NCBI GenBank assembly: GCA_016215445.1
Contig: JACRJL010000003.1
Span: 1 to 64,000 of the forward strand
Source of the DNA: Candidatus Roizmanbacteria bacterium
GTDB taxonomy: Bacteria; Patescibacteriota; Microgenomatia; UBA1406; GWC2-37-13
Reading direction: 5' to 3'
Length of the DNA stretch: 64,000 bases
This document shows, piece after piece, positions 1 to 64,000 of the stretch; position 1 is the first letter of the stretch; each line of letters opens with the position of its first letter. A program made the translations under genes and the position numbers. Below the pieces are notes generated by a model. It was not told the DNA's origin. It saw only the letters and a program-made list of their open reading frames with translations, and did not search any database.

Positions 1-1
1 A

Positions 2-1300
2 TTTTCAGCTATCCATAATGATCCTGATGGAGATCCGGCGGTCTACTATGAAATAGATGTTAATACTAATTCAGGATTTACAGGAACTGTAATGTGGGCA
101 ACCGGTCAACAGGCAATGACTTCAACTGCCAATGGTGTTAGATCTCCTGACATCTCCTATGCCGGATCAAGTTTATCCTGGGGAACCCAATACTTCTGGA
201 GGATAAGATTCACAGACAACAAAGGAGCAGTTGGCGCTTGGAGTACAACGCAGAATTTTATTATGAATTACAGCCCGGAGATTCCAAGTCTTGACCTACC
301 GACCAATTCCGCGACAAATCAAGCTTTTCAAACCGTATTGAAAACTACGACCACGGACAATAATTCCGATTACTTGCGATACAAAATCGAGCTCTGCACT
401 AACTTGAGCATGACGCAAAACTGTCAGATTTTTGACCAGACTTTTTCCCAAACCGGTTGGTCAGGACAAAACACTCAATCGAGTACAGCCTACACATCGG
501 GAACGCAGGCAACTTATACCATCCAATCAGCTCTTTATTTTAGTACAACCTACTACTGGAGAAGTTATGCGAAAGATCCAGCCGGAAGTAACAACTGGAG
601 TTTAACTCAAGTAACGCCTTATTCATTCACAACCGCGCCGCCGTCTTTGGCGCCGACCGGGCTTTTGACAAACGGTTCCACCAACCCAACCGGAGTTCTT
701 GCCTCCACTCCCCCTTACTTTTCTGCCATCCATAATGATCCGAGCTATCCTGCCAACTATTACGAAATCCAGGTCAATACCCAGTCTGATTTCGGCGGCA
801 TTGCTTTTTGGGACTCTGGAAAATCCAGTATGACAACCACATTCAACGGCAACCGGTCTCCCAATATAAGCTATACGGGAACAACCCTTGACTTACAGGG
901 AAGGACTTACTACTGGAGAATCCGTTTTTGGGACACGGCCGGATATGCGGGAGCTTGGTCCTCAACTGCCAGTTTTACAATGACTCAACTTGGCCAGTCC
1001 TCATCTTGTACTTTGCAGAAAAATGTCCTAAATACCCAGATCACCGTTTCCTGGGGAGACCAGTCCACCAGCGAGGACGGTTATTATATAGAAAGGAATA
1101 CAGACAGTGGAGGGTTTGCCAACTTGACTACCCGTCCGGCCAACTCAACCTCCTATGACGACGCAACAGTGACATCTGGACATACTTACCAATACAGGAT
1201 CAGGGCTAAAATAGGATCTGACTATTCCCAGTGGTGTACGACAGCAACATTGAATTTGGCGGTTGGAGATTTAATATTTGAAGGTATACTGTTAAAGTAA
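2..1300 (+). CDS. Secreted/surface protein with fibronectin-III-like repeats (5' end outside window)
   Basis: The frame is open from base 2, so the start lies upstream of the window and only the C-terminal part (about 432 residues) is seen. It is built of repeated beta-sandwich-like units: the stretch near bases 2-280 recurs near 710-990, with the shared motifs FSAIHNDP, YYEI.VNT and YWRIRF.D, and a more divergent unit lies between them. The last 90 residues resemble a canonical Fn3 domain (ENGYYIER-like pattern followed by YQYRIRA). The pattern suggests an extracellular adhesion or structural protein. No catalytic motif or C-terminal anchor is visible. The downstream pilin-like gene starts 18 bases later and probably shares its transcript. 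Confidence 0.75.
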   Translation, partial: FSAIHNDPDGDPAVYYEIDVNTNSGFTGTVMWATGQQAMTSTANGVRSPDISYAGSSLSWGTQYFWRIRFTDNKGAVGAWSTTQNFIMNYSPEIPSLDLPTNSATNQAFQTVLKTTTTDNNSDYLRYKIELCTNLSMTQNCQIFDQTFSQTGWSGQNTQSSTAYTSGTQATYTIQSALYFSTTYYWRSYAKDPAGSNNWSLTQVTPYSFTTAPPSLAPTGLLTNGSTNPTGVLASTPPYFSAIHNDPSYPANYYEIQVNTQSDFGGIAFWDSGKSSMTTTFNGNRSPNISYTGTTLDLQGRTYYWRIRFWDTAGYAGAWSSTASFTMTQLGQSSSCTLQKNVLNTQITVSWGDQSTSEDGYYIERNTDSGGFANLTTRPANSTSYDDATVTSGHTYQYRIRAKIGSDYSQWCTTATLNLAVGDLIFEGILLK

Positions 1301-1318
1301 AAGTAATATAATAAAAAT

Positions 1319-2047
1319 ATGGCAAAAAAAATAAAAGCATTCACATTAGTGGAGCTTCTTGTCGTTGTTACTCTTATTATTATTTTGGCTGTTTTACTTC
1401 TTATCGCCCTCAACCCTTGGACCCAGGTTAAAAAAAGCCACGACGGAAAAAGAAAAAACGATTTGGCAACTTTAGGAAAAGTATTGGAAGACTGGTACAA
1501 TGACAAACAATGTTATCCCAAGCCATCGGAAATCTGTTATGACGCGCCTGATGTCATGTCCAAAACCTGCCATATCTGCGGCACTGAAATCGGTTCACCC
1601 AGTTTCACTCCTTATCTGTCAACGATGGTCTGTGACCCAAACTTCCCGGCAGTCAAATACCTCTATAACTATGACGACGCCGACTGTCCGACGCTTTATC
1701 GAATTTTTACCGCTTTATCAATCACTACCGATGCAGTTATAGAAGAAATCGGCTGCACCGACGGCTGCGGGCCGAGTTTGGGCTACAACTACGGCGTCAG
1801 CAGTCCTGATACTGGTCTTGTTGTTCAACAGTTTTCTCCGACAAACACTCCTACTCCGACTATTCCAACTCAAGGGTACTGTACTGACTATCCATCTTTA
1901 TACTACCGTCCCGAAGGCACATCTGACTGTAATATCTGCGGCTCTTATGAAAACTGCAAAATAATTGCCCCTGGAATGAATTACTATATTGACGGGGGCG
2001 ACCCTGATCCAAACAATCGTTGTAAGATTGGGTGCATTAAGAATTAA
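1319..2047 (+). CDS. Type IV pilin-like protein (prepilin N-terminal methylation domain)
   Basis: The N-terminus is KKIKAFTLVELLVVVTL followed by a hydrophobic helix, the signature of class III signal peptides cut by prepilin peptidase. Glu12 corresponds to the conserved Glu+5 of the mature protein. The residue before the cleavage point is Ala rather than the usual Gly. The remaining 200 residues are Cys-rich (CYP, CYD, CHICG, CTDGCG, CNICG) and include a Thr/Pro linker, so a disulfide-stabilised exposed domain is likely. At 242 residues it is longer than a major pilin and may be a minor pilin or pseudopilin. It lies between an Fn3-type surface protein and a membrane ligase-like protein, consistent with cell-surface assembly. 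Confidence 0.8.
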   Translation: MAKKIKAFTLVELLVVVTLIIILAVLLLIALNPWTQVKKSHDGKRKNDLATLGKVLEDWYNDKQCYPKPSEICYDAPDVMSKTCHICGTEIGSPSFTPYLSTMVCDPNFPAVKYLYNYDDADCPTLYRIFTALSITTDAVIEEIGCTDGCGPSLGYNYGVSSPDTGLVVQQFSPTNTPTPTIPTQGYCTDYPSLYYRPEGTSDCNICGSYENCKIIAPGMNYYIDGGDPDPNNRCKIGCIKN

Positions 2048-2066
2048 AAATTGCTATAATTTTTTT

Positions 2067-3998
2067 ATGGAAACTCTTATTTTAAACAGTTTATTTTTTC
2101 TTTTTCCTCTTTTCTTTTTGCCTATAACTCAAGAGTATTTTATCACTAATAAGTTTTATCTTTTAATTTTAGCGATTTTTTTACTACTTTTGACTTCGGT
2201 TTTTAAATTATTTACTTCGAAAAAACTTGTTATAAAACCAAACTCTCTGGATGTTCCTGTTATTTTGATTGTACTATCAATCGGCCTTACAACTTTCATC
2301 ACAACAACTAATAAATTTCAATCAATTCTTAATCCAAACTTCGGTCTTTTAACATTTGTTGCTTTGGGTATCTACTACTTTTATCTCTCCCGCTCTAAAG
2401 GAAATTCAACTAATTCTAATTTTTTTCAACTGATCCCAACCTTTCTTTCATTGATAACTATCATATTTTTTTTCCAACCTTTTGCCAAAGCAAATCTACC
2501 TATAAATCTAACTTTTTTAAAAAATCCAAACTTTAGCTTTTTGGGTAGCCAATTAGACCTAACAATCGTTTTAGGATTTTTCCTTATCTTTTCCCTATTC
2601 AATCTTAAAAAATTAACGGGTACTTCTGACTTGAGATTTAAAGTCTATCATCTAGGATCAATCGTTTTGACTCTTATTGCCCTTATTATAAGTATTTCTT
2701 CTCTTTTCAGACCAGGGCAGTTGGTCCTCCCGCCTTTTAATCTTTCCTGGTATGCAGCAATTGAAGTTCTAAAAAATCCAATTACGGCTTTTTTTGGTGC
2801 CGGTGTGGAAAATTTTTCTATTTTCTTTACTCGAGTCAAAGACCTCGCCTATAATCAATCAGTCCTCTGGCAAATCGCCTCATTTAATTATTCACGTTCG
2901 GCCATCTTACACATATTAACCGAAGTAGGTCTTTTTGGTTTGATAGCTTTTGGTTTTTTAATCTTTAGTGTTCTTAAACAAGTACGGGCGATTCATGAAT
3001 CAACCCTGCATTTAATTTCATTTGTTTATTTGTTTATTTATTTATTATTCTTTCCTCCCTCGCTTGTAGTTTGGTTTCTATTATTTACTACCTTATCTAT
3101 CATTGCTCAAGGAACAAAACAATCTGGGCGGGTAATAGAACTGGATGAATTGTCTTTTGTCTACTTTGGCATTGTTTTTGTTTCGTTTCTTTTAATTGGG
3201 GTTTCCGGATTTCTCCTGGCAAGAAACTATTTATCCGAATATTATTTCAAAAAATCAATCACAGGTTTAGCCAATAATAATGCCAAAGAAGTCTATGATA
3301 ATATGAGAAAAGCACGCGTTTTAAATCCTTTTACTGAAAGATACGTTTTAAATTTCTCTCAAACCAATCTTGTCTTTGCTGATAACTTGGCTCGAAAAGA
3401 TCCGACTAAAATTACCGAAGCTGACAGGCAAAGCATTGCCCAAGCTGTCCAGGCCGGTATTTCCGAAGCCAAAGGGCTCGTCAACCTTAATCCTGGTAAA
3501 GCGGGCTATTGGGAAAATCTGGCTTTGATCTATCAAAATATCATTCCTATTGCCTCTGGAAGCGACGCCTGGTCAATATCTTCATACCAAAGAGCGATTC
3601 TCCTTGATCCGAGCAATCCAAACTATCGTTTAAGGTTGGGAGGAATTTACTTTTTACTGGGTCAGTATCAAGATGCTGTCCGGTTTTTTGAACAAACCGC
3701 CCAACTAAAACCTGATTGGCCAAATGCCCACTATAATCTGGCATGGGCTTATTTTCAAACCCAACAGTATGATAAAGCAACTGCAGCTATGAAAAATGTT
3801 ACTAATCTTGTTGATAAAAAAACGTCTCCCCAGGATTGGGAAAAAGCTAATCAAGATTTGGAGAATTTTAAAGACCGATTAGCTAATGAGGAAAAACAGG
3901 CCAGCCAAGAAAGCAGTCTTAATTTACCGGAAAAATCCACTAACGAACTCGATCCAAAACTCCAGCTTCCCCCCGAAGCCAGCCCTGAAGCCAGATAA
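2067..3998 (+). CDS. O-antigen ligase/polymerase-like membrane protein with C-terminal TPR repeats
   Basis: About 643 residues. The first 400 are a series of strongly hydrophobic segments, followed by a soluble region with tetratricopeptide-like repeats (LRLGGIYFLLGQYQDAVRFF and HYNLAWAYFQTQQYDKA) and a charged Pro-rich tail. This Wzy/WaaL-like membrane part plus TPR tail is common in CPR genomes and is usually assigned to polymerising or transferring surface glycans, or to glycosylating pilins. I place the start at base 2067 because a TATAAT box at 2055-2060 lies six bases before that ATG, implying leaderless transcription. An upstream start would overlap the pilin gene. The substrate cannot be read from the sequence. 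Confidence 0.7.
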   Translation: METLILNSLFFLFPLFFLPITQEYFITNKFYLLILAIFLLLLTSVFKLFTSKKLVIKPNSLDVPVILIVLSIGLTTFITTTNKFQSILNPNFGLLTFVALGIYYFYLSRSKGNSTNSNFFQLIPTFLSLITIIFFFQPFAKANLPINLTFLKNPNFSFLGSQLDLTIVLGFFLIFSLFNLKKLTGTSDLRFKVYHLGSIVLTLIALIISISSLFRPGQLVLPPFNLSWYAAIEVLKNPITAFFGAGVENFSIFFTRVKDLAYNQSVLWQIASFNYSRSAILHILTEVGLFGLIAFGFLIFSVLKQVRAIHESTLHLISFVYLFIYLLFFPPSLVVWFLLFTTLSIIAQGTKQSGRVIELDELSFVYFGIVFVSFLLIGVSGFLLARNYLSEYYFKKSITGLANNNAKEVYDNMRKARVLNPFTERYVLNFSQTNLVFADNLARKDPTKITEADRQSIAQAVQAGISEAKGLVNLNPGKAGYWENLALIYQNIIPIASGSDAWSISSYQRAILLDPSNPNYRLRLGGIYFLLGQYQDAVRFFEQTAQLKPDWPNAHYNLAWAYFQTQQYDKATAAMKNVTNLVDKKTSPQDWEKANQDLENFKDRLANEEKQASQESSLNLPEKSTNELDPKLQLPPEASPEAR

Positions 3999-4028
3999 TT
4001 CCCATAAATGATATAAGACTTATTAGAC

Positions 4029-5081
4029 TCATTTGAGAAAATTCAACGGGTTAAGCAAGGTTCCTCCGCTTCTTATCTCAAAATGTAAATGGGTGCCCGT
4101 TGATCTTCCGGTTGAACCCATCGCTCCTAATCTCTGGCCCTGACCAACCGCATCTCCTGGAGATACATCGTAGGAAGAAAGATGGGCATAAAGAGACTGA
4201 TAACCATTGCCATGGTCAACAATAACGTGACAACCATAGCCCCAATTAAGACAACCGGCATAGGTAACAGTTCCACCGTCGGCGGAAATAACAGCCGGAC
4301 CAGAGGAATTGGCGATGTCAACCGCCATATGGTACCAAACCGGGGATTGGGTAATTGACCCTGAAGTCGGCCAGATAAAATTTGATGACCCTTGGACTCC
4401 GGCCTGAATTGAAGCAAAAAACCTCGTTGGTGCCGGAGCCGCCTCAATTACTCCACCTGGGACATAAAGAGTCTGTCCGGCAGCCAAGGCAAAAGTTTCC
4501 AGATCTGTAAAATCGTTAAAAGGGAAGTTCACGATGTTTTGGGCATCGGTTTTATATTTTTTGGCAATTGTATAGACTGTCTCACCTGAAACGACTTTAT
4601 GAACAACACCTGTCACAGGAGGAACTTTCAATGTCTGGCCTGGCTTGATGACGTCAGTTCTTAGATCGTTAGCCCACTTGATTGTATCGACAGAAACATC
4701 AAATCTTTTTGCGATAGTTTCTAGAGTATCTCCACCCTTAACACTATATTCTTCTATCTCCGACCTCGGCTTAACCGAGACCACGGTTGACAAACTGCTT
4801 TCATAAGGATTATAAGAAATGATTGAGGCTTGATAGCTGGCTGATTGTTCTGGAGACTGAACAAAAGGAGAGTTCTCGGCAATGATCGGACCACCTATTA
4901 AAACAGCTGAAACTATTACCAAAAATGAGGTGTTCAAAAACGAAGAAGAATACTTTCCCCTTTTGACGATAAGGAAAGCGACTATGACGTCTTTTATCCC
5001 TTCAAAACTCCGCCCGGCCTGTGTTAACCTTGAAAGCGAATACTCTTTTAGAAAAGAAAAAAACAGTTTCAAATCTTCCAT
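4029..5081 (-). CDS. LysM-domain M23 metallopeptidase (murein hydrolase-like)
   Basis: 350 residues. A membrane segment spans about 51-67, two LysM peptidoglycan-binding modules lie near 110-154 and 159-208 (YSVKGGDTLETIAKRF; HKVVSGETVYTIAKKY), and an M23/LytM peptidase domain ends the protein. The metal ligands H251, D255 and H333 (HLHFE) and the catalytic histidines H300 and H331 are all present, so the enzyme should be active on peptide cross-bridges of the wall. The protein probably faces the periplasm-equivalent side of the membrane. It converges on the upstream membrane ligase gene and is followed by its own promoter region (TATAAT 11 bases before the ATG). Confidence 0.9.
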   Translation of the reverse strand: MEDLKLFFSFLKEYSLSRLTQAGRSFEGIKDVIVAFLIVKRGKYSSSFLNTSFLVIVSAVLIGGPIIAENSPFVQSPEQSASYQASIISYNPYESSLSTVVSVKPRSEIEEYSVKGGDTLETIAKRFDVSVDTIKWANDLRTDVIKPGQTLKVPPVTGVVHKVVSGETVYTIAKKYKTDAQNIVNFPFNDFTDLETFALAAGQTLYVPGGVIEAAPAPTRFFASIQAGVQGSSNFIWPTSGSITQSPVWYHMAVDIANSSGPAVISADGGTVTYAGCLNWGYGCHVIVDHGNGYQSLYAHLSSYDVSPGDAVGQGQRLGAMGSTGRSTGTHLHFEIRSGGTLLNPLNFLK

Positions 5082-5093
5082 AACAGGCTTTTA

Positions 5094-6386
5094 TTATACC
5101 ATTGCCGATGTTATTCTTCCGATGGCGACTTCAAAAGCTGCCTGCTTCAAGGGCATTTTCTTCTCAACTGACTTATCCCAGATTGCCTCAAAAGCTCTCG
5201 TAATCATAGTTTCCAACTTCTGGTTGACTTCGCTTTCGCTCCACCAAAATCCAGCTTTTCCCTGAACCCATTCTAAGTAAGAAACAGTGACACCACCGGA
5301 ATTGGCCAGAACATCAGGAACAATGACGACGCCTTTTTTGCTCAAAGACAAGTAGGCTTCCTCGGTTAATGGACCATTAGCCATTTCAAGAATGATTTTT
5401 GCCTTTATTTTAGAGGCATTTTTTTCATTGACGACATTCTCCAAGGCAGCCGGGACAAGGATATCAACAGGAAGAGTTAATAACTCTTCGTTAGTAACTC
5501 TTTTACCAGAAAAGCCTGATACGACGCCTTTTTTCTTTTTAAACGTCATGACTTCTACCGGATCCAAACCGTCTTTATTGTAAACGCCTCCCCGTGAATC
5601 AGAAACCGCGATGATCTTAAATCCTGCTTCGTGAGCCAGTTTGGCAAAAAAATAACCGACGTTACCAAAACCTTGAACAGCTATAGTTAAAGACGAAGAT
5701 GTCAAATTTTTTGCACTTTTGGGGTTAGGGGTCCCCACTGTGTCAAAAAATTTCGGCATCAAGTCTTCAATCTTTTCTAAAAGCGCCTGCAAAACAAATA
5801 GACCTCCCCGTCCGGTTGCTTCGGTTCTACCCAAACTTCCACCCATGGAAACCGGTTTTCCGGTAAATGTCGCTGGTGATTTATAACCTTTAATTTTTTG
5901 ATATTCGTCAATCATCCAAGACATGATTTCCGGAGTCGTATTGACGTCAGGCGCGGGTACATCAATATCCTCGCCTATAACATGAGTAATCCTGGCGGCA
6001 AACGCCCTTGATAGTCTTTCCAACTCTGTTTTTGATAATTTCTTCGGGTCAACAACAATACCACCTTTACCTCCGCCATAAGGCAGACCGGCAACAGCGC
6101 ATTTGATTGACATTAAAGTCGCCAAAGCCTGAACTTCTTCACGAACTGTCTCTGGGTGAAAACGAATCCCACCTTTATAAGGGCCAAGCGCACTATTATG
6201 CTGAATCCTCCAACCCTTGAAGACTTTTCTTTTACCATTATCCATGGTAACTGCCAAAGCAAACTCGTGAGCAAATTCAGGCTCAATCACCCTCTTTATC
6301 ATCTCATCATCTAACTTCATTTTTTCGGCGGTTTTTCGGATCAAAGCTTGTGCCGACTCAAGCATCTTTTTTCCCTGACTATCCAT
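5094..6386 (-). CDS. gdhA: Glutamate dehydrogenase (Glu/Leu/Phe/Val dehydrogenase family) with in-frame palindromic insert
   Basis: 430 residues, matching NAD(P)-dependent glutamate dehydrogenases, which interconvert glutamate and 2-oxoglutarate plus ammonia. The substrate-binding GPYKGGIRFHP motif (K71), the catalytic lysine in PYGGGKGG (K107) and PAPDVNT are intact, and the Rossmann motif VQGFGNVG follows at about 237. Between helix ...ALLEKIEDL and LTIAVQG there is an extra stretch, residues about 207-232 (PKFFDTVGTPNPKSAKNL), encoded exactly by a family-A palindromic element. It sits just before the nucleotide-binding domain, at a domain boundary where an added loop is likely to be tolerated. 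The gene is flanked by the M23 peptidase and trxB. Confidence 0.92.
   Translation of the reverse strand: MDSQGKKMLESAQALIRKTAEKMKLDDEMIKRVIEPEFAHEFALAVTMDNGKRKVFKGWRIQHNSALGPYKGGIRFHPETVREEVQALATLMSIKCAVAGLPYGGGKGGIVVDPKKLSKTELERLSRAFAARITHVIGEDIDVPAPDVNTTPEIMSWMIDEYQKIKGYKSPATFTGKPVSMGGSLGRTEATGRGGLFVLQALLEKIEDLMPKFFDTVGTPNPKSAKNLTSSSLTIAVQGFGNVGYFFAKLAHEAGFKIIAVSDSRGGVYNKDGLDPVEVMTFKKKKGVVSGFSGKRVTNEELLTLPVDILVPAALENVVNEKNASKIKAKIILEMANGPLTEEAYLSLSKKGVVIVPDVLANSGGVTVSYLEWVQGKAGFWWSESEVNQKLETMITRAFEAIWDKSVEKKMPLKQAAFEVAIGRITSAMV
5692..5766 (-). repeat. Palindromic element, family A, inside gdhA
   Basis: A long imperfect inverted repeat: arms with AAATTTTTTGCAC and GTGTCAAAAAATTT enclose a GC-rich core (GGGGTTAGGGGTCCCC). 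The variable arm bases are GATGTC on one side and GGCATC on the other, which pair with one G-T wobble. It is read through in frame by gdhA and encodes PKFFDTVGTPNPKSAKNL. The core is two bases longer than the shortest copies. Confidence 0.85.
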
Positions 6387-6440
6387 ATTTTATTTAGAAA
6401 AAAATTTATAAAAATGAGGTAAAGTAACAAACCTCAAAAA

Positions 6441-7325
6441 TTAACCTTCTAAGTATCTTTCAACTTCCAATGCAGCCGCCACTCCCATTCCCACTGCCGT
6501 GGCTGCCTGTCGATATTTATGATCAACACAGTCACCCGCGGCAAAAACTCCCGGTACGGTTGTCATATAATCTTTAACAACGATATATCCTTTTTTATCG
6601 AGCTCTATTTTACCTTTAAAAACATCTGTATCGGGCTTGTGGCCAATAGCTATAAAAACACCGTCGACCTGCAACTCCCGACCCGTAATTCTTATTCCTT
6701 CGACTTTAAGTTCACCGAGAACTTCCTCAACCTGACTATTTAAGATCACCTCAATTCTTTTATTATTCAAAACTCTATCTTGCATAATCTTTGATGCACG
6801 AAAACTATCACGTCGGTGAACAATATATACTTTTTTGGCAAACTTTGTCAAGGTCAATGCTTCTTCCATAGCTGTATCTCCACCACCAATAACCGCGACG
6901 GTTTTCTCTTTAAAAAAGAATCCATCACAAGTAGCACAAGCAGAGACACCTTTACCGCGAAGACGCTGTTCTGAAGGAAGATTGAGCCAGAGTGCTTTTG
7001 CGCCGGTGGCAATTATAACCGATTTCGTTGTCGAGCTTGAATCAGGTAAAAATACCTCAAAAGGTTTTTTCGAAAAATCCACTTTAACAACATTCTGATC
7101 GAAAAACCTCACGCCAAACTTTTCCGCGTGTTTTCGCATTTTTAAGATTAGCTCTGGACCCAGGATAGACTCAAAACCAGGGTAGTTTTCAACTTCTGTT
7201 GTTAAAGTCAGTTGGCCACCAGGAGGTGATCCGGCAATTACCAGAGGTTTGAGATTGGCTCTGGCATTGTATATTGCCGCGGCCAAACCAGCTGGTCCGC
7301 CGCCGATTATAATCACATTTTCCAT
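6441..7325 (-). CDS. trxB: Thioredoxin reductase
   Basis: 294 residues of an FAD/NADPH two-dinucleotide-binding flavoprotein. The FAD site GGGPAGLAAAIY is at 8-19, the redox-active CATC at 130-133, the NADPH site GGGDTAMEEA at about 147-156, and the second FAD motif FAAGDC near the C-terminus. It reduces thioredoxin-type disulfide carriers. The gene follows the CsoR-family repressor by two bases, so the repressor probably controls it in response to a thiol, persulfide or metal signal. No thioredoxin is seen in the window. Confidence 0.95.
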   Translation of the reverse strand: MENVIIIGGGPAGLAAAIYNARANLKPLVIAGSPPGGQLTLTTEVENYPGFESILGPELILKMRKHAEKFGVRFFDQNVVKVDFSKKPFEVFLPDSSSTTKSVIIATGAKALWLNLPSEQRLRGKGVSACATCDGFFFKEKTVAVIGGGDTAMEEALTLTKFAKKVYIVHRRDSFRASKIMQDRVLNNKRIEVILNSQVEEVLGELKVEGIRITGRELQVDGVFIAIGHKPDTDVFKGKIELDKKGYIVVKDYMTTVPGVFAAGDCVDHKYRQAATAVGMGVAAALEVERYLEG

Positions 7326-7327
7326 AG

Positions 7328-7564
7328 TTAAAGATTAATTGCCCTTTCCACCATCTGGCTGACTCTTTTAGTATCGGCATCAGGTAGAAGTCGACAGATG
7401 TCTGAAACGACAATTTCTTTGGACAAACCATCAATCGCCTTCTTAACAGCCGAGATCTGCTGCAAGATTTCATGACACTCTCTTTTTTGGTCAACCATCT
7501 TTTCTATTCCTTTAAGTTGTCCAATTAGGCGATTAATCCTCTTTGATAAGTCTTCACTTTGCAT
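7328..7564 (-). CDS. CsoR/RcnR/CstR-family transcriptional repressor
   Basis: 78 residues of an all-helical DUF156-type repressor (RINRLIGQLKGIEKMV; CHEILQQISAVKKAI). Cys30 and Cys57 match the two sensing cysteines of the family. The histidine that completes the copper site in CsoR, four residues before the second Cys, is replaced by Val. That pattern fits persulfide-sensing CstR proteins better than copper sensors, which is an inference. The ATG at 7564 is chosen because a strong promoter (TTGACA, 17-base gap, TATACT) ends ten bases upstream; a longer TTG start would put the promoter inside the gene. It is tightly linked to trxB, its likely target together with itself. Confidence 0.85.
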   Translation of the reverse strand: MQSEDLSKRINRLIGQLKGIEKMVDQKRECHEILQQISAVKKAIDGLSKEIVVSDICRLLPDADTKRVSQMVERAINL

Positions 7565-7574
7565 ACTAGATAGG

Positions 7575-7603
7575 AGTATAGAGTATATGAAATAAAATGT
7601 CAA
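7575..7603 (-). promoter_or_regulatory. Sigma70-type promoter of the csoR-like/trxB operon
   Basis: TTGACA at 7598-7603 and TATACT at 7575-7580 are separated by 17 bases. The -10 ends ten bases before the ATG at 7564, so the transcript has almost no leader. The -35 overlaps the stop codon of the upstream sulfatase gene. Confidence 0.8.
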
Positions 7604-8976
7604 TCATTAAAAGAGGTTACGTATTTTTTTAGAAGGTTAGTCAACTGTAGTATCTGTTTTGAGGATTTGACCTGTTCAAACAAATTATTTTCTTCTTTTC
7701 TGTCTGAACTGACGCGATAAAGCTCTTGACTTTTAGGAGATCTAAGTAGTTTCAAGTCATTAAAAATGACTCCATAAGTCAAGCTGTCTGAGGTGGTTAT
7801 TTGTTTGCTGAATTCTGCCGGTAAACGCGACTCCATATATAAAACTCTATTTTTGTTGAGAGATAATCTAGCCAAATCAATCCCATCTAAATTGGAGAGA
7901 TTAATATTGTTTTTTAGACGAAAATAGCTTAAAAATGTCGGGAATATATCGACAAGTGAAACGTTGTTCTCATTGCCATTAATTTTAATTAGAGGACTCT
8001 TGACTATCAAAGGAATATGGACTGCTGATTGATATAAGTTTGTACCGTGAAAAAGTGATTGGTGGTCAAAGTTCTCTCCATGGTCTCCAAAAACAACTAA
8101 TGTCACGTCTTCATAAATATCGAGGGATTTAAGTTTTTCAATAAATCGACCAAATTCTTTATCAAAACAGTAAATTTCTTCATCATACTTCGCCAAGAGA
8201 TATTTATTATCGCTGTCCGTAATATTCTTCCAGAGGCTGCGGTCGGAGATTTTTATCGCCCCATCGATATAATCCTTATTGGAAGGCACTAATCCTTTAC
8301 TGTAAAGGTCTTTTGTACAAAAAGGCTCATAAGGATTATGAGGCTCGTAATAATGAACCCAGAGGAAAAAATCCTCACTCGAATGATCGTCTAACCAATT
8401 GAAGACTTTTTCATTTGTCTCCTTGGCACTTATCTCTACTCTATCTGACCAAGTGTAAGTAATGGGAGGGTCGTAAGTTTGAAAACCAAGGTCAAGATTA
8501 TCTGCTAAAGTAAAAACAGTCGAACTGTAAAAACCAGCGGTTGAGTAACCATTATCATTAAATATTTTTGAGATAGTCACTAAAGGAGTTTTATTTTGAT
8601 TTGGATTTCTATTAACATTCGTCCGGTATCCAGTCTTATTGGGATATAATCCAGTCAGTAATGAAACATGCGCTGGAACGGTTTCCGGCACTGGGGTAAA
8701 GGCATTTTTAAAGACTGTCACGTTATTTTCTTTGGCAAAACGGTCAATGTTCTCACTAGTATTTCTTGTATATCCATATGTCATCAGACTTTCTGCCCTA
8801 AGAGTGTCAACTGTAACTAGAATAACTTTTTTGTTTTCTTTTTTCAGTCCGGGTATTTCTGATAACGGCTTGCTATTATCTTCCTTATTAATCATTGTCA
8901 GGTCAGGAAGATTGATTGGAAGACTGGGTTGATTGACTGTTTTTTTAGGCAATAGCCAAATGACTAGCCCAAACAA
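7600..8976 (-). CDS. Sulfatase-superfamily (alkaline-phosphatase-like) membrane-anchored hydrolase
   Basis: 458 residues from a TTG start. Metal-binding motifs of the sulfatase fold are present: TVDTLRA near the start of the domain and FGDHGENFDH with a later HGTNLY. The position of the formylglycine-forming Cys/Ser (CxPxR) reads TVPAH, so classical sulfatase maturation is unlikely and the protein may be a phosphoglycerol- or phosphoethanolamine-transferase-like enzyme. The frame is open upstream for another 12 codons (KNFVYLTTAFIL), which would complete a membrane helix, but no ATG/GTG/TTG is available there; an ATC or ATT start is possible. It lies downstream of rho on the same strand. Substrate unknown. 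Confidence 0.75.
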   Translation of the reverse strand: MFGLVIWLLPKKTVNQPSLPINLPDLTMINKEDNSKPLSEIPGLKKENKKVILVTVDTLRAESLMTYGYTRNTSENIDRFAKENNVTVFKNAFTPVPETVPAHVSLLTGLYPNKTGYRTNVNRNPNQNKTPLVTISKIFNDNGYSTAGFYSSTVFTLADNLDLGFQTYDPPITYTWSDRVEISAKETNEKVFNWLDDHSSEDFFLWVHYYEPHNPYEPFCTKDLYSKGLVPSNKDYIDGAIKISDRSLWKNITDSDNKYLLAKYDEEIYCFDKEFGRFIEKLKSLDIYEDVTLVVFGDHGENFDHQSLFHGTNLYQSAVHIPLIVKSPLIKINGNENNVSLVDIFPTFLSYFRLKNNINLSNLDGIDLARLSLNKNRVLYMESRLPAEFSKQITTSDSLTYGVIFNDLKLLRSPKSQELYRVSSDRKEENNLFEQVKSSKQILQLTNLLKKYVTSFND

Positions 8977-9049
8977 AATAAAAGCAGTGGTTAAATAAAC
9001 AAAGTTTTTGATTCAACCAATATATATCAAAGAAGATTTAATTTCAATA

Positions 9050-10333
9050 TTAACTACCTTTGCTTAGTGACTCAAGAAATTCCTTGTTATTTTTCGTCTT
9101 TGACAGTTTTTCGATCAAGGCAGTCAACCTTTCCTCGCCGTTTAATAGACCAAGCATTCTCCTCAAAGTCCCTACCTTATTCAATATTTCCTTATCATAA
9201 AGGAGTTCTTCGTGGCGAGTACCTGATTTTTCAACGTCGATAGCTGGATAGATCCTTTTGTCGGCAAGAGTCCGATCAAGGTGAATTTCCATGTTGCCTG
9301 TGCCTTTGAGTTCTTCATAAATCAGATCGTCCATTCGGCTCTCGGTTCCGACCAAAGCCGTGCCAATAATAGTTAAACTTCCGCCTTCCTCACAGTTGCG
9401 GGCTGCCCCCAAAAACTTCTTGGCTGGATACAAGGCAGACGGGTCAAAACCGCCTGATAGACTTCTTCCTGTGCCTGTAACTGACAGATTAAGAGCCCGG
9501 GCGAGCCTTGTGACTGAATCCAATAATATGATGACATTTTGACCCATTTCCACTAGTCTTTTTGCCCGATCCAGTGCCAGATTGGCAACTTTTATCTGTT
9601 GTCGAGGCGATTCGTCAAAATTAGAAGCGGCTACTTCACCTTTAATGAATCTTTTTATCTCAGTAACCTCCTCTGGCCTTTCCCCGATTAATATCGCCAT
9701 CAAATAAGCATCTTTGTAGTTGGTGGCAATGCCTTGCGCGATTTCTTTTAAGAAAGTCGTCTTACCGGCTTTGGGCTGGGAAACGATCAAAGCTCTCTGG
9801 CCAAAACCAACCGGTGATACCAAGTCAGTAATCCTCGTTGAAAGAACGTCTTTGTCTGTTTCCAGTTTAATCTGTTTATTGGGATGAAGCGAGGTCAATT
9901 CATCAAAATTTTTTCTTTTGGCACTCTGTTCTTCTGTCAATTCGACTCCATTAATTTTTTTTATTAAAAGTAGAGAGTGAAACCTTTCTCCTTCTTTTGG
10001 AGGTCGGGCTAAACCCTCAACTTCGTCGCCGCGCCTTAGCCAAAAACGCCTAATCTGAGAAGTCGATACATAGATGTCGGCATCTGGAGACAAGACGTAG
10101 TTCTTCCGCAAAAATCCATAACCACCAAAGGTTATATCTAATACGCCTTTAGCTTCATAGCTAATTTTCAGATCTTCCCTTAATCTTTCTTCTAAAGGCA
10201 CTTCCCGATTGAGTCTTACCGGTGGAGGAGTTTTTTCGATTGGTTTTTCCTCTTTAGGCACGATCGGCTTCTCCTCAATCTTAGAAATCAGAGCGGAAAC
10301 ATCAAGCGGCTTGTCATCAGTTTTTTTAACCAT
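9050..10333 (-). CDS. rho: Transcription termination factor Rho
   Basis: 427 residues. An acidic Pro-rich N-terminus replaces the usual N-terminal helix bundle; the RNA-binding cold-shock-like domain covers about 58-128 (GVLDITFGGYGFLR, DIYVSTSQIRRF). The ATPase core has Walker A QPKAGKTTFLK at about 186-196, Walker B VIILLDSVTRLAR, and the Q/R-loop regions SLTIIGTALV and LDRTLADKRIYPAID. It is an RNA-dependent helicase that ends transcription. A strongly promoted structured RNA candidate occupies the 300 bases upstream on the same strand and may act as its leader; Rho is autoregulated in other bacteria. Confidence 0.96.
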   Translation of the reverse strand: MVKKTDDKPLDVSALISKIEEKPIVPKEEKPIEKTPPPVRLNREVPLEERLREDLKISYEAKGVLDITFGGYGFLRKNYVLSPDADIYVSTSQIRRFWLRRGDEVEGLARPPKEGERFHSLLLIKKINGVELTEEQSAKRKNFDELTSLHPNKQIKLETDKDVLSTRITDLVSPVGFGQRALIVSQPKAGKTTFLKEIAQGIATNYKDAYLMAILIGERPEEVTEIKRFIKGEVAASNFDESPRQQIKVANLALDRAKRLVEMGQNVIILLDSVTRLARALNLSVTGTGRSLSGGFDPSALYPAKKFLGAARNCEEGGSLTIIGTALVGTESRMDDLIYEELKGTGNMEIHLDRTLADKRIYPAIDVEKSGTRHEELLYDKEILNKVGTLRRMLGLLNGEERLTALIEKLSKTKNNKEFLESLSKGS

Positions 10334-10404
10334 AAAAATAAAAAATTATTAATTCAAAAAAACAAATCTATTGATTCTTGAAAGTAATTTCCATGAAGTA
10401 ATAG

Positions 10405-10604
10405 AGGATCCCCCTTGGATGAGGTTAGATTGACTTTTTCCCTGGAAAGAAATGGGATGACGTCTCTCGACAACGCTAGGCGGTGGCAAGAAAACCGTCT
10501 GATAGTCACGCTCAAGCGTGAGTTACCCTTTTTTTTAAATTGCGTAGAGAAAAAGTTACACCGAATAAAACTTCGGGCCTTTCCTTTCCTCATTAGGAGG
10601 ATCT
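10405..10604 (-). ncRNA. Structured RNA candidate of unknown family (possible rho leader)
   Basis: The 303-base gap before rho holds no convincing gene but a compact RNA-like fold. It opens at 10603 with GATCCTCC and ATGAGG, and closes at 10407-10424 with CCTCAT and GGGGGATC, giving a two-part terminal stem across about 195 bases. Inside are a CCGAA/TTCGG hairpin, a long-range stem AACTTTTTCTC with GGGAAAAAGTC, a perfect TCACGC-TTGA-GCGTGA hairpin and a CGG/CCG arm. A consensus promoter ends seven bases before the first stem, so transcription should start at the base of the fold. I could not match it to SRP, 6S, tmRNA, RNase P or a riboswitch. It could be a free RNA or a regulatory leader. 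Confidence 0.55.
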
Positions 10605-10611
10605 AAAACTT

Positions 10612-10640
10612 AGTATATAGAGCGAAATTACTTTTGTCAA
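10612..10640 (-). promoter_or_regulatory. Consensus sigma70 promoter for the structured RNA/rho
   Basis: TTGACA at 10635-10640, a 17-base spacer and TATACT at 10612-10617. The expected start site is near 10604, where the terminal stem of the RNA candidate begins. The -35 lies at the end of the upstream gene. Confidence 0.8.
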
Positions 10641-12382
10641 GGAACAAATTTATTTCGTTTTATATAGATGATTACGCCAGCAGTAACAAGTAAAAGCAAT
10701 AATATTGCAAAAATAATTATCATAATAATACTTCTTGAACTATTTGCGTTGCTTGTTCCAACCTTATTAGCTGGTGTTGGGCTGATTGTCTTTACAATAT
10801 CGTTTAACTCACCGGTTTTTGGATTTATTATCGGCTGGTCATATTTCGTTCCAGCCATTAAATTGATTTTTTCCGTTTCCAAATATGAGTCATTGCTTTT
10901 TACAAATTCCGAAGTTGTTTGGATAGTTGTTTTGCCTGATACCGAATCGACTATTTCTAGATAAAATTCCAAAGGAGGTAAATTTTTCTTGTAGATAGTG
11001 AAGAATCCACTGTCGTCGGCAGTCGCTGTATAATAAATTGACTTATTTAATAATCTAACATTTATCTTGGCCCCAGGAATAGGTTCTTTATTCGCATAAT
11101 AGGCAAAACCCTCGACATGGCGAAGTATCGGATCAAAATGAACTGTATTTTCATCAGACGTGGAATCTTCAATTTTAATAGATTGCTGAGCTTTCACTTC
11201 CTTAACAAAAAAAGAAATTATCTTGTCGAATAATCTCGTCACTGGATTTGTCGACAATGGATAATATTTAGAATCAAGAATATATTCTATATCCACTCCT
11301 TCTTGAGGAACATCAGAAGCCTTTATCATAATTGTGCAAAAGCCCTCTTTATCTGAATAAACTGATTCTGTCTGAGTACAAACCCAACCGCTACTAAGAT
11401 TTGTGACTATTTTTGTTCTTGGATGCGAGACTCTGAATTCAATCTTGGCATATTCCTGACCAAGATTCCAAACAATATCTTGAGTTTTGAAAATAGTCGT
11501 CGGTTCTCTATGATAAGGAGTGTTTTTAGGCTTTACTGGGATATCATAACGTTGCGGGTCATTTTTACTTTCAAAAAAAGCCGGACCTCCTGAGATATAT
11601 AGTTTCTCGTATAGTTCAGAATATAATGAATTAGGAGTAACTTGTACAAAATCATGATTTGCCATCGAGTCAACTTTTAGTTTATATTTACCGTCGACCT
11701 CAAGAAAGATATTATATTTTCCCAAGTCATCAATAGGGGTATTGTTTGAAGGAGTATTGACGAAGTTACCTGCTTCATCGAGAAGAGTTACTTTTGCTTC
11801 ATTCATACCTAAAGGTTCAAGTGATATAGAATCAAATACACGGCCATAAGGATCCCAATAGACAGAAAGACATTGCCCTTCAGATCCGGCTACTTGAAAC
11901 TCTGTTTCTGACAACTGCTGTGATGGATCCCGTCCCTCACCGCCTCTGGCAACAGATAAAGGCTCATGAATAGCGTAAATCGAATACCAAACGTGGTCGG
12001 AAGGATTTGAGATTGCTCCAGAAATATCTTTAAACTCACCGGGTGGAAATTTGTGGGGGTCGGTTCCACCACCTACAGTAACATTCGGCAAACCTCCTCC
12101 TGGTTGTCCAAAATAACGAGTGTCTTTTACAGCATCATAAACAGTGCAATTATTGCCTTCACAAATACCAATATCGCAAGGACTATCTGAACTACAGACT
12201 CCCGAAAATGTCACCTGATCAACTTCCGGCGGCCATCCGCCCTTTTGACCGTTAACTGACACACACTCCATGACATAAGGAGGCTTTAAATCAGATGTTG
12301 GATCTGTATCGACAGTTTGTGCTGAAGAAACATTAACTAAAACAAATAGAAAGGAAAATAAAAGGAGAAAAAAGTTCTTCAT
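10637..12382 (-). CDS. Large secreted protein with carboxypeptidase-regulatory-like domain and C-terminal membrane anchor
   Basis: About 581 residues from the ATG at 12382. A clear signal peptide (KNFFLLLFSFLFVLVNVSSAQ) starts it and a hydrophobic helix (IIMIIIFAILLLLLVTAGVIIYI) plus basic tail ends it, so most of the protein is outside and held in the membrane. Residues in the last third (VEGFAYYANKEPIPGAKINV, then FFTIYKKNLPP) look like a CnaB/carboxypeptidase-regulatory beta-sandwich. The middle is Cys-containing and unrecognised. The start is fixed by a promoter (TTGACA at 12412-12417, TATATA at 12389-12394) whose -10 ends six bases before the ATG. It is probably a structural surface protein. 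Confidence 0.7.
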   Translation of the reverse strand: MKNFFLLLFSFLFVLVNVSSAQTVDTDPTSDLKPPYVMECVSVNGQKGGWPPEVDQVTFSGVCSSDSPCDIGICEGNNCTVYDAVKDTRYFGQPGGGLPNVTVGGGTDPHKFPPGEFKDISGAISNPSDHVWYSIYAIHEPLSVARGGEGRDPSQQLSETEFQVAGSEGQCLSVYWDPYGRVFDSISLEPLGMNEAKVTLLDEAGNFVNTPSNNTPIDDLGKYNIFLEVDGKYKLKVDSMANHDFVQVTPNSLYSELYEKLYISGGPAFFESKNDPQRYDIPVKPKNTPYHREPTTIFKTQDIVWNLGQEYAKIEFRVSHPRTKIVTNLSSGWVCTQTESVYSDKEGFCTIMIKASDVPQEGVDIEYILDSKYYPLSTNPVTRLFDKIISFFVKEVKAQQSIKIEDSTSDENTVHFDPILRHVEGFAYYANKEPIPGAKINVRLLNKSIYYTATADDSGFFTIYKKNLPPLEFYLEIVDSVSGKTTIQTTSEFVKSNDSYLETEKINLMAGTKYDQPIINPKTGELNDIVKTISPTPANKVGTSNANSSRSIIMIIIFAILLLLLVTAGVIIYIKRNKFVP

Positions 12383-12388
12383 AATATA

Positions 12389-12417
12389 TATATAGATTAT
12401 ATAAGTATCTGTGTCAA
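12389..12417 (-). promoter_or_regulatory. Promoter of the anchored surface protein, leaderless
   Basis: TTGACA at 12412-12417, 17-base spacer, TATATA at 12389-12394, six bases before the ATG at 12382. It is back to back with the -10 of the divergent gene at 12441. Confidence 0.65.
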
Positions 12418-12440
12418 GGTTATTTGTTATACTTTTATTC

Positions 12441-12710
12441 ATGAATAAGCCCTTGCTGTTTATTTTTTTTCTCATTTTTATTTTGACTTTTATCTTGGGG
12501 GTACGCTACGGTCAGAGGGTAGAGAAAAATAACAAAGCCGTTGACTATCTCTTATCAATCACCCCGACTCCTCGTCCCCCGACCCCAACGCCAATCAAAT
12601 ATAAAGATTACAAAAGTAAAAAATGGGGATTAAAATTCACCTACCCTGCCGGTCTTGAAGTCAAAGAGTCAACAGATTCTCCAGTAGTTTTATTCGAGAT
12701 TAAAAAATGA
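12441..12710 (+). CDS. Small membrane-anchored protein of unknown function
   Basis: 89 residues. A single N-terminal membrane helix (LLFIFFLIFILTFILGV) is followed by a Pro/Thr-rich linker (ITPTPRPPTPTP) and a short domain with KWGLKFTYPAGLEV, a pattern common in CPR surface lipoprotein-like proteins. A TATACT box at 12428-12433 lies seven bases before the ATG, supporting this start and leaderless transcription. Its stop overlaps the start of fmt by four bases (ATGA), so the two are translationally coupled. No function can be assigned. Confidence 0.65.
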   Translation: MNKPLLFIFFLIFILTFILGVRYGQRVEKNNKAVDYLLSITPTPRPPTPTPIKYKDYKSKKWGLKFTYPAGLEVKESTDSPVVLFEIKK

Positions 12711-13699
12711 AAAAGATAAATCTTGCCTTTTTCGGCTCGCCTCAGTTCTCCGCTGATTTTTTAGAAAAACTATTGACTGACAAACACTTACTTCGATTAA
12801 TCGAAGTGAAATTAATAGTCACCCAACCCGACAGTCCTATCGGCCGCAAACAAGTTATGACGCCAACGCCTGTTAAGCAAGTCGCTTTAAAAATTAAAAA
12901 TTTAGACATTGAAGACTCATTAAAAACTGAAAATTTTAAACTGAAAATTTCCCAAGTTGACCTAGCTTTGATATACTTTTACGGACAGATCATCCCTTAT
13001 GAATTTCTTTCCAAGCCGAAATTTGGCTTCTGGAACATTCATTTTTCCGCTTTACCGAAACTTCGTGGACCGGCCCCGACGGCTTTCTCATTGGTTTTGG
13101 GTGAGGAAAAAACCGCCATATCACTCGTTCAAACAGACGAAAAAATCGACCACGGAGATTTAGTCAACCAGCTGTCAGTAAAAATCTCTCCTGTTGAAAA
13201 AAGAGATGCTTTGGCAAAAAGATTAGGAGATTTGTCTTATGATTTTACAGTCAACGAAATAGAAAAACTTTCCAGGGGAAAAGTAAAGTTGACACCTCAA
13301 GACCACAGTCAGTCAACCTATGCCAGATTTCCAACCAAAGAAGATGGTTTTATTCCTCTATCCGTCTTAAAAAAGTCATTGAAAAATGAACCTTTGCAAG
13401 AATTTGAAATTCCAAAACTTCTATTTGATTATCTTTATAAATACAAACTGCTTGAAAATTGGAAATTAAAGATTCAAAATTCTGCAAAGATTATTTACGA
13501 CTATTTCCGCGGACTTTATCCTTGGCCAGGTATTTGGACCCTTCTTCCCAACGGCAAACGCCTTAAAATCACCGAAATGAAACTTGATAACTTGAAAAAC
13601 TTGACGAACTTGAAACTTATAAAAGTTCAGCTTGAAGGTAAAAACGAGGTAGATTTTGAAACGTTTAATAAAGCTTACAAAGTATTTGGAAAGTCTTGA
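12707..13699 (+). CDS. fmt: Methionyl-tRNA formyltransferase
   Basis: 330 residues, transferring a formyl group from 10-formyl-THF to initiator Met-tRNA. The catalytic triad is present as N110, H112 (FWNIHFSALPKLRGPAP) and D148 (KIDHGD). The N-terminal FFGSPQF fold and the basic C-terminal RNA-binding domain (GLYPWPGIW) are intact. Three surface stretches look like repeat-derived low-complexity inserts: LKTENFKLKIS near 72, LLENWKLKIQNS near 255, and LDNLKNLTNLKL near the end, the last encoded by a 9-base degenerate tandem repeat around 13581-13620. The 3' end overlaps the convergent gene by 25 bases. Confidence 0.95.
   Translation: MKKINLAFFGSPQFSADFLEKLLTDKHLLRLIEVKLIVTQPDSPIGRKQVMTPTPVKQVALKIKNLDIEDSLKTENFKLKISQVDLALIYFYGQIIPYEFLSKPKFGFWNIHFSALPKLRGPAPTAFSLVLGEEKTAISLVQTDEKIDHGDLVNQLSVKISPVEKRDALAKRLGDLSYDFTVNEIEKLSRGKVKLTPQDHSQSTYARFPTKEDGFIPLSVLKKSLKNEPLQEFEIPKLLFDYLYKYKLLENWKLKIQNSAKIIYDYFRGLYPWPGIWTLLPNGKRLKITEMKLDNLKNLTNLKLIKVQLEGKNEVDFETFNKAYKVFGKS
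13581..13620 (+). repeat. Nine-base degenerate tandem repeat inside fmt
   Basis: Four to five units of the type AACTTGANR in a row are read in frame by fmt as LDNLKNLTNLKL. The same unit recurs in eno (43559-43590) and beside the four-helix-bundle gene and dprA. Confidence 0.6.
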
Positions 13700-14868
13700 A
13701 TTTGAGTTGTAACTTCTTCTTGAACCTCGCCGATCATAATCTTTCCACCTCTTTGACTGATCCAGTCTTGGATAAACTTAATTCCTAACAGTTTGTTTGC
13801 GATTTGAGCAGACAGTTCCAAACTGGGTGTTTCTATAAGTAGATTTTTTGTATCTGTAAATCCCTTAGACGGGTCGTTCCCCAAAGCGTTTGATAGAGGA
13901 TAATATATTTGACCGGCGATAGACTTAAGATTAACGTCCTCGATAGAAATTTCGCCTGTGGCTGATTTTAAAAATGGTTGTCGGATAACAAAAGCCTTAT
14001 TTGGTTCTCCAAAAGTCTCTGGAAATCTCAGAGCCATCGGCATCGGGCAGGTGGAGATGACTACGGTTGAAGGATTTTGGATTCTCTGTCTTTCGATAAA
14101 TCCCGGATCTTTTTCTAACCTTTTCAGTGCCTTAGTTCTGTTTTTCCTAATGATTTTTCTAAATATTGGATCTATGTTTTCAAATTTTAACTCGGGGAAA
14201 ATGTCGCTTCCAATTGTTAGAAAATCTTTCAAATTATCTATTTGGCCTTTTGCAAATCTCATTAAATAATCGTATGTTAATTTGTACTCTCTACCACTTA
14301 TAAGCTCAATAATTGGAAAAGCACCGTAGGTGAGATGGTCAGCCAATACTCCCAAAACCGGCTTACCTGATAGTTTAGCTGCTTCCTTAACAATCTTATT
14401 GACGTTCTCAAAAAATTCCGGTGTCACCCGTTGTTCTAGAAATTCGTCAAGATCTTGATTTTCAACTACGACTTCCCCTTTTCTTAACTTGCTGCTTGTG
14501 TCAATTCCTCCACATCCAGCGATCTCTCCCGTATTATTGATTTTTTCATGGTCAAAATGGCCTACAACCACTATCTGACCGACATAATCATGCTGTAAAA
14601 GATTAATAAAAGGCTTTAGATCTCCTGAGCTGGCAATTGAAGCAATCGATACTATTTTTGGTCCTTCAAATAGTTGAGCCGTGACAATTCTGGCGTCTCC
14701 GCAGACGATATATAAGGTCATTTGTCCATCTCTGGCTTCTTTGGCTTTTCTCCACTCTGAACGATTGAGAATAGCCTTTACGGAATGATTGTCTTTAAGA
14801 AGCGACTGCGGAGTTATTCTTAATTCAGGAGGTGGTTGTCCTTGTTCTATTCGTCTTGGTAAACTCAT
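13675..14868 (-). CDS. Carbonic-anhydrase-like protein, divergent
   Basis: 397 residues. The N-terminal half carries the beta-type carbonic anhydrase zinc pattern: C56-x-D58-x-R60 (IVCGDARIV) followed by H104 and C119 in GHFDHEKINNTGEIAGCGG. The wide His-Cys spacing is closer to carboxysomal CsoSCA enzymes than to ordinary beta enzymes, where it is H-x-x-C. The C-terminal 200 residues are unrecognised. A shorter protein at 24112-24873 has the same layout. Reversible CO2 hydration is possible but not proven; the fold may serve another role. The gene stands alone, converging on fmt. Confidence 0.55.
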   Translation of the reverse strand: MSLPRRIEQGQPPPELRITPQSLLKDNHSVKAILNRSEWRKAKEARDGQMTLYIVCGDARIVTAQLFEGPKIVSIASIASSGDLKPFINLLQHDYVGQIVVVGHFDHEKINNTGEIAGCGGIDTSSKLRKGEVVVENQDLDEFLEQRVTPEFFENVNKIVKEAAKLSGKPVLGVLADHLTYGAFPIIELISGREYKLTYDYLMRFAKGQIDNLKDFLTIGSDIFPELKFENIDPIFRKIIRKNRTKALKRLEKDPGFIERQRIQNPSTVVISTCPMPMALRFPETFGEPNKAFVIRQPFLKSATGEISIEDVNLKSIAGQIYYPLSNALGNDPSKGFTDTKNLLIETPSLELSAQIANKLLGIKFIQDWISQRGGKIMIGEVQEEVTTQIQDFPNTL

Positions 14869-14933
14869 TTAAACAAGAATTTGTAAAACTCATTATACCA
14901 TAAATACCCTATAATATGTAAGAAATTAGGAGA

Positions 14934-15713
14934 TTAGACTTTAAATAGGCTTCCCACTAAATATCCTACTGCCGCCGAAGCCATGCCGATGACGGCGATT
15001 TCAACTCCTTGCCTAACCAATTGACGGCCAAGCGTCTTTTTTGCCTTGTAATAACCAACAACAAAAAGCACCAAAGTTGAAACTATAATAGATAAAATAA
15101 TTGACTGTCTAACCGGCAAAAAGAAAAAAGCCGTTAAAGGAATAATTGAACCGATAAAAGACGACAGACCGACAATAAAAGCTGAAGGTAAAGCCTGTTT
15201 TCTGTTTGTCGGTTCAAGCTTTAATTCCTGTTCCATCATTACTTTCAACCAGATTTCATCATTGGAAGTTATCCTGTTGACGATTTCATTTAATATTTTT
15301 CCTTCAAATCCGTAGTTTTCATACAAGGCTTTGATTTCTTCTCTTTCCCCTTCCGGAACGTGTTTGATTTCCCATTTTTCCCGCTCATATTCTGACTGGT
15401 AGTAGTCTGCTTCGGCAAGACGAGAAGTATAAGCAACTGCTGCCATGGAAATCGATTCGGCAAAAGTGGCTGCCAATCCGGCCACGATAATAACTTTTGA
15501 GTCTGAAGTAGCAGCCGCAACACCAAGGATAACACCTAAAACATTGACCAATCCATCCTGTCCTCCTAAGATAATTTCCGGAAGATTAAAGTTACGCAGA
15601 TGCGCTTCGTGGTGATGAATAGAGTGATGAATGGCGTCAACTGTATGGGTTTTTTTTATTAATGACACGTCTCTTTTCAAGAATCCTTCCCTGGCTTTAT
15701 CAACTCTACTCAT
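14934..15713 (-). CDS. VIT1/CCC1-family membrane transporter (ferritin-like/rubrerythrin insert type)
   Basis: 259 residues with two pairs of membrane helices. The first contains GGQDGLVNVLGVILGVAAAT and FAESISMAAVAYTSR, hallmark motifs of the VIT/CCC1 family of vacuolar iron or manganese transporters. A cytosolic Glu-rich segment (ESEYEREKWEIKHVPEGEREEIKALY-like, about 105-165) separates them, probably metal-binding. His-rich IHHSIHHHEAH precedes the first helix. It probably exports Fe2+ or Mn2+. The start overlaps the tgt stop as ATGA, making it the third cistron of a queA-tgt-vit run. Confidence 0.85.
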   Translation of the reverse strand: MSRVDKAREGFLKRDVSLIKKTHTVDAIHHSIHHHEAHLRNFNLPEIILGGQDGLVNVLGVILGVAAATSDSKVIIVAGLAATFAESISMAAVAYTSRLAEADYYQSEYEREKWEIKHVPEGEREEIKALYENYGFEGKILNEIVNRITSNDEIWLKVMMEQELKLEPTNRKQALPSAFIVGLSSFIGSIIPLTAFFFLPVRQSIILSIIVSTLVLFVVGYYKAKKTLGRQLVRQGVEIAVIGMASAAVGYLVGSLFKV

Positions 15714-17074
15714 ATTAAATCCTGACTGATCAACGCTCTAATTTTCTCAAATAATTTTTCCATTGTCCAAAGATTGTGGTAAGTAGCCAGTGTATACCCA
15801 AGAATTTCTCTTTGTTTAAATAAGTGATGAAGATAGGACTTGGTAAAATTTTCACAGACATAACAATTACAGTTAATGTCTAGTTTTTCTAAGTTATTTT
15901 TATAAATAGTTTTAAAAATATCAATATCAGAGTCCGAGGTACCCGTTTTGAACGACCTTGGGAGGTGCGCAGTGGAGCGAGCACGCCCACGAGGAGTGAA
16001 AAACGCGGTGCCGAGAACAAATGAAGTTTGATAAATCCTTCCCATTCTCGCCAATCTCGTCGGTTCAACACAATCAAAAGTATCAATTCCATGTTTTACC
16101 AAGTCAATAATGTCATCAACCTGTCCGACCCCAAGTAAATGTACTGGGCGATCCTTGGGCAGATAATCAGCTACCCATTTCACCTGCTCCCGCATTTCTT
16201 TTTTTGATTCTCCTACTGAAACTCCACCAATAGCTATGCCAGGAGTATTTTGTGAAACAACAAACTCGGCTGATTTTTTCCGTAAATCCTCATAAGTTGC
16301 CCCTTGAATAACACCATAGAGATATTGATTAACTTTTGAAGGCGAGGACAACAAATTTTTTGCACTTTTGGGGTAGTGACCCCGCTGTGATAAAAAATTT
16401 CGTTGTCGAGCCCTAAACGAAACACATCGTTTCAACCATTCATGCGTTCTCTCCATTGCCTTTTGGGCATATTCATGCGTCGCCGGATAATAAGTACACT
16501 CATCAAATGCCATATTAATATCAGCGCCAATCTTAGCCTGGTATTCCATAGACTTTTCCGGAGTAAATTCGATCAATTTTCCATCAAATGTAGACCTGAA
16601 TTTAACTCCGTCTTCACTTATTTTTACTACCATCGGCTGTTCCTCTCCTCTAATATCGGCTTTTTTCGCTTGGTCTTTTAAGGGCGAGGACAACAAATTT
16701 TTTTCACTTTTGGGGTAGGGGCCCCACTGTGATAAAAAATTTCGTTCTCGAGCCCGATTATTTTTAGCCAGTGAAAAAACTTGAAACCCTCCGGAATCGC
16801 TCATCAAAGGAATATCCAATCCTGAATATTTATGAATCCCACCGGCTTTTTCAATAATTTCCGCTCCCGGATGAGTTACTAAATGATAAGTATTAACAAA
16901 GGCAACTTGAGTCCCGATATCTTTTAACAATTCCGGAGTCAACGCCTTGACTGTTCCTTTTGTCCCGACTGCCACGAATGCCGGTGTCTTAACTACACCA
17001 TGGCTTGTTTTTATTTCTCCTAAGCGAGCTTTTGATTTTTTGGATTTATGCGTGACTTTAAAAAAACTATTCAT
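15710..17074 (-). CDS. tgt: Queuine tRNA-ribosyltransferase with three in-frame palindromic inserts
   Basis: 454 residues, about 75 longer than usual. It exchanges the wobble guanine of GUN tRNAs for a 7-deazaguanine. Catalytic D93 (MSDSGGFQ), the nucleophile in IDTFDCVEPTRLARMGR (D334) and the zinc site CNCYVC with a downstream His are all kept. The excess is three inserts at about 107-132 (RARERNFLSQWGPYPKSEKN), 221-246 (RARQRNFLSQRGHYPKSAKN) and 355-380 (FTPRGRARSTAHLPRSFK), each encoded by a palindromic element. All fall between conserved blocks, so activity is probably retained. It overlaps queA and the VIT gene by four bases each. Confidence 0.93.
   Translation of the reverse strand: MNSFFKVTHKSKKSKARLGEIKTSHGVVKTPAFVAVGTKGTVKALTPELLKDIGTQVAFVNTYHLVTHPGAEIIEKAGGIHKYSGLDIPLMSDSGGFQVFSLAKNNRARERNFLSQWGPYPKSEKNLLSSPLKDQAKKADIRGEEQPMVVKISEDGVKFRSTFDGKLIEFTPEKSMEYQAKIGADINMAFDECTYYPATHEYAQKAMERTHEWLKRCVSFRARQRNFLSQRGHYPKSAKNLLSSPSKVNQYLYGVIQGATYEDLRKKSAEFVVSQNTPGIAIGGVSVGESKKEMREQVKWVADYLPKDRPVHLLGVGQVDDIIDLVKHGIDTFDCVEPTRLARMGRIYQTSFVLGTAFFTPRGRARSTAHLPRSFKTGTSDSDIDIFKTIYKNNLEKLDINCNCYVCENFTKSYLHHLFKQREILGYTLATYHNLWTMEKLFEKIRALISQDLI
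15929..16018 (-). repeat. Palindromic element, family B, inside tgt
   Basis: Arms GAGGTACCCGTTTT and AAAACGCGGTGCC enclose the B core GGGAGGTGCGCAGTGGAGCG continuing into AGCACGCCCAC. The variable bases GGTACC/GGTGCC pair with one wobble. It encodes TPRGRARSTAHLPRSFK in tgt. Boundaries are approximate. Confidence 0.75.
16341..16413 (-). repeat. Palindromic element, family A, inside tgt (second)
   Basis: Variable arm bases GACAAC and GTTGTC are perfectly complementary. The A core is GGGGTAGTGACCCCGCTGTG. It encodes ARQRNFLSQRGHYPKSAKNL and adds about 24 codons. Confidence 0.9.
16682..16755 (-). repeat. Palindromic element, family A, inside tgt (first)
   Basis: Same arms and core as the neighbouring copy (GGGGTAGGGGCCCC core); variable bases GACAAC/GTTCTC with one mismatch. 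It encodes ARERNFLSQWGPYPKSEKNL. Confidence 0.9.
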
Positions 17075-18156
17075 AGAATCAACATTGAGTCACCAAATGA
17101 ATAAAATCGAAAATTATTTTTAATTGCTATATTATACAACTCGACCAAACTTCTTTCTGCTTTTTTATGCTGTAAAAAAGCCTCAACTAACATCATCAAA
17201 GACGACTTTGGCAAGTGAAAATTTGTTATTAATATATCAACCATCTTAAAATCAAACGGCGGAAAAATAAATAAACTCGTTTTTTTAAGAGGCGATGATA
17301 CCAAATTTTTTTCACTTTCGGGGTAGGGGCCCCGCTGTGATAAAAAATCTTGGTATCGAGCCTCTGATTCTAATGTTCGAACAACTGTCGTTCCCACCGC
17401 AACCAACTTTTTCCCTTCTGATTTTAATGTTTTCAAACGTTGTAATAATTCACTATTGATTTCATAGTATTCCTCGTGCAGTTTCTTCGTTGTTAAATTC
17501 TGCTCTGTCAACGGAGCAAATGTTCCGAGACCAACATGAAGGGTAATAAAATATTTTTCTATTCCTTTATTTTTTATTTTCCTGAAAACTTTCTCCGTAA
17601 AATGCAAAGACGCAGTTGGTGCTGCTGAAGAACCTTCGTATCGAGCAAATATTGTTTGATACTTTTCAAGTAACTCATCTCGTTTTAAAGGAGTTTTTCT
17701 CAAATAAAGGGGAATCGGCATTGTCCCGTATTTTTTTAAAAGAGAGAATAATTTTTCCCGCGAAAAATCAAATTTAAGCTCAAAAATGTGTTCTTTTTGA
17801 GAAATGACTTTTAAATAACTTTCTTTGTCAAAATACAAAAAATCACCAACGTTTACTTTTCTATCTGCCATTACTTTTACAACCCGCGAACTCGTTAACT
17901 CGTTAATGAGAAATAAAATCATCACCTTTCCACCCGTCTCTTTCTTCATTTCTACTCTGGCTGGCAGAACTTTGGTGTTATTCAGAACAAGAAATGAATC
18001 GTTGGGAAGATATTTATCGAGATTATAAAAATGGTCGAAAACAATTTTGTCCGTTTTCGTATAGTAAACAAAAAGTTTTGAAGAATCACGCGACGAAGCC
18101 GGACTCAAAGCCAGATTTTTCTCGGGGAGTAAATAATTGTAATTACCTAAATTCAT
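17071..18156 (-). CDS. queA: S-adenosylmethionine:tRNA ribosyltransferase-isomerase with palindromic insert
   Basis: 361 residues, making epoxyqueuosine from preQ1-modified tRNA and SAM. Family blocks LVLNNTKVLPAR (about 57-67), YEGSSAAPTASLHF (173-186), HVGLGTFAPL (207-216), AVGTTVVRTLES (253-264) and TNFHLPKSSL are present. Between TVVRTLES and FIFPPFDFKMVD, where normal enzymes have a short loop, residues about 265-291 (ARYQDFLSQRGPYPESEKNL) come from a family-A element. First gene of the queA-tgt-vit run; a TATCAT box six bases before the ATG may give a leaderless transcript. Confidence 0.95.
   Translation of the reverse strand: MNLGNYNYLLPEKNLALSPASSRDSSKLFVYYTKTDKIVFDHFYNLDKYLPNDSFLVLNNTKVLPARVEMKKETGGKVMILFLINELTSSRVVKVMADRKVNVGDFLYFDKESYLKVISQKEHIFELKFDFSREKLFSLLKKYGTMPIPLYLRKTPLKRDELLEKYQTIFARYEGSSAAPTASLHFTEKVFRKIKNKGIEKYFITLHVGLGTFAPLTEQNLTTKKLHEEYYEINSELLQRLKTLKSEGKKLVAVGTTVVRTLESEARYQDFLSQRGPYPESEKNLVSSPLKKTSLFIFPPFDFKMVDILITNFHLPKSSLMMLVEAFLQHKKAERSLVELYNIAIKNNFRFYSFGDSMLIL
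17288..17365 (-). repeat. Palindromic element, family A, inside queA
   Basis: Outer arm AGAGGC/GCCTCT and variable bases GATACC/GGTATC are both perfectly complementary, and differ from the tgt copies while keeping the stem. The core is CGGGGTAGGGGCCCCG. It encodes ARYQDFLSQRGPYPESEKNL. Confidence 0.9.
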
Positions 18157-18327
18157 TTAGATATGATACACGATTGAATGAAGAAGTAAAATTTTTTTGA
18201 GAGTGGATGTTTGAGCGCTCCTCAAGTAACTAACAATAAAGATAAACTATTTAATTACATTAAGTAAACTATCGCCTCTGAGGTAAGCGAGTTCACTCGA
18301 ATAAAAAATTTACTTCGAATTAATTAC

Positions 18328-18813
18328 TTATTTGTAATACTCTTTTACTTGAAACAAAAGATAAAGAGACAACAACGTCCCGATCACCAATCCTCCGATA
18401 TTAAAACTTAGGACATTTTGTACCGCGCCAACCAAAGTTCCCCAAAACATAAAATTCCATCCTGCTTTCTTGCGGCCAAAAAGTCCTGGGATTGATAATG
18501 CTTCTAATAAAACCATCAAGCCCAAAAAAACAACGTTAAATAAATAGCCAACTCCTAAAAAAGGTTTACCGGTAACGATTCCACCAATGGTTCCGAAAGG
18601 AACTATTAAAGCTCCCAGTCCAAACAGTGCTAAGACACCCGGAATACCTACAACAACACCAATAATAGCCATGTAAGGAGCAAATTTAACTAAAAGCTCC
18701 CGCCATTGCTTGGGCAAGGCTGGCGCCTTTTCCACCAAATAAACTTCTAAAGTAGACTCAAGACCTGACAAAGCCGATTTTACATCAGCCCCGTCTGTTT
18801 TGGCTTTTGCCAT
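18328..18813 (-). CDS. Four-helix membrane protein of unknown function
   Basis: 161 residues. A charged N-terminus of about 45 residues with a predicted amphipathic part is followed by hydrophobic helices around 48-70 (YMAIIGVVVGIPGVLALFGL), 75-83, 88-108 and 128-155. Gly/Pro-rich helices and the absence of charged residues inside them suggest a compact membrane domain, not a transporter with an obvious gate. Similar small proteins are frequent in CPR genomes, but no function is known to me. It is 15 bases downstream of the Cys-rich secreted protein gene and probably cotranscribed. The 171 bases between this gene and queA hold only short imperfect hairpins. Confidence 0.6.
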   Translation of the reverse strand: MAKAKTDGADVKSALSGLESTLEVYLVEKAPALPKQWRELLVKFAPYMAIIGVVVGIPGVLALFGLGALIVPFGTIGGIVTGKPFLGVGYLFNVVFLGLMVLLEALSIPGLFGRKKAGWNFMFWGTLVGAVQNVLSFNIGGLVIGTLLSLYLLFQVKEYYK

Positions 18814-18828
18814 AAGAATTAAATAAAT

Positions 18829-19938
18829 TTATAAAATCAAACTCCCTAATATTATAAGTGTCGGGAAAACAAAGATCCACCAGGGTGATCGCCCGGAAAC
18901 CGGTACAGGGGCAGTTGTTGCTGTTGGCGTGGCTGTAGCTGAACCCGGAGCAGTGCAGCAGGAATTATATGATGGATTAGCTTTGCAAGCATTGGCGAAA
19001 TCAGGCGACGTACAGTAGTTGCTGCCGTCTTTGGCTTGGACACAGAGATATCCCGAACGACATGGGTTAGTTTTGTCGTCACAGTCTTTGGTGCCGCAAA
19101 GAACTGGAATAGGAGTGGCTGTCGGACCTGGTTTGTCAGTCGGTTTGGTTGTTGGTACTTCGGTAGGTACTTCTGTCGGAGGAACATCAGTTGGAACTAC
19201 TGTTGGTGAAAGTTGAGAAATTAAAATTTCAGTCGGAGTAGGTACGTCTGATGGGACTGGCACAATAGTCCCTACGGGAGTCGAGGTAGTAATCGCAGCT
19301 TCCTGTTCCTGATTACACCCACAGGTGCTTTGGTATGTCCCGTTCCATTCACCACCATCAATCTGAATTACACCGCAAAAACAATTAGGCGGCCTTCCGG
19401 CTCCTATTGTTTGTGTCGAATTGCTTTCTACACAAGGTCCTCCCGAATATCCATTTTGTCCGTATATACATCGCCAGCCTCCTAATCCTGGCCCGCCTCC
19501 TCCGGTTTGCATTGTTATCCCTTGTTCAACTGCGGCATTTTGACAACCTTCAGTTCTTCCGGCACAAAAACTGTGTTTTTGACCGCTCGTATCCCAAACG
19601 TCGCACCAATGGCCACCACTATTATCACAACTCTGTTCATTATTTTGTTGGTCTGGTTGACCACCACCGGATGTTTCACCACACCGATCATTTCTAACTT
19701 CTAAGTTTCCACAATCACAAGAACCACCACTACATGAACCTCCAACAGCATTACCTCTACTATCATTACAAACACAGGCTCCAGGAGCAACTGCCTTCTG
19801 TTGAGTAGTCTGTAAAGTCCTGTTGTAATAAACAATTCCAATTACTGCTACTAAAACGACTAATATTAAATTTCCAAAAATCAAGATTTTCTTAAAGTTT
19901 TTTTTGTTTTTGATTTTGAGCGGGGTAAAGTTATTCAT
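18829..19938 (-). CDS. Cys-rich, Thr/Pro-linker surface protein with two membrane segments
   Basis: 369 residues. The N-terminus has a membrane helix (KILIFGNLILVVLVAVIGIVYY). A region of about 150 residues is rich in Cys, Gly and Asn (ACVCNDSRGNAVGGSCSGGS and later CGVIQIDGGEWNG), suggesting several disulfides. A long Thr/Pro/Val linker (PTDVPPTEVPTEVPTTKPT) separates a second Cys motif domain (CGTKDCDDKTNPCRSGYLC), and the C-terminus ends in a hydrophobic anchor (WWIFVFPTLIILGSLIL). Both ends are therefore in the membrane with the disulfide domains outside. Function unknown; likely an envelope or cell-contact protein. Confidence 0.65.
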   Translation of the reverse strand: MNNFTPLKIKNKKNFKKILIFGNLILVVLVAVIGIVYYNRTLQTTQQKAVAPGACVCNDSRGNAVGGSCSGGSCDCGNLEVRNDRCGETSGGGQPDQQNNEQSCDNSGGHWCDVWDTSGQKHSFCAGRTEGCQNAAVEQGITMQTGGGGPGLGGWRCIYGQNGYSGGPCVESNSTQTIGAGRPPNCFCGVIQIDGGEWNGTYQSTCGCNQEQEAAITTSTPVGTIVPVPSDVPTPTEILISQLSPTVVPTDVPPTEVPTEVPTTKPTDKPGPTATPIPVLCGTKDCDDKTNPCRSGYLCVQAKDGSNYCTSPDFANACKANPSYNSCCTAPGSATATPTATTAPVPVSGRSPWWIFVFPTLIILGSLIL

Positions 19939-19961
19939 ACTTATATAAAGATTATCACAGA

Positions 19962-20441
19962 TTATTTCACTAATTCAATGAATTTGAACTGAAGGTTTTC
20001 TGAACTATAATTTTCCTCAGAAACTACTTTTTTAAAATCTGAATAACCAGGAAAAAAAACGTCTGCATCCAGATATTCTTTATCGACTAAGGTCAGATAA
20101 AGTTTATCGCAATATTTAATTCCCAAATTATATATCTGTGCGCCTCCGATTATGAAAATTTCTTTATTAAATTCTTTGGCTTTTTCTATCGCATCTTCGA
20201 TTGAGTTTACCCAATAGATCTCATGAGACTCATTTGATTTTCTCGTGACAACGATGTTAATTCTATTAGGGAGTGGTTTGAACTTATATGGAAGAGACTC
20301 ATAGGTTTTTCTTCCCATGATAACGACTTGATTCGTTGTTAAGTTTTTAAAACGAATCATATCTTCTTTTATGTGCCAGAGAAGTTTATTATTTTTTCCC
20401 AACTCCCGATTTTTACCAATAGCGGCAATTATTGAAATCAT
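19962..20441 (-). CDS. folA: Dihydrofolate reductase
   Basis: 159 residues, the usual length. It reduces dihydrofolate to tetrahydrofolate with NADPH. Visible family blocks are IAAIGKNRELGKNNKLLWHI, the active-site acidic residue in KEDMIRFK, VVIMGRKTYESLP and the NADPH/turn motif IFIIGGAQIY. The start overlaps the thyA stop as ATGA, so it is the last gene of a folC-thyA-folA operon that makes dTMP and recycles the folate oxidised by ThyA. Confidence 0.95.
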   Translation of the reverse strand: MISIIAAIGKNRELGKNNKLLWHIKEDMIRFKNLTTNQVVIMGRKTYESLPYKFKPLPNRINIVVTRKSNESHEIYWVNSIEDAIEKAKEFNKEIFIIGGAQIYNLGIKYCDKLYLTLVDKEYLDADVFFPGYSDFKKVVSEENYSSENLQFKFIELVK

Positions 20442-21409
20442 AGATTAACTTCGAAAATATTTTTCTTTTTCCCATAGTATCCGCCTGTAACACTAAGGTT
20501 GGCTTTTATAGGTGGATGCGATTGATAATTTTCCAACGTGACATATTCAGGTTTAAAATCATCAATCGTTTTAAAACCATGGTTAAAACTGACTTTTGGC
20601 AAAGGCAACGGCTTTCTTTTTAACTGTTCTTTGACTTGATCCAAGTGGATTTCGTAAATATGAACGTCGCCGAAAGTATGAATAAAGTCTCCTGGTTTGT
20701 AGCCGGCGATTTTGGCAATTATCAAAGCCAACAAAGCATAACTGGCAATGTTAAAAGGAACACCCAAGAAAATGTCGGCGCTCCTCTGGTAAAGTTGCAA
20801 AGATAACTTCCCGTTGTTGACATTTAACTGATACATATTGTGACAGATTGGGAAATGGGAAGTGTCTTTATAATTCGCCATCGTGTATAGGTATTCGGGG
20901 TTCCAGGAAGTGACAATGGCATTATGACAAGCCGGGTCTTGAACGACTTCCTTAACTACCCATTTAAGCTGGTCGATGGTTTTTTTTGTCTTCGTTGGCC
21001 AACGCCTCCAAAGCTCACCGTAAATCCTAGGGAGATTCCCCCATTTCTCCGCGAACTTTCTGTCGGTATTTATTTTTTCAATGAATTCCTCCTTTAACAT
21101 TTGAGATTTAACATTTAATATTTTGTATTTCCTAAACGGGTAGTCATCCCAGATATGGACATTGTTATCAACCAAATACTTAATGTTTGACTGCCCAGAT
21201 AAAAACCAATAAAGTTCGTGGAGAACTCCCTTCCAGTAGACTTTTTTTGTCGTTAATAATGGAAAGCCCTGATTCAAATCAAACCTCATCTGTCTGCCGA
21301 AAACAGAGTACGAAGCATCGGTCGTGCCCCGGTCCACTTTGCGGACGCCATTTGTCATGATGTCCTTCATTAAATCCAGGTACTGAGATTCAGGATGTTG
21401 CATTTTCAT
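20438..21409 (-). CDS. thyA: Thymidylate synthase
   Basis: 323 residues. It methylates dUMP with methylene-THF. Catalytic C189 lies in FPICHNMYQ (the usual second Pro is Ile), and RSADIFLGVPFNIASYA and the C-terminal folate-binding segment are intact. It is longer than short bacterial ThyA partly because of the 90-120 region, where KYKILNVKSQMLKEEF is encoded by near-tandem units of TTAAATGTT/CAAATGTT type (around 21095-21125), probably a repeat-derived insert in the variable small domain. The gene overlaps folC and folA by four bases each. Confidence 0.95.
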   Translation of the reverse strand: MKMQHPESQYLDLMKDIMTNGVRKVDRGTTDASYSVFGRQMRFDLNQGFPLLTTKKVYWKGVLHELYWFLSGQSNIKYLVDNNVHIWDDYPFRKYKILNVKSQMLKEEFIEKINTDRKFAEKWGNLPRIYGELWRRWPTKTKKTIDQLKWVVKEVVQDPACHNAIVTSWNPEYLYTMANYKDTSHFPICHNMYQLNVNNGKLSLQLYQRSADIFLGVPFNIASYALLALIIAKIAGYKPGDFIHTFGDVHIYEIHLDQVKEQLKRKPLPLPKVSFNHGFKTIDDFKPEYVTLENYQSHPPIKANLSVTGGYYGKKKNIFEVNL

Positions 21410-22767
21410 ATTTTATCATTTTTTATAAAACGGTAAATTTCTCCCAAAAGATATAAAGATCCTGTAACAACAATTATCTCTCTTCCCGTTTCCAGAGCCG
21501 ATTTAAATGCCTGCTCGGGAAGGGTCTTAATTTGATAGTTTTCATAGTTCAACTGTTTTAAATTGTTGGCAATTACAACTGGTTTTTCGGAAAGGTGAAT
21601 CAGGTCTTGATTGTCGACAAAAAAACTAGTGATTGTTATTTTTGAAGCTAAAGGTACAATATAATTGAGCATTTTTTTATAGTCTTTGCCTTTTTTAAAG
21701 GCGATTAGAAAATGAAAATTTTTATCTGGATATTTTGATTTTAAAGCCCTGGAAAAAGACTCCATTTTCAAAGGATTGTGGGCCCCATCCAAAACAACCG
21801 TTGTATCATTGATTTTTTTAATGTCAAACCTGCCGATAAAATGGGCAGTTTTGAAAACCGATTCGACTTTTTCTTTATCAATCTTAAATCTGTCTCTTTT
21901 GGCTAATAATTCCACTGTTTTTAAAGCCAAGCTGGCATTTTCTTTTTGATACTCTCCTATCAAACCAAGGTTTTTTGTAGGAGTTTGATTAATCAAACTC
22001 CTACCGACGAAGACAAAATTTGCCTGGTTTTTTTTGGCAACTTCGCTGATGACATTTTTCACTTCGTCTAATTGATCAACGACAATTACCTGACTTCTTT
22101 CATTAATAATCATCGCTTTCTGATAGGCGATTTCTTTCAGAGTGTTTCCCAAAATCTCCATGTGGTCAAAACCGATTTTTGTCAAAACCGCGACCTTGTC
22201 TTTGCGGTCAACGACATTAGTCGCATCGTACAGGCCGCCCAAACCCGTCTCAATGACTACGTAATCAACTTTTTTCTTCTCGAAAATATAAAACGCTAAT
22301 CCAACCAATACCTCAAAATAACTCAAATCACCGTATTTGATTTTTCCTTTGCCCGCCGTAGTCTTGACGAAGGCGGGAACTTTTTCAATTGCTGATATAA
22401 CTTTATTTAAATAAAGTACGAATTCTTTTTTACTTATTACTTTGTTATTTATTTGGAATCTTTCTCTTACATCTGTCAGATGAGGTGATAAATGAAGTCC
22501 GACTTTAAATCCGTGAGCTGCTAAAAGAGAACTTATTAAATAACAAGTAGAGCCTTTACCGGCTGTCCCGGCGACATGGATGACTTTCAACTTATTTTGA
22601 GGTGAGCTAAGAAGCCTGAGAAAATATCGCATTTTTTCTAAACCAAGAACTCCTTGAAAGATCTGTCTTGATCCTTGACGAACGTGAGAATTTAAATACT
22701 CTTCTGCTTGTTTGAAAGTTAAGATTCTCAATGTTTTGAAAAAGCGAAGATACAAAATTTTTTTCAC
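21406..22767 (-). CDS. folC: Folylpolyglutamate/dihydrofolate synthase (Mur ligase family)
   Basis: About 440-453 residues. It adds glutamate to folates using ATP. The P-loop VAGTAGKGST and blocks DATNVV, LTKIGFDHMEILG, VVLDGAHNP and VTGSLYLLGEI are present. The N-terminus is uncertain: a GTG at 22767 lies inside a family-A palindromic element, while a TTG at 22731 (LRILTFKQAEEYL) lies just past it. Two further palindromes are read through: a CCCGCC/GGCGGG hairpin encoding VPAFVKTTAGKGK, and a perfect 28-base palindrome encoding GRSLINQTPT. First gene of folC-thyA-folA. Confidence 0.92.
   Translation of the reverse strand: MKKILYLRFFKTLRILTFKQAEEYLNSHVRQGSRQIFQGVLGLEKMRYFLRLLSSPQNKLKVIHVAGTAGKGSTCYLISSLLAAHGFKVGLHLSPHLTDVRERFQINNKVISKKEFVLYLNKVISAIEKVPAFVKTTAGKGKIKYGDLSYFEVLVGLAFYIFEKKKVDYVVIETGLGGLYDATNVVDRKDKVAVLTKIGFDHMEILGNTLKEIAYQKAMIINERSQVIVVDQLDEVKNVISEVAKKNQANFVFVGRSLINQTPTKNLGLIGEYQKENASLALKTVELLAKRDRFKIDKEKVESVFKTAHFIGRFDIKKINDTTVVLDGAHNPLKMESFSRALKSKYPDKNFHFLIAFKKGKDYKKMLNYIVPLASKITITSFFVDNQDLIHLSEKPVVIANNLKQLNYENYQIKTLPEQAFKSALETGREIIVVTGSLYLLGEIYRFIKNDKI
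21977..22004 (-). repeat. Perfect 28-base palindrome inside folC (family C)
   Basis: GTAGGAGTTTGATT is followed directly by its reverse complement AATCAAACTCCTAC. folC reads it as GRSLINQTPT. A second copy lies in the glycoside hydrolase gene at 49010-49029, read in the same frame as LINQTPT. Confidence 0.85.
22352..22377 (-). repeat. Small hairpin repeat inside folC (CCCGCC...GGCGGG)
   Basis: Six-base arms around a 14-base loop (GTAGTCTTGACGAA), read through by folC as VPAFVKTTAGKGK. Only one copy is seen in the window, so its status as a mobile repeat is a guess. Confidence 0.45.
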
Positions 22768-22819
22768 TTTCGGGGTGTAGGGGTCCCCGCTGTGATAAAA
22801 AATTTTAGTATCGAGCTTT
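22741..22819 (-). repeat. Palindromic element, family A, at the folC start
   Basis: Arms AAAGC/GCTTT and GATAC/GTATC are complementary; the core GGGGTGTAGGGGTCCCC is three bases longer than in queA. It fills the gap between dcd and folC and supplies a GTG that could start folC. Confidence 0.85.
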
Positions 22820-22822
22820 AAA

Positions 22823-23365
22823 TTATATCTGCTTTTCTCTTTTTTTTGTCGTTACTCTACCCCCTTGCCATTGACCTTTGTACTGTGCCCCTCCTCCGTC
22901 AACCCATTCAAACTGGGCATGAGCAAATCGGCAACCTAATTCCATAGTGATAGGAATATTCCCCGCATTGTGTGCGGCAAAAGTTACTTTTCCATGATAA
23001 CCCGGAGCAACATTACCGGTTCTTATTATTAAACCTGATCTGAACGTAGTTGTTCTTGGTTTGAAGTTAACAGTAATGTTTAGAGGAATGTTAAAAGTCT
23101 CAATTGATGACATCAAAACAAATTCTCCTGGCTTTATTTTGTAAGAAGTTACTTTATTAAAATTATATTTAGCCACTGTTTTAATATTTGGAGTTTCTCT
23201 ATGAGTCACTCCTAAGAAAGCTCTGCCTCCATCAAGTTTATGAATCTCGCCCAAACGGATATCAAATCCTGCGCCTTCTGGAGTGGTTAGTTCTCTTTTA
23301 TCAAGATTTTCCACCAGCTTTTTTGTTTTAACTAACTGTAATAGTTTTTTCGGTCCTAAAATCAT
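22823..23365 (-). CDS. dcd: dCTP deaminase / dUTPase-family protein
   Basis: 180 residues with the trimeric dUTPase-like fold. Blocks GAGFDIRLGEIHKL, KPRTTTFRSGL (nucleotide-binding Arg/Ser), VAPGYHGKVTFAAHN and ELGCRFAHAQFE are seen. It converts dCTP to dUTP, or to dUMP if bifunctional, feeding ThyA downstream. It overlaps the HAD phosphatase by four bases and is separated from folC only by a palindromic element, so the phosphatase, dcd, folC, thyA and folA may form one transcript. Confidence 0.85.
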   Translation of the reverse strand: MILGPKKLLQLVKTKKLVENLDKRELTTPEGAGFDIRLGEIHKLDGGRAFLGVTHRETPNIKTVAKYNFNKVTSYKIKPGEFVLMSSIETFNIPLNITVNFKPRTTTFRSGLIIRTGNVAPGYHGKVTFAAHNAGNIPITMELGCRFAHAQFEWVDGGGAQYKGQWQGGRVTTKKREKQI

Positions 23366-24024
23366 AGTCGATTAAATATTAACAAAAAATCTTGAAAATT
23401 GTTGACAATATAGTCTGCTTTTTCAACAACTACTGGTCTATCTATATTTTCTGTAAATGCAAAAAATTTATCAGCGACGCCGAGTTTTTTTATTTCCCAA
23501 TCTGTGTATCCGTCTCCGACTACAAATACCTGGCCTTTTAAATTTAACTCTTTTATCTGCTTGACTTTGCCTTTCTCCTGGGCTAAAAGGCTCTTTTTGT
23601 CATAAGTTAATCCATTTCCATTCTCAACAAAACGGTTTGCCAGAACGTGAGATTTTTTTATTCCGAATTCTTTGATAACCGGCCAGATATAATCAAAAAA
23701 ACCTCCGGAAATAACATAAATTCTCTCATGATTGAGTCTAAAAAAATCCTTATTGATGAGAATTGATTTAGTAATCTTTTCTTTTAAAATACCTATTAAT
23801 TCCCTTATATTTTCTCTTTTTGGAGCGAATAACTTTAGCCTTCTCCCGATTGATTGATCAAAAGGAATCTTTCCTGACATTCCTTGATTTGTAATTTTTG
23901 CAATAGTACTTAAAATTCTTGCTTTATTTTTAACACCTTTAAGAGAAATATCAGCCAATCTTTCTAAAGCCTCAATCTGAACAAACGTACTGTCAAAATC
24001 GATAATTAAATAAAAATTTTTCAT
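23362..24024 (-). CDS. HAD-superfamily phosphatase, SerB-like
   Basis: 220 residues. HAD motif I is DFDSTF (D9, D11), motif II VISGG (Ser), motif III a Lys in KGKVKQIKE, and motif IV VGDGYTDWE. The helical cap after motif I (EALERLADISLKG through MSGKIPFDQSIGRRL) matches the phosphoserine phosphatase subfamily IB. The substrate may be phosphoserine or, given the downstream nucleotide genes, another small phosphate ester; the cap alone does not decide. It is the first gene of the run into dcd. Confidence 0.8.
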   Translation of the reverse strand: MKNFYLIIDFDSTFVQIEALERLADISLKGVKNKARILSTIAKITNQGMSGKIPFDQSIGRRLKLFAPKRENIRELIGILKEKITKSILINKDFFRLNHERIYVISGGFFDYIWPVIKEFGIKKSHVLANRFVENGNGLTYDKKSLLAQEKGKVKQIKELNLKGQVFVVGDGYTDWEIKKLGVADKFFAFTENIDRPVVVEKADYIVNNFQDFLLIFNRL

Positions 24025-24111
24025 GTTGCATGTAAAAGCTCAACTGATAAAACCAAAAGAAGAAGATTTAACTATGCGGAGAAAAGTTGTTTAAAGGATT
24101 AGTTCGTGGAT

Positions 24112-24873
24112 TCATAGTTTTTCTAGTTTGAAATTGCCATCTTCATTAAATATTACACTATAAATGGGTAAGTCAGAGGCTAATCTTTTTGCCGTTTCCA
24201 TTAAGTGATTCTCTGACATATCAGATAATGCTTCATAGAGCCAATCTTCATCTTCGCCGTTATAAAACTTGACCGCCTTGTTTTTAATCAATGCTTTGGA
24301 TAGTACCCTATGCCTTTCGTCAACCAAGCTTTGGTGGTAGATAAAAACTTCGACCATTTTTTTTCCCTGGTCGGTTTCCAAATGAGCTTGGGGCAAAACT
24401 CCCCAATCGCCTTTGACCATAAGCACGGCTCCCTCGATATGCTCACCTTCAAGTACAATTGGCTGATCTATATTTAAGTTTTTTTTGATTGAATCGATTT
24501 CTTTTTCACTAAGAGAGTAAGCTTTAGGATCCAAATTGATCTGCTTCCAATGACCGCATCCACCAGCCAGAAGTTTCGGATCGGCATGACCATCTGTGTG
24601 CAACCTAAAATTTGAAACGCCACCGATCAAACCAACTAAGCTCTTCAAGGCTTTGCCAAGATCAACGTCAAAACCATATGAGTTTCCCGTTGCCATGATT
24701 AAAGCTAATTCACCTAAATCTGCTCCTGGAAATGCCAACGCTGGAAGATTTGTTTCGTTAGGATATCGTCCGTCAATACAACGGCTTAAGAATTTTGTTT
24801 TCGGGTCCACTCTGTAACGGTTTTCCCTAACCAAATGACCAACTAGTTCTAAAGAAAGAATAACTTTATTCAT
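24112..24873 (-). CDS. CsoSCA/beta-carbonic-anhydrase-like protein
   Basis: 253 residues from the ATG at 24873. C32-x-D34-x-R36 (LSRCIDGRYP), H92/H96 (RLHTDGHADPK) and C106 (AGGCGH) form a zinc-site pattern like carbonic anhydrases, with a His-Cys spacing near ten residues as in carboxysomal CsoSCA. Later conserved-looking blocks (LEGEHIEGAVLMVKG, VFIYHQSLVDERH) are unlike standard enzymes. It resembles the 397-residue protein at 13675-14868 and may define a family with it. It is the last gene of a four-cistron run divergent from an OmpR-type regulator. Enzyme activity is unproven. Confidence 0.55.
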   Translation of the reverse strand: MNKVILSLELVGHLVRENRYRVDPKTKFLSRCIDGRYPNETNLPALAFPGADLGELALIMATGNSYGFDVDLGKALKSLVGLIGGVSNFRLHTDGHADPKLLAGGCGHWKQINLDPKAYSLSEKEIDSIKKNLNIDQPIVLEGEHIEGAVLMVKGDWGVLPQAHLETDQGKKMVEVFIYHQSLVDERHRVLSKALIKNKAVKFYNGEDEDWLYEALSDMSENHLMETAKRLASDLPIYSVIFNEDGNFKLEKL

Positions 24874-24916
24874 ATAACAGTAGATTATACAAAAAATTAT
24901 TTTTCTTATATTAGAT

Positions 24917-25333
24917 TTAGCCTTGCAGATCCCTACCTCCACCTTCTGCTTCCATATCTAAAATCCTTCTACCTCCATAAAGCGCCATAGCATTTGCAAG
25001 AGCGAGTCCAGTCAAAGCAATTGCTTTTAAAGATATTGGTAAGAAAGAATTTAAGGTTTCATAGATAGCAATTGGATTTACACCAACAAGAAAAGATTCT
25101 AACATATTCATGAGACCTGGCCTTTTAAGTTCTTCTGCTTGGTACGCTCCATTCTCTATAGCTCTGAAAGCAGCATTTGCTACTCCACTTCCAGTAGACA
25201 CTAAAAGTTGAGTTTCAATTTCTGGCGCTGTATTATTTAATACAAACAACGATAAACCAGACCTCAAACCAACTTGGAGCATGTCTCCTCTTAACTGTTT
25301 TAAATTTGCCTTGAATCCTTTTTCTTTTCTCAT
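24917..25333 (-). CDS. Unknown protein with hydrophobic C-terminal half
   Basis: 138 residues. A basic N-terminus (RKEKGFKANLKQLRGDML) is followed by moderately hydrophobic stretches around 22-36, 76-93 and 99-120 (LPISLKAIALTGLALANAMALYGG), so membrane association is likely. No motif is recognised. It starts five bases after a 24-residue peptide gene and precedes the carbonic-anhydrase-like gene by 43 bases, placing it in the same run; it may be a membrane partner of those proteins. Confidence 0.6.
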   Translation of the reverse strand: MRKEKGFKANLKQLRGDMLQVGLRSGLSLFVLNNTAPEIETQLLVSTGSGVANAAFRAIENGAYQAEELKRPGLMNMLESFLVGVNPIAIYETLNSFLPISLKAIALTGLALANAMALYGGRRILDMEAEGGGRDLQG

Positions 25334-25338
25334 ATTAT

Positions 25339-25413
25339 TTAATCTCTAAAAATCCAGACTCCTAAAATAATCAATCCGCTATAGATTAAAAACTTTTCAA
25401 AAATTTCTGTCAT
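25339..25413 (-). CDS. 24-residue single-helix membrane peptide
   Basis: The frame reads MTEIFEKFLIYSGLIILGVW plus four residues. It begins three bases after the stop of the upstream carbonic-anhydrase-like gene and stops five bases before the next start, exactly filling the gap between two cistrons. The composition (charged start, hydrophobic centre, short RD end) fits a small membrane protein that could act as a subunit or regulator. No Shine-Dalgarno sequence is seen, as for its neighbours. It could be chance, but the fit to the operon spacing argues for a gene. Confidence 0.5.
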   Translation of the reverse strand: MTEIFEKFLIYSGLIILGVWIFRD

Positions 25414-25416
25414 AGT

Positions 25417-25869
25417 TTATTTCTTCATATAAGGTGCCGCTGAACCTATTTTCTCAACTTCTACCCTAAATCTCGTTCCGTACATTTTATTTAAAGTATC
25501 TAATTGTCGTTTGGCTAAAAAAATTTCACCTTGATGTTCGGAGAGATAATCTGATCCTAAAACAACTCTCATATATCCACAGTTTTCATGAGCCATAAGA
25601 GTTCCATCTAGAACACCAGCCTCTGCTCGAACCCTTACGAATCTCATTAATGCATTCTCATTAGTATTTTGTACTCTTTCTCTATTTAAGAAAATTAATC
25701 CTCCTGGCGGATTTGCCGAACCTTTTTGGGTTAATTTATCTACGCAACCAACCGACGTAATCGTTGGATCGTCAATCCAAGTTTGCAACTGTTCTCGTGC
25801 CTTTACTGTTTCTTCAAAAATATGGGCGGCAAATTCTTCATAAGGTCGAACTGATTTGTTTTCCGTCAT
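25417..25869 (-). CDS. Beta-carbonic-anhydrase-like protein lacking the active-site Arg
   Basis: 150 residues from the ATG at 25869. The beta-type zinc ligands are present as C42-x-D44 (VGCVDKL) and H94-x-x-C97 (LMAHENCGYM), with the classical close spacing. The Arg that normally holds the catalytic Asp (CxDxR) is Leu, so standard CO2 hydration may be impaired and a binding or sensing role is possible. It is the first gene of the run that includes the membrane peptide, the 138-residue protein and a second carbonic-anhydrase-like protein. A TATAAT box lies in the divergent promoter region on this strand. Confidence 0.6.
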   Translation of the reverse strand: MTENKSVRPYEEFAAHIFEETVKAREQLQTWIDDPTITSVGCVDKLTQKGSANPPGGLIFLNRERVQNTNENALMRFVRVRAEAGVLDGTLMAHENCGYMRVVLGSDYLSEHQGEIFLAKRQLDTLNKMYGTRFRVEVEKIGSAAPYMKK

Positions 25870-25936
25870 AGTATTAAAAAAACTAATAACGGAACGTATT
25901 ATAGGTCTAGATACTATTTCAAGCTTGACTCTAAAA

Positions 25937-25952
25937 TGACAGAAACCTGACA
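25937..25952 (+). promoter_or_regulatory. Possible operator: 11-base-spaced TGACA direct repeats
   Basis: TGACAGAAAC at 25937 and TGACAAAAAT at 25948 are direct repeats with an 11-base step, the spacing favoured by OmpR/PhoB winged-helix regulators. They lie between the two divergent promoters, just upstream of the -35 of the regulator gene. Autoregulation is inferred. Confidence 0.45.
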
Positions 25953-25958
25953 AAAATG

Positions 25959-25987
25959 TTGAGAAAATTTATGGATTATGTTATAAT
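25959..25987 (+). promoter_or_regulatory. Promoter of the OmpR-type regulator
   Basis: TTGAGA at 25959-25964, a 17-base spacer and a perfect TATAAT at 25982-25987. The expected start site is near 25994, before the ATG at 26007, which excludes longer starts. Confidence 0.8.
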
Positions 25988-26006
25988 TCTGACAATTAAG
26001 TCATCT

Positions 26007-27233
26007 ATGAAAAAAGTAATTAATTCATTGACCGAAGAGACTCTGGAAAATGACGCAAGAAGATGGTTAAATATTGTCCGATATAACGAATCAGGAACAA
26101 TAATCCAATTACAAAACGATGCTATTTACCGCGTATCACAATTAATTAACGACAAAAAAATATTAAAAAAAACCCTCGGCCCATATTATAGAAAGTACTT
26201 ACTAGCCTATATTTCTTTGAGTGAAAACCACCTACTCGAATCTATAAATAAAAAATTATTGAAACTAATAAAAAGTAAAAAAATTGGTTTACTTCCAGAT
26301 GAAGACAGCATTGATGAATTGCTCGATGTAATCGAAAAAAAAGGCTTGGATATTGGTCTTTTCATCGATTATGGAACAAATGTATTCTTGAATGAATCTG
26401 ACCATAAGCAGCTTTTTGAACTTGAATCAATCATTAGACGGCATAAAAATTTATCAATAATCTTCTTTTCGGAGATTGACATAACCGAAGGAAAATATAA
26501 TAAACTTGTCAACCAATGTTCATCAATATTTACTCACATCATTAAGTATCCGCTTTATAACGAAAAAGACTCTAACCAATTCATCAACTATAACGAAAAT
26601 TTATGGAAAGTGAAGTTTCCCGAGAATATAAGAAAAGAAATCATAAAGAATTGTGGAGGCTACCTTTGGTTGGTACGTCAAGCACTAAGGCTACTGAGAG
26701 ATGATAGAAATTTAAGACTAGAACAAATTTTCCAACATGAATTAATGGTTAAAAAATTAGATGTGATTTGGCAAAAACTGACGGAAAAAGAAAGAGACGT
26801 AATAAGAAAAATTCACAGTAAAAACTTAAATGAGGAATTAAAAAATAGTCATTCATATTTATACCTTAAATCTATACGGATGATAAATGATAACTCGTTA
26901 GGTATTCCTTTACTTAAATATGTCATAGAAAAAGAGAAAAAAGCTAATCAGTTAATAATAAGAGAAGACTCAATCTTCTTAAATGACAAGGATATTTCAT
27001 ACCAGTTAACCAAAAGTGAACTAAGAATCATCAGGTTTTTGGTAAAGAATAAAAATATTTTAGTTACGCGAAATCAAATTGCTGAAAAAATCTGGGGAGT
27101 GAATTGGGAGCACGATTATTCCGACTGGGCAATCGATCGTTTAATATATAGATTGAGGTTAAAATTAAAAAAATTGGGTTATGACGAGAGTCTTATCAAG
27201 ACTTATAAATCAAGAGGAGTTAGATTTGGGTAA
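26007..27233 (+). CDS. Regulator: degenerate STAND-like ATPase region plus OmpR-type winged helix
   Basis: 408 residues from the ATG at 26007. The last 95 residues are a trans_reg_C winged helix (YQLTKSELRIIRFLVKNKNI, NWEHDYSDWAIDRLIYRLR, IKTYKSRGVRFG). The first 300 resemble the NTPase and sensor regions of STAND/AAA proteins (a strand LSIIFFSEID, then GGYLWLVRQALRLL), but I see no P-loop GxxxxGK[ST], so nucleotide binding may be lost. It is divergent from the carbonic-anhydrase-like operon, with direct repeats between, and is probably its local controller. The 3' end overlaps the convergent 843-residue gene by 24 bases. Confidence 0.7.
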   Translation: MKKVINSLTEETLENDARRWLNIVRYNESGTIIQLQNDAIYRVSQLINDKKILKKTLGPYYRKYLLAYISLSENHLLESINKKLLKLIKSKKIGLLPDEDSIDELLDVIEKKGLDIGLFIDYGTNVFLNESDHKQLFELESIIRRHKNLSIIFFSEIDITEGKYNKLVNQCSSIFTHIIKYPLYNEKDSNQFINYNENLWKVKFPENIRKEIIKNCGGYLWLVRQALRLLRDDRNLRLEQIFQHELMVKKLDVIWQKLTEKERDVIRKIHSKNLNEELKNSHSYLYLKSIRMINDNSLGIPLLKYVIEKEKKANQLIIREDSIFLNDKDISYQLTKSELRIIRFLVKNKNILVTRNQIAEKIWGVNWEHDYSDWAIDRLIYRLRLKLKKLGYDESLIKTYKSRGVRFG

Positions 27234-29741
27234 AGACGCTAAAATAGGGATATCAATCGTCATATCGGTCTTTTCAGCTTCTTTAAACTCCAAGTCAGAA
27301 TAAGTACAATGCCTTGTTTCAACAATGTATGCTTCTTGGATATCTAAAAGTTCAACGGCAAACCTTTCCTGACCTGTCAAATCAGCCGCCTGAAAAACTC
27401 TATCCATATCTTCTATGTCACCTTCAATAATAAGAGCATCTTCTTGGTATATAGGTCTTTCAAAAAGTGGAATATTATTTACTGTAATAACCTGACCACT
27501 CTTATAAGTAAATCTATCACCCAGAAATTTTTTTAATTCTTCTCTAGGCATTTTCCTATTAATTGAATATCCTTCGTTTAGTCCTAATACGATTCGGAAT
27601 CTTCTTTCGGCCGCTGGTTTGTCTTTTGCAGATTCTTTTAATTTCATAGCCTTTTCAATATTTGATACGGTTTCCTCATATTCTTCTGGTGTCCCTAAAC
27701 TGTATTTTTTGGACCTCGGATATCGACTCATATGATAAGTAAAGCTCGACCCAGCCTCGTAAAATCTGTATCCGAATATTGGCTTACCCATTCGCTCAGA
27801 TTCTTCAAGTAAATGTTGTTTTAAATTATAACTATCAATTACATTTACCTCCAAATCTGATCCCCAGGCTTTCTCTCTGGGCAGTTCTCTAAAAACCGGC
27901 ATGCTGAGTAACGCAGACATAAGCTCAATGTCAGACTTCCCTTCCTTAAAAAATAAAGGTACCCTTTGATCTTTTCGTATAAGCTCCATCACTTCTGTGA
28001 TGTTTTGATCAACCATATCTGTGATATTTTCAGAGTCTATTTTCTCTGGTTTTCCTGATTTTTCACTCTCATTTTTTGTTTCTATCAATCTATCTAAAAA
28101 ACTTCTAAATCCGAAACTTCTCTCCATTTTTTGCGCAATCTCTGTTAATGCCTGCCATATCTCTTCATTTTGACCCATTACGAAATGTCTGTTAAAGCCA
28201 GTCATTCTTAAAAAGGAAATCAAAAATGGAAAGTCGAGAATCCATGCCTGCATTAAACCCAACTCCATTTCTTCCCTGTTTGCCGTTGCCACCCTCTCCG
28301 GCTTAAACAATTTAGCTAGATTTTGGAATGTTGCTTCAAATTCCCAAGTATAGGGATAAGATAAATAACGATCTTTTGTCATGATATTTAATGAATTCAT
28401 CATTCCATCCCGCAAAGACCTACCCAAAATTGTAGCGACAAAACTATGATCGTAATTTTCACCAGTATTCATAATATGAAGGCGCATTCCTGCGGGCATA
28501 TCCGGTAACGTTAATGCTCTAGCAAAGCTATTGTCTAATTTAACAACAAAACCTGTCCTATCTAAAATTTTCACATCCTCTGGCTCCAACCAAGTTGGAG
28601 AACTTTTTTTATTCCCAGCGACTAAAAAAATCCCCGAGGCTCTCATCTGACTTAATAAGGCTCCTGAAATCCCAGTCCTTGAATCTTCTTTAACTGTGGT
28701 TTTATCAACAATCGAAGGCATAAATTCCATAGCAGCTACCCGATAATCAATCTCATCTCCAGTACTATCGTTGACAATGGTAGTTGTATAGACAATATCA
28801 CGATATGGTAAAGTAGACTTTTGCTTGATCCGGCCGGATGAAAAAGTACAGATGAGTTTTTTCGATTTCAACCTATAACCTGGAGGAAGATCTATATCTG
28901 CTTCGTTTATTTCACCAACTTCGAATTTTTCAACTTCATCACCTGTTAAATTATTTATATTTATGATTTTTTCTCCCAATGTTTCCTTTAAAATTCCCAG
29001 TTTGATAAATTCATCAAATACCATTTGATACATATCAGTCGGAAAAACGGCGAAATCCAAATCAGCTCCCTGACGGAGTTTCATTAGTTTGGATAGTAGG
29101 TCTCTATTCTCCAAACCATTAGTGATTACAGCGTCAACTAAGTCCGAACTCAAGGTAGATGTATCAACCCCGTTTTGTCTATTCATCATTATCGACCCAA
29201 TTGACCCCTTAGCCATTAAAAACCTGACGAATCTCAAACTATCCCACCAATCATATAAAAACTTTTCTGCTGTTCTCGGGTCTTTAATCTTTTCTGCTTC
29301 TTTCTTAATTCTTTCAGAAACCTGTCTGTAAATAGGTTTTTTTCTATCAGTATTTGGACTATCTCTTGGATCTACCCATTCCTCTAGCCAAACTAATATT
29401 GTTTGATTTACTTTCGACAGTTTCTCAATCAATGGAGAACCTTCTTTTAAATTGGTAAGACCAAGTCGGACAAATGAAGATAGGTCGAGCGATACATGGT
29501 GAGTTAAATCAGACTTTTTCATGTCTAGACGGTCCGAATGATGACTTGAGTGTCGATCGTAAAACAAACTATCAACATTGAGACCGCCTTGAATCGAGGG
29601 TAACTTTATACGGAAAAGTGAATAATAGTTTCTTGTGATTCCCGATTTAGGATGTTTTGGTGGTAATAGATCTGGATCATCTAAACCAGAAGGTTCATAT
29701 CTATTTTGCTGTTTTGATTTAGTTGATTTATTTTCAACCAT
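27210..29741 (-). CDS. Very large protein of unknown function with a possible nucleotidyltransferase-like motif
   Basis: 843 residues, no signal peptide, no membrane helices, soluble and charged. At about 225-233 it has GADLDFAVF, reminiscent of the GxDxD metal motif of polymerase-beta-type nucleotidyltransferases, but the expected upstream GS turn is not clear. The C-terminal 150 residues (RFRIVLGLNEGYSINRKMPR to FAVELLDIQEAYIVETRHC) look like a CYTH or thumb-like beta-rich domain, which is a guess. It stands between the OmpR-type regulator and a glycosyltransferase and starts near the divergent glycosyltransferase promoter. No family is recognised. Confidence 0.6.
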   Translation of the reverse strand: MVENKSTKSKQQNRYEPSGLDDPDLLPPKHPKSGITRNYYSLFRIKLPSIQGGLNVDSLFYDRHSSHHSDRLDMKKSDLTHHVSLDLSSFVRLGLTNLKEGSPLIEKLSKVNQTILVWLEEWVDPRDSPNTDRKKPIYRQVSERIKKEAEKIKDPRTAEKFLYDWWDSLRFVRFLMAKGSIGSIMMNRQNGVDTSTLSSDLVDAVITNGLENRDLLSKLMKLRQGADLDFAVFPTDMYQMVFDEFIKLGILKETLGEKIININNLTGDEVEKFEVGEINEADIDLPPGYRLKSKKLICTFSSGRIKQKSTLPYRDIVYTTTIVNDSTGDEIDYRVAAMEFMPSIVDKTTVKEDSRTGISGALLSQMRASGIFLVAGNKKSSPTWLEPEDVKILDRTGFVVKLDNSFARALTLPDMPAGMRLHIMNTGENYDHSFVATILGRSLRDGMMNSLNIMTKDRYLSYPYTWEFEATFQNLAKLFKPERVATANREEMELGLMQAWILDFPFLISFLRMTGFNRHFVMGQNEEIWQALTEIAQKMERSFGFRSFLDRLIETKNESEKSGKPEKIDSENITDMVDQNITEVMELIRKDQRVPLFFKEGKSDIELMSALLSMPVFRELPREKAWGSDLEVNVIDSYNLKQHLLEESERMGKPIFGYRFYEAGSSFTYHMSRYPRSKKYSLGTPEEYEETVSNIEKAMKLKESAKDKPAAERRFRIVLGLNEGYSINRKMPREELKKFLGDRFTYKSGQVITVNNIPLFERPIYQEDALIIEGDIEDMDRVFQAADLTGQERFAVELLDIQEAYIVETRHCTYSDLEFKEAEKTDMTIDIPILASLPKSNSS

Positions 29742-29778
29742 ATAGTCTTTATTGTAGCTAAAAGTGTTAAAATATCCT

Positions 29779-30813
29779 ATGAATAAAGTCTTTGTTTACG
29801 ACCCGACGGCTTCGGATAAGCTTAGTTCTGTGCGCGGCGTCGGACGCTACCTCCAAATTCTCAAAGAGAACTTCCCCGATTGGATTTTTACAAATAAACT
29901 CGTTAACCCGTTGACTCGTAACTCGTCAACAGTTTTTATCAACCCTTTTTTCAACTTCTTACAAAAACCTTTGACCATGAAACGAATTGCCCAAAAACAA
30001 ATCGCCGTCATACATGATTTAATTCCTCTTAAATATTCTAGCCATTTTCCCGCCGGAGTCAGAGGAAAGTTTAATATTTTTTTAAACAATTTTGCCCTAA
30101 AAAATTACGACCTGATAATTACAGATTCTGAATCATCAAAAAAAGACATAATAGATATCTTGAGGCTTCCTAAAGGGAAAATTAAGGTAATCTATCCATG
30201 TTTACCGCGAGTATTCAGTATCCAGTATCCAGTATCCAGTATGAAGAAAAAAAATACTCAAGACTCTATACTCGATACTGGATACTGTTTGTATATCGGT
30301 GATGCTACCTGGAATAAAAACTTAGTTAATTTAGCCCGCGCAATCAAAATCATCAATGTCACCTGCGTTTTTGTCGGTAAGGTCTTTGAAAAACTTAATG
30401 GTGAATTCTCTAATCCATGGCAAAAAGAATTCAAACAGTTTGTTGAGGAAACAAGAGACGATAGACGGTTCATTTTCAGGGGTTTTATTCCCGATTCCGA
30501 GTTGATCAAACTTTACCAACAAGCAAGTCTAAACGCACTACCATCACGCGATGAAGGATTTGGGTTTTCTTACTTAGAAGCAGCCAAATTTTCCTGCCCG
30601 TCAGTCTTATCAGACATTCCTGTTTTAAAGGAAATCTCAAGCGGAAATGCTTTGTTTATTGACCCGCAAAATCCCCATGACATTGCCGATAAAATCGGTG
30701 AAATTTATTTCAATAAAGAAGTAAAAAGCTCTCTGGGAAACAAGGCTTTTGAAAGAAGTAAATTCTTTTCTCCTGATAAATTCAAGAGAGAATTTTTGAA
30801 AGTTGTTCTTTAA
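29779..30813 (+). CDS. Glycosyltransferase, GT4-like, with repeat-derived inserts
   Basis: 344 residues. The GT-B fold signatures are RGVGRYL near the N-terminus, VIHDLIPL (about 77-84), SESSKKDI, then IGDATWNKN, FRGFIPDSELIKLY, and the donor-sugar motif PSRDEGFGFSYLEAAKFSCP with two Glu. It probably builds surface polysaccharide. Residues 146-168 (SIQYPVSSMKKKNTQDSILD) are encoded by repeated AGTATCC units followed by their inverted form, and residues 39-51 (NKLVNPLTRNSST) by near-tandem CGTTRAC units, both likely inserts. A TAAAAT box lies five bases before the ATG. Confidence 0.85.
   Translation: MNKVFVYDPTASDKLSSVRGVGRYLQILKENFPDWIFTNKLVNPLTRNSSTVFINPFFNFLQKPLTMKRIAQKQIAVIHDLIPLKYSSHFPAGVRGKFNIFLNNFALKNYDLIITDSESSKKDIIDILRLPKGKIKVIYPCLPRVFSIQYPVSSMKKKNTQDSILDTGYCLYIGDATWNKNLVNLARAIKIINVTCVFVGKVFEKLNGEFSNPWQKEFKQFVEETRDDRRFIFRGFIPDSELIKLYQQASLNALPSRDEGFGFSYLEAAKFSCPSVLSDIPVLKEISSGNALFIDPQNPHDIADKIGEIYFNKEVKSSLGNKAFERSKFFSPDKFKREFLKVVL
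30214..30286 (+). repeat. Seven-base tandem repeat with inverted partner inside glycosyltransferase gene
   Basis: Three to four AGTATCC units (30216-30240) are followed about 25 bases later by the reverse-complement form ATACTCGATACTGGATACTG. The whole is read in frame as SIQYPVSSMKKKNTQDSILD and four more residues. Confidence 0.7.
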
Positions 30814-30903
30814 AAGCGAGACGACAAATTTTTTGCGATTTGAGAGGTGCACAGCGAAGCGAGCACGCTCACTGAGACATAAAAATTTCGGCGTCGAGCT
30901 TTA
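30812..30903 (-). repeat. Palindromic element, family B, between convergent genes
   Basis: Arms AAAGCGAGACGACAAATTTTTT and AAAAATTTCGGCGTCGAGCTTT (split here by the core) pair except for one position. The core is the B type, GAGAGGTGCACAGCGAAGCG followed by AGCACGCTCAC. It fills the gap between the glycosyltransferase and tatD stops and might serve as a shared terminator. Confidence 0.8.
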
Positions 30904-31749
30904 TTAAATATTGAATAATCTTATGGCATTTTCTGTTGTTATTTTCACTACTTCTTGCTTCGTAATCCCTCTTAATTTAGCCACAAATTCGGCAATATAT
31001 GCAATGTTCTTCGGTTCATTCGGAAACTTCCTGAAAGGCGAAAGATAAGGTGAATCCGTTTCCAAAACCAACATCTCCAAAGGAACTTTTTTGATAAATT
31101 CTTGTTTCTGTTTCCAGTAAACTAAGTCGCCGTCAACTCCGATAAACATCTTGTGTCCGCGGGCAAATTCTAAAAGCTCTTCATCCGGCTCGCAACAATG
31201 AAAAACCACCCGACCTTCCAACTTCTTTTCCCAAACCTTTTCCAATATTTCCAATACGTCTTTTTTTGCCTCGCGATTATGAACAATCAGCGCTTTTTCA
31301 TATTTAATCGCTAGTTTTACCTGTTCGATAAAAAACTCTTTTTGTAAATCGACAAACTCCTCGTCGACTTTATAATCCTTATGTTTTGTTTTTTCGTAGT
31401 AGTGTCGATCGATGCCAACTTCGCCTATGGCAACAACTTTTTGATTAGTTAATAGTTTAGAAAGCGAAGGCAATAAATTTTTTTCACTTTCGGGGCGTAG
31501 GGGCCCCCGCTGTGACAAAAAATTTCGTTGCCGAGCATTATATATTTTAAATACATGATGGGGATGAATTCCAACCGCCGCATAAACACCTTCATACTTC
31601 TCGGCAATTTCTATAGCTTTTTTTGACGTCGGCAGATCAGTCCCAGGAATAACAATATGGTTAACGCCTGTCTCTTTTGCAAATCTAATCAAGTTTTCCA
31701 CCCTTCCTTCAAAAGCCTGAAAATTCAAATGACAGTGAGTGTCAAACAT
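30904..31749 (-). CDS. tatD: TatD-family metal-dependent DNase with palindromic insert
   Basis: 281 residues of a TIM-barrel hydrolase. Metal ligands are FDTHCHLNF (H5, H7), GEVGIDRHY (Glu), LIVHNREAKKD, FHCCEPDEE and LVLETDSPYLSP. The family shows 3'-5' exonuclease or deacylase-type activity. Residues about 71-97 (NARQRNFLSQRGPLRPESEK) between VGIHPHHVF and VVAIGEVG are an insert from a family-A element one codon longer than the tgt copies. A TATAAT at 31757-31762 lies seven bases before its ATG, back to back with the rpiB promoter. Confidence 0.92.
   Translation of the reverse strand: MFDTHCHLNFQAFEGRVENLIRFAKETGVNHIVIPGTDLPTSKKAIEIAEKYEGVYAAVGIHPHHVFKIYNARQRNFLSQRGPLRPESEKNLLPSLSKLLTNQKVVAIGEVGIDRHYYEKTKHKDYKVDEEFVDLQKEFFIEQVKLAIKYEKALIVHNREAKKDVLEILEKVWEKKLEGRVVFHCCEPDEELLEFARGHKMFIGVDGDLVYWKQKQEFIKKVPLEMLVLETDSPYLSPFRKFPNEPKNIAYIAEFVAKLRGITKQEVVKITTENAIRLFNI
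31464..31536 (-). repeat. Palindromic element, family A, inside tatD
   Basis: Variable arm bases GGCAA/TTGCC are complementary and unlike any other copy. The core GGGGCGTAGGGGCCCCC is three bases longer than the queA core, so the frame is kept. It encodes ARQRNFLSQRGPLRPESEKN. Confidence 0.9.
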
Positions 31750-31777
31750 AGACTATATTATATGATATATTTAAATC

Positions 31778-32218
31778 ATGACCATCTTCATCGGCGCCGA
31801 CCACCGAGGATTTGAGTTAAAAAATGCTATTCTAGAGTACCTTCATGAAAAAAATATCCGTATTGAAGACCTCGGCCCTTATGAGTTAGCTCCTCTTGAC
31901 GATGCAATCGACTATTCCCAGAAAGTCGCTCAAGCTGTCCTGCAAAACCCTGAGAACTATTTGGGAATTGTTATCTGCGGATCAGGATGCGCCGTGGCCA
32001 TGGCGGCCAATCGATTCAAAGGAATTAGGTCTGGAGTGGCGATGAATCCAAGCCAGTCCGCCCACCTTAGAGAAAATGACCACGTCAATATTTTAGCCCT
32101 GGCTTCCGATTATACACCGACTGAAGAGGCCCATAAGGTCGTTGATGCTTTTTTATCAGCAGCTCCTAAGATGGACGAAAAATACCTGCGCCGGGTCGAG
32201 AAACTGGACAAGGCATGA
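31778..32218 (+). CDS. rpiB: Ribose-5-phosphate isomerase B (LacAB/RpiB family)
   Basis: 146 residues. GADHRGFELK at the N-terminus, the catalytic Cys in VICGSGCAVAMAANRFKGIR and the phosphate-binding RENDHVNILALAS region match RpiB, which interconverts ribose 5-phosphate and ribulose 5-phosphate. With the epimerase at 42649-43317 it supports a reduced non-oxidative pentose phosphate route. A TATATT at 31766-31771 lies six bases before the ATG. Sugar specificity within the family cannot be fixed from sequence alone. Confidence 0.88.
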   Translation: MTIFIGADHRGFELKNAILEYLHEKNIRIEDLGPYELAPLDDAIDYSQKVAQAVLQNPENYLGIVICGSGCAVAMAANRFKGIRSGVAMNPSQSAHLRENDHVNILALASDYTPTEEAHKVVDAFLSAAPKMDEKYLRRVEKLDKA

Positions 32219-32257
32219 GTTCATCAAGTCTTTCAAGTTCTTCAAGTTTGTCAAGAT
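32217..32257 (+). repeat. Left degenerate 9-base repeat beside the four-helix-bundle gene
   Basis: GTTCATCAAGTCTTTCAAGT and following TCTTCAAGTTTGTCAAG form tandem units that are the reverse complement of the CTTGATGAACTTGATAAAC block on the other side of the gene. Confidence 0.6.
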
Positions 32258-32264
32258 AATTAGA

Positions 32265-32609
32265 TCAAAGCGTTTTAATTAATCCTGAAATAATCCGAGC
32301 AATTTCAAACGATTTATTATTTAGATCTTGGAAAATTCTATCATCAATATAATTCAGGCTTTTGGCAACGTATAACATCGATCTGACTTCTCCGGAAGAC
32401 CCTTTAGCAATAGATAAGAAATTCTTAAATTCACGATTGCTCATTCTTTCAAATCCTTCGGCAATGTTATTCATAATAGAAATAACGGCTCTTTGAATTT
32501 GATCTTTAAAATTAAAGTCCCGGCAGTTTTTAAACTCTCTATAGATTAATAGAGTCAATTCTTTAGACTTATTCCAAGCAATAATATCTTCGAATTTTAT
32601 AAATTTCAT
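32265..32609 (-). CDS. Four-helix-bundle protein (S23/Avd-like family)
   Basis: 114 residues from the ATG at 32609. The pattern FEDIIAWNKSKELTLLIYRE, DQIQRAVISIMNNIAEGFER, FLSIAKGSSGEVRSMLYVAK and a last helix ending ARIISGLIKTL is that of the family first seen inside 23S rRNA intervening sequences and as Avd in diversity-generating retroelements. No rRNA or reverse transcriptase is nearby, so this is the free-standing type common in CPR. It may bind nucleic acid through its basic surface. It is bracketed by inverted degenerate repeats, and a near-copy of its right flank without the gene lies upstream of dprA. Confidence 0.85.
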   Translation of the reverse strand: MKFIKFEDIIAWNKSKELTLLIYREFKNCRDFNFKDQIQRAVISIMNNIAEGFERMSNREFKNFLSIAKGSSGEVRSMLYVAKSLNYIDDRIFQDLNNKSFEIARIISGLIKTL

Positions 32610-32625
32610 AATTTTGATTTCTTTC

Positions 32626-32660
32626 CTGATGAACTTGATAAACTTTATAACCTGAAAAAC
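32626..32660 (+). repeat. Right degenerate 9-base repeat beside the four-helix-bundle gene
   Basis: CTGATGAACTTGATAAACTT continuing into TATAACCTGAAAAAC. It is an inverted counterpart of the left repeat and closely matches 41211-41246 upstream of dprA. Confidence 0.6.
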
Positions 32661-32663
32661 TTT

Positions 32664-32685
32664 TTTAGTCAATGGACTATATACT
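32664..32685 (-). promoter_or_regulatory. TATAGTC-type motif upstream of the four-helix-bundle gene
   Basis: On the gene strand it reads TATAGTCCATTGACTAAAA, a degenerate form of the TATAGTCTATAGAC motif found before three other genes in the window. Confidence 0.4.
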
Positions 32686-32804
32686 ACAAAACCACTTATA
32701 TAGACCATCTTGACAATATAACCCTCACAAAGTCTTTAAGACTTATATTTTACTTTGTATATCGCTAAACTCTTCTTACAATAGAGCTCTAAAAAACATT
32801 GTCT

Positions 32805-32827
32805 GTTGGTTATAGTCTATAGACAAG
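32805..32827 (+). promoter_or_regulatory. TATAGTCTATAGAC motif upstream of the XRE regulator
   Basis: GTTGGTTATAGTCTATAGAC followed by AAG, 31 bases before the ATG. It contains the perfect palindrome GTCTATAGAC and could be an operator for the adjacent XRE protein. Confidence 0.5.
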
Positions 32828-32858
32828 CTTCTTACATTTTCTTATTCTTTTCACCAAC

Positions 32859-33077
32859 ATGCGCGGCAACTTTTTTTATGACCGTTTGGGTCAGTGTATT
32901 TTTAAGATCAGGGAGAAAAAACAGCTTTCTCAAGAACAGGTTGCCTTTCGCTGTGACGTCGACCGCACTTATATTTCCCGCATTGAAAAAGGTCATGCGA
33001 ATCCAACTGTTAAGATCCTTCAAAAGATTGCCACGGCTCTGAAAGTAAGACTTTGGAGACTACTTAAAAACTTATAG
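32859..33077 (+). CDS. XRE-family helix-turn-helix regulator
   Basis: 72 residues, a single lambda-repressor-like domain: LGQCIFKIREKKQLSQEQVA (helix 1-2), CDVDRTYISRIEKGHANPTV (recognition helix and turn) and LQKIATALKV. There is no sensor domain, so it acts as a small DNA-binding repressor or activator. A palindrome-containing motif (TATAGTCTATAGAC) just upstream recurs before the four-helix-bundle gene, dprA and the RAYT gene, which makes those four a candidate regulon. The 150 bases upstream otherwise hold no gene. Confidence 0.88.
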   Translation: MRGNFFYDRLGQCIFKIREKKQLSQEQVAFRCDVDRTYISRIEKGHANPTVKILQKIATALKVRLWRLLKNL

Positions 33078-33112
33078 GTTCTAAACATCTTCCCTTTTGA
33101 TAAGATTTAAGT

Positions 33113-34327
33113 ATGAATGAAAGATTTAAACCTGAACTGTCTGGCGATGAATCCGCTATCCGCGAACCGATAAGAAGAAAAGATAAGCACCCAAAAAACT
33201 ATCCATGGAGTCAAGTAGATCGAGCTCTAAAAAAACCTTCTAAACCTTGGGATCCTCGAATAAACAGACCTCATTCAGATAGGCCCCATAGCAAAGTTAA
33301 GAATCCTGACCACAAACAAAAACAAATAAAAAAGGTTCTTGCTTCTTTGGAAAAATTTAACTATCCAACTGAACCAGTGTACGGACAAGGTAGAGGCGGA
33401 AGGTTAGATACTTTAATGCAAAGACTTGAAAAAAGAATAAAAGACCCCTCCCAGACTAAAAAAACAGAAGGAAACAATATTGGAGTTGAGCCTTATTTGG
33501 AATTAACAAAAGGACTAGAACAAAGATATGTCATTAGAAGAAATAGGCTACAAGCAAGAAAAAATAGATTTAATAAAATACAAGAAAAGATCACAGAGAC
33601 AAAAAGAAGACTCTACCAACAAAATAGACAGTATCTGAAAACCAAAGGATTACTTGCTAATGTCATCAAATCGAGTATTGAGTCGAGATTTTTATCTTTA
33701 GAGAAAAAAATCGAAGCGGCTATGTCAAAACTCGACACTAATCCAGTAAATTTATTACTCAAAAGAAATGATGATTCGATAACAAAACTTCCTATCCAGC
33801 TTAGTCTTCCAATCTCAGATATGCCCGGTATTAAAAGCTCACTCGGAAAAACATTATCGATTGATCCTGAGCATCCAAATGAAGAGGTATTTTTAGACAG
33901 ATTATTTACTACAGATAATAATACTAATATAAGTCAAATTGTTCGTTTAGCTCATTCTTTATATCCGCAGATTAAAGAAAAAGACTTCAGATTTTTTTAT
34001 CCGGCGCCTCTCAGAGACCTTACTCCTGAAGAATCTAAAAAAGCTTCTCCTATTCAACCGAGGTTAAAACGACTTGATGATTCTGATCAGTACAGGCAGG
34101 ACGCTCAAACGAGCAGACAGGTTTTTAGACAGTTTGAGCAAGGCTTTGAAGAAGTTCCTATAGTATTAGTAAAAGACCGTGTCGGCAATGTCCTTCTTGA
34201 GTTGACTTTTTCTTACATTTCAGCTCAAAAACTGGGTTTAATCAACTTAAGAATGCCTGAACAAAGAAATAAAGAAGAATTATTAAGAAGATCTGACAGA
34301 TGGATGGGTAATTTCCAGTTGAATTGA
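33113..34327 (+). CDS. Unknown soluble, highly basic and coiled-coil protein
   Basis: 404 residues. The first 130 are Lys/Arg/Pro-rich (SQVDRALKKPSKPWDPRINR), followed by a long predicted coiled coil (about 145-205, RYVIRRNRLQARKNRFNKIQ) and a C-terminal alpha/beta domain ending VLLELTFSYISAQKLGLINL. No signal peptide or known motif. It is 36 bases upstream of the 839-residue membrane protein and likely in the same transcript; the pair may be functionally linked. Nucleic-acid binding is possible from the charge but not shown. Confidence 0.6.
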   Translation: MNERFKPELSGDESAIREPIRRKDKHPKNYPWSQVDRALKKPSKPWDPRINRPHSDRPHSKVKNPDHKQKQIKKVLASLEKFNYPTEPVYGQGRGGRLDTLMQRLEKRIKDPSQTKKTEGNNIGVEPYLELTKGLEQRYVIRRNRLQARKNRFNKIQEKITETKRRLYQQNRQYLKTKGLLANVIKSSIESRFLSLEKKIEAAMSKLDTNPVNLLLKRNDDSITKLPIQLSLPISDMPGIKSSLGKTLSIDPEHPNEEVFLDRLFTTDNNTNISQIVRLAHSLYPQIKEKDFRFFYPAPLRDLTPEESKKASPIQPRLKRLDDSDQYRQDAQTSRQVFRQFEQGFEEVPIVLVKDRVGNVLLELTFSYISAQKLGLINLRMPEQRNKEELLRRSDRWMGNFQLN

Positions 34328-34363
34328 CTAATTACTATAAGTATATTATAATTAAAACTAAAT

Positions 34364-36883
34364 ATGCCTTCTCAAGAGGTTGAGGGAAAAAGAAAACGCG
34401 TTCGAAGAGTTGTTAATAGCGCAATAGGAATAGCCTTAGCAGCGAGTCAAGTTGGAACAGTAATAGCTGCAGCAAAAGGTTACGATTCTCCAAATCCTTC
34501 TACTACAAATGCGAGTCAAATTGATCAAGAAAGATCATCTCAAAAAGCAAAAAGACCTCATGGCGGAATAAAAATCCAAGGACCAACTATTGGTTTAGGC
34601 CAAATTTCAAACACAGGCGTTTCGGAAAGAGGAGGAACCACTGGAAACAAAACCATCGGTAGAGGTTCTCATCCTAATATTTCTCCAGATTCAAGAACGC
34701 CTTATAATTTAGGATCGAGAATCGCCATGGATGCAAACTTGAGAGTTAGTAATCCCAGTGCAATCAATTTGGGAGTATCAATAGATATTAATAAAGAAAT
34801 ACAAAGAGAAAAAGAAAAAGAAGGGCTTTATAAAATGATTGCGCTAATTGAAAAAGTCGCCCCTGATGAAGCTGTAAAACTTATAAAACAACTTACCTCA
34901 GAAAAAACATCGATTACAGCTTTAGAAAATCAAGCTAGAAAAATTGTCAATGACAATGTCGCCAATTTGATTTCAATTGTTCCTATTGAAGATCTGGCAA
35001 AGATCGGCCAACTTGACTTTATTTCAGTTAGCCAAGACTCACCTTTGACTTCGATATTAGCTGATTTTGAAGGTTTGAATATAAACAAGGACCTCAAAGC
35101 CACCTATGATCTTGTTGTTGAAGAAGTAACAGGCGCCCTAAACAACCACGAGCAAGTTGTCAACTGGGGTGATTTTGGTACAAAACTACTTAAAGGCCTT
35201 GGTCTTGCCGGGGCTACCCTCACTATCTTTACTCAACTGTTTGAAAACATGCCTGGAATTATTGCCTCTGTCCAACAAGCTCAAGAAAAAGCTGGTAAAA
35301 AGAAAGTTCCAACAAAATTAATTATTGCTGGAGCATTATTTACTTTAGCCTGTTTATCTACTCTTGTTCCTGTAGTATATAACGCGACACAAACTCCTGA
35401 TTCGCCGGCAACAGTTACAGTCTCACCAACATCAACAGAAATAGGAACTTCACCAACTGCCATGCCTCAAGCAGAAGTAGTAAATATAAACAATTTTATT
35501 ATCGACCTTGCCCATAATACTCCGGGTTTAGCCGTCAGTTCGGAAAATCCAAGCCTTTCTGAAACAGATAAAGCGTTGATTATGCAATACCAAAATGCAC
35601 CTGATATCAAAAATTCTTCTGTGACTGGATTTGATAGTAGAATCACTACAGAAGTATTTAGTGTCAATTTACAAGACGGAATTAGTTTCCAGTCTGCCCT
35701 TTCCACTTTAACATACATGCAAAACGGCAAAGAAAGCGGCCAGTCAATTTTTTATCAATATAGAGATTCTGATGGAACAATCAAAACATATTTATTGAAT
35801 CTTATAAATACTCAAACTATTGACGGAAAAATTGTCAGAACTTTTGCTGCTTTACCTGGACTTTATACAGGCGGAGCCGGGTTAGAAAATGTTATTATCG
35901 GAGTCTATAACAACGAAACTGCTGTAGATCCAGACGCTGTCTTATTTAGAATGCTCTCTAGTAACAATGGTGAACTACAGGTTCTACCTCTCTACGGCGA
36001 AGCAGAAATAATCCAACAAATCGCTCATAAAGTAAATGCATTAATCATTGTTCCCACCCAAACTGAGACACCTATAATTACTGATCCGAATAAAGCGCCT
36101 GAAAACCTTCCTCTTGAAGAGGATTTAGGAGGAACCCTTTTTGCTTGGGGAGGTGGACACAACGACATCCCAGTCGCCAGATTTGATGAGATAACTGGTA
36201 AATGGGAAGAAATAAAAACAGTTGAATTAAGTAAAGTTTTCCCCAAATCCCGAACAGAAATTAATGCTTTACCTACTATTACTGTCAATGACATTGACAG
36301 CGGGTCAACATCAAGATCAACTCTTGAAAGTCTCGATGACTCGGAAATTAGTAATATTATCCCAGCTACTTGGTCAAGGACTCTATTCCCAAATATTGGA
36401 GCCGAATCGATTTCCGCGGATTTAACAAGTTTTTCAAGCGATATTGATCTTAACAGTGCTTTATATAGTAAATCTGTTAGATACGCTAGAGCCGTTGATG
36501 AAACAGGAAACACCTTGGGAGTAGCAGCTGTTGTAATTTTTATAAATACTGACGGATCAAGAGTAGCTTTGACAACTTTAGTAGATACCCAGTCTTGGGT
36601 ACTAGATGACTTTACATCTGCTTGTATGGGTCAGGGTATTGTTTGGCCTAGTGGAAGTAATGGAGTCGAAAGAATCCATTCTCCAATTCCTGCATTCAAT
36701 TATTTACCTGATAGACTTGATAAATTGGGTAGCCCTTTAATATTTGATATATTAGATCAATACGGCCTTGAACCACAATTAGAGTTGTTTGCCGAGAAAA
36801 TAACAAACGGAAGTCCAATCCCCAAGTCAGCCAGTACCTTGCCCATGGTTGTAACTTGTCAGGCTGATGATAGAACTAGATAA
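34364..36883 (+). CDS. Large membrane-anchored protein of unknown function
   Basis: 839 residues. A basic N-terminus with a weak hydrophobic helix (SAIGIALAASQVGTVIAAAKG) leads into a disordered Ser/Gly-rich part, a helical region (150-300), and one clear membrane segment near 320-342 (LIIAGALFTLACLSTLVPVVY). A Thr/Ser/Pro linker follows, then about 460 residues that repeat a similar beta-rich theme twice (FIIDLAHNTPGLAV ... ; DLTSFSSDIDLNSALYSKSV...). No enzyme motif is recognised. A TATAAT lies eleven bases before the ATG. It probably presents a large domain outside the cell. Confidence 0.6.
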   Translation: MPSQEVEGKRKRVRRVVNSAIGIALAASQVGTVIAAAKGYDSPNPSTTNASQIDQERSSQKAKRPHGGIKIQGPTIGLGQISNTGVSERGGTTGNKTIGRGSHPNISPDSRTPYNLGSRIAMDANLRVSNPSAINLGVSIDINKEIQREKEKEGLYKMIALIEKVAPDEAVKLIKQLTSEKTSITALENQARKIVNDNVANLISIVPIEDLAKIGQLDFISVSQDSPLTSILADFEGLNINKDLKATYDLVVEEVTGALNNHEQVVNWGDFGTKLLKGLGLAGATLTIFTQLFENMPGIIASVQQAQEKAGKKKVPTKLIIAGALFTLACLSTLVPVVYNATQTPDSPATVTVSPTSTEIGTSPTAMPQAEVVNINNFIIDLAHNTPGLAVSSENPSLSETDKALIMQYQNAPDIKNSSVTGFDSRITTEVFSVNLQDGISFQSALSTLTYMQNGKESGQSIFYQYRDSDGTIKTYLLNLINTQTIDGKIVRTFAALPGLYTGGAGLENVIIGVYNNETAVDPDAVLFRMLSSNNGELQVLPLYGEAEIIQQIAHKVNALIIVPTQTETPIITDPNKAPENLPLEEDLGGTLFAWGGGHNDIPVARFDEITGKWEEIKTVELSKVFPKSRTEINALPTITVNDIDSGSTSRSTLESLDDSEISNIIPATWSRTLFPNIGAESISADLTSFSSDIDLNSALYSKSVRYARAVDETGNTLGVAAVVIFINTDGSRVALTTLVDTQSWVLDDFTSACMGQGIVWPSGSNGVERIHSPIPAFNYLPDRLDKLGSPLIFDILDQYGLEPQLELFAEKITNGSPIPKSASTLPMVVTCQADDRTR

Positions 36884-36897
36884 TCGCCAAAATAGTG

Positions 36898-36927
36898 TTG
36901 CATTTTAAATTTTACTCTGCTTATAAT
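36898..36927 (+). promoter_or_regulatory. Promoter of the 36936 gene
   Basis: TTGCAT at 36898-36903, 18-base spacer, perfect TATAAT at 36922-36927, eight bases before the ATG at 36936, so the mRNA is nearly leaderless. Confidence 0.7.
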
Positions 36928-36935
36928 GAATTTTA

Positions 36936-37598
36936 ATGGACAAAAGATTGAAAACTCTCATTTTTATTTTATTGGCCATCTTCTTATTTTATTTTGGTGC
37001 TGATTTATTAATGTCATCACTTGGAAAAGGGTATATCTATTACATTAAAGGTAAACCTGTATTAATTCTTGGTATTGCTAAAAATTTACCTGAAAACTTA
37101 AGAGTCCCTTACCCTCTAGAGGTTCAGGCAAGTTTTAAAGATTCAGTAACTGTGAAAACAGAAGTTGGAGATTTTGCTTATAGAGAGCCCAAATATGAAA
37201 GAGCTATGAAAGTGATCGAAATTGTTGGAAATACAATTACTGGTAAGGATATTGAAACCGGCGAAACAGTCAAATACCTTTGGACCAAAAATAGCGGCTA
37301 TTCATGTAATAAAGGAGATTATGTACAAATAGGCAATCAAATAATTGATCCATCGCTACATCCTGAAAACATGAAGTTTTTCTTTTTTGGGACCGGATGG
37401 AGAGGAATTCTTGGCAATGTAGGTTTAACTTTTTTAAAAGAAGACTTGAATACAGGAGATGGTGCAAAGGTTTATTTAATCTCAGAAAATAAAGATAATG
37501 AGGGAAGGTCCGAAATTCTCAATCTCATGCTTTTTACAAGTAAAGAAAACTGCGTCCAGACATTTTATGAACCAATGGAAAATTTAAGAAATAAATAA
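36936..37598 (+). CDS. Membrane-anchored protein of unknown function
   Basis: 220 residues. An N-terminal membrane helix (LIFILLAIFLFYFGADLLMSSL) is followed by a single soluble, beta-rich domain with no Cys pair or known motif. The ATG is set by a TATAAT eight bases upstream. Its stop and the start of the next gene share one base (TAATG), so the two are coupled. It belongs to the run of secreted proteins leading to the PilX-like gene and may take part in the same surface structure. Confidence 0.6.
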   Translation: MDKRLKTLIFILLAIFLFYFGADLLMSSLGKGYIYYIKGKPVLILGIAKNLPENLRVPYPLEVQASFKDSVTVKTEVGDFAYREPKYERAMKVIEIVGNTITGKDIETGETVKYLWTKNSGYSCNKGDYVQIGNQIIDPSLHPENMKFFFFGTGWRGILGNVGLTFLKEDLNTGDGAKVYLISENKDNEGRSEILNLMLFTSKENCVQTFYEPMENLRNK

Positions 37599-38878
37599 TG
37601 AAAATAACAACTAAATTTAATAAATTAATAATTTTAATAATATTTGTTCTTACAATGGCGACATGGATGAATGACGTAAGCGCAAAAATAATGATGGATG
37701 GTGTCGTTGTTAAACCACCTCCACCAAAGCCAATAACTGGAAAAACAGTATCACAAGAAACATCAGGAACTTCAGGTCAAGATATAACTGTTTATGTCCC
37801 AAGCCAAGAAACAATTAAAAATTGCAGTAACGGCGGCTGTACACCTAATCAAATAGTAAGTTACTATGCTGTTTCATCAGGAAGAGGAGGTAATACCACT
37901 GCAGGTGGAGTTGTTTGGAATACAGGAACAACTGGTGCGGCAATGAATACATATATGAATGGTTATTCAGGATTTTACCAAGCACCAAATGGTAATTATT
38001 ATCCTGTTGGTGCCGTCACTCCTCCGAGAGTCGGAAGTGAAGGTGGAGGGGCAATACCAGGCGGCCCTACACCTACAGACGGTCCGTCGCCCACTCCAAT
38101 GCCTGCGGTGATTCCAGGACCTTGGACAAAACTTAAAGATAGTTCGTTTTTCACAAATGACCTTCTCTGGAGTCAGATACCAGCTTCTCCTGTTGCCTAT
38201 GACGCCGATGACAACTCCCAAGCTTATTTTATTATTGGCGAGGCCGGGATAGTAGGCGCTTATCCAGAAATATTTATCACCGGTTTAAATTCAGGCGCTA
38301 AAGTAAGCTCTCACGATTGGGGTAGTATATATGAATCTTTGCCTCAGAAGTTATCACCAGCTGATTTTACTTCATATGTAAGAGGTCGAAAAGAGATGAA
38401 AGAAATAGATAATCTTGATCAGATTGATCGAGATGGAATATTTATATTTAATCCTTTATTAAATAATACCGAAAACCTTGAATTCGCATCAATACCAAGT
38501 CTCGATTTGACAGAAGTACCTGCGAAAATGAATCAATATAATGTAGTTTTGATTCACGAAGGTACAGTAAATATTAACGTTACCGGAGCTTTCAACCCAA
38601 CCAAATCAGTAGCGATTATTGCTCCCGATGTCAATATTGCTTCAACGGTAACCGAAGTCAAAAGTATAATAGTATCCAAAAGAACTAATTTAGGTGATAC
38701 GACAGATCAAGGACTGAAGATCATCGGAAGCTTAAACGTCAGCACCGTATATACTAATAATAGAAAATGGAGCAATACAAATCGACCATCATTATTTATT
38801 GTCTCAAAGCCCGAGATGAATTTAGATCTATTACCTTATCTGTCAATCGCCAACTATGATTGGCAGCAGTTACAATAA
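37598..38878 (+). CDS. Secreted Gly/Pro/Thr-rich protein of unknown function
   Basis: 426 residues. A signal peptide (KLIILIIFVLTMATWMNDVSA) is followed by a low-complexity half rich in Pro, Gly and Thr, including a PTPTDGPSPTPMP linker, and a C-terminal half of repeated beta strands (VNINVTGAFNPTKSVAIIAP, IIGSLNVSTVYTNN) that looks like a right-handed beta-helix or bactofilin-like repeat. The last residues (YLSIANYDWQQLQ) resemble tails of proteins next to PilX in type IV pilus clusters. The gene is 15 bases before the PilX-like gene. Confidence 0.6.
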   Translation: MKITTKFNKLIILIIFVLTMATWMNDVSAKIMMDGVVVKPPPPKPITGKTVSQETSGTSGQDITVYVPSQETIKNCSNGGCTPNQIVSYYAVSSGRGGNTTAGGVVWNTGTTGAAMNTYMNGYSGFYQAPNGNYYPVGAVTPPRVGSEGGGAIPGGPTPTDGPSPTPMPAVIPGPWTKLKDSSFFTNDLLWSQIPASPVAYDADDNSQAYFIIGEAGIVGAYPEIFITGLNSGAKVSSHDWGSIYESLPQKLSPADFTSYVRGRKEMKEIDNLDQIDRDGIFIFNPLLNNTENLEFASIPSLDLTEVPAKMNQYNVVLIHEGTVNINVTGAFNPTKSVAIIAPDVNIASTVTEVKSIIVSKRTNLGDTTDQGLKIIGSLNVSTVYTNNRKWSNTNRPSLFIVSKPEMNLDLLPYLSIANYDWQQLQ

Positions 38879-38893
38879 TAGAATTAATTTATT

Positions 38894-39649
38894 ATGAAAA
38901 CTAAAAAAGGACAAATATTACTGATCACAGTCATGGTCTTAGCGACGATTCTCACTGTCGTCTTGGCTGTTACTTTTCAATCGTCAAACGATACAAAGAC
39001 AACCAAATTGGAAGAGGAGTCTCAAAAAGCTCTGGCTGCCGCCGAATCAGCCGCCGAATCAGCCATCAAAGCAAATTCAAACGTAACAATTGGAGAAGGG
39101 TTATTATCTTCACTTATTGGAATGACGGGTGGAGCGACAGTCTCGACTGTTATGACCAATACTTTTTCCACGCCGATCATAAACCGTGACGCCGCTTATA
39201 CTTTTTACATGGCTGATTATAATATTACGACTAATACTTTTGGTGCTTCGACTAATGAAGGTGTGACAGTCTGTTTTGACGCTAACTCAATTTCTGATCC
39301 AGCTCTTGAGCTTACCTTAATAAAGTCTTCTGGCTTGAAAAGATATGTGGTTGACCCCAAAAGTGCCATTACCAATGCTTCTCCAAGTTCTGGAGCCTGC
39401 GGTGTAAACTCAAACTATGAATATTCTTTTGCGATTCCAGGCGCAGATGTCGGCAACGACAGCAAACTGCTCTATGTCCGAGTGTTATATTCTCCCACCA
39501 AGTTAATATTAACAAGGGCTTCCAATCTACCCATTCAAGGAAAAACCGCCAATTCAGAAGTCATGACAAGTACTGGTGTCTCCAAAAAAGTTACCCTCTT
39601 TCAATCTTACCCCCAGATTCCGACCGAGTTCTTCACCACTTCTTATTGA
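38894..39649 (+). CDS. PilX-like minor pilin/pilus assembly protein
   Basis: 251 residues. The start KTKKGQILLITVMVLATILT followed by more hydrophobic residues resembles PilX proteins (GxxLL helix without the usual FTLxE cleavage motif), and an Ala/Glu/Ser-rich helix (KALAAAESAAESAIKAN) continues it. The rest is a globular Thr/Ser-rich domain with two Cys. It is likely an envelope pilus component working with the secreted proteins upstream and the pilin at 1319-2047. Its stop is one base from the RNase H start. Confidence 0.6.
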   Translation: MKTKKGQILLITVMVLATILTVVLAVTFQSSNDTKTTKLEEESQKALAAAESAAESAIKANSNVTIGEGLLSSLIGMTGGATVSTVMTNTFSTPIINRDAAYTFYMADYNITTNTFGASTNEGVTVCFDANSISDPALELTLIKSSGLKRYVVDPKSAITNASPSSGACGVNSNYEYSFAIPGADVGNDSKLLYVRVLYSPTKLILTRASNLPIQGKTANSEVMTSTGVSKKVTLFQSYPQIPTEFFTTSY

Positions 39650-39650
39650 T

Positions 39651-40043
39651 ATGATTTTAAAGATCTATACAGACGGTGGATCAAAAGGTAATCCCGGACC
39701 AGCATCAATTGGATTTGTTTTTTATCAGGGCGAAAAAATAGTCTTTAAACACAAAGAAAGCATTGGCATTGCCACAAACAACGACGCCGAATATACAGCA
39801 TTAATAAGGGCGCTTGAGAACGTTAAACGTTACACGTTAAACATTACACAAATTAATTGCTATTCAGATTCTCGCCTCATGGTTAATCAAGTCAATGGTA
39901 TGTTTAAAGTTAAAAACGCCAGAATCAAAGAATATATTTTAAAAATCAGGATACTGGAACAGGAAATCAGCCTCCCTATCTTCTATCGCCTTATCCCCCG
40001 TGAGCAAAATACTGTAGCCGATAGTCTTGTCAATGCAGTTTAA
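39651..40043 (+). CDS. Ribonuclease HI family protein
   Basis: 130 residues. Catalytic acids D8 (IYTDGGSKGNPGPAS), E47 (NNDAEYTAL), D73 (YSDSRLMVNQ) and D124 (NTVADSLVN) are in place, so it should cut RNA in RNA-DNA hybrids. Residues 57-68 (NVKRYTLNITQI) are encoded by near-tandem CGTTAAA/CGTTACA units, a probable repeat-derived insert in the region before the third strand. The ATG at 39651 is chosen as RNase H family proteins begin at this strand. The 3' end overlaps dprA, which converges, by 14 bases. Confidence 0.9.
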   Translation: MILKIYTDGGSKGNPGPASIGFVFYQGEKIVFKHKESIGIATNNDAEYTALIRALENVKRYTLNITQINCYSDSRLMVNQVNGMFKVKNARIKEYILKIRILEQEISLPIFYRLIPREQNTVADSLVNAV

Positions 40044-41187
40044 CTTGATATTTATTTTCGCTATTTCTCTCAATTACTCCAGCTATTTCCATAACAGATA
40101 AAATATTGAGAATTTCTCTCACAGGTTTTTTTAAAAATAAACTTATATCGTCAACTATTAATGAACCTTTTTCGATTAAACAGAAAATTTCCTTTTCTTC
40201 TATTGTTAATTTAGAGATTAAATCTTCTTTTTTCTTCGGAGTGATTTTAATATTAAATTCTTCATAAATATCGTTGACCGAAGTCACTAGTTTGGCGCCT
40301 TGCTTCAACAAAAGATTTGGAGCAACCGACATAGTTGAGGTAATGGGACTGGGCGGCGCAAAGACATCTTTTCCCTGCTCGGCCGCGTGTTTTGCCGTAA
40401 TCAAAGATCCTGAATCTTCAAGCCCTTCAACTATCATCACCCCTTTTGATAAGCCGGAAATAATTCTGTTTCTGGATATAAATAGACCTTTTATAACAAA
40501 CTGTCCAGGCGGAAACTCCGATATAATTGCTCCGCCTGAATTGATGATTTTATAGTACAGATTGCGATTAACAGCCGGATAGATAACGTCAACTCCACAT
40601 CCTAAGACAGCAATGGTTTTCCCGCCTGCCTGAAGGCACGCTTGGTGCGCTACTGTATCAATTCCCATCGCCATGCCGGAAACGATTGTAAACCCCGCGC
40701 TGGCCAGTTCATAAGCGAATTTACGCGCTACCTGAATGCCGTAGTTCGTCGGGTTCCTGGTACCAACGATAGCAAATAATATCGAAAGCGAAGATGTCAA
40801 TTTTTTTTCGACTTGGGAGGTGCGCAGCGGAGCGAGCACGCCCACGGAGTTAAAAAAATTCGACATCGAGCTTTTAATATATATACAAATTGGGCTATCG
40901 GAGATGTTCCTTAATGATTCAGGATAATCTTTATCTACAAGACACAAAACTTTAATATTTTTTTTCTTCAATTCCTCCATCTTCTTCACCGGGTCAAAAT
41001 TAGCTCTAAATTCAACAAACTTATGACCAATTATCAAACCAATTACCTTGCTTATCTCTTGTTCTTGAGCTATGTAGGCAGTCTTTACGTCGCCGAAATA
41101 TTTAATCAAAGCTTTCAACCTCATCGGGCCGATTCCCAAAAAGTGGGAAAAGCCGAGATAATATAATAAGTTTGTCAAGTTTTTCAA
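40030..41187 (-). CDS. dprA: DNA processing protein DprA with palindromic insert
   Basis: 385 residues from a TTG start. A helical N-terminal domain (GIGPMRLKALIKYFGD) precedes the Rossmann-like DprA domain with IVGTRNPTNYG, VSGMAMGIDTVAH, GCGVDVIYP, SEFPPG, RNRIISGLSKGVMIVEG and a C-terminal winged helix. It loads RecA on incoming single strands in transformation. Residues about 105-134 (SNFFNSVGVLAPLRTSQVEK) come from a family-B element immediately before the Rossmann core. The TTG start and first codons lie in a CTTGAAAAACTTGACAAAC repeat, so the N-terminus may itself be repeat-derived. Confidence 0.92.
   Translation of the reverse strand: MKNLTNLLYYLGFSHFLGIGPMRLKALIKYFGDVKTAYIAQEQEISKVIGLIIGHKFVEFRANFDPVKKMEELKKKNIKVLCLVDKDYPESLRNISDSPICIYIKSSMSNFFNSVGVLAPLRTSQVEKKLTSSLSILFAIVGTRNPTNYGIQVARKFAYELASAGFTIVSGMAMGIDTVAHQACLQAGGKTIAVLGCGVDVIYPAVNRNLYYKIINSGGAIISEFPPGQFVIKGLFISRNRIISGLSKGVMIVEGLEDSGSLITAKHAAEQGKDVFAPPSPITSTMSVAPNLLLKQGAKLVTSVNDIYEEFNIKITPKKKEDLISKLTIEEKEIFCLIEKGSLIVDDISLFLKKPVREILNILSVMEIAGVIERNSENKYQVKLH
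40785..40874 (-). repeat. Palindromic element, family B, inside dprA
   Basis: Outer arm AAAGC/GCTTT and variable bases GATGTC/GACATC are perfectly complementary. The B core GGGAGGTGCGCAGCGGAGCG continues with AGCACGCCCAC. It encodes SNFFNSVGVLAPLRTSQVEK. Confidence 0.9.
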
Positions 41188-41246
41188 GTTTATAAAATTA
41201 TAAAGATTTCTTGATGAACTTGATAAACTTTATCACTTGATGAACT
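41170..41246 (-). repeat. Inverted-repeat element upstream of dprA resembling the four-helix-bundle flanks
   Basis: GTTTGTCAAGTTTTTCAAG at the left is matched by the inverted CTTGATGAACTTGATAAAC at the right, with about 20 bases between. The right half closely resembles 32626-32660 and is followed by the same type of TATAGTC motif, so this looks like a gene-less copy. Confidence 0.55.
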
Positions 41247-41248
41247 CT

Positions 41249-41271
41249 TTTGTCTGTAGTGTATAGTCAAC
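41249..41271 (-). promoter_or_regulatory. TATAGTC-type motif upstream of dprA
   Basis: On the dprA strand GTTGACTATACACTACAGAC followed by AAA; compare the copies before the RAYT and XRE genes. Confidence 0.45.
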
Positions 41272-41291
41272 ATTATAAGCTCTTTAGCCCT

Positions 41292-42617
41292 TTACTGCGC
41301 GAAGATTCTCTCCATAGCAACTATGCCTTTCCAGAACATTCCCTCGTCAAAATTTTCATTGGGTGAATGAATATTACAGTCGGCCAAAGTAAAACCCGTT
41401 AGAATAAGCGGTTTTTTAAACATGTATGATAAGGTCGCCGCCGCCCCGATTGACCCGCCGCTCCTTGTAAAAAGAGATTCTCTTCCGAAAATATCCTTAA
41501 AAATTTTGTCGGTTATCTCAACATAACGATTATCTATATTAGTATAAAAAGGTTCTAGTTTGCCTAAGGTCTTTAAAGAGAATCTGACTCCTCCTGGTAT
41601 ATTTTTCTTGACAAAATCATTGACGAGTTTCTCGACGTTATCAGGCGTCTGATTCTCAATCAGACGGAAAGAAAACTTAGCGCGAGCCGAGGCAGGAATG
41701 ATTGTTTTAACGCCCTCACCAACATATCCACCGATAATGCCATTCAGATCAAATGAGGGATAGATTTTCGTTGACAACCAAGGATATTTCTTGTCGACCG
41801 TAAAAGTAGTAAAGACTTCTGCCTCTTTTTTTAATTCTTTATCGACTTGCTTTTTTTTCAATAAGTTTTCCCACTCTTTTTTTGTCGGTTTTCTCAAACT
41901 GTTATAGAACCCGGGAATGAGAATCTTACCAGTTTCCTGATCTTTAATTTTTGACAATAACCCTGTCAAAACATTGATCGGGTTATAGACCCTATTGCCA
42001 TAAACGCCGGAATGAAGATCTTTTTTACCGGTAATAAGCTCCAATTCAAAAGCTATCAGTCCACGCAATCCGAAAAATATCTCTGGCTGATCACTCGTTT
42101 CCATGCCAAAATCCATTACATAAAAGACGTCGATTTCTTTAAGCAAAGGATCTTTTTTAATCAATTCCTCAAAATTGCCGCTTCCCACTTCTTCTTCTCC
42201 TTCAAAAATAAAAATCAGATTATTGGTTAACTTATTTTTGTCTATCAAATTGCCAAATGCGGCAATCGTCTGGATAAGATGACCTTTATCGTCAGCCGTT
42301 CCTCTGCCGAGGATTTTCCCGTTATTAATAGTTAGTTTAAAAGGTGCGGTTTTCCATTGGTCGACCGGATCTTCGGGTTGAACGTCGTAATGGGCATAGA
42401 CTCCGATCGTCTTGACGCCTGATGAAACTGTCTTCCTGGCAATAATCAAAGGTGGACAGTTTTCTTTTTGATATAGATTGACATGACAACCTAATCTTAA
42501 CAGTTCTTTTTTGATAAAATCAGCTGCTTCCAAGATTTCTTTATGTCGTTTGCTATCTGCGGAGACCGACTGAATAGAAACTATATCGGAAAATAATTTA
42601 AGAACTTGATTGTTCAC
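41292..42617 (-). CDS. M20-family metallopeptidase (dipeptidase/carboxypeptidase-like)
   Basis: 441 residues. Dinuclear zinc-site motifs are VYAHYDVQP (His, Asp), GRGTADDKG (Asp), FEGEEEVGS (catalytic Glu and ligand), VMDFGME and the late His in CNIHSPNENF. A dimerisation lid domain lies between. It belongs to the CNDP/PepV-like branch and would remove amino acids from short peptides, fitting an organism that imports peptides. It is divergent from the rpe gene, whose promoter lies between, and no signal peptide is seen, so it is cytoplasmic. Confidence 0.88.
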   Translation of the reverse strand: MNNQVLKLFSDIVSIQSVSADSKRHKEILEAADFIKKELLRLGCHVNLYQKENCPPLIIARKTVSSGVKTIGVYAHYDVQPEDPVDQWKTAPFKLTINNGKILGRGTADDKGHLIQTIAAFGNLIDKNKLTNNLIFIFEGEEEVGSGNFEELIKKDPLLKEIDVFYVMDFGMETSDQPEIFFGLRGLIAFELELITGKKDLHSGVYGNRVYNPINVLTGLLSKIKDQETGKILIPGFYNSLRKPTKKEWENLLKKKQVDKELKKEAEVFTTFTVDKKYPWLSTKIYPSFDLNGIIGGYVGEGVKTIIPASARAKFSFRLIENQTPDNVEKLVNDFVKKNIPGGVRFSLKTLGKLEPFYTNIDNRYVEITDKIFKDIFGRESLFTRSGGSIGAAATLSYMFKKPLILTGFTLADCNIHSPNENFDEGMFWKGIVAMERIFAQ

Positions 42618-42641
42618 AACTCCAATTATAAGTGTTAGAAT
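42613..42641 (+). promoter_or_regulatory. Promoter of the rpe-eno-gpm run, leaderless
   Basis: TTCACA at 42613-42618, 17-base spacer, TAGAAT at 42636-42641, seven bases before the ATG at 42649. Confidence 0.65.
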
Positions 42642-42648
42642 TATATTT

Positions 42649-43317
42649 ATGCAAATCTGTCCTTCTATGCCTGAACCTTCTATGTCATCTTTAGCTTCAA
42701 CTATTAATCGCCTTTCCCCTTTTTATAATTATTTTCAAATCGACATAGGCGATGGAATCTATGTTAGTAACCGTACAGTGCAACTTGATGAAATTATGGA
42801 GAATTTTAAAACCTTTAACAATTACGAACATTTAAAGTTTGACTTTCATCTTATGGTAAACGATTTTAAAAAAGATATTGCTAAACTTAACCACCTCAAA
42901 AAATCAATCAATATAAATAATATTTTCATCCACTATTCGGCGATTACTGATTTTTCATTAAAAATATCAGAATTATCCTTAATTCCTATAGGACTAACTC
43001 TCAACCCCGAAGATCAAGTAGATAGTTTAGTTAGTCATTACGACCTAAAAGAAGTACCATCGATCCAAATAATGTCAGTTAAGCCTGGAGTTCAAGGAAA
43101 CCCTTTCTTACCTTATACGTTGAAAAAGATTGAACAATTAAGACTCCTAGGTTATAGGTCTAAAGTTTATCTTGATGGAGCAGTTAACGATAAGACTCTC
43201 CCCTTTATAAATCAGCAGAAGTATAAACCCGACGTTATCTGCCCAGGGAGCTACTTAGCAAAAACTGATAGACTAAAAGAACATGTTGATTATTTGTTAA
43301 AATATACCCATGGCTAA
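42649..43317 (+). CDS. rpe: Ribulose-phosphate 3-epimerase family protein
   Basis: 222 residues, TIM barrel. The metal-site residues FQIDIGDG and FDFHLMV, then IQIMSVKPGVQGNPFLP and VYLDGAVNDKTLP (Asp) and VICPGSYLAK (phosphate) follow the Rpe order, though the family HxDxMDG motif is altered to IDIGDG. It converts ribulose 5-phosphate to xylulose 5-phosphate; the divergence leaves another epimerase substrate possible. Its end overlaps the eno start by eight bases, making it the head of an rpe-eno-gpm-pckA-aspC run. Confidence 0.8.
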   Translation: MQICPSMPEPSMSSLASTINRLSPFYNYFQIDIGDGIYVSNRTVQLDEIMENFKTFNNYEHLKFDFHLMVNDFKKDIAKLNHLKKSININNIFIHYSAITDFSLKISELSLIPIGLTLNPEDQVDSLVSHYDLKEVPSIQIMSVKPGVQGNPFLPYTLKKIEQLRLLGYRSKVYLDGAVNDKTLPFINQQKYKPDVICPGSYLAKTDRLKEHVDYLLKYTHG

Positions 43318-44551
43318 AATAAAAAACATTAGGGCAATTGAGATTCTTGACTCGCGCGGAAAACCAACTTTAAGAACTTTTGTTTTTCTTGACGACGGAA
43401 CAGTCGCTTCTTCTTCTATCCCATCAGGTGCCTCAACCGGATCTCACGAAGCCGTCGAGTTGAGAGATAACGATTCCAAAAGATATCATGGTTTGGGGGT
43501 TTTAAAAGCCGTCAATAATGTCAATGAAATAATTGCCAAAAAGTTGGTCGGCCAGCCGCTTGACAAACTTGATGAACTTGACAAACTTATGATTGACTTG
43601 GACGGTAGCGAAAACAAATCCGTTCTCGGCGCTAATGCTATTTTGTCAGTTTCCCAGGCTCTGATTAAAGCGGCTGCCCAATCCCTTAAAAAACCTCTTT
43701 GGCAGTTTATTAACGAATATTATTTCGAGGCTAAGCCAAGATTCCCCAGGATGATGTTCAACGTTATAAACGGCGGAAAACACGCCGACTGGAATTTCGA
43801 CATCCAGGAATTTATTATCATTCCCCAGCGCCAACTGGCTTCCGAATCTATTAAGGTCGGTTCGGAAATCTATCATAGCATTCAAAAAAATCTTAAAGAA
43901 AAAAAATTGTCAATTCTAGTCGGTGACGAAGGCGGGTTCTCCCCGATTCTAAACTCAAATGAAGAAGCCTTCCAGCTTATAATCGAATCGGCTAAAAACA
44001 TCGGTTATGAAAATGGAAAAGACTTTAAATTAGCTATAGACGGCGCCGCTTCTGAATTTTTTAGCAACGGAAAATATATCTTAAAAAAAGACAATAAAGA
44101 GATCACTGGTGACGAACTGATTAAATATTATTTGGAGATTGAAAACAAATATGGAATTTATTCATTTGAAGATGTTTTTCAGGAAGATGACTGGGAAAAC
44201 TGGACAAAATTCAAAACGCAACTAAACCAAAATGAATTATTAGTCGGAGATGACCTTTTTTGCACCAATACAAAACGGATGGGGATCGGTTTTGAAAAAA
44301 AATCTGCTAATGCCACAATAATAAAACCAAACCAAATCGGAACGATTAAAGAAACTGTAGACGCTATAAAATTAGCCAAACAATATAATTGGTTAGTCGC
44401 CGTCTCCCACCGATCGGGTGAAACCGAAGACTCATTCATAGCTGATTTAGCTTATGCCGCCGGAGCAGATTTTCTTAAAACTGGGTCGCTTTCAAGGAGC
44501 GAAAGACTGGCAAAATATAATCGGTTGATTGAAATAGAAAACAATTTATGA
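43310..44551 (+). CDS. eno: Enolase
   Basis: 413 residues. It converts 2-phosphoglycerate to phosphoenolpyruvate. SGASTGSHEAVELRD, DGSENKSVLGANA, the metal ligands in IDGAASEF, YSFEDVF and VGDDLFCTN, and the catalytic lysines in IIKPNQIGT and LKTGSLSRSERLAKYN are present. It is slightly short of the usual 430. Residues near 84-93 (LDKLDELDKL) are encoded by the 9-base CTTGACAAA/CTTGATGAA tandem repeat also found in fmt. It overlaps gpm by four bases (ATGA). Confidence 0.96.
   Translation: MAKIKNIRAIEILDSRGKPTLRTFVFLDDGTVASSSIPSGASTGSHEAVELRDNDSKRYHGLGVLKAVNNVNEIIAKKLVGQPLDKLDELDKLMIDLDGSENKSVLGANAILSVSQALIKAAAQSLKKPLWQFINEYYFEAKPRFPRMMFNVINGGKHADWNFDIQEFIIIPQRQLASESIKVGSEIYHSIQKNLKEKKLSILVGDEGGFSPILNSNEEAFQLIIESAKNIGYENGKDFKLAIDGAASEFFSNGKYILKKDNKEITGDELIKYYLEIENKYGIYSFEDVFQEDDWENWTKFKTQLNQNELLVGDDLFCTNTKRMGIGFEKKSANATIIKPNQIGTIKETVDAIKLAKQYNWLVAVSHRSGETEDSFIADLAYAAGADFLKTGSLSRSERLAKYNRLIEIENNL
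43559..43590 (+). repeat. Nine-base degenerate tandem repeat inside eno
   Basis: CTTGACAAACTTGATGAACT followed by TGACAAACTT gives about 3.5 units, read as LDKLDELDKL. Same unit as near the four-helix-bundle gene and dprA. Confidence 0.55.
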
Positions 44552-45213
44552 ACACCCTTGTCATTATTCGTCACGGTCTAACCGAGTGGTCTAACCGATT
44601 TACCGGCTGGACCGATATTGATATTGCACCGGAAGGCATTGAAATGACTAGAAAATACGCCGTCCGTCTTAAAGAAAAAAACTACAAATTCGACATCGGG
44701 TTTACCTCGGTTTTGAAAAGAGGAATCAGGACTTTGGAAATCGCCTTAAAAACAATCGGCCAGGAAAATGTTCCCATAATTCGCGACTGGCATTTAAACG
44801 AGAGAAACTACGGTGATCTTCAGGGACAGAATAAGGCAGAAGCGGTAAAAAAATACGGAGAAGATCAAGTTAAGCTCTGGAGAAGAAGTTATGACGTCGC
44901 ACCACCAAAGGGTGAGTCACTGAAAGATACCTATAATCGATCTATCCCTTATTTTCAAAATACGATATTAGCGGAGATCAAAAAGGGAAAAACCGTTATT
45001 CTCTCCGGCCATCATAACTCCCTTCGTGCCATCATCAAATATTTAGATGATATCTCAGACGCTGACATAGTCAATCTCAATGTTCCTTACTGCATTCCCT
45101 TAGTCTATGAATTTGACGAGAATCTAAAACCTATAAAACATTATTATCTGGCAGACGACCAAGAGGTCAAACAAGTAATAGAATCTATTAAAAATCAGAC
45201 TAAATCCTTATAA
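44548..45213 (+). CDS. gpmA: 2,3-bisphosphoglycerate-dependent phosphoglycerate mutase
   Basis: 221 residues. The phosphohistidine motif IRHGLTEWSNRFTGWTD, the catalytic Glu in HLNERNYGDLQG, RRSYDVAPPKGESLKD and the second His in VILSGHHNSLRAII fit cofactor-dependent GpmA. It interconverts 3- and 2-phosphoglycerate directly before enolase in glycolysis, and the two genes overlap. GHHNS replaces the usual GHGNS, a mild variation next to the catalytic His. Confidence 0.94.
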   Translation: MNTLVIIRHGLTEWSNRFTGWTDIDIAPEGIEMTRKYAVRLKEKNYKFDIGFTSVLKRGIRTLEIALKTIGQENVPIIRDWHLNERNYGDLQGQNKAEAVKKYGEDQVKLWRRSYDVAPPKGESLKDTYNRSIPYFQNTILAEIKKGKTVILSGHHNSLRAIIKYLDDISDADIVNLNVPYCIPLVYEFDENLKPIKHYYLADDQEVKQVIESIKNQTKSL

Positions 45214-45230
45214 AGTAGTATAATACCAAT

Positions 45231-46778
45231 ATGGAAGATAGATCAATCCTACGCAATCTTTCTATTAATGTTTTGATCAAAAAAGCCCTCTCCAATAAAG
45301 AAGTTGTCCAAGCAAAATCCGGCGCTTTAGTTGTCTACACGGGCAAATACACCGGTCGCTCCCCCAACGACAAATTTATAGTCGATACTCCAAAAGTCCA
45401 TAACCAGATCAACTGGGGTAAGGTTAACGTGCCGATTTCTCCGGAAAAATATGAAAAACTTTATAAAAAAATTTCCGGATTTTTTTCTACACAAAAAGAA
45501 ATCTATGTTGTCGACGCCGAAGTCGGGGCTCAAAAAAAACATTCAATAAAACTTCGTGTCTATTGCCAATATGCTTATCAAGCACTATTTGCGATGCATT
45601 TGTTCCGCCGGCCAAAACAAACTGAATTAAAAAATTTTAAACCCGACCTGACTTTATACTGTGCACCTTCTGTCCAGGCTGATCCAAAAACCGACGGCAC
45701 TAATTCAGAAGCCTTTATCGTCCTTAATGTCGACAAAAAAACTATTATTATCGGCGCCAGCAAATATGCCGGAGAAATAAAAAAATCTGTCTTTACTTAT
45801 ATGAATTATTTGCTTCCCCAAAAACAGGTTTTTCCAATGCACTGCAGTGCCAACATAGAGCGAGACGGCAAGACAACCGCTCTATTTTTTGGGCTTTCCG
45901 GAACAGGTAAGACTACCCTTTCGGCCGATCCAGATAGACGTCTAATAGGTGATGACGAACACGGCTGGTCACCCCAAGGTGTTTTTAACTTTGAAGGCGG
46001 ATGTTATGCAAAATGTATCAGAATTAAGAAAGAATCGGAGCCCCAAATCTGGTCGGCAATCCACCGCCGGGGAGCCTTGGTGGAAAACGTTGTTTTAAAA
46101 GCAAACGGCGACTTTGATTTTGATTCTGATAAATTTACTGAAAACACTCGGGCAGTCTATCCTTTGGAATTTATAAAAAACTCCGTGCCGACAGGTGTCG
46201 GCAAACAACCAAAATACGTAATTTTCCTGACAGCAGACGCGACCGGAGTCCTTCCTCCAGTTGCTCATCTTACTTTGAACCAAGCTGCTTACCATTTCTT
46301 ATCCGGCTACACTTCAAAGTTGGCCGGGACAGAACGAGGTATAGTTGAACCGAAACCGACTTTTTCTGCTTACTTCGGCGGACCGTTTATGCCTCTCAAA
46401 CCAATGGTCTATCTTAATCTTCTAAAAAAATACTTGAAAAAAAATGAAACAAAGGTATTTTTGGTCAATACAGGTTGGATCGGTGGCGGTTATGGGATCG
46501 GATCAAGAATTCCAATAAAGGAAACAAGAAGCATCGTTTCGGCGATTTTATCGGGGAAACTCGATTCGGTTGAATGCCGAAATGACGAAATATTTAATCT
46601 CTATGTTCCTTTTACCGTCCCTGGGGTGGAGGCAAAGATTCTTGACCCGTCAACTTCTTGGTCAGACAAAAAAAAGTATTTACAAACGGCTAAAAATTTA
46701 AGTAAATTATTTATAGACAATATGAAAAAGTATCCAGGTATCTATCAATCAATTATTAATTCAGGACCAAAAATATGA
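45231..46778 (+). CDS. pckA: Phosphoenolpyruvate carboxykinase (ATP)
   Basis: 515 residues. YTGRSPNDKFIVD, the P-loop FGLSGTGKTTLSADPDR, the kinase-1b metal motif GDDEHGWSPQGVFNFEGGCYAK and the Arg-rich substrate region mark the ATP-dependent enzyme, which links oxaloacetate and PEP. A TATAAT at 45219-45224 lies six bases before the ATG, so it can be transcribed separately from gpm. The start of the aminotransferase overlaps its stop by four bases; together they connect oxaloacetate to aspartate. Confidence 0.96.
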   Translation: MEDRSILRNLSINVLIKKALSNKEVVQAKSGALVVYTGKYTGRSPNDKFIVDTPKVHNQINWGKVNVPISPEKYEKLYKKISGFFSTQKEIYVVDAEVGAQKKHSIKLRVYCQYAYQALFAMHLFRRPKQTELKNFKPDLTLYCAPSVQADPKTDGTNSEAFIVLNVDKKTIIIGASKYAGEIKKSVFTYMNYLLPQKQVFPMHCSANIERDGKTTALFFGLSGTGKTTLSADPDRRLIGDDEHGWSPQGVFNFEGGCYAKCIRIKKESEPQIWSAIHRRGALVENVVLKANGDFDFDSDKFTENTRAVYPLEFIKNSVPTGVGKQPKYVIFLTADATGVLPPVAHLTLNQAAYHFLSGYTSKLAGTERGIVEPKPTFSAYFGGPFMPLKPMVYLNLLKKYLKKNETKVFLVNTGWIGGGYGIGSRIPIKETRSIVSAILSGKLDSVECRNDEIFNLYVPFTVPGVEAKILDPSTSWSDKKKYLQTAKNLSKLFIDNMKKYPGIYQSIINSGPKI

Positions 46779-47944
46779 AAATTTCCAAAAGAGCTCAAAA
46801 CATTAATCCCTCACTTACTTTATCAATTACAGCCAAGGCGAAAGAGATGAAAAAGCAGGGATTGGACGTCGTATCCTTTGGCGCGGGAGAACCTGATTTT
46901 GATACGATGGCCCATATCAAAGACGCGGCCAAACAAGCGATTGACGAAGGCTTCACTAAATATACTGCCACCTCGGGCATACCCCCTTTAAAAGAAGCCA
47001 TCTGCGTTAAACTGCGACGGGACAACTGGCTGGATTTTGAACCGAAGGAAATCTTGGTTTCCACTGGCGCAAAACAAGCTCTATTTAACATTATTCTAAC
47101 TTTGGTTGAAGAAGGTAATGAAGTTATTATTCCTGTCCCTTATTGGGTATCTTACGATGAGATTGTTAAATTCGCCGGCGGAAAGTCGGTTTTTTTGAAA
47201 ACTAATAATTTTAAAATCGATCCGCAGATGTTGGAAAAAGCCATTACTCCAAAAACAAAAATGTTAATCTTAAACTCACCTTCCAATCCAACCGGCGTAG
47301 TCTATGAAGAAAAAGAATTAAAACTAATCGCCCAAATTTGCATAAAACATAACATTATAGTTTTGAGCGATGAAATCTATGAAAAGATTACTTATGGGAA
47401 AAAACACCATAGTATCGCTTCTATTAATGATAAGATCAAAAAATTAACTATTGTTATTAACGGAGTTTCCAAAACCTATGCTATGACTGGCTGGCGGATT
47501 GGTTATGCTGCAGGACCAGAGGAAGTTATCAAGGCCGCAACAAGAATCCAAGATCATTCCACCTCCAACGCCTCCTCGATCAGTCAAAAGGCAGCCCTAT
47601 CGGCTCTTACCGGGCCACAGGATCACATTGCCAAGATGGCTTGGGAGTATAAAAGAAGGCGCGATTTTATGGTGGAACGCCTCAATCGAATCAAGGGAAT
47701 TTACGCGAGCAGACCAGATGGAGCTTTCTATGTCTTTGCCAATATTTCCGACTTTTACGGAGACCAAATCCAAGGGTCCTTGGATTTTTGTACGCGCTTG
47801 CTTGAAGAAGCTTATGTGGCTGTGATTCCCGGTGTCGCCTTTGGCGACGATAGATTTATCCGCCTGAGTTATGCCACGGGAATGGAACATATCAAGCGCG
47901 GCCTCGACCGAATGGAAAAATTCTGCGAGAAGATTAAAAAGTAA
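46775..47944 (+). CDS. Aspartate/aromatic-type aminotransferase (class I PLP)
   Basis: 389 residues. SFGAGEPDFDT, YTATSGIPPLKEAI, LNSPSNPTGVVYEE, the PLP lysine in VSKTYAMTGWRIGYAAG and FIRLSYATG match the AspC subgroup I-gamma enzymes found in thermophiles and Gram-positives. It most likely swaps the amino group between glutamate and oxaloacetate, using glutamate dehydrogenase and PckA products, though related enzymes act on other amino acids. It is coupled to pckA by an ATGA overlap. Confidence 0.92.
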   Translation: MKISKRAQNINPSLTLSITAKAKEMKKQGLDVVSFGAGEPDFDTMAHIKDAAKQAIDEGFTKYTATSGIPPLKEAICVKLRRDNWLDFEPKEILVSTGAKQALFNIILTLVEEGNEVIIPVPYWVSYDEIVKFAGGKSVFLKTNNFKIDPQMLEKAITPKTKMLILNSPSNPTGVVYEEKELKLIAQICIKHNIIVLSDEIYEKITYGKKHHSIASINDKIKKLTIVINGVSKTYAMTGWRIGYAAGPEEVIKAATRIQDHSTSNASSISQKAALSALTGPQDHIAKMAWEYKRRRDFMVERLNRIKGIYASRPDGAFYVFANISDFYGDQIQGSLDFCTRLLEEAYVAVIPGVAFGDDRFIRLSYATGMEHIKRGLDRMEKFCEKIKK

Positions 47945-47948
47945 AGAA

Positions 47949-49595
47949 TCAACGTCCTAAGAGTTTCAAAAGATCTCTCAGATCAAGCTTGCCATCGGAG
48001 TTGTAATCAAAAGGAAGCATGGATCTAAATTGAGCCAAATTATCACGGCTTTTGAAGACAATATAGGTCTGTCTAGGAAGATAGCCCGGTCTTAAGATAA
48101 CCGCACGGTAAAGCTCGTCAATGGCAACATTTTGGATGTTTTTAATTATTCCGACACCATTTATTATCTTTACTCCTTTCTTTTTAAAAACCAGTCTCTC
48201 GTCGGAGTCGAATAATTGGATCTCAAAATTGTCTCCTTTTCCTTTTCCAAAAGGCCAAAAATTAACTTTAACTCTCAAATCCGGCAAAGGCAAAATCTTG
48301 TACCGCCAAGGCTTCGACTGGAGAACAACCTGATTGTCTTTTGTCAGTAAAAATTTTATTTCTTCCCAATCTTTTTCCTCTATTGTTTTTAGACTGAAAT
48401 CAATTGATTTTTCTTCAAACGGTTTAATATCTTTGATGTCTGAAATTAAAAAATTGGTCGGCTTGTTTCCCTCGAAGCTCACTACTCCCAATTCATAACC
48501 ATCATCTGTATCCCAGATCGCCTGACCTTTATCTATCAATGAAATTCTGAAATTATATTTAGACTGAACTACCAACTCCTTTGGAAGATTAAAGCTGATT
48601 TCTCCTTTTTGGAGTTGTTCGGGTTCACCTTTGATCTTTTCCATTGATTGGACTGTAAAATACTGCTGAAAAAAATCATTTGATTGATACTTCTTCCAGG
48701 AAAACTCCAAAAAAGGCTGCCCTTGATAATCAAGAACAAATGGGGTGACTGCCCTGACTCGACTATCCTGTTCCCATTGTTGGAAAGCGATTCTAAAATC
48801 TTCGGCGACTGTACTCTCATTCCCCCTTTTCCAACCAGTTTCAGTAATAAAAACCGACAGTTCTTTATCTATTCCCAAACTCTTCAACATTCCTAATTCC
48901 CAATCGTAAGTCCTTATCGTACCGCGGCCGTAGTCCCAAGGTGACCCGGAAAATCCAGGATTCGGATAGGAGTGAGATGACCAACCATCAATATAGTCAA
49001 AGATTGTCGGGGTTTGATTAATCAAACCCTTAACAAAAATTTCCTCATCCTCTAACCCAGGCCACCAGGAAGGAGCTGAAGCGTCAAACCCGGCGAGCAA
49101 GACAAAAAAATCCGGGCTTTTTTCCTTTAAGGCTTTAGCAAAAGAAAAAGCTACTTTAGCATAACTCTTTTCATCAACCTCTCCTCCCCATTCCGACCCA
49201 TGATTCGGTTCGTTAAAGATAATTATGTAACGGTCTTGCACCACCCAGTTAAGAGAATCTAAAAACTCTACCCAGCCTTTGGCGTCTTCGGGTTCAGGCC
49301 GTCTCCAGTTCTCTCCTTCAGGTTGAGTAGCAACACGGATAATTGGGATTAAGTGTAGCTCTCGCAACTGGTCAAAAATATTCTGCCATTTTTCTTTATT
49401 CCTATCATTCTCTTGAATTACTAGGGTGATATAACCCCATTTGCCGCCGTTGGCATTGACCAGCTCAGCCGCGGCTTCAATATCTTGAGGGTGGGGCTGG
49501 GCGAGATGAATGCCATAGATGTTATTAGGCTGAGCAGCCAATATGGAAATTGGGAAAAACAATAATGAAAGTAAAATAATTAGAAATTTATTCAT
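47949..49595 (-). CDS. Secreted clan GH-A glycoside hydrolase-like protein with dockerin-like tail
   Basis: 548 residues with a signal peptide (KFLIILLSLLFFPISILA). The barrel has the acid/base pair N128-E129 (FNEPNHGSEW) and the nucleophile E252 (FITETGWKRG), so a retaining GH-A hydrolase is likely. A beta-sandwich region follows, and the tail DYNSDGKLDLRDLLKLL is a calcium-loop dockerin-type motif. Residues 191-197 (LINQTPT) come from a palindrome also present in folC; the insert lies between strands just after FVKG. It may trim host or community polysaccharide. It converges on the aminotransferase gene. Confidence 0.75.
   Translation of the reverse strand: MNKFLIILLSLLFFPISILAAQPNNIYGIHLAQPHPQDIEAAAELVNANGGKWGYITLVIQENDRNKEKWQNIFDQLRELHLIPIIRVATQPEGENWRRPEPEDAKGWVEFLDSLNWVVQDRYIIIFNEPNHGSEWGGEVDEKSYAKVAFSFAKALKEKSPDFFVLLAGFDASAPSWWPGLEDEEIFVKGLINQTPTIFDYIDGWSSHSYPNPGFSGSPWDYGRGTIRTYDWELGMLKSLGIDKELSVFITETGWKRGNESTVAEDFRIAFQQWEQDSRVRAVTPFVLDYQGQPFLEFSWKKYQSNDFFQQYFTVQSMEKIKGEPEQLQKGEISFNLPKELVVQSKYNFRISLIDKGQAIWDTDDGYELGVVSFEGNKPTNFLISDIKDIKPFEEKSIDFSLKTIEEKDWEEIKFLLTKDNQVVLQSKPWRYKILPLPDLRVKVNFWPFGKGKGDNFEIQLFDSDERLVFKKKGVKIINGVGIIKNIQNVAIDELYRAVILRPGYLPRQTYIVFKSRDNLAQFRSMLPFDYNSDGKLDLRDLLKLLGR
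49010..49029 (-). repeat. Palindrome family C inside the glycoside hydrolase
   Basis: GGGTTTGATTAATCAAACCC is a perfect 20-base palindrome read as KGLINQT. The inner 16 bases match the folC palindrome and are in the same frame. Confidence 0.8.
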
Positions 49596-49601
49596 TGAAA
49601 A

Positions 49602-50054
49602 TTACCTTATCTCAACTTTCACTCCTGCCTTTTTAAGAAGTTCTATACCTTCTTTATCGTGGTGCTCCATTTTACAGACAACTTTGACGATTCCGGCATT
49701 GATGAGCATCTTGGCACAACTGGAGCAGGGATTAGTTGTTGAATAAAGAATCGCTCCTTTTGTCGATACACTTAAATAGGCAGCCTGGATGATAGCGTTT
49801 TGCTCGGCGTGGATGCAGACACAACTTTCCTCATATTCATAGCTTGTTATCTCACCGTTGTCCCGTTTTTTACAACGTACGCAACCTCCTTCAGAACAGT
49901 TTTTAATTCCATGAGGAGTGCCGTTATAACCAGTGGTAATAATACGAAAATCTCTGACAATTACAGTTCCGACTTGGCGCCTGGTACAATCAGCCCTATC
50001 CTTTACCACTTCTGCTAGTTTCATAAAGTACTCATCCCAGCTTGGTTTTTTCAT
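49602..50054 (-). CDS. dCMP deaminase (ComEB/deoxycytidylate deaminase family)
   Basis: 150 residues. The zinc and catalytic motifs CIHAEQNAI (His, Glu) and PCSSCAKM (two Cys), together with the N-terminal DRADCTRRQVG and TGYNGTPHG, mark deoxycytidylate deaminases. It makes dUMP for ThyA. The extra Cys cluster (CSEGGCVRCKKRD) is the family's second zinc site. It is coupled to gatB by an ATGA overlap and separated by a few bases from the glycoside hydrolase. Confidence 0.93.
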   Translation of the reverse strand: MKKPSWDEYFMKLAEVVKDRADCTRRQVGTVIVRDFRIITTGYNGTPHGIKNCSEGGCVRCKKRDNGEITSYEYEESCVCIHAEQNAIIQAAYLSVSTKGAILYSTTNPCSSCAKMLINAGIVKVVCKMEHHDKEGIELLKKAGVKVEIR

Positions 50055-51379
50055 GATTTTATTTTATCAACAATTAGTTTTTGCAGGCGACCAAATTCAA
50101 TCTTTTTTTTAGCCTCTCTCATCACCATGCCAACTAAGAAATTGGTTACATTGGTTTTGCCTGATCTGTAGTCGACGACCGCTTTCTGATTGTCTTTCAA
50201 AACCTTTTCTATAATAATATTCAAGCTCTCGTCGCTGACATCATCAACGCTTGTTAGTTTTTTGAATTCCTCGATTGTTTTTACTTTTTTGTGGACCATG
50301 GCATTGACGAGTTTTTCAACCGACAATTTCTCTTTGTGACACTGTTTAAAAAGCCCGTCGAGTTTTCGTGATTCATCGGCCGTCTCAAAAAGAAGTTCAA
50401 CCAACTCTTGTTTAAGAGAATATTCTTTCTGCCATCTTTTAAAAAGCCCGTCTAATGTTTCAGGAAGCGATGAATTTATCTCACCAAGCCATCTTTTGTC
50501 TATATTGATCGGTGGCAGATCCGGATCAGGAAAATATCTATAATCAGCCGCTTCTTCTTTGGTTCTTTGAGTATAAGTAATGTTTTTTTCGGCGTTAAAT
50601 CCTCTTGTCTCTTGAACCGGAGTTTCACCTTTTTCCAATATCTCCTGCTGTCTTTCGACTTCATATTCAATTCCCCTTTCCAAGTATCTAAACGAGTTAA
50701 TATTTTTTAATTCCACTTTATAATTTGGTAATTTATCATTTGAATTTGATTTGTTATTTGATATTTGTGATTTGATATTTTGTAATGATATATTCGCTTC
50801 CAATCTCATTTCGCCGCTTTCCATATCGCAGTCGGAAATATCTAGATAACGGATTATCTGACGAAGGCGCTTGGCATATTCTTTAGCCTGGGCCGAAGAG
50901 TAGATTTCCGGCTCAGTGACAATCTCAACTAAAGGAGTACCGCTTCGATTAAAGTCTATCAGACTAACTTTCTTTCCATTGACAGTATCATGAATCAGTT
51001 TTCCCGTATCTTCTTCCAGGTGAACACGGGTAATTCCTACCGGCCCAAACGATGTTTGCACCTTGCCTTGATAACAGAAAGGCAGGTCATATTGGGAAAT
51101 TTGATAACCTTTAGGTAAATCTGGATAAAAATAATGTTTTCTGTCAAATTTGGAAAGAGAATTTATTTTGCATCCCAACGCCAATCCTAGTTTAATTGTC
51201 CACTCAATAGCTTGCTTGTTAGCAACAGGTAAAGCCCCAGGAAGTCCAAGACAAACTGGACAGGTATATATATTTGGTTTTTCTGCATTAGGGTCGTTTT
51301 TACAACTACAAAACATACCAGACTTTGTTTTGAGCTGGACATGAGTTTCCATTCCTATAATCACTTGATAGTTTTTCAT
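50051..51379 (-). CDS. gatB: Aspartyl/glutamyl-tRNA(Asn/Gln) amidotransferase subunit B
   Basis: 442 residues. GMETHVQLKTKSGMFCSC, the zinc site C24/C26/C40/C43, FDRKHYFYPDLPKGYQISQ, the amidotransfer motif and the C-terminal tail domain (MVHKKVKTIEEF...) are present. GatB binds misacylated Glu-tRNA or Asp-tRNA and activates it for amidation by GatA. Between ANISLQ and KVELKNINSF a stretch around 200-220 (NIKSQISNNKSNSNDKLPNY) is encoded by near-tandem CAAATATCAAATCACAAAT units. The ATG at 51379 overlaps the gatA stop (ATGA). Confidence 0.96.
   Translation of the reverse strand: MKNYQVIIGMETHVQLKTKSGMFCSCKNDPNAEKPNIYTCPVCLGLPGALPVANKQAIEWTIKLGLALGCKINSLSKFDRKHYFYPDLPKGYQISQYDLPFCYQGKVQTSFGPVGITRVHLEEDTGKLIHDTVNGKKVSLIDFNRSGTPLVEIVTEPEIYSSAQAKEYAKRLRQIIRYLDISDCDMESGEMRLEANISLQNIKSQISNNKSNSNDKLPNYKVELKNINSFRYLERGIEYEVERQQEILEKGETPVQETRGFNAEKNITYTQRTKEEAADYRYFPDPDLPPINIDKRWLGEINSSLPETLDGLFKRWQKEYSLKQELVELLFETADESRKLDGLFKQCHKEKLSVEKLVNAMVHKKVKTIEEFKKLTSVDDVSDESLNIIIEKVLKDNQKAVVDYRSGKTNVTNFLVGMVMREAKKKIEFGRLQKLIVDKIKS
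50700..50790 (-). repeat. Degenerate CAAAT-type tandem repeat inside gatB
   Basis: On the gene strand the units CAAATATCAAATCACAAATA and TCAAATAACAAATCAAATT follow one another. They are read as NIKSQISNNKSNSNDKLP, replacing a normally short loop. Confidence 0.55.
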
Positions 51380-52791
51380 ATTTTTACCCAAGGATTCCAA
51401 CCGGACGCCTGTTCGTATGCCCAGGCGGCTTGTAACACTTTTTCTTCCTGGAAGTAGTCTCCCATTATATTTAAACCTAAATAAAGATTAGTTTTCTCGT
51501 CACGAAAACAAGGGACAGAAATCCCTGTAATCCCGGCCAAAGAACTTGGTTCAACCAACATATCTTGAAGCTCTCCAAACATTGGATCGTCGGATAATGA
51601 TCCCAGAGGTAGAGCATAGCTTGGCGAAGGGGATGAAATCAATAGATCATATTCTTGGAAAAGTTCTTTAAAATTTTTTATGTAAAGACTGCGGACTTTC
51701 TGGGCAAAATTATAGTATTTATCAGAATAACCCTTTGATAAAGAAAAAGTACCAAGCATAATCCTGTTTTTCGCTTCATGACCAAAATGACTTCTGTCTT
51801 GGCCGTACCTGATCCCGTCGTAGCGGGAAAGATTACTTGAGACCTCGCCCCGCTGAACTACAGTATAGACACCGATGGCGTGTTCGTGAGTCAATATCTT
51901 ACCTTTTTCCAATTCGCTGGAAATCCCTACCTGTTCAACTTTTGCTCCCAGATTTTCAAAAACTCGTCCTGCCTCCTCAACTGCTTTTGCGACAGGTGTG
52001 GCTTTAATATTAGGATGGTCAATATAACAGATGCCGATTTTTAGATCTTTTGCCCCTTTTTTTAAATCCTTTCCACAATCGGGAATTGGCAAAGACGAAG
52101 TTGTTCCGTCATTACTGTCTTGTCCGGCTATATAGTTCAACAAGAAGGCAGCGTCCTCAACAGTTTTTGTGATAGGTCCTGGAGAATCAAGAGATGAACC
52201 CATCGCCACTACACCATAACGACTCGTTCTTCCATAAGTTGGTTTTAATCCGACCACGCCAGACCAGGCAGCCGGTTGACGGATTGATCCAGCTGTTTCA
52301 CTGCCGATCGCAGCGATGGTCATATCAGCAGCAACAGCGGCGGCCGACCCTCCTGACGAACCTCCAGGCAGATATTTTGGGTTTCTCGGGTTTTTTGTTG
52401 GACCATAATCTGAAGTTTCCGTTGAAGATCCGTGTGCCCAGGCGTCCATGTTTGTCTTACCTATGACCACGCCGCCAGAATTCTTAATTCTTTTAGTCAC
52501 GGTTGACTCGTAAGGAGGCATAAATCCGTCCAAAACCTTAGAAGACGCCGTTGTGGCCAATCCGATTGTCAAAAAATTGTCCTTAACGGCAATCGGCAAA
52601 CCTCTTAATGGTTTATTTGACTCTTTTTTTGCCTTTTCTAGAGCATCTTTGTCAATCTTCAAGTAGACATTTAAGTCTTTATTTTTCTCATTAATCGCCG
52701 CCAAAGTATCTACGTAAATCTCGTCAAGAGAGATCTCTTTTTTATCCAAAAGTTCTATGGCTTTTTTTAATGTTAATTCGTTTGTTTTCAT
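51376..52791 (-). CDS. gatA: Glutamyl-tRNA(Gln) amidotransferase subunit A
   Basis: 471 residues of the amidase-signature family. The catalytic lysine lies in LPIAVKDNF, the cis-serine in GGSSGGSAAAVAAD and the nucleophilic serine in GSETAGSIRQPA. It frees ammonia from glutamine for transfer to tRNA-bound Glu or Asp. It is coupled to gatB by an ATGA overlap. A family-A palindromic element lies between gatC and this gene, which separates subunits that are normally adjacent. Confidence 0.97.
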   Translation of the reverse strand: MKTNELTLKKAIELLDKKEISLDEIYVDTLAAINEKNKDLNVYLKIDKDALEKAKKESNKPLRGLPIAVKDNFLTIGLATTASSKVLDGFMPPYESTVTKRIKNSGGVVIGKTNMDAWAHGSSTETSDYGPTKNPRNPKYLPGGSSGGSAAAVAADMTIAAIGSETAGSIRQPAAWSGVVGLKPTYGRTSRYGVVAMGSSLDSPGPITKTVEDAAFLLNYIAGQDSNDGTTSSLPIPDCGKDLKKGAKDLKIGICYIDHPNIKATPVAKAVEEAGRVFENLGAKVEQVGISSELEKGKILTHEHAIGVYTVVQRGEVSSNLSRYDGIRYGQDRSHFGHEAKNRIMLGTFSLSKGYSDKYYNFAQKVRSLYIKNFKELFQEYDLLISSPSPSYALPLGSLSDDPMFGELQDMLVEPSSLAGITGISVPCFRDEKTNLYLGLNIMGDYFQEEKVLQAAWAYEQASGWNPWVKI

Positions 52792-52805
52792 TTTGGAATT
52801 TTTAG

Positions 52806-52881
52806 AGGGTGAAGATACTAAATTTTTTTCACTTTCGGGGTAGGGGCCCCGCTGTGATAAAAAATCTTGGTATCGAACCCT
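52806..52881 (-). repeat. Palindromic element, family A, between gatC and gatA
   Basis: Outer arm AGGGT/ACCCT and GATAC/GTATC pair perfectly, with the core CGGGGTAGGGGCCCCG identical to the queA copy. It begins a few bases after the gatC stop. Its hairpin could attenuate transcription into gatA. Confidence 0.85.
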
Positions 52882-52883
52882 AA

Positions 52884-53186
52884 CTAATCTTCTGCCAGAA
52901 TTTGATCTACCACAAAATAACCATTGTATTTTTTCTTTGTGTTACTCAATGCCTGATCCTGACTCAACATCTTTTTCTCATCAACTTTATCTTCGCGAAG
53001 AACGTTTTCCAACCCAGTTACCTGGTGCGTCGGCTCAACGTTTTTGACGTCGACTTTAAAAAGTTTATCCACGACATCGAGTGTTTTGCTAAATCCCTTA
53101 GCAAATTCTCCCTCTTCTTTTTCAGAAATGGGAATTTTTGCCAACTTAGACATGTGTTTTACCAAGTTGGGAGATATTTTTGTCAT
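52884..53186 (-). CDS. gatC: Glutamyl-tRNA(Gln) amidotransferase subunit C
   Basis: 100 residues, the usual size. It reads VKHMSKLAKIPISEKEEGEF near the start, then LDVVDKLFKVDVKNVEPTHQ and the acidic loop around VLREDKVDEK. GatC wraps around GatA and stabilises the complex. It is the first gene of gatC-gatA-gatB-dCMP deaminase and is about 92 bases from gatA. Confidence 0.93.
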   Translation of the reverse strand: MTKISPNLVKHMSKLAKIPISEKEEGEFAKGFSKTLDVVDKLFKVDVKNVEPTHQVTGLENVLREDKVDEKKMLSQDQALSNTKKKYNGYFVVDQILAED

Positions 53187-53207
53187 GGGTTTATTTTACA
53201 ACAATCC

Positions 53208-53693
53208 TCAGGAAGTTTTATAGCCGATTTTTCGAAGGAATCCCTTTCTTTCGTCTGTCTCTTTTTCATTTTCAACGCCAACAGGGGAGTTGCCGTCGAC
53301 GACTCCCAAGATAGATCGACCGAGTTTTGTTTCAGCGATAATCACCTCGACTGGGTTGGCAGTAGCACAGTAGATATTAACGACTTCAGACAGGTTTTTT
53401 ATCCGATTTAGGACATTAACCGGGAAAGTATTCTTCAAAAATATAAATAGAGAATGGCCGGCACCGATTTTTTTGGCGTTTTTCACGGCTAAATTAACCA
53501 TTTCCTCGTCTGTTCCGGCTTTTCTGATCTTTTTTGGGCCCGAGGCTTCGCAAAAGGCTAACCCGAACTTTATCCCCGGCACCGCTTCGACCAAAGTTTC
53601 AAAGCAATCCTCTACCGTCTTAATAAAATGCGATTGAGCCAAAATAAAATTAATTTCTGCAGGCTTTTCAATAGAAATATTCAAAAATTTCAT
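53208..53693 (-). CDS. Adenosine-specific kinase-family protein (PF04008-like)
   Basis: 161 residues. VEAVPGIKFGLAFCEASGPK, IGAGHSLFIFLKNTFPVNVL, VNIYCATANPVEVIIAET and the hallmark GVVDGNSPVGVE are those of the adenosine-specific kinase family, known mainly from archaea and scattered bacteria. The protein would phosphorylate adenosine. It lies 21 bases upstream of gatC and could be cotranscribed. Its presence in a low-biosynthesis CPR cell suggests nucleoside salvage, which is inference. Confidence 0.8.
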   Translation of the reverse strand: MKFLNISIEKPAEINFILAQSHFIKTVEDCFETLVEAVPGIKFGLAFCEASGPKKIRKAGTDEEMVNLAVKNAKKIGAGHSLFIFLKNTFPVNVLNRIKNLSEVVNIYCATANPVEVIIAETKLGRSILGVVDGNSPVGVENEKETDERKGFLRKIGYKTS

Positions 53694-53705
53694 TTATTTA
53701 TTCTA

Positions 53706-54107
53706 CTAAATAAAAACTCTTGCCAGTAACCAAAATAAAACTCCAGCAAATCCCCATAATGGCAAACAAAGCCAACTTGTATACCCCATCCATGAATATC
53801 GATGATATGTCCAGAGCCTCTGACCGACTATTTTGTGATAGAAAAAACCAATCAACCATTCCATAACAGTCCCAAAAAATGAAAAAGTTAAAAATACTAA
53901 AGCGAGTTTAGAACTATTTCTTTGAAGAATAACTATGGTCGCCAATAACGGAAATAATAGCAAGTATATATATTTGCTGAAAGAGAAATGGTGTTCTTTG
54001 AACTTCTTTTTAGTCAAACGAAAATATAAAACCTCTGTAATTTCTTCCAAAATAACCCCGCCAACAACCATTAATAAAAATATCAAAAAATCAGAAAGCG
54101 CTTTCAT
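53706..54107 (-). CDS. Small membrane protein, resembling PF06541-type putative ABC-transporter family
   Basis: 133 residues with four hydrophobic segments (FLIFLLMVVGGVILEEITEV, YIYLLLFPLLATIVIL, LALVFLTFSFFGTVMEWLIG, LPLWGFAGVLFWLLA). The EWLIGFFYHKIVGQRLWTYH then GYTSWLCLPLWG pattern resembles the DUF1113/PF06541 family. Function is unknown. It is nine bases from the lycopene-cyclase-like gene and shares its strand, so the two may form a membrane module with the adenosine kinase-like gene downstream. Confidence 0.5.
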   Translation of the reverse strand: MKALSDFLIFLLMVVGGVILEEITEVLYFRLTKKKFKEHHFSFSKYIYLLLFPLLATIVILQRNSSKLALVFLTFSFFGTVMEWLIGFFYHKIVGQRLWTYHRYSWMGYTSWLCLPLWGFAGVLFWLLARVFI

Positions 54108-54116
54108 GATTATTTT

Positions 54117-54911
54117 TTATTTTCTATCGTCAAAAAAGAATTCATAATACGACATTATGGCTAAGGACATTAAAATAAAGTAAAAGAAAAACTCTTCAAT
54201 TGGAATAAAAAAATTAAAAAAAGGTATTTGACCAATATAGGTGGGACTTGTAAATTTCCAATGACCGAGACTAAGAGCGGTGAACTCATTTAAAGTTGCT
54301 AAACAGAAGAAATATGCGCTAATTTTCAAGAATTTTGAAATAAGTAAATGAAATTTAAGTAAAAAACTTAAGGTCGGTATAGCTAAAATAATCAAACCTA
54401 TCCAAAGGTATGGAAAATCAAATAATAACACGTTGCCATTTTGGATAATCTGAAAAATAAATATTACAAAAATAAATAAAATAAAAAAGCCTATTTTTTT
54501 TGTTTTTTCTATATCTAATAGATATTTGCTTTTATCGATAAAATGTTCATAGAGCATTAAACACAAGTAAGTTGAACCTATACCCCAGAAGAAATTTTCT
54601 ATTGGTATAACATTAAATACTCTATATGAAAAAACACTGTGAGGAATTGTCCAAGCATTTCCAGCCTCAAAGATATAATCGCTTATTATTCCTATAGGCA
54701 CATACATCAATAAAGTAAATGCCGTAACTTTTTTAATAGCGTTTGGGGTTCTTAAAGAAAAATAAATTGCTGGTATGACAAAAAAAAGAACCGTTGAAAC
54801 GAAGTAATTAGCTTTGAAAAATAAAGAAAAAAGGGTGGCAAAAATTGGAGATAAAACTAAAAAAATAATGTCTATCTTCTTAGATAAAAGACTGTACTTC
54901 TTCTTGGCCAT
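54117..54911 (-). CDS. Lycopene-cyclase-domain (CarR/CrtYcd-like) membrane protein
   Basis: 264 residues with seven predicted membrane helices. Two PxE motifs, IPIENFFWG at about 102-110 and FIPIEEFFFYFIL near 234-246, are typical of the heterodimeric or fused lycopene beta-cyclase family, in which the acidic residues protonate the substrate. No other carotenoid gene is in the window, so the substrate may be scavenged or different. It is downstream of the broken VOC gene and starts seven bases after that gene's original stop. Confidence 0.7.
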   Translation of the reverse strand: MAKKKYSLLSKKIDIIFLVLSPIFATLFSLFFKANYFVSTVLFFVIPAIYFSLRTPNAIKKVTAFTLLMYVPIGIISDYIFEAGNAWTIPHSVFSYRVFNVIPIENFFWGIGSTYLCLMLYEHFIDKSKYLLDIEKTKKIGFFILFIFVIFIFQIIQNGNVLLFDFPYLWIGLIILAIPTLSFLLKFHLLISKFLKISAYFFCLATLNEFTALSLGHWKFTSPTYIGQIPFFNFFIPIEEFFFYFILMSLAIMSYYEFFFDDRK

Positions 54912-54917
54912 ATTTTA

Positions 54918-55375
54918 TTATAAAGGATTGCCTTGCTTATCCCTACCATCAACCCAGTTATAGCGTTCTACAAAACATAAATAGAAACCAAAAGGATCAA
55001 CTATCCGAAAATCTTTTCTTGTTGCTGCTCGAAAGTTTTTTTTCTCAAGCGGTCGGACAATTTGATTCCTGTATTTTTTTCCACCTGTTTGAAAAATTTT
55101 TCAATTCCGTCAACTGGAATGGTTATTTCAACTTGATATCCTCTTGGAGTTGACTTGGGAAACCGTTTGAAATAGTGCTAACTATAGACGGTTTCGTCGC
55201 CACCGAAAAAATTTAAAATACTCTCCCCTTTTCTCATTACCAAAAATCTGGCGCTCGGGTCGCCGTTTTTCCTTTCCCAAACCACGGCAAATCCAAAACC
55301 GGAATAAAATTTTTTGGCTAAGGCAAAGCTGGGAACATGAAATTCAACGCTCACGTCAGTCGTTAGTTTTTTCAT
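54918..55375 (-). pseudogene. VOC/glyoxalase-family gene broken by a stop and a frameshift
   Basis: The ATG at 55375 begins KKLTTDVSVEFHVPSFALAK, a VOC (glyoxalase/bleomycin-resistance) start. After 65 codons an in-frame TAG (55178-55180) follows GDETVYS. The same frame continues as HYFKRFPKSTPRGYQVEITI and then shifts at an A7 tract near 55075, after which another frame carries the family end (RIVDPFGFYLCFVERYNW) and a TAA at 54918. Two independent lesions indicate a decayed gene. Its start is one base from the tRNA-Pro 3' end. Confidence 0.8.
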
Positions 55376-55376
55376 G

Positions 55377-55450
55377 TCGGGGCGGCGGGACTTGAACCCA
55401 CGATCTTCAGACCCCCAGCCTGACGCTTTGGCCATCTAAGCTACGCCCCG
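55377..55450 (-). tRNA. tRNA-Pro (anticodon GGG)
   Basis: A full cloverleaf can be folded: acceptor CGGGGCG/CGCCCCG, anticodon stem TCAGG/TCTGA with loop CTGGGGG (anticodon GGG), T arm GTGGG-TTCAAGT-CCCGC. The discriminator is A and CCA is not encoded. The VOC pseudogene starts one base beyond its 3' end. Confidence 0.92.
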
Positions 55451-55490
55451 TATTTATTCTAATTTTATCAAAGTGGTATAATAAATACCT

Positions 55491-56348
55491 ATGAAAATCG
55501 GATTTATCGGGCTTGGTTTGATGGGCAACTTGATGGCAAAAAATATTCTCAAGTCCAGGTTTGACCTGACCGTCTATAACCGCACTCCCGCAAAAACGGC
55601 AGAATTCAAAAAACTCGGCGTCAAAGTCGCTCCGTCTCCCAAAGAATTGGGGAAATGCGCCAACGTCATCATCACAATGGTCACGTCCGGTAAGGATGTA
55701 CAAGAGGTTCTTTTTGGGAAAAACGGCGTCGTCGAATCGGGCAACAAAAATTTGACCATCGTTGACATGGGGACGATCGGCCCAAGCTTCGCGAAAAATA
55801 TTGCCGCAAAGCTCCACCACTATAATATACATTATATAGACGCGCCTGTAACCGGTTCTACTCCAAAAGCCAAGACTGGCGAGTTGACGATTTTTGTTGG
55901 AGGAAAAAAAGAAGTCTTTGAAAAAATCAAGCCTGTCCTTCTCTCTATGGGCAAGACACTCCACTATATGGGGTCGACTGGGTCGGGACAGATTATAAAA
56001 CTTATAAACAACCAGGTCATTGCCACGACGGTTCAGGCTGTAATCGAAGGTATGCTTTTGGCAGACGCGATGAAGTTGAGCCGGAAAAGGGCCGGCGAAG
56101 TCCTAAAAACAGTCCCGGCATTTTCTTTTTATATGAACTTAAAAATACCAACCTATGTCGACAATAAATTTCCCCTTCTTTTCTCAACCGCCAATATGAA
56201 AAAAGATCTCGAATTGGCTTATGAAGAAATGAAAAAAGGCAAAAAAAATCTTCCCGTTCTAATAAAACTGGTCTCTCTTTATAAAAAAGCGACTAAAAAA
56301 GGATTGGCAAACGAAGATTTTGCTTCAATTATTAAGGCCTTAGACTAA
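55491..56348 (+). CDS. NAD(P)-dependent oxidoreductase, 3-hydroxyisobutyrate dehydrogenase family
   Basis: 285 residues. The Rossmann start IGFIGLGLMGNLMAKN, substrate motif YIDAPVTGSTPKAKTGELTIF and the catalytic lysine in GSGQIIKLINNQ match beta-hydroxyacid dehydrogenases such as 3-hydroxyisobutyrate dehydrogenase, tartronate semialdehyde reductase or glyoxylate reductase. It reduces a small semialdehyde or 2-keto acid. A TATAAT at 55477-55482 lies eight bases before the ATG. The substrate within the family cannot be chosen from sequence alone. A REP-like hairpin follows three bases after its stop. Confidence 0.88.
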   Translation: MKIGFIGLGLMGNLMAKNILKSRFDLTVYNRTPAKTAEFKKLGVKVAPSPKELGKCANVIITMVTSGKDVQEVLFGKNGVVESGNKNLTIVDMGTIGPSFAKNIAAKLHHYNIHYIDAPVTGSTPKAKTGELTIFVGGKKEVFEKIKPVLLSMGKTLHYMGSTGSGQIIKLINNQVIATTVQAVIEGMLLADAMKLSRKRAGEVLKTVPAFSFYMNLKIPTYVDNKFPLLFSTANMKKDLELAYEEMKKGKKNLPVLIKLVSLYKKATKKGLANEDFASIIKALD

Positions 56349-56350
56349 TA

Positions 56351-56392
56351 TGTAGGCCCATACAACCGAAGCGGTTGTACGCGGCCCTACAC
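56351..56392 (+). repeat. REP-like hairpin on the 3' side of the RAYT gene
   Basis: TGTAGGCCCATACAACCG, a short GAAG-type loop and CGGTTGTACGCGGCCCTACA form a long imperfect stem with no U-run, so it is not a simple terminator. ATACAACCG recurs in the hairpin on the other side of the transposase gene. Confidence 0.75.
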
Positions 56393-56404
56393 GACAATAT
56401 AAAA

Positions 56405-57046
56405 TTACTCCAAAATTAACTTTTTTATTAATTTTAATTTTCTCTGATAGTCAATATTATCTTCGACAAATTTCTTATAACTAGTCGGGTTATTAATAGA
56501 AATTTCTTTTAAATAATTATTCAATACTTGTTTATTCAGATAAAATTTGTATGAGGAATATACCCAATCCTCCGGTCTATCTACTAAATACTTTGTTACG
56601 GGATTAAGATGAGTATAGCGGCTTACGTGTAATAACTGTTCGCTTGTTTTTATATGAATTATTCGAAAGTTCGACTGCCAAAGTGGACCTTTTCTTTCAA
56701 GTTTAGTATTAAAAAATCTGGTATAGCTATTTTCTACGTCATTTATATATTTTGATAGTCGATTATTCAATAAGGTTTTTATCAACAAATGATAGTGATC
56801 ATCCATAATACAATAGGCAAGAATTTTAACAACTTGATTTTTGTCTTCTCGTAATAAAATCGGAGAAAAAACATTTTTTCTTAGAAAAACTGATAAACTT
56901 GTATCATAATTAGTGCTATTGTAGTAATCTAAACAGGTAAGAAATCTCTCTTTATTCGAATCGTTCGTAAAAATTCCATAGTTAGCAATGCTTTTGTTGC
57001 ATATATGATAAAAATATCCTTCCTTAAATGTTCTTTTCTTAAACAT
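56405..57046 (-). mobile_element. REP-associated tyrosine transposase (RAYT, Y1/IS200-like)
   Basis: 213 residues. The HUH nuclease motif is H84-Y-H86 in YCIMDDHYHLLIK, the nucleophilic tyrosine Y108 lies in NSYTRFFNTK, and GPLWQSNFRIIHIKTSEQLL with YTHLNPV is the characteristic RAYT tail. These enzymes are linked to REP sequences and act on single-stranded DNA. REP-like hairpins stand on both sides (56351-56392 and 57138-57164). It is a plausible mover of hairpin repeats in this genome, which is inference. The upstream motif TATAGTCTATAGAC is shared with the XRE gene. Confidence 0.88.
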
Positions 57047-57073
57047 AAACAGATTATTTACTAAAAATTAAAT

Positions 57074-57096
57074 TTTGTCTATAGACTATAGTCAAC
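57074..57096 (-). promoter_or_regulatory. TATAGTCTATAGAC motif upstream of the RAYT gene
   Basis: On the RAYT strand GTTGACTATAGTCTATAGAC followed by AAA. TTGACT, a 17-base gap and TTTAAT could also act as a promoter, ending just before the ATG at 57046. Confidence 0.5.
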
Positions 57097-57137
57097 ATTT
57101 ATATAGTTTTGGCCTTTTATAAGGCTTTATCTTGCCA

Positions 57138-57164
57138 CATATACAACCGGTCCAGTTGTATGGG
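57138..57164 (+). repeat. REP-like hairpin on the 5' side of the RAYT gene
   Basis: CATATACAAC, a seven-base loop CGGTCCA and GTTGTATGGG pair with small imperfections; ATACAACCG is shared with the other hairpin. Confidence 0.65.
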
Positions 57165-57199
57165 TAATAATTACACTTCGGGGTGTATGATATTTTTAT

Positions 57200-57331
57200 A
57201 TGAATGACCAGAATAAATCGGAAGAGAAAAAATACAACTATAGAATAGATCCTGTCTGCGGGGCAGGTACTGTTAAAGTGGATAAAGACGAGAAGAAAAA
57301 AGACCAATACTCTAACTGGGGTTGGGTTTGA
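57200..57331 (+). CDS. 43-residue charged small protein
   Basis: The frame reads MNDQNKSEEKKYNYRIDPVC and continues GAGTVKVDKDEKKKDQYSNW then GWV. DPVCGAG recalls the start of YHS metal-binding domains (DPVCGM), but the remainder is too short for one. A TATGAT lies eight bases before the ATG, which fits the leaderless style here. It stops three bases before the convergent sulfatase stop. It is very hydrophilic and Lys/Glu-rich. It may be a real small gene or chance. Confidence 0.4.
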   Translation: MNDQNKSEEKKYNYRIDPVCGAGTVKVDKDEKKKDQYSNWGWV

Positions 57332-57334
57332 GGA

Positions 57335-58585
57335 TTAGTAACCTAACTGTTTCAATCTTTCCAAAATGTCGACTTTTTCGTCCTGCTTAAGCAAGCTCAC
57401 CTTAGATGCTTTGGCCAGTTCTTCTTTCATCCCCTTTATAGTTTCCTGTTTAGAAGGATCGTCAATGAGATTATCTTTCTCTTCTGGATCAGCTATTAAA
57501 TCGTAAAATTCAGAAGCGTCTTTTTCAGGGAGGCAGCCGTCTGTGACAAGATTATATATATACTTATACTTCTTATTTGTGACGGCAAGCTTCAAATTCT
57601 TTCCGTAGCTCAAGCGGGCAAAAACAGACTTATCTTCAACAAATTCCTGCGGTTGGACCTTACCTGTCAAGCTTTGCAATAAATTGAACACTATAGAGTT
57701 ATCTACTAAACCCTTAACTGTTTCTTTCTCTTGTTTTTTCGGATCTTTGACAATCAAAACTGATTTTGTGTCGGAGTTATAAAGGGTTTTACTCAAGCCA
57801 AAATATCTCGGGTCAAAATTCTCTCCTTTATCACTATAAATCACTATTAAAGTATTTTTTTCCAATCCTGCTTCCTTTATATATTTAACTAACTTTCCTA
57901 TTTTGCTGTCTATTTTGCTTATGTTCTGATCGTATTCTTTAATCTTTTCTTCAACGTCTACCTCTGTCCAATAATCATTAGGACAGTTAAATAATTTTTC
58001 TTCAAAAAGAACTTGGTTGTCATCTTTTTGACCAAGATTGAAGTCAACCCAGAGAAAAAAACTCTTCTTTTCCGATGTTTTTACTTTTTCTATCGCTTTA
58101 TCCATGTCGAGTGAATCGTTTTTTTCTAAAACAAATTCATCGAAACCAGTCTTGAAGATTTCCTTCTGTAGTTTAGGATTACTGACAAAAGCGAACGTAT
58201 TATAACCATTCTTTTTAAAGGACGTTGTCAGATTAGTATATTCACTATTTTTTTTTGTGTCAAAATCTTCAATAAATTTTAAAACCGAGAGTTCATTGCC
58301 TACAATGTAGTTATTTCCGGTAAAAAGGCTGTAATAAGACCCGACTGATGACGGATATATTGAATAAAAATTAGAAAAAACCGTCGAACTTTCGGCAAGA
58401 TTATCAATATTTGGAGAAGTCTTTTGCTTATAACCATAAGCTCCTAAATGGTCTGGTCTGAGCGAATCAACTGATATAAAAACTACGTTGTAATTCTGAT
58501 TGGCAGTGATTAATAAAACCAATGCTGAAAAGAAGGCTAGAATCATCAGTAATAGATCTGATACAAGTACTTTGATCTTTCTCAT
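57335..58585 (-). CDS. Sulfatase-superfamily membrane protein (second copy)
   Basis: 416 residues from the ATG at 58585. An N-terminal membrane helix (DLLLMILAFFSALVLLITA) is followed by the alkaline-phosphatase-like fold: ISVDSLRPDHLGAYGY (metal Asp) and IYSDKGENFDP (metal region). The formylglycine position reads YPSSVGSYYSLFTG, not C/S-x-P-x-R, and DHGE is changed to DKGE, so catalysis as a sulfatase is doubtful. The other copy at 7600-8976 has better metal motifs. It may be a degenerate phosphotransferase or a sugar-phosphate binding protein. Confidence 0.7.
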   Translation of the reverse strand: MRKIKVLVSDLLLMILAFFSALVLLITANQNYNVVFISVDSLRPDHLGAYGYKQKTSPNIDNLAESSTVFSNFYSIYPSSVGSYYSLFTGNNYIVGNELSVLKFIEDFDTKKNSEYTNLTTSFKKNGYNTFAFVSNPKLQKEIFKTGFDEFVLEKNDSLDMDKAIEKVKTSEKKSFFLWVDFNLGQKDDNQVLFEEKLFNCPNDYWTEVDVEEKIKEYDQNISKIDSKIGKLVKYIKEAGLEKNTLIVIYSDKGENFDPRYFGLSKTLYNSDTKSVLIVKDPKKQEKETVKGLVDNSIVFNLLQSLTGKVQPQEFVEDKSVFARLSYGKNLKLAVTNKKYKYIYNLVTDGCLPEKDASEFYDLIADPEEKDNLIDDPSKQETIKGMKEELAKASKVSLLKQDEKVDILERLKQLGY

Positions 58586-58651
58586 GTTAATAATCAACAT
58601 CATACCAGCAATTTTTATATTGTTCAAGTTATTGGTGATATAATTTAGTTC

Positions 58652-59797
58652 ATGACTTTTTCTATCATTCTTTTGATTTTTCTTGTCTGGAAAACTCTTG
58701 ATACATGGACTCTATTTTTAGCGCCTAAAGTAATTCCTTATCTAGGTTTTTTCCCATACGGGAGAGAGCTTTACGACTTTGGCCTACCCCATCTATCTTC
58801 AGCCCTGGCTAATTTCGACGGAATACACTACCTCTTAATTGCCCATCGGGGTAATTATGTAACCTGGGAACAGGCATATTTTCCTCTCTATCCATTATTA
58901 ATGAGGTTTTTAACGCCTGTTTTTTTTAATAATGAACTAATAACAGGAATGATTATTTCCAGTGTTTCTTTTTTTATCGGACTAATGATTTTTCTTAAAT
59001 TATTCAGGTCAAAATTTTGGCTTTTAATCTTTCTTCTTGTATTTCCAACTTCATTCTTTTTTAGTGCTATCTACACCGAAGGACTTTTCTTCTTGCTACT
59101 GACTTTAACTTTGTTTTTTTTGAAAAAAGAAAACTATCAAGTAGTTATTTTGCTGGCAATTTTATCTGCACTGACAAAGTTGGTTGGAGTGTTTTTAATT
59201 ATACCGATTATCTTTCATTTAGTCGGAAAGCCCCAATTTCGCCGAGAGTTGAAATGGAAAAATCTGATACTCGTCCTCTCCCCCTTTATCGGTCTAGGAA
59301 TATACTGCCTCTATTTGATAAAAACAACCGGTAATCCATTGATGTTTATCACGTCCCAACCTGTCTTCGGAGCCAACCGCTCAACTAATCTTATTTTTTT
59401 GCCTCAAGTCATCTGGAGATATTTGAAAATTTTCATCACCGCTAGCCACACTTGGCAGTACTATGTTTCTATATTTGAATTTTTAGTATTTGGTTTTGTT
59501 TTAACGATTCTAATTATTGATCTATTTAAACATTTAAAATTTACTGAAAATTTCAAATTGAAAATTGAAAACTATGACAGGTTGGGTCTGAATATATTCT
59601 CCTTCGCTAACATTCTTCTCCCCACCTTAACTGGTACTCTATCGTCTGTCCCCCGCTACGCACTCTTTTCTTTGTCTCTATTTATTTTTCTTTCAGAAAT
59701 AAGAAACAAATGGATTAAAATAGTCATTGCCGTTGTTTTCTTAGCTTTTCACATTTTTGCTCTTGGTTTTTTTGGACAAGGATATTTTATTTCCTAA
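58652..59797 (+). CDS. PIG-V-like integral membrane mannosyltransferase
   Basis: 381 residues with about nine hydrophobic helices. NFDGIHYLLIAHRGNYV, QAYFPLYPLLMRF and VFPTSFFFSAIYTEGLFFLL match the PIG-V/GPI mannosyltransferase-2-like family, which transfers mannose from a lipid donor. Residues near 298-310 (FTENFKLKIENYDR) carry the AAAATTGAAAATT-type repeat seen in fmt. A TATAAT at 58639-58644 lies seven bases before the ATG. The PBP gene follows after one base, coupling glycan and wall synthesis genes. Confidence 0.75.
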   Translation: MTFSIILLIFLVWKTLDTWTLFLAPKVIPYLGFFPYGRELYDFGLPHLSSALANFDGIHYLLIAHRGNYVTWEQAYFPLYPLLMRFLTPVFFNNELITGMIISSVSFFIGLMIFLKLFRSKFWLLIFLLVFPTSFFFSAIYTEGLFFLLLTLTLFFLKKENYQVVILLAILSALTKLVGVFLIIPIIFHLVGKPQFRRELKWKNLILVLSPFIGLGIYCLYLIKTTGNPLMFITSQPVFGANRSTNLIFLPQVIWRYLKIFITASHTWQYYVSIFEFLVFGFVLTILIIDLFKHLKFTENFKLKIENYDRLGLNIFSFANILLPTLTGTLSSVPRYALFSLSLFIFLSEIRNKWIKIVIAVVFLAFHIFALGFFGQGYFIS

Positions 59798-59798
59798 T

Positions 59799-61427
59799 AT
59801 GAATAAACTTTCTTTTTTTCATAAAGGCGACTCACGGGGAATGGGATTCTCTTACGAGAACAATCGTTTATCCGAAATCTCTTTTTTTGCTTTTTTGATT
59901 TTAGTCGGTTTTTTCCTCGCTGCTTTGGTTTTAAAACTCTTCCAACTAACCATAGTTAAAGGACAATACTATCTAAATCTTTCCGAAGGCAACCGCATCA
60001 GAGAATTTTTAATTGAACCCAAAAGAGGAGAGATTCTTGATAGAAAAGGCTACACCATTGTAAAAAATCTCGACCCTGATATTGAGTCCGACATAAACCA
60101 AATCAAAAAAGACAACAACCGCATTGTCTCCAAAAGGATCTATGAAACACCAGAAGCCGTCGCTCCACTCATCGGCTATCGTCAACTGGCTGACAAAAAT
60201 GATTTAAAACTAGACAACTGTCTTTATAAACTAAAATCCGGCGATAAAGTCGGTAAAAAAGGTGTAGAAAAAATATTTGACTGTACTTTAAAAGGTCAAC
60301 CTGGTAAAAAATTAATTGAAACTGACGCTCAAGGAAATTTTTTAAGGACTTTAACTGTTATTCCTCCTACCAACGGTCAAAACATTCAATTATCAATAGA
60401 TTGGGAACTGCAAAAAAAAGCCTTTGAACTTTTAGAAGGAAAAAGAGGTGCCATAGTTGCTACTGTTCCTAAAACAGGGGAAATACTAGCCCTTGCTTCT
60501 TCCCCCTCTTTCAGCCCGCAGGACTTTGAAAACGGAAATAATATTAATATTAACAAATACTTCAAAGACAAAGACCAGCCTCTATTTAACCGCACTACAG
60601 AAGCTACTTATCCTCCTGGATCTATTTTTAAGCTCATGACGGCGACGGCGGCATTGGAGGAAAAAGCAATAGATGAACAAACCCAAGTGGAAGATAAAGG
60701 TATTCTCACGGCCGGGTCTCTTACTTTTGGCAACTGGTACTATCTTCAATATGGAAAAACCGATGGTATGGTTGATATTATTAAGGCCATTAAAAGATCA
60801 AACGACATTTTCTTTTATACTATTGGCGAGAAAACCGGGGTAGATGCGGTAAAAAAATGGTCAGAATTATTTGGATTGGGTAGAAAAACTAATATAGGTT
60901 TAGAAGAAACCGAAGGTATCATTCCTTCGACCTTTTGGAAAGAACAAACTTTGAAAGACAGATGGTATACAGGAGATACTTATAATTTTTCTATCGGACA
61001 AGGATATATCGGTGTCACCCCTTTACAAATTGCCGTGATGACAAGCGCTATAACTAATAACGGATCTATCTGTCAACCAAAACTACTAAAAGGAGAAGCT
61101 CCTAACTGCCACAAACTCCCTGTTTCCCAAAAAACTCTTGACCTCCTCCATGAAGGCATGAGACAAGCTTGCTCAACTGGAGGAACCGGTTGGCCTCTTT
61201 TTGATTTCAAAACTAAAAAAGGCCCAATCCAGACAGCTTGCAAAACAGGAACAGCCGAGTCGCATGCTAAATCAGGTCTACCTCACGCCTGGATCGCCGC
61301 TTATGCTCCAGACAAAAACCCCGAGATTAACCTGACTATTATAGTCGAAGAAGGCGGTCAAGGATCAGACGTTGCCGGTCCTATCGCCAAAGAACTATTT
61401 ACCACTTATTTTGACAGGAGCCAATAG
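59799..61427 (+). CDS. Penicillin-binding protein 2-like transpeptidase
   Basis: 542 residues. A membrane helix (FFAFLILVGFFLAALVLKLF) is followed by a dimerisation domain (EPKRGEILDRKGYTIVKN), and the transpeptidase domain with SIFK (PPGSIFKLM), SND (KRSNDIFFYTIGE) and KTG (CKTGTAESHAKSGLPHAWIA). The SxN position is Ser-Asn-Asp, as in MrdA-type proteins. It is a class B PBP that cross-links peptidoglycan in elongation or division; length and motifs fit MrdA better than FtsI. The ATG at 59799 is one base after the preceding stop. Confidence 0.9.
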   Translation: MNKLSFFHKGDSRGMGFSYENNRLSEISFFAFLILVGFFLAALVLKLFQLTIVKGQYYLNLSEGNRIREFLIEPKRGEILDRKGYTIVKNLDPDIESDINQIKKDNNRIVSKRIYETPEAVAPLIGYRQLADKNDLKLDNCLYKLKSGDKVGKKGVEKIFDCTLKGQPGKKLIETDAQGNFLRTLTVIPPTNGQNIQLSIDWELQKKAFELLEGKRGAIVATVPKTGEILALASSPSFSPQDFENGNNININKYFKDKDQPLFNRTTEATYPPGSIFKLMTATAALEEKAIDEQTQVEDKGILTAGSLTFGNWYYLQYGKTDGMVDIIKAIKRSNDIFFYTIGEKTGVDAVKKWSELFGLGRKTNIGLEETEGIIPSTFWKEQTLKDRWYTGDTYNFSIGQGYIGVTPLQIAVMTSAITNNGSICQPKLLKGEAPNCHKLPVSQKTLDLLHEGMRQACSTGGTGWPLFDFKTKKGPIQTACKTGTAESHAKSGLPHAWIAAYAPDKNPEINLTIIVEEGGQGSDVAGPIAKELFTTYFDRSQ

Positions 61428-62138
61428 TTAAAACTTCTCAAAGAAGATCTGTTCTTGGGGAATATTTTTTGCCAACAAAAACAACCTCAGAGATTCTGTG
61501 ATGTCTTTTCTCCCACACAGATAGTAATCAGTATTCAGAATTTCGTATTTGGTATCGAGTATAAATTTATCAAAACAACTATCAATGCGACCCAAAGAAA
61601 AATACTTCCGGCTATCTTCTGGAATGATTTCTAAGTTTTGCTCACGAGACAAGCAAATTTTTGGATTATATTTTTTTAACTCCTCAAAAAGATACAGGCT
61701 TTGATAACTCTTTAAACCCCAATAAATTTGATAACGATCAACTGGCAAATTGAAGCTCTGTAAAATGCTAAAAACCGGTGCAATCCCACTACCAGTTACT
61801 AAAAAAAACTTTTCTCGGTCGTTTTGTCGTAAAACAAATTGGCCAAGTGGTCCTTGAAATTCGACTTTGTCGCTGACTTTTAAATTTAAAAAATAAGTAG
61901 AAGCTAATCCTCCTGGAATTATTTCTACCAACAGTTGAAATTGGTCTTTTATTTTATTTGAAGAAAAAATTGAGTACAACCTAGGAGCGTATGCATTTCC
62001 TTTGGGGACCTTTAAAATAATATATTGACCGGGAAGAAAATCGATTGTTTGAGGATCTGTAAGTTTGAAATTAAAAATAAAAATGTTTTCTCTTGGTTTC
62101 TTAATCTCACTCAGTATAGTTTCAAAATTAGTTAACAT
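61428..62138 (-). CDS. Ferredoxin-NADP-reductase-like FAD/NAD oxidoreductase
   Basis: 236 residues. The FAD motif RLYSIFSS (RxYS), GPLGQF, the pyridine nucleotide motif VTGSGIAPVFSILQ, YWGLKSYQSLYLFEEL and YLCGRKDIT match the FNR family. It moves electrons between NAD(P)H and a small partner. Residues about 190-203 (ILDTKYEILNTDYY) are encoded by near-tandem CGATACCAAATACGAAATTC units, another probable repeat-derived loop. It lies next to the ATPase gene downstream and converges on the PBP gene. Confidence 0.85.
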   Translation of the reverse strand: MLTNFETILSEIKKPRENIFIFNFKLTDPQTIDFLPGQYIILKVPKGNAYAPRLYSIFSSNKIKDQFQLLVEIIPGGLASTYFLNLKVSDKVEFQGPLGQFVLRQNDREKFFLVTGSGIAPVFSILQSFNLPVDRYQIYWGLKSYQSLYLFEELKKYNPKICLSREQNLEIIPEDSRKYFSLGRIDSCFDKFILDTKYEILNTDYYLCGRKDITESLRLFLLAKNIPQEQIFFEKF

Positions 62139-62148
62139 ATAAAGAAAG

Positions 62149-64000
62149 CTATAACCTAGCTCTTTGATTTATCTCTGCCTCCACTAACTCTCTTGGTCGG
62201 CCGAATTTTAACCGCGAAAGCTGAATGATTGCTTGAGAAACTTTTTCATTGGCAGCTTCTTTAAACTTCTTCAGATCCTTGGTCAAGTCGACGGAAAAAG
62301 GCGGGACTGGTTCGTTATCTACGATTGTCTTCATATATACATGAAATCGTTCAATATTTATCAAGTCTGACTCGCCAAAAACAGGCTGATATTCGCGCTG
62401 CAGGTAAGAAGCATCAGTGACTCCAACTCGGAAAGAAACCAAACTACCAACGTTGCCGAAAACAGCATTTTTTACCTCTTCTTCCATCTGGCCTATAAAT
62501 TGATTGGCAACAGTTAAGTTGAGATGATATTTTCTCGCCTCAGACAAAATTGTCGCAAAGTCGGGTGTGGCAAAATTTTGGAACTCGTCGACGTAAAGAA
62601 AAAAATCGCGCCTCTTTTCTTCGGGAATCTCCTGCCGGCTCATCGCCGCCACTAGTACTTTAGGAATAAGAACCAACCCCAAAAACGAAGAGTTTTCTTC
62701 ACCCAGTTTTCCTTTGGATAGATTAATAAGGAGAATTTTCCCTTCATCCATACAGCGCCTGAAATCAAAGGCAGAAACTGATTGGCCGATGATATTTCTC
62801 ATAGTCTTATTTGTGACAAAGCGACCAAACTTAGAAACAATGTAATCGAGAACTTCCGACTTATGGAAATCAGAGGTTTGGGCGATTTGGTCTGTCCAAT
62901 AACGTCTGACAATCGGGTCTTGAACCTTGGGTAGAAGTTCTTGGACGTATTTTGGGTCTGTCAAAACACGGACTACTTCGACAAAAGTAGCACCAGTATC
63001 GCTCATCACTGTCAACATGGCGTTACGAACTGCGTGTTCAAAACGCGGGCCGATAATTCCTGTGCGCTGCGGGTCATAAAGTTTGTACATAAGATTAATG
63101 ATCGCAGTTGTTAAAAAGTGTTTTTGATCTTCTGTCTTGGCTTCAAGAAGGTTTAATCCCATCGGTCGCTCTGTATCTGATGGGTCAAAATAAATAACAT
63201 CTTCTGCCCTTTCTGGGGGAATAAATTTGACAATATTGTCAATCAAGTCTCCGTGGGGATCTATCACGCAAACGCCGTGACCGGCTTTGATGTCTTGGAT
63301 TGCCATATCTTCAAGTAGAACTGATTTTCCCGTACCGGTTTTACCGATGATATAGACATGGCGACGGCGGTCTTCTTCTCCTATATAAACCGGTCGTTTG
63401 ACACCACGATAGTAACCGTGACCTACAAAAGTTCCTTTGTCTTGGGGCACTTCAGAAGGAACTGGCGCTGTCTTCGCTTTTAGCCATTGGATATGAGGTG
63501 TTTCTATAGTTTTGTTTGGAAAATGAAAAAGACTCGCTAATTCATCTGTTGAAAGAATCGAGATTGATTTGAAAAAAGGCAGATCGACAACAGGAAAAAA
63601 CTTATAAATAAAATTGACCATAAAACCGCCTTTAAAAAAGTTTTTTACTGAAGTAAAGTAGTTCAAGTCTGAATTAAACTGGGAAAATGCAGTTTTGATG
63701 TTTTTCATGTGTAAATCTGCCATCTCTTTTGTCGGCGAAGAAACGACAAACCTGATAGCTGTTTCAAATCCATTCCTTGAACTCTTGTCGTCAATCTTTT
63801 CTAAAACTTTAGGGTCAGTTTTGAAAGTGGCTTTTTCCGGATTAGCTTCATTTTTTTTGGTGGAAGAAACATATGATTTACCGGCTTTTTTCCATTTGCT
63901 AGCCGCTGGTCTAATAAGAACCTGAATTATTGCTCCCTCATTGTCGCCGATTTTAGAGACAGTTGAAGTAATCGCCGCCAAAGTATCTGTCGGTAGATCA
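62149..64000 (-). CDS. VirD4/TraD-like type IV secretion ATPase (5' end outside window)
   Basis: At least 617 residues; the frame stays open to the window end, so the start is outside. Walker A is IIGKTGTGKSVLLEDMA, Walker B FLYVDEFQNFA, and IDPHGDLIDNI and QSVSAFDFRR are typical of DUF87/TraD DNA-coupling ATPases. The N-terminal part lacks obvious membrane helices apart from a weak segment. CPR genomes often carry such ATPases, linked to pili, DNA uptake or conjugation. With dprA and the pilin genes here it could take part in DNA transfer, which is inferred. Confidence 0.85.
   Translation of the reverse strand, partial: DLPTDTLAAITSTVSKIGDNEGAIIQVLIRPAASKWKKAGKSYVSSTKKNEANPEKATFKTDPKVLEKIDDKSSRNGFETAIRFVVSSPTKEMADLHMKNIKTAFSQFNSDLNYFTSVKNFFKGGFMVNFIYKFFPVVDLPFFKSISILSTDELASLFHFPNKTIETPHIQWLKAKTAPVPSEVPQDKGTFVGHGYYRGVKRPVYIGEEDRRRHVYIIGKTGTGKSVLLEDMAIQDIKAGHGVCVIDPHGDLIDNIVKFIPPERAEDVIYFDPSDTERPMGLNLLEAKTEDQKHFLTTAIINLMYKLYDPQRTGIIGPRFEHAVRNAMLTVMSDTGATFVEVVRVLTDPKYVQELLPKVQDPIVRRYWTDQIAQTSDFHKSEVLDYIVSKFGRFVTNKTMRNIIGQSVSAFDFRRCMDEGKILLINLSKGKLGEENSSFLGLVLIPKVLVAAMSRQEIPEEKRRDFFLYVDEFQNFATPDFATILSEARKYHLNLTVANQFIGQMEEEVKNAVFGNVGSLVSFRVGVTDASYLQREYQPVFGESDLINIERFHVYMKTIVDNEPVPPFSVDLTKDLKKFKEAANEKVSQAIIQLSRLKFGRPRELVEAEINQRARL

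Follow-up and report, generated by a model that had tools for sequence, protein, structure and literature searches.

A probable divergent 6S-type RNA encoded upstream of rho in Candidatus Roizmanbacteria, with homologues in other families of the Microgenomates

The region upstream of rho in a Candidatus Roizmanbacteria genome (GenBank assembly GCA_016215445.1) raises the question of what is transcribed there, and whether it belongs to rho. The window, that is, the whole stretch of DNA analysed, comprises the first 64,000 nucleotides of contig JACRJL010000003.1. A first-pass annotation of its letters had described a near-consensus promoter firing into a structured RNA of about 195 bases, with a long-range closing stem, a perfect TCACGC/GCGTGA arm and no fitting gene, and had proposed either a leader controlling Rho or an abundant non-coding RNA (ncRNA) of unknown family.

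The rho-adjacent feature could be confirmed, and it is encoded on the minus strand, the annotation having named no strand; its parts are given in Table 1. The promoter is indeed close to consensus, the predicted start is the eighth base past the −10 element, and the span between the ends of the closing stem P1 agrees well with the length first proposed. The minus-strand fold has a predicted free energy of −63.6 kcal/mol (z = −3.35), which was equalled by one of 200 shuffled sequences. As the plus strand folds equally well, the strand of the RNA was set by the promoter and by comparison with homologues, not by energy; a plus-strand RNA was rejected because the promoter and the homologues are both on the minus strand. 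A promoter with at least 10 of 12 matches is found directly upstream of 73/81 homologues, compared with 6/81 control windows. Two ORFs, of 63 and 79 codons, overlap the RNA, but a protein gene is unlikely here since the homologues keep the RNA structure, and the statement that no gene fits can be upheld. A search of the window with Rfam 15 returned chance matches and no meaningful one, even far below threshold. Judged from its sequence, the locus is an ncRNA gene driven by a very strong promoter of its own.

Table 1. Positions of the RNA, its structural parts and its neighbour in the window
Feature	Positions	Strand	Remarks
Promoter	10612..10640	-	TTGACA (10640-10635), 17-nt spacer, TATACT (10617-10612); 11/12 consensus positions
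Probable 6S-type RNA	10407..10604	-	Predicted start A10604; 198 nt from P1 to P1; 3' end provisional
P1 closing stem, 5' strand GATCCTCC	10596..10603	-	Pairs with 10414-10407 GGGGGATC
P1 closing stem, 3' strand GGGGGATC	10407..10414	-	Fold of the window RNA
P2, 5' strand CTTTTTCTCT	10546..10555	-	With the next AC (10545-10544), putative template of product RNA
P2, 3' strand AGGGAAAAAG	10434..10443	-	Covariation alignments
Central bubble, 5' side ACGCAATTTAAAAAAAA	10529..10545	-	Unpaired in consensus; begins with almost invariant AC
P3 GGG	10526..10528	-	Pairs with CCC 10456-10454; clamp at base of apical arm
H1, TCACGC/GCGTGA hairpin	10506..10521	-	Extra helix of apical arm; arms 10521-10516 / 10511-10506
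H2, irregular apical hairpin (AGACG...CGTC, CTTG/CGAG)	10458..10500	-	Both-sided changes in 11/11 modelled pairs
Central bubble, 3' side	10444..10453	-	Equivalent segment is a small hairpin in family f9, as in 6S RNA
rho	9050..10333	-	Downstream neighbour, about 70 nt past the RNA

A DNA search found the RNA in most genomes of the window's genus, and a covariance model (R1) detected one copy per genome in 50 of the 72 genomes of its family. Two rounds of refinement of this model (R2 and R3) reached other families of the order and class. Over 82 sequences, 92.5% of the helix cells are paired, against 68.1% in shuffles, and 25 of the 28 pairs have changed on both sides. The covariation score was 0.661 versus 0.205, none of 500 shuffles reaching 0.661, and when the partner columns were slid by 1–3 positions pairing fell to 50–60%. 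On this comparative evidence, the covariation across 82 genomes proves an RNA structure. A chance hairpin-rich spacer, to which the good folds on both strands could point, is refuted by three alignments, in each of which covariation greatly exceeds both controls, and can for practical purposes be dismissed. Among the checks suggested by the annotation, the Rfam covariance search gave no match of its own for the window RNA, and the comparison of relatives gave stems that co-vary.

The long-range closing stem corresponds to P1 together with an extension, ATGAGG (10593–10588) paired to CCTCAT (10424–10419). P1 lies outside the model, and its sequence differs between families with the pairing kept. 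When its 3' arms were swapped between species, the own partners gave −26.9 kcal/mol and the permuted ones a mean of −17.9 kcal/mol, with 0/2000 permutations as good as the own partner. P2 is paired in 97.6% of cells (50 distinct sequences), and its sequence is nearly invariant. In the GGG/CCC clamp, the inner pair is GC in 81/82 sequences and the outer pair in 79/82. The apical arm above it is branched: the TCACGC/GCGTGA arm noted earlier is the hairpin H1, with both-sided changes in 5/5 modelled pairs, and covariation supports H1 as well as H2, which gives a three-way junction. Between P1 and P2, the 5' side also carries a small hairpin rich in GC (10579–10558, minus strand), which is present in the window and, with another sequence, in some relatives only, and marks a variable insertion site of the RNA.

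The RNA is single-copy and spread over families of the Microgenomates, a class of the candidate phyla radiation (CPR) that includes Roizmanbacteria and Gottesmanbacteria. In the order of family f9 it is present in 18 of 18 good genomes, again as a single copy, which is expected of a housekeeping RNA. Among the nine candidates scored per genome, a phylum-wide search with R2 and R3 gave matches inside the class only; the class-wide scan likewise scored nine candidates per genome. A DNA-pattern scan of 84,980 species yielded 30 convincing matches at E < 1e-5, in records labelled CPR or Microgenomates and in one record named only 'bacterium'. Pattern matches in other phyla failed the covariance model and were rejected. 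The confirmed public matches are labelled Roizmanbacteria, Gottesmanbacteria, Levyibacteriota, other Microgenomates, Patescibacteria and, in one case, 'bacterium'. On these labels, the window belongs to a Roizmanbacteria-like member of the Microgenomates.

In Escherichia coli, rho is preceded by an autoregulated untranslated leader, which the window RNA resembles in being an untranslated transcript upstream of rho. A cis-acting leader that senses the level of Rho or a ligand, and controls read-through into rho or its translation, would agree with the arrangement in the window's family, where each match with enough contig lies immediately before rho and in the same orientation. The RNA is also upstream of rho in families f2, f3 and f25, and its upstream neighbour varies. 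In addition, the spacer that separates RNA and rho in the window yielded no terminator and no good second promoter, so that read-through from the RNA into rho is likely there, and in genomes of the window's family without detectable rho the RNA was likewise not found. In families f9, f18, f31 and f15, however, the RNA is not beside rho, which lies elsewhere in the genome without such an RNA nearby. In each of the eight members of f25, the spacer between the RNA and rho contains a promoter for rho (TTGACA-17-TTAAAT or TTTAAT), and in two members of f18 the RNA ends in different, equivalent intrinsic terminators (arms AAACCATCC..GGATGGTTTTTTT in L101 and AAACCACTCCGCC..GGGGTGGTTTTTTTT in L104). 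The spacer to rho is also poorly conserved. A place in the 5' untranslated region of rho is therefore not universal for the RNA, and its occurrence away from rho in other families sets it apart from the E. coli leader, for which no conserved stand-alone form is known. The leader reading is accordingly very improbable; the RNA is a gene of its own and not simply a rho leader. Of the two proposals in the annotation, the ncRNA gene stands, and a 6S identity can be inferred for it; a general rho leader does not.

Sequestration of a Shine–Dalgarno sequence by P1, which the GGAGG in the 3' strand of relatives might suggest, was rejected: P1 of other families lacks GGAGG, and there is no start codon at a fixed distance. 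Directly after the RNA and ahead of rho, the window has a mini-ORF, ATGGAAATTACTTTCAAGAATCAATAG (10394–10368, minus strand). The CTTCATG start between RNA and rho is kept in most members of the genus and the short reading frames vary; as a part of the RNA family this mini-ORF, with its ATG at 10394 after P1, was rejected, being confined to the window's genus.

Away from rho, the RNA has another recurrent neighbourhood. In f9 and f18 it precedes tRNA-Thr(UGU), mostly with a gene for an M50 (site-2-type) protease upstream, assigned from the HExxH motif seen in translations. In f31 (L106) the RNA is immediately followed by a tRNA-Thr(CGU), and L119 of f15 has one short gene between the RNA and tRNA-Thr(UGU). 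The order fmt – M50 protease – 6S-type RNA – tRNA-Thr(UGU) – tRNA-Tyr recurs in several families of the Microgenomates (L113 and L303, with relatives L101, L104, L107 and L108). In the window's family, fmt is often still near the RNA and the downstream side is taken by rho.

This second locus provides a link to 6S RNA, a widespread RNA that holds back RNA polymerase. The Rfam 6S model (RF00013; gathering score 46.4) gave no match to the window RNA at any threshold used, nothing in 30 relatives, and none above the cut-off in 187 genomes of the class. A single sub-threshold match was obtained among the latter, in G184 of family f5 (42.2 bits, E = 1.9e-6). This 6S-like RNA precedes tRNA-Thr(UGU), and the C-terminal part of an M50 protease is found about 4 kb further upstream; this is the neighbourhood that the window RNA's homologues have in f9 and f18. 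The locus was used as a prediction for the M50/tRNA-Thr interval of two more single-contig genomes, G098 (f19) and G123 (f5). G098 has the order fmt – M50 – 270-nt gap – tRNA-Thr(UGU) – tRNA-Tyr, and the gap contains an RF00013 match of 42.5 bits (E = 1.4e-7). In G123, M50 and tRNA-Thr(UGU) are about 1.5 kb apart and enclose a match of 23.4 bits (E = 0.0034; 191 nt). All three matches are below the gathering score.

Model R3, which was trained solely on the family of the window RNA, found the same bases on the same strand as RF00013 in unfiltered 100 kb scans of both genomes (G123, rank 1, 23.6 bits; G098, rank 2, 19.0 bits). Since the background of R3 reaches about 19 bits per 100 kb, this model by itself would not find the sister RNAs, and the argument for 6S RNA lies instead in an independent Rfam model that agrees with it in place, strand and clamp. 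The RNAs of G123 and G184 are homologous over their full length, with an alignment score of 110 where shuffles gave 20.2 ± 3.2. Pairwise alignment gave no signal between the window RNA and its sister 6S-like RNAs; the link is made by the covariance models and by the locus they share. Indirectly, these bridging RNAs indicate a common origin with known 6S RNA, R3 and RF00013 coinciding on their bases in G098 and G123, and G184 offering the locus and the Rfam match; we infer that orthology is the cause of the shared locus. No separate 6S RNA was found in genomes carrying the RNA. The window RNA is, with good probability, a divergent, non-canonical 6S RNA (SsrS) orthologue of its lineage.

6S RNA is defined as an RNA of 160–200 nt with a closing stem, a large 5' central bulge and an apical arm (PMC8414754), and the window RNA agrees with this definition in length, closing stem, bulge and arm. 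Further likenesses are the strong promoter of its own, internal loops in the closing stem, the single copy, the large internal loop beside P2, the GGG/CCC clamp below the apical arm, which is also present in the Rfam 6S alignments of relatives, and the RF00013-like RNAs of sister genomes at the equivalent locus. Unlike the canonical 6S rod, its apical arm has the extra helix H1 and a three-way junction; its P2 and bubble sequence is specific to its class, RF00013 does not match it, and in the window's order the gene lies upstream of rho. As the RF00013 threshold is not reached and the arm is not unbranched, the RNA was filed as a 6S-type variant and not as canonical 6S. H1 is absent from the G123 sister RNA in both model alignments, which suggests that it was inserted into the apical arm of a rod-like 6S RNA; this detail is tentative because the free fold of the G123 RNA has another small hairpin at that point.

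The branched apical arm and the want of a direct Rfam match could also indicate an independent ncRNA of a new family, housekeeping or regulatory, that occupies the 6S locus of other families or has replaced 6S RNA. The strong conservation of the P2 and bubble sequence inside the family, and the weak similarity of the model to the sister 6S-like RNAs, would be in line with this. However, the Rfam-called 6S RNAs at the equivalent locus resemble the window RNA in their P2 motif (UUUUUCxUCAC ... GGGGAAAAA) and share its GGG/CCC clamp, and both predicted loci were positive with both models; a new family is on these grounds improbable. For a 6S RNA that evades homology searches there is a precedent in Ms1 RNA of Actinobacteria, a 6S-related, polymerase-binding RNA which was likewise missed by such searches and found by synteny (PMC9130861). 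Ms1 differs from the window RNA in its length (about 300 nt), in binding core polymerase and in its other added hairpins.

6S RNA binds the polymerase holoenzyme as a mimic of an open promoter, and is released when its 5' bubble and P2 strand are copied into product RNA; the freed 3' strand of P2 then refolds, forming either a hairpin on the 3' side of the bubble or a collapse helix (PMC8876501). By analogy, the window RNA, as a putative descendant of 6S RNA, would work like it. It is predicted to mimic an open promoter and in this way to bind the housekeeping RNA polymerase holoenzyme, with P1/P2 as the downstream duplex, the internal loop as the melted bubble and the arm based on GGG/CCC as the upstream duplex, and the bound RNA would hold the polymerase back. 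Release could occur when the polymerase copies the nearly invariant 5' strand of P2 into a short product RNA with the predicted sequence 5'-GUAGAGAAAAAG. This strand and the following AC are nearly invariant although their pairs could co-vary, which would fit a role as template.

Counterparts of both refolded forms are seen in some families of this RNA. In f9, a 3'-bubble hairpin like that of 6S RNA (PMC8414754, PMC8876501) overlaps the 3' strand of P2 (CCGATT/AATCGG), with a compensatory variant, CCAATT/AATTGG, in L150. In f2 and f25, and partly in f18 and f31, the 3' strand of P2 can instead pair with the distal part of the 5' bubble, similar to the collapse helix of Bacillus subtilis 6S-1 RNA; own pairings gave −10.9 kcal/mol in f25 and −10.0 kcal/mol in f2, compared with −5.9 and −4.2 kcal/mol, respectively, when swapped. 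A collapse helix was not supported in the window's family (own −2.90, swapped −3.23 kcal/mol), and in the window's genus neither this helix nor the 3'-bubble hairpin is clearly seen.

In the window's order, read-through from the RNA may add to the expression of rho. Unfiltered scans recovered the RNA in six of seven rho-bearing genomes of the window's family in which it had been missed earlier; in the seventh, the contig ends. Some of the assemblies compared are incomplete. In three further genomes of this family that are at least 90% complete (G019, G044 and G045), the searches detected no rho (E up to 1e-20) and no copy of the RNA, and the two seem to have been lost together. This joint absence counts against a stand-alone function, which does not predict it. 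It would follow if, in the window's order, the 6S-type RNA were transcriptionally fused to rho, with one strong promoter and Rho made by read-through. Such a fusion is a doubtful though conceivable arrangement; if true, two global brakes on transcription, a polymerase-sequestering RNA and Rho, would be set together.

An altered 6S RNA, a global regulator missed by database searches, is thus probably present in these genomes. A search of open-access papers returned none in which 6S RNA and the candidate phyla radiation are mentioned together. If the RNA is 6S, RNA-based sequestration of polymerase has been kept even in very reduced, presumably host-dependent bacteria with genomes of about 1 Mb. 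The loci described here, M50 protease/tRNA-Thr or rho, offer a rule for annotating 6S-type RNA in the class. As a 6S-type variant, the RNA would show how far the 6S fold can change, and it raises the possibility of a link between 6S RNA and Rho.

Elsewhere in the window, a gene for a predicted Tgt-like protein (15710–17074, minus strand) contains two similar in-frame inserts, RARERNFLSQWGPYPKSEKNLLSS and RARQRNFLSQRGHYPKSAKNLLSS, which resemble a mobile repeat inserted twice in one gene.
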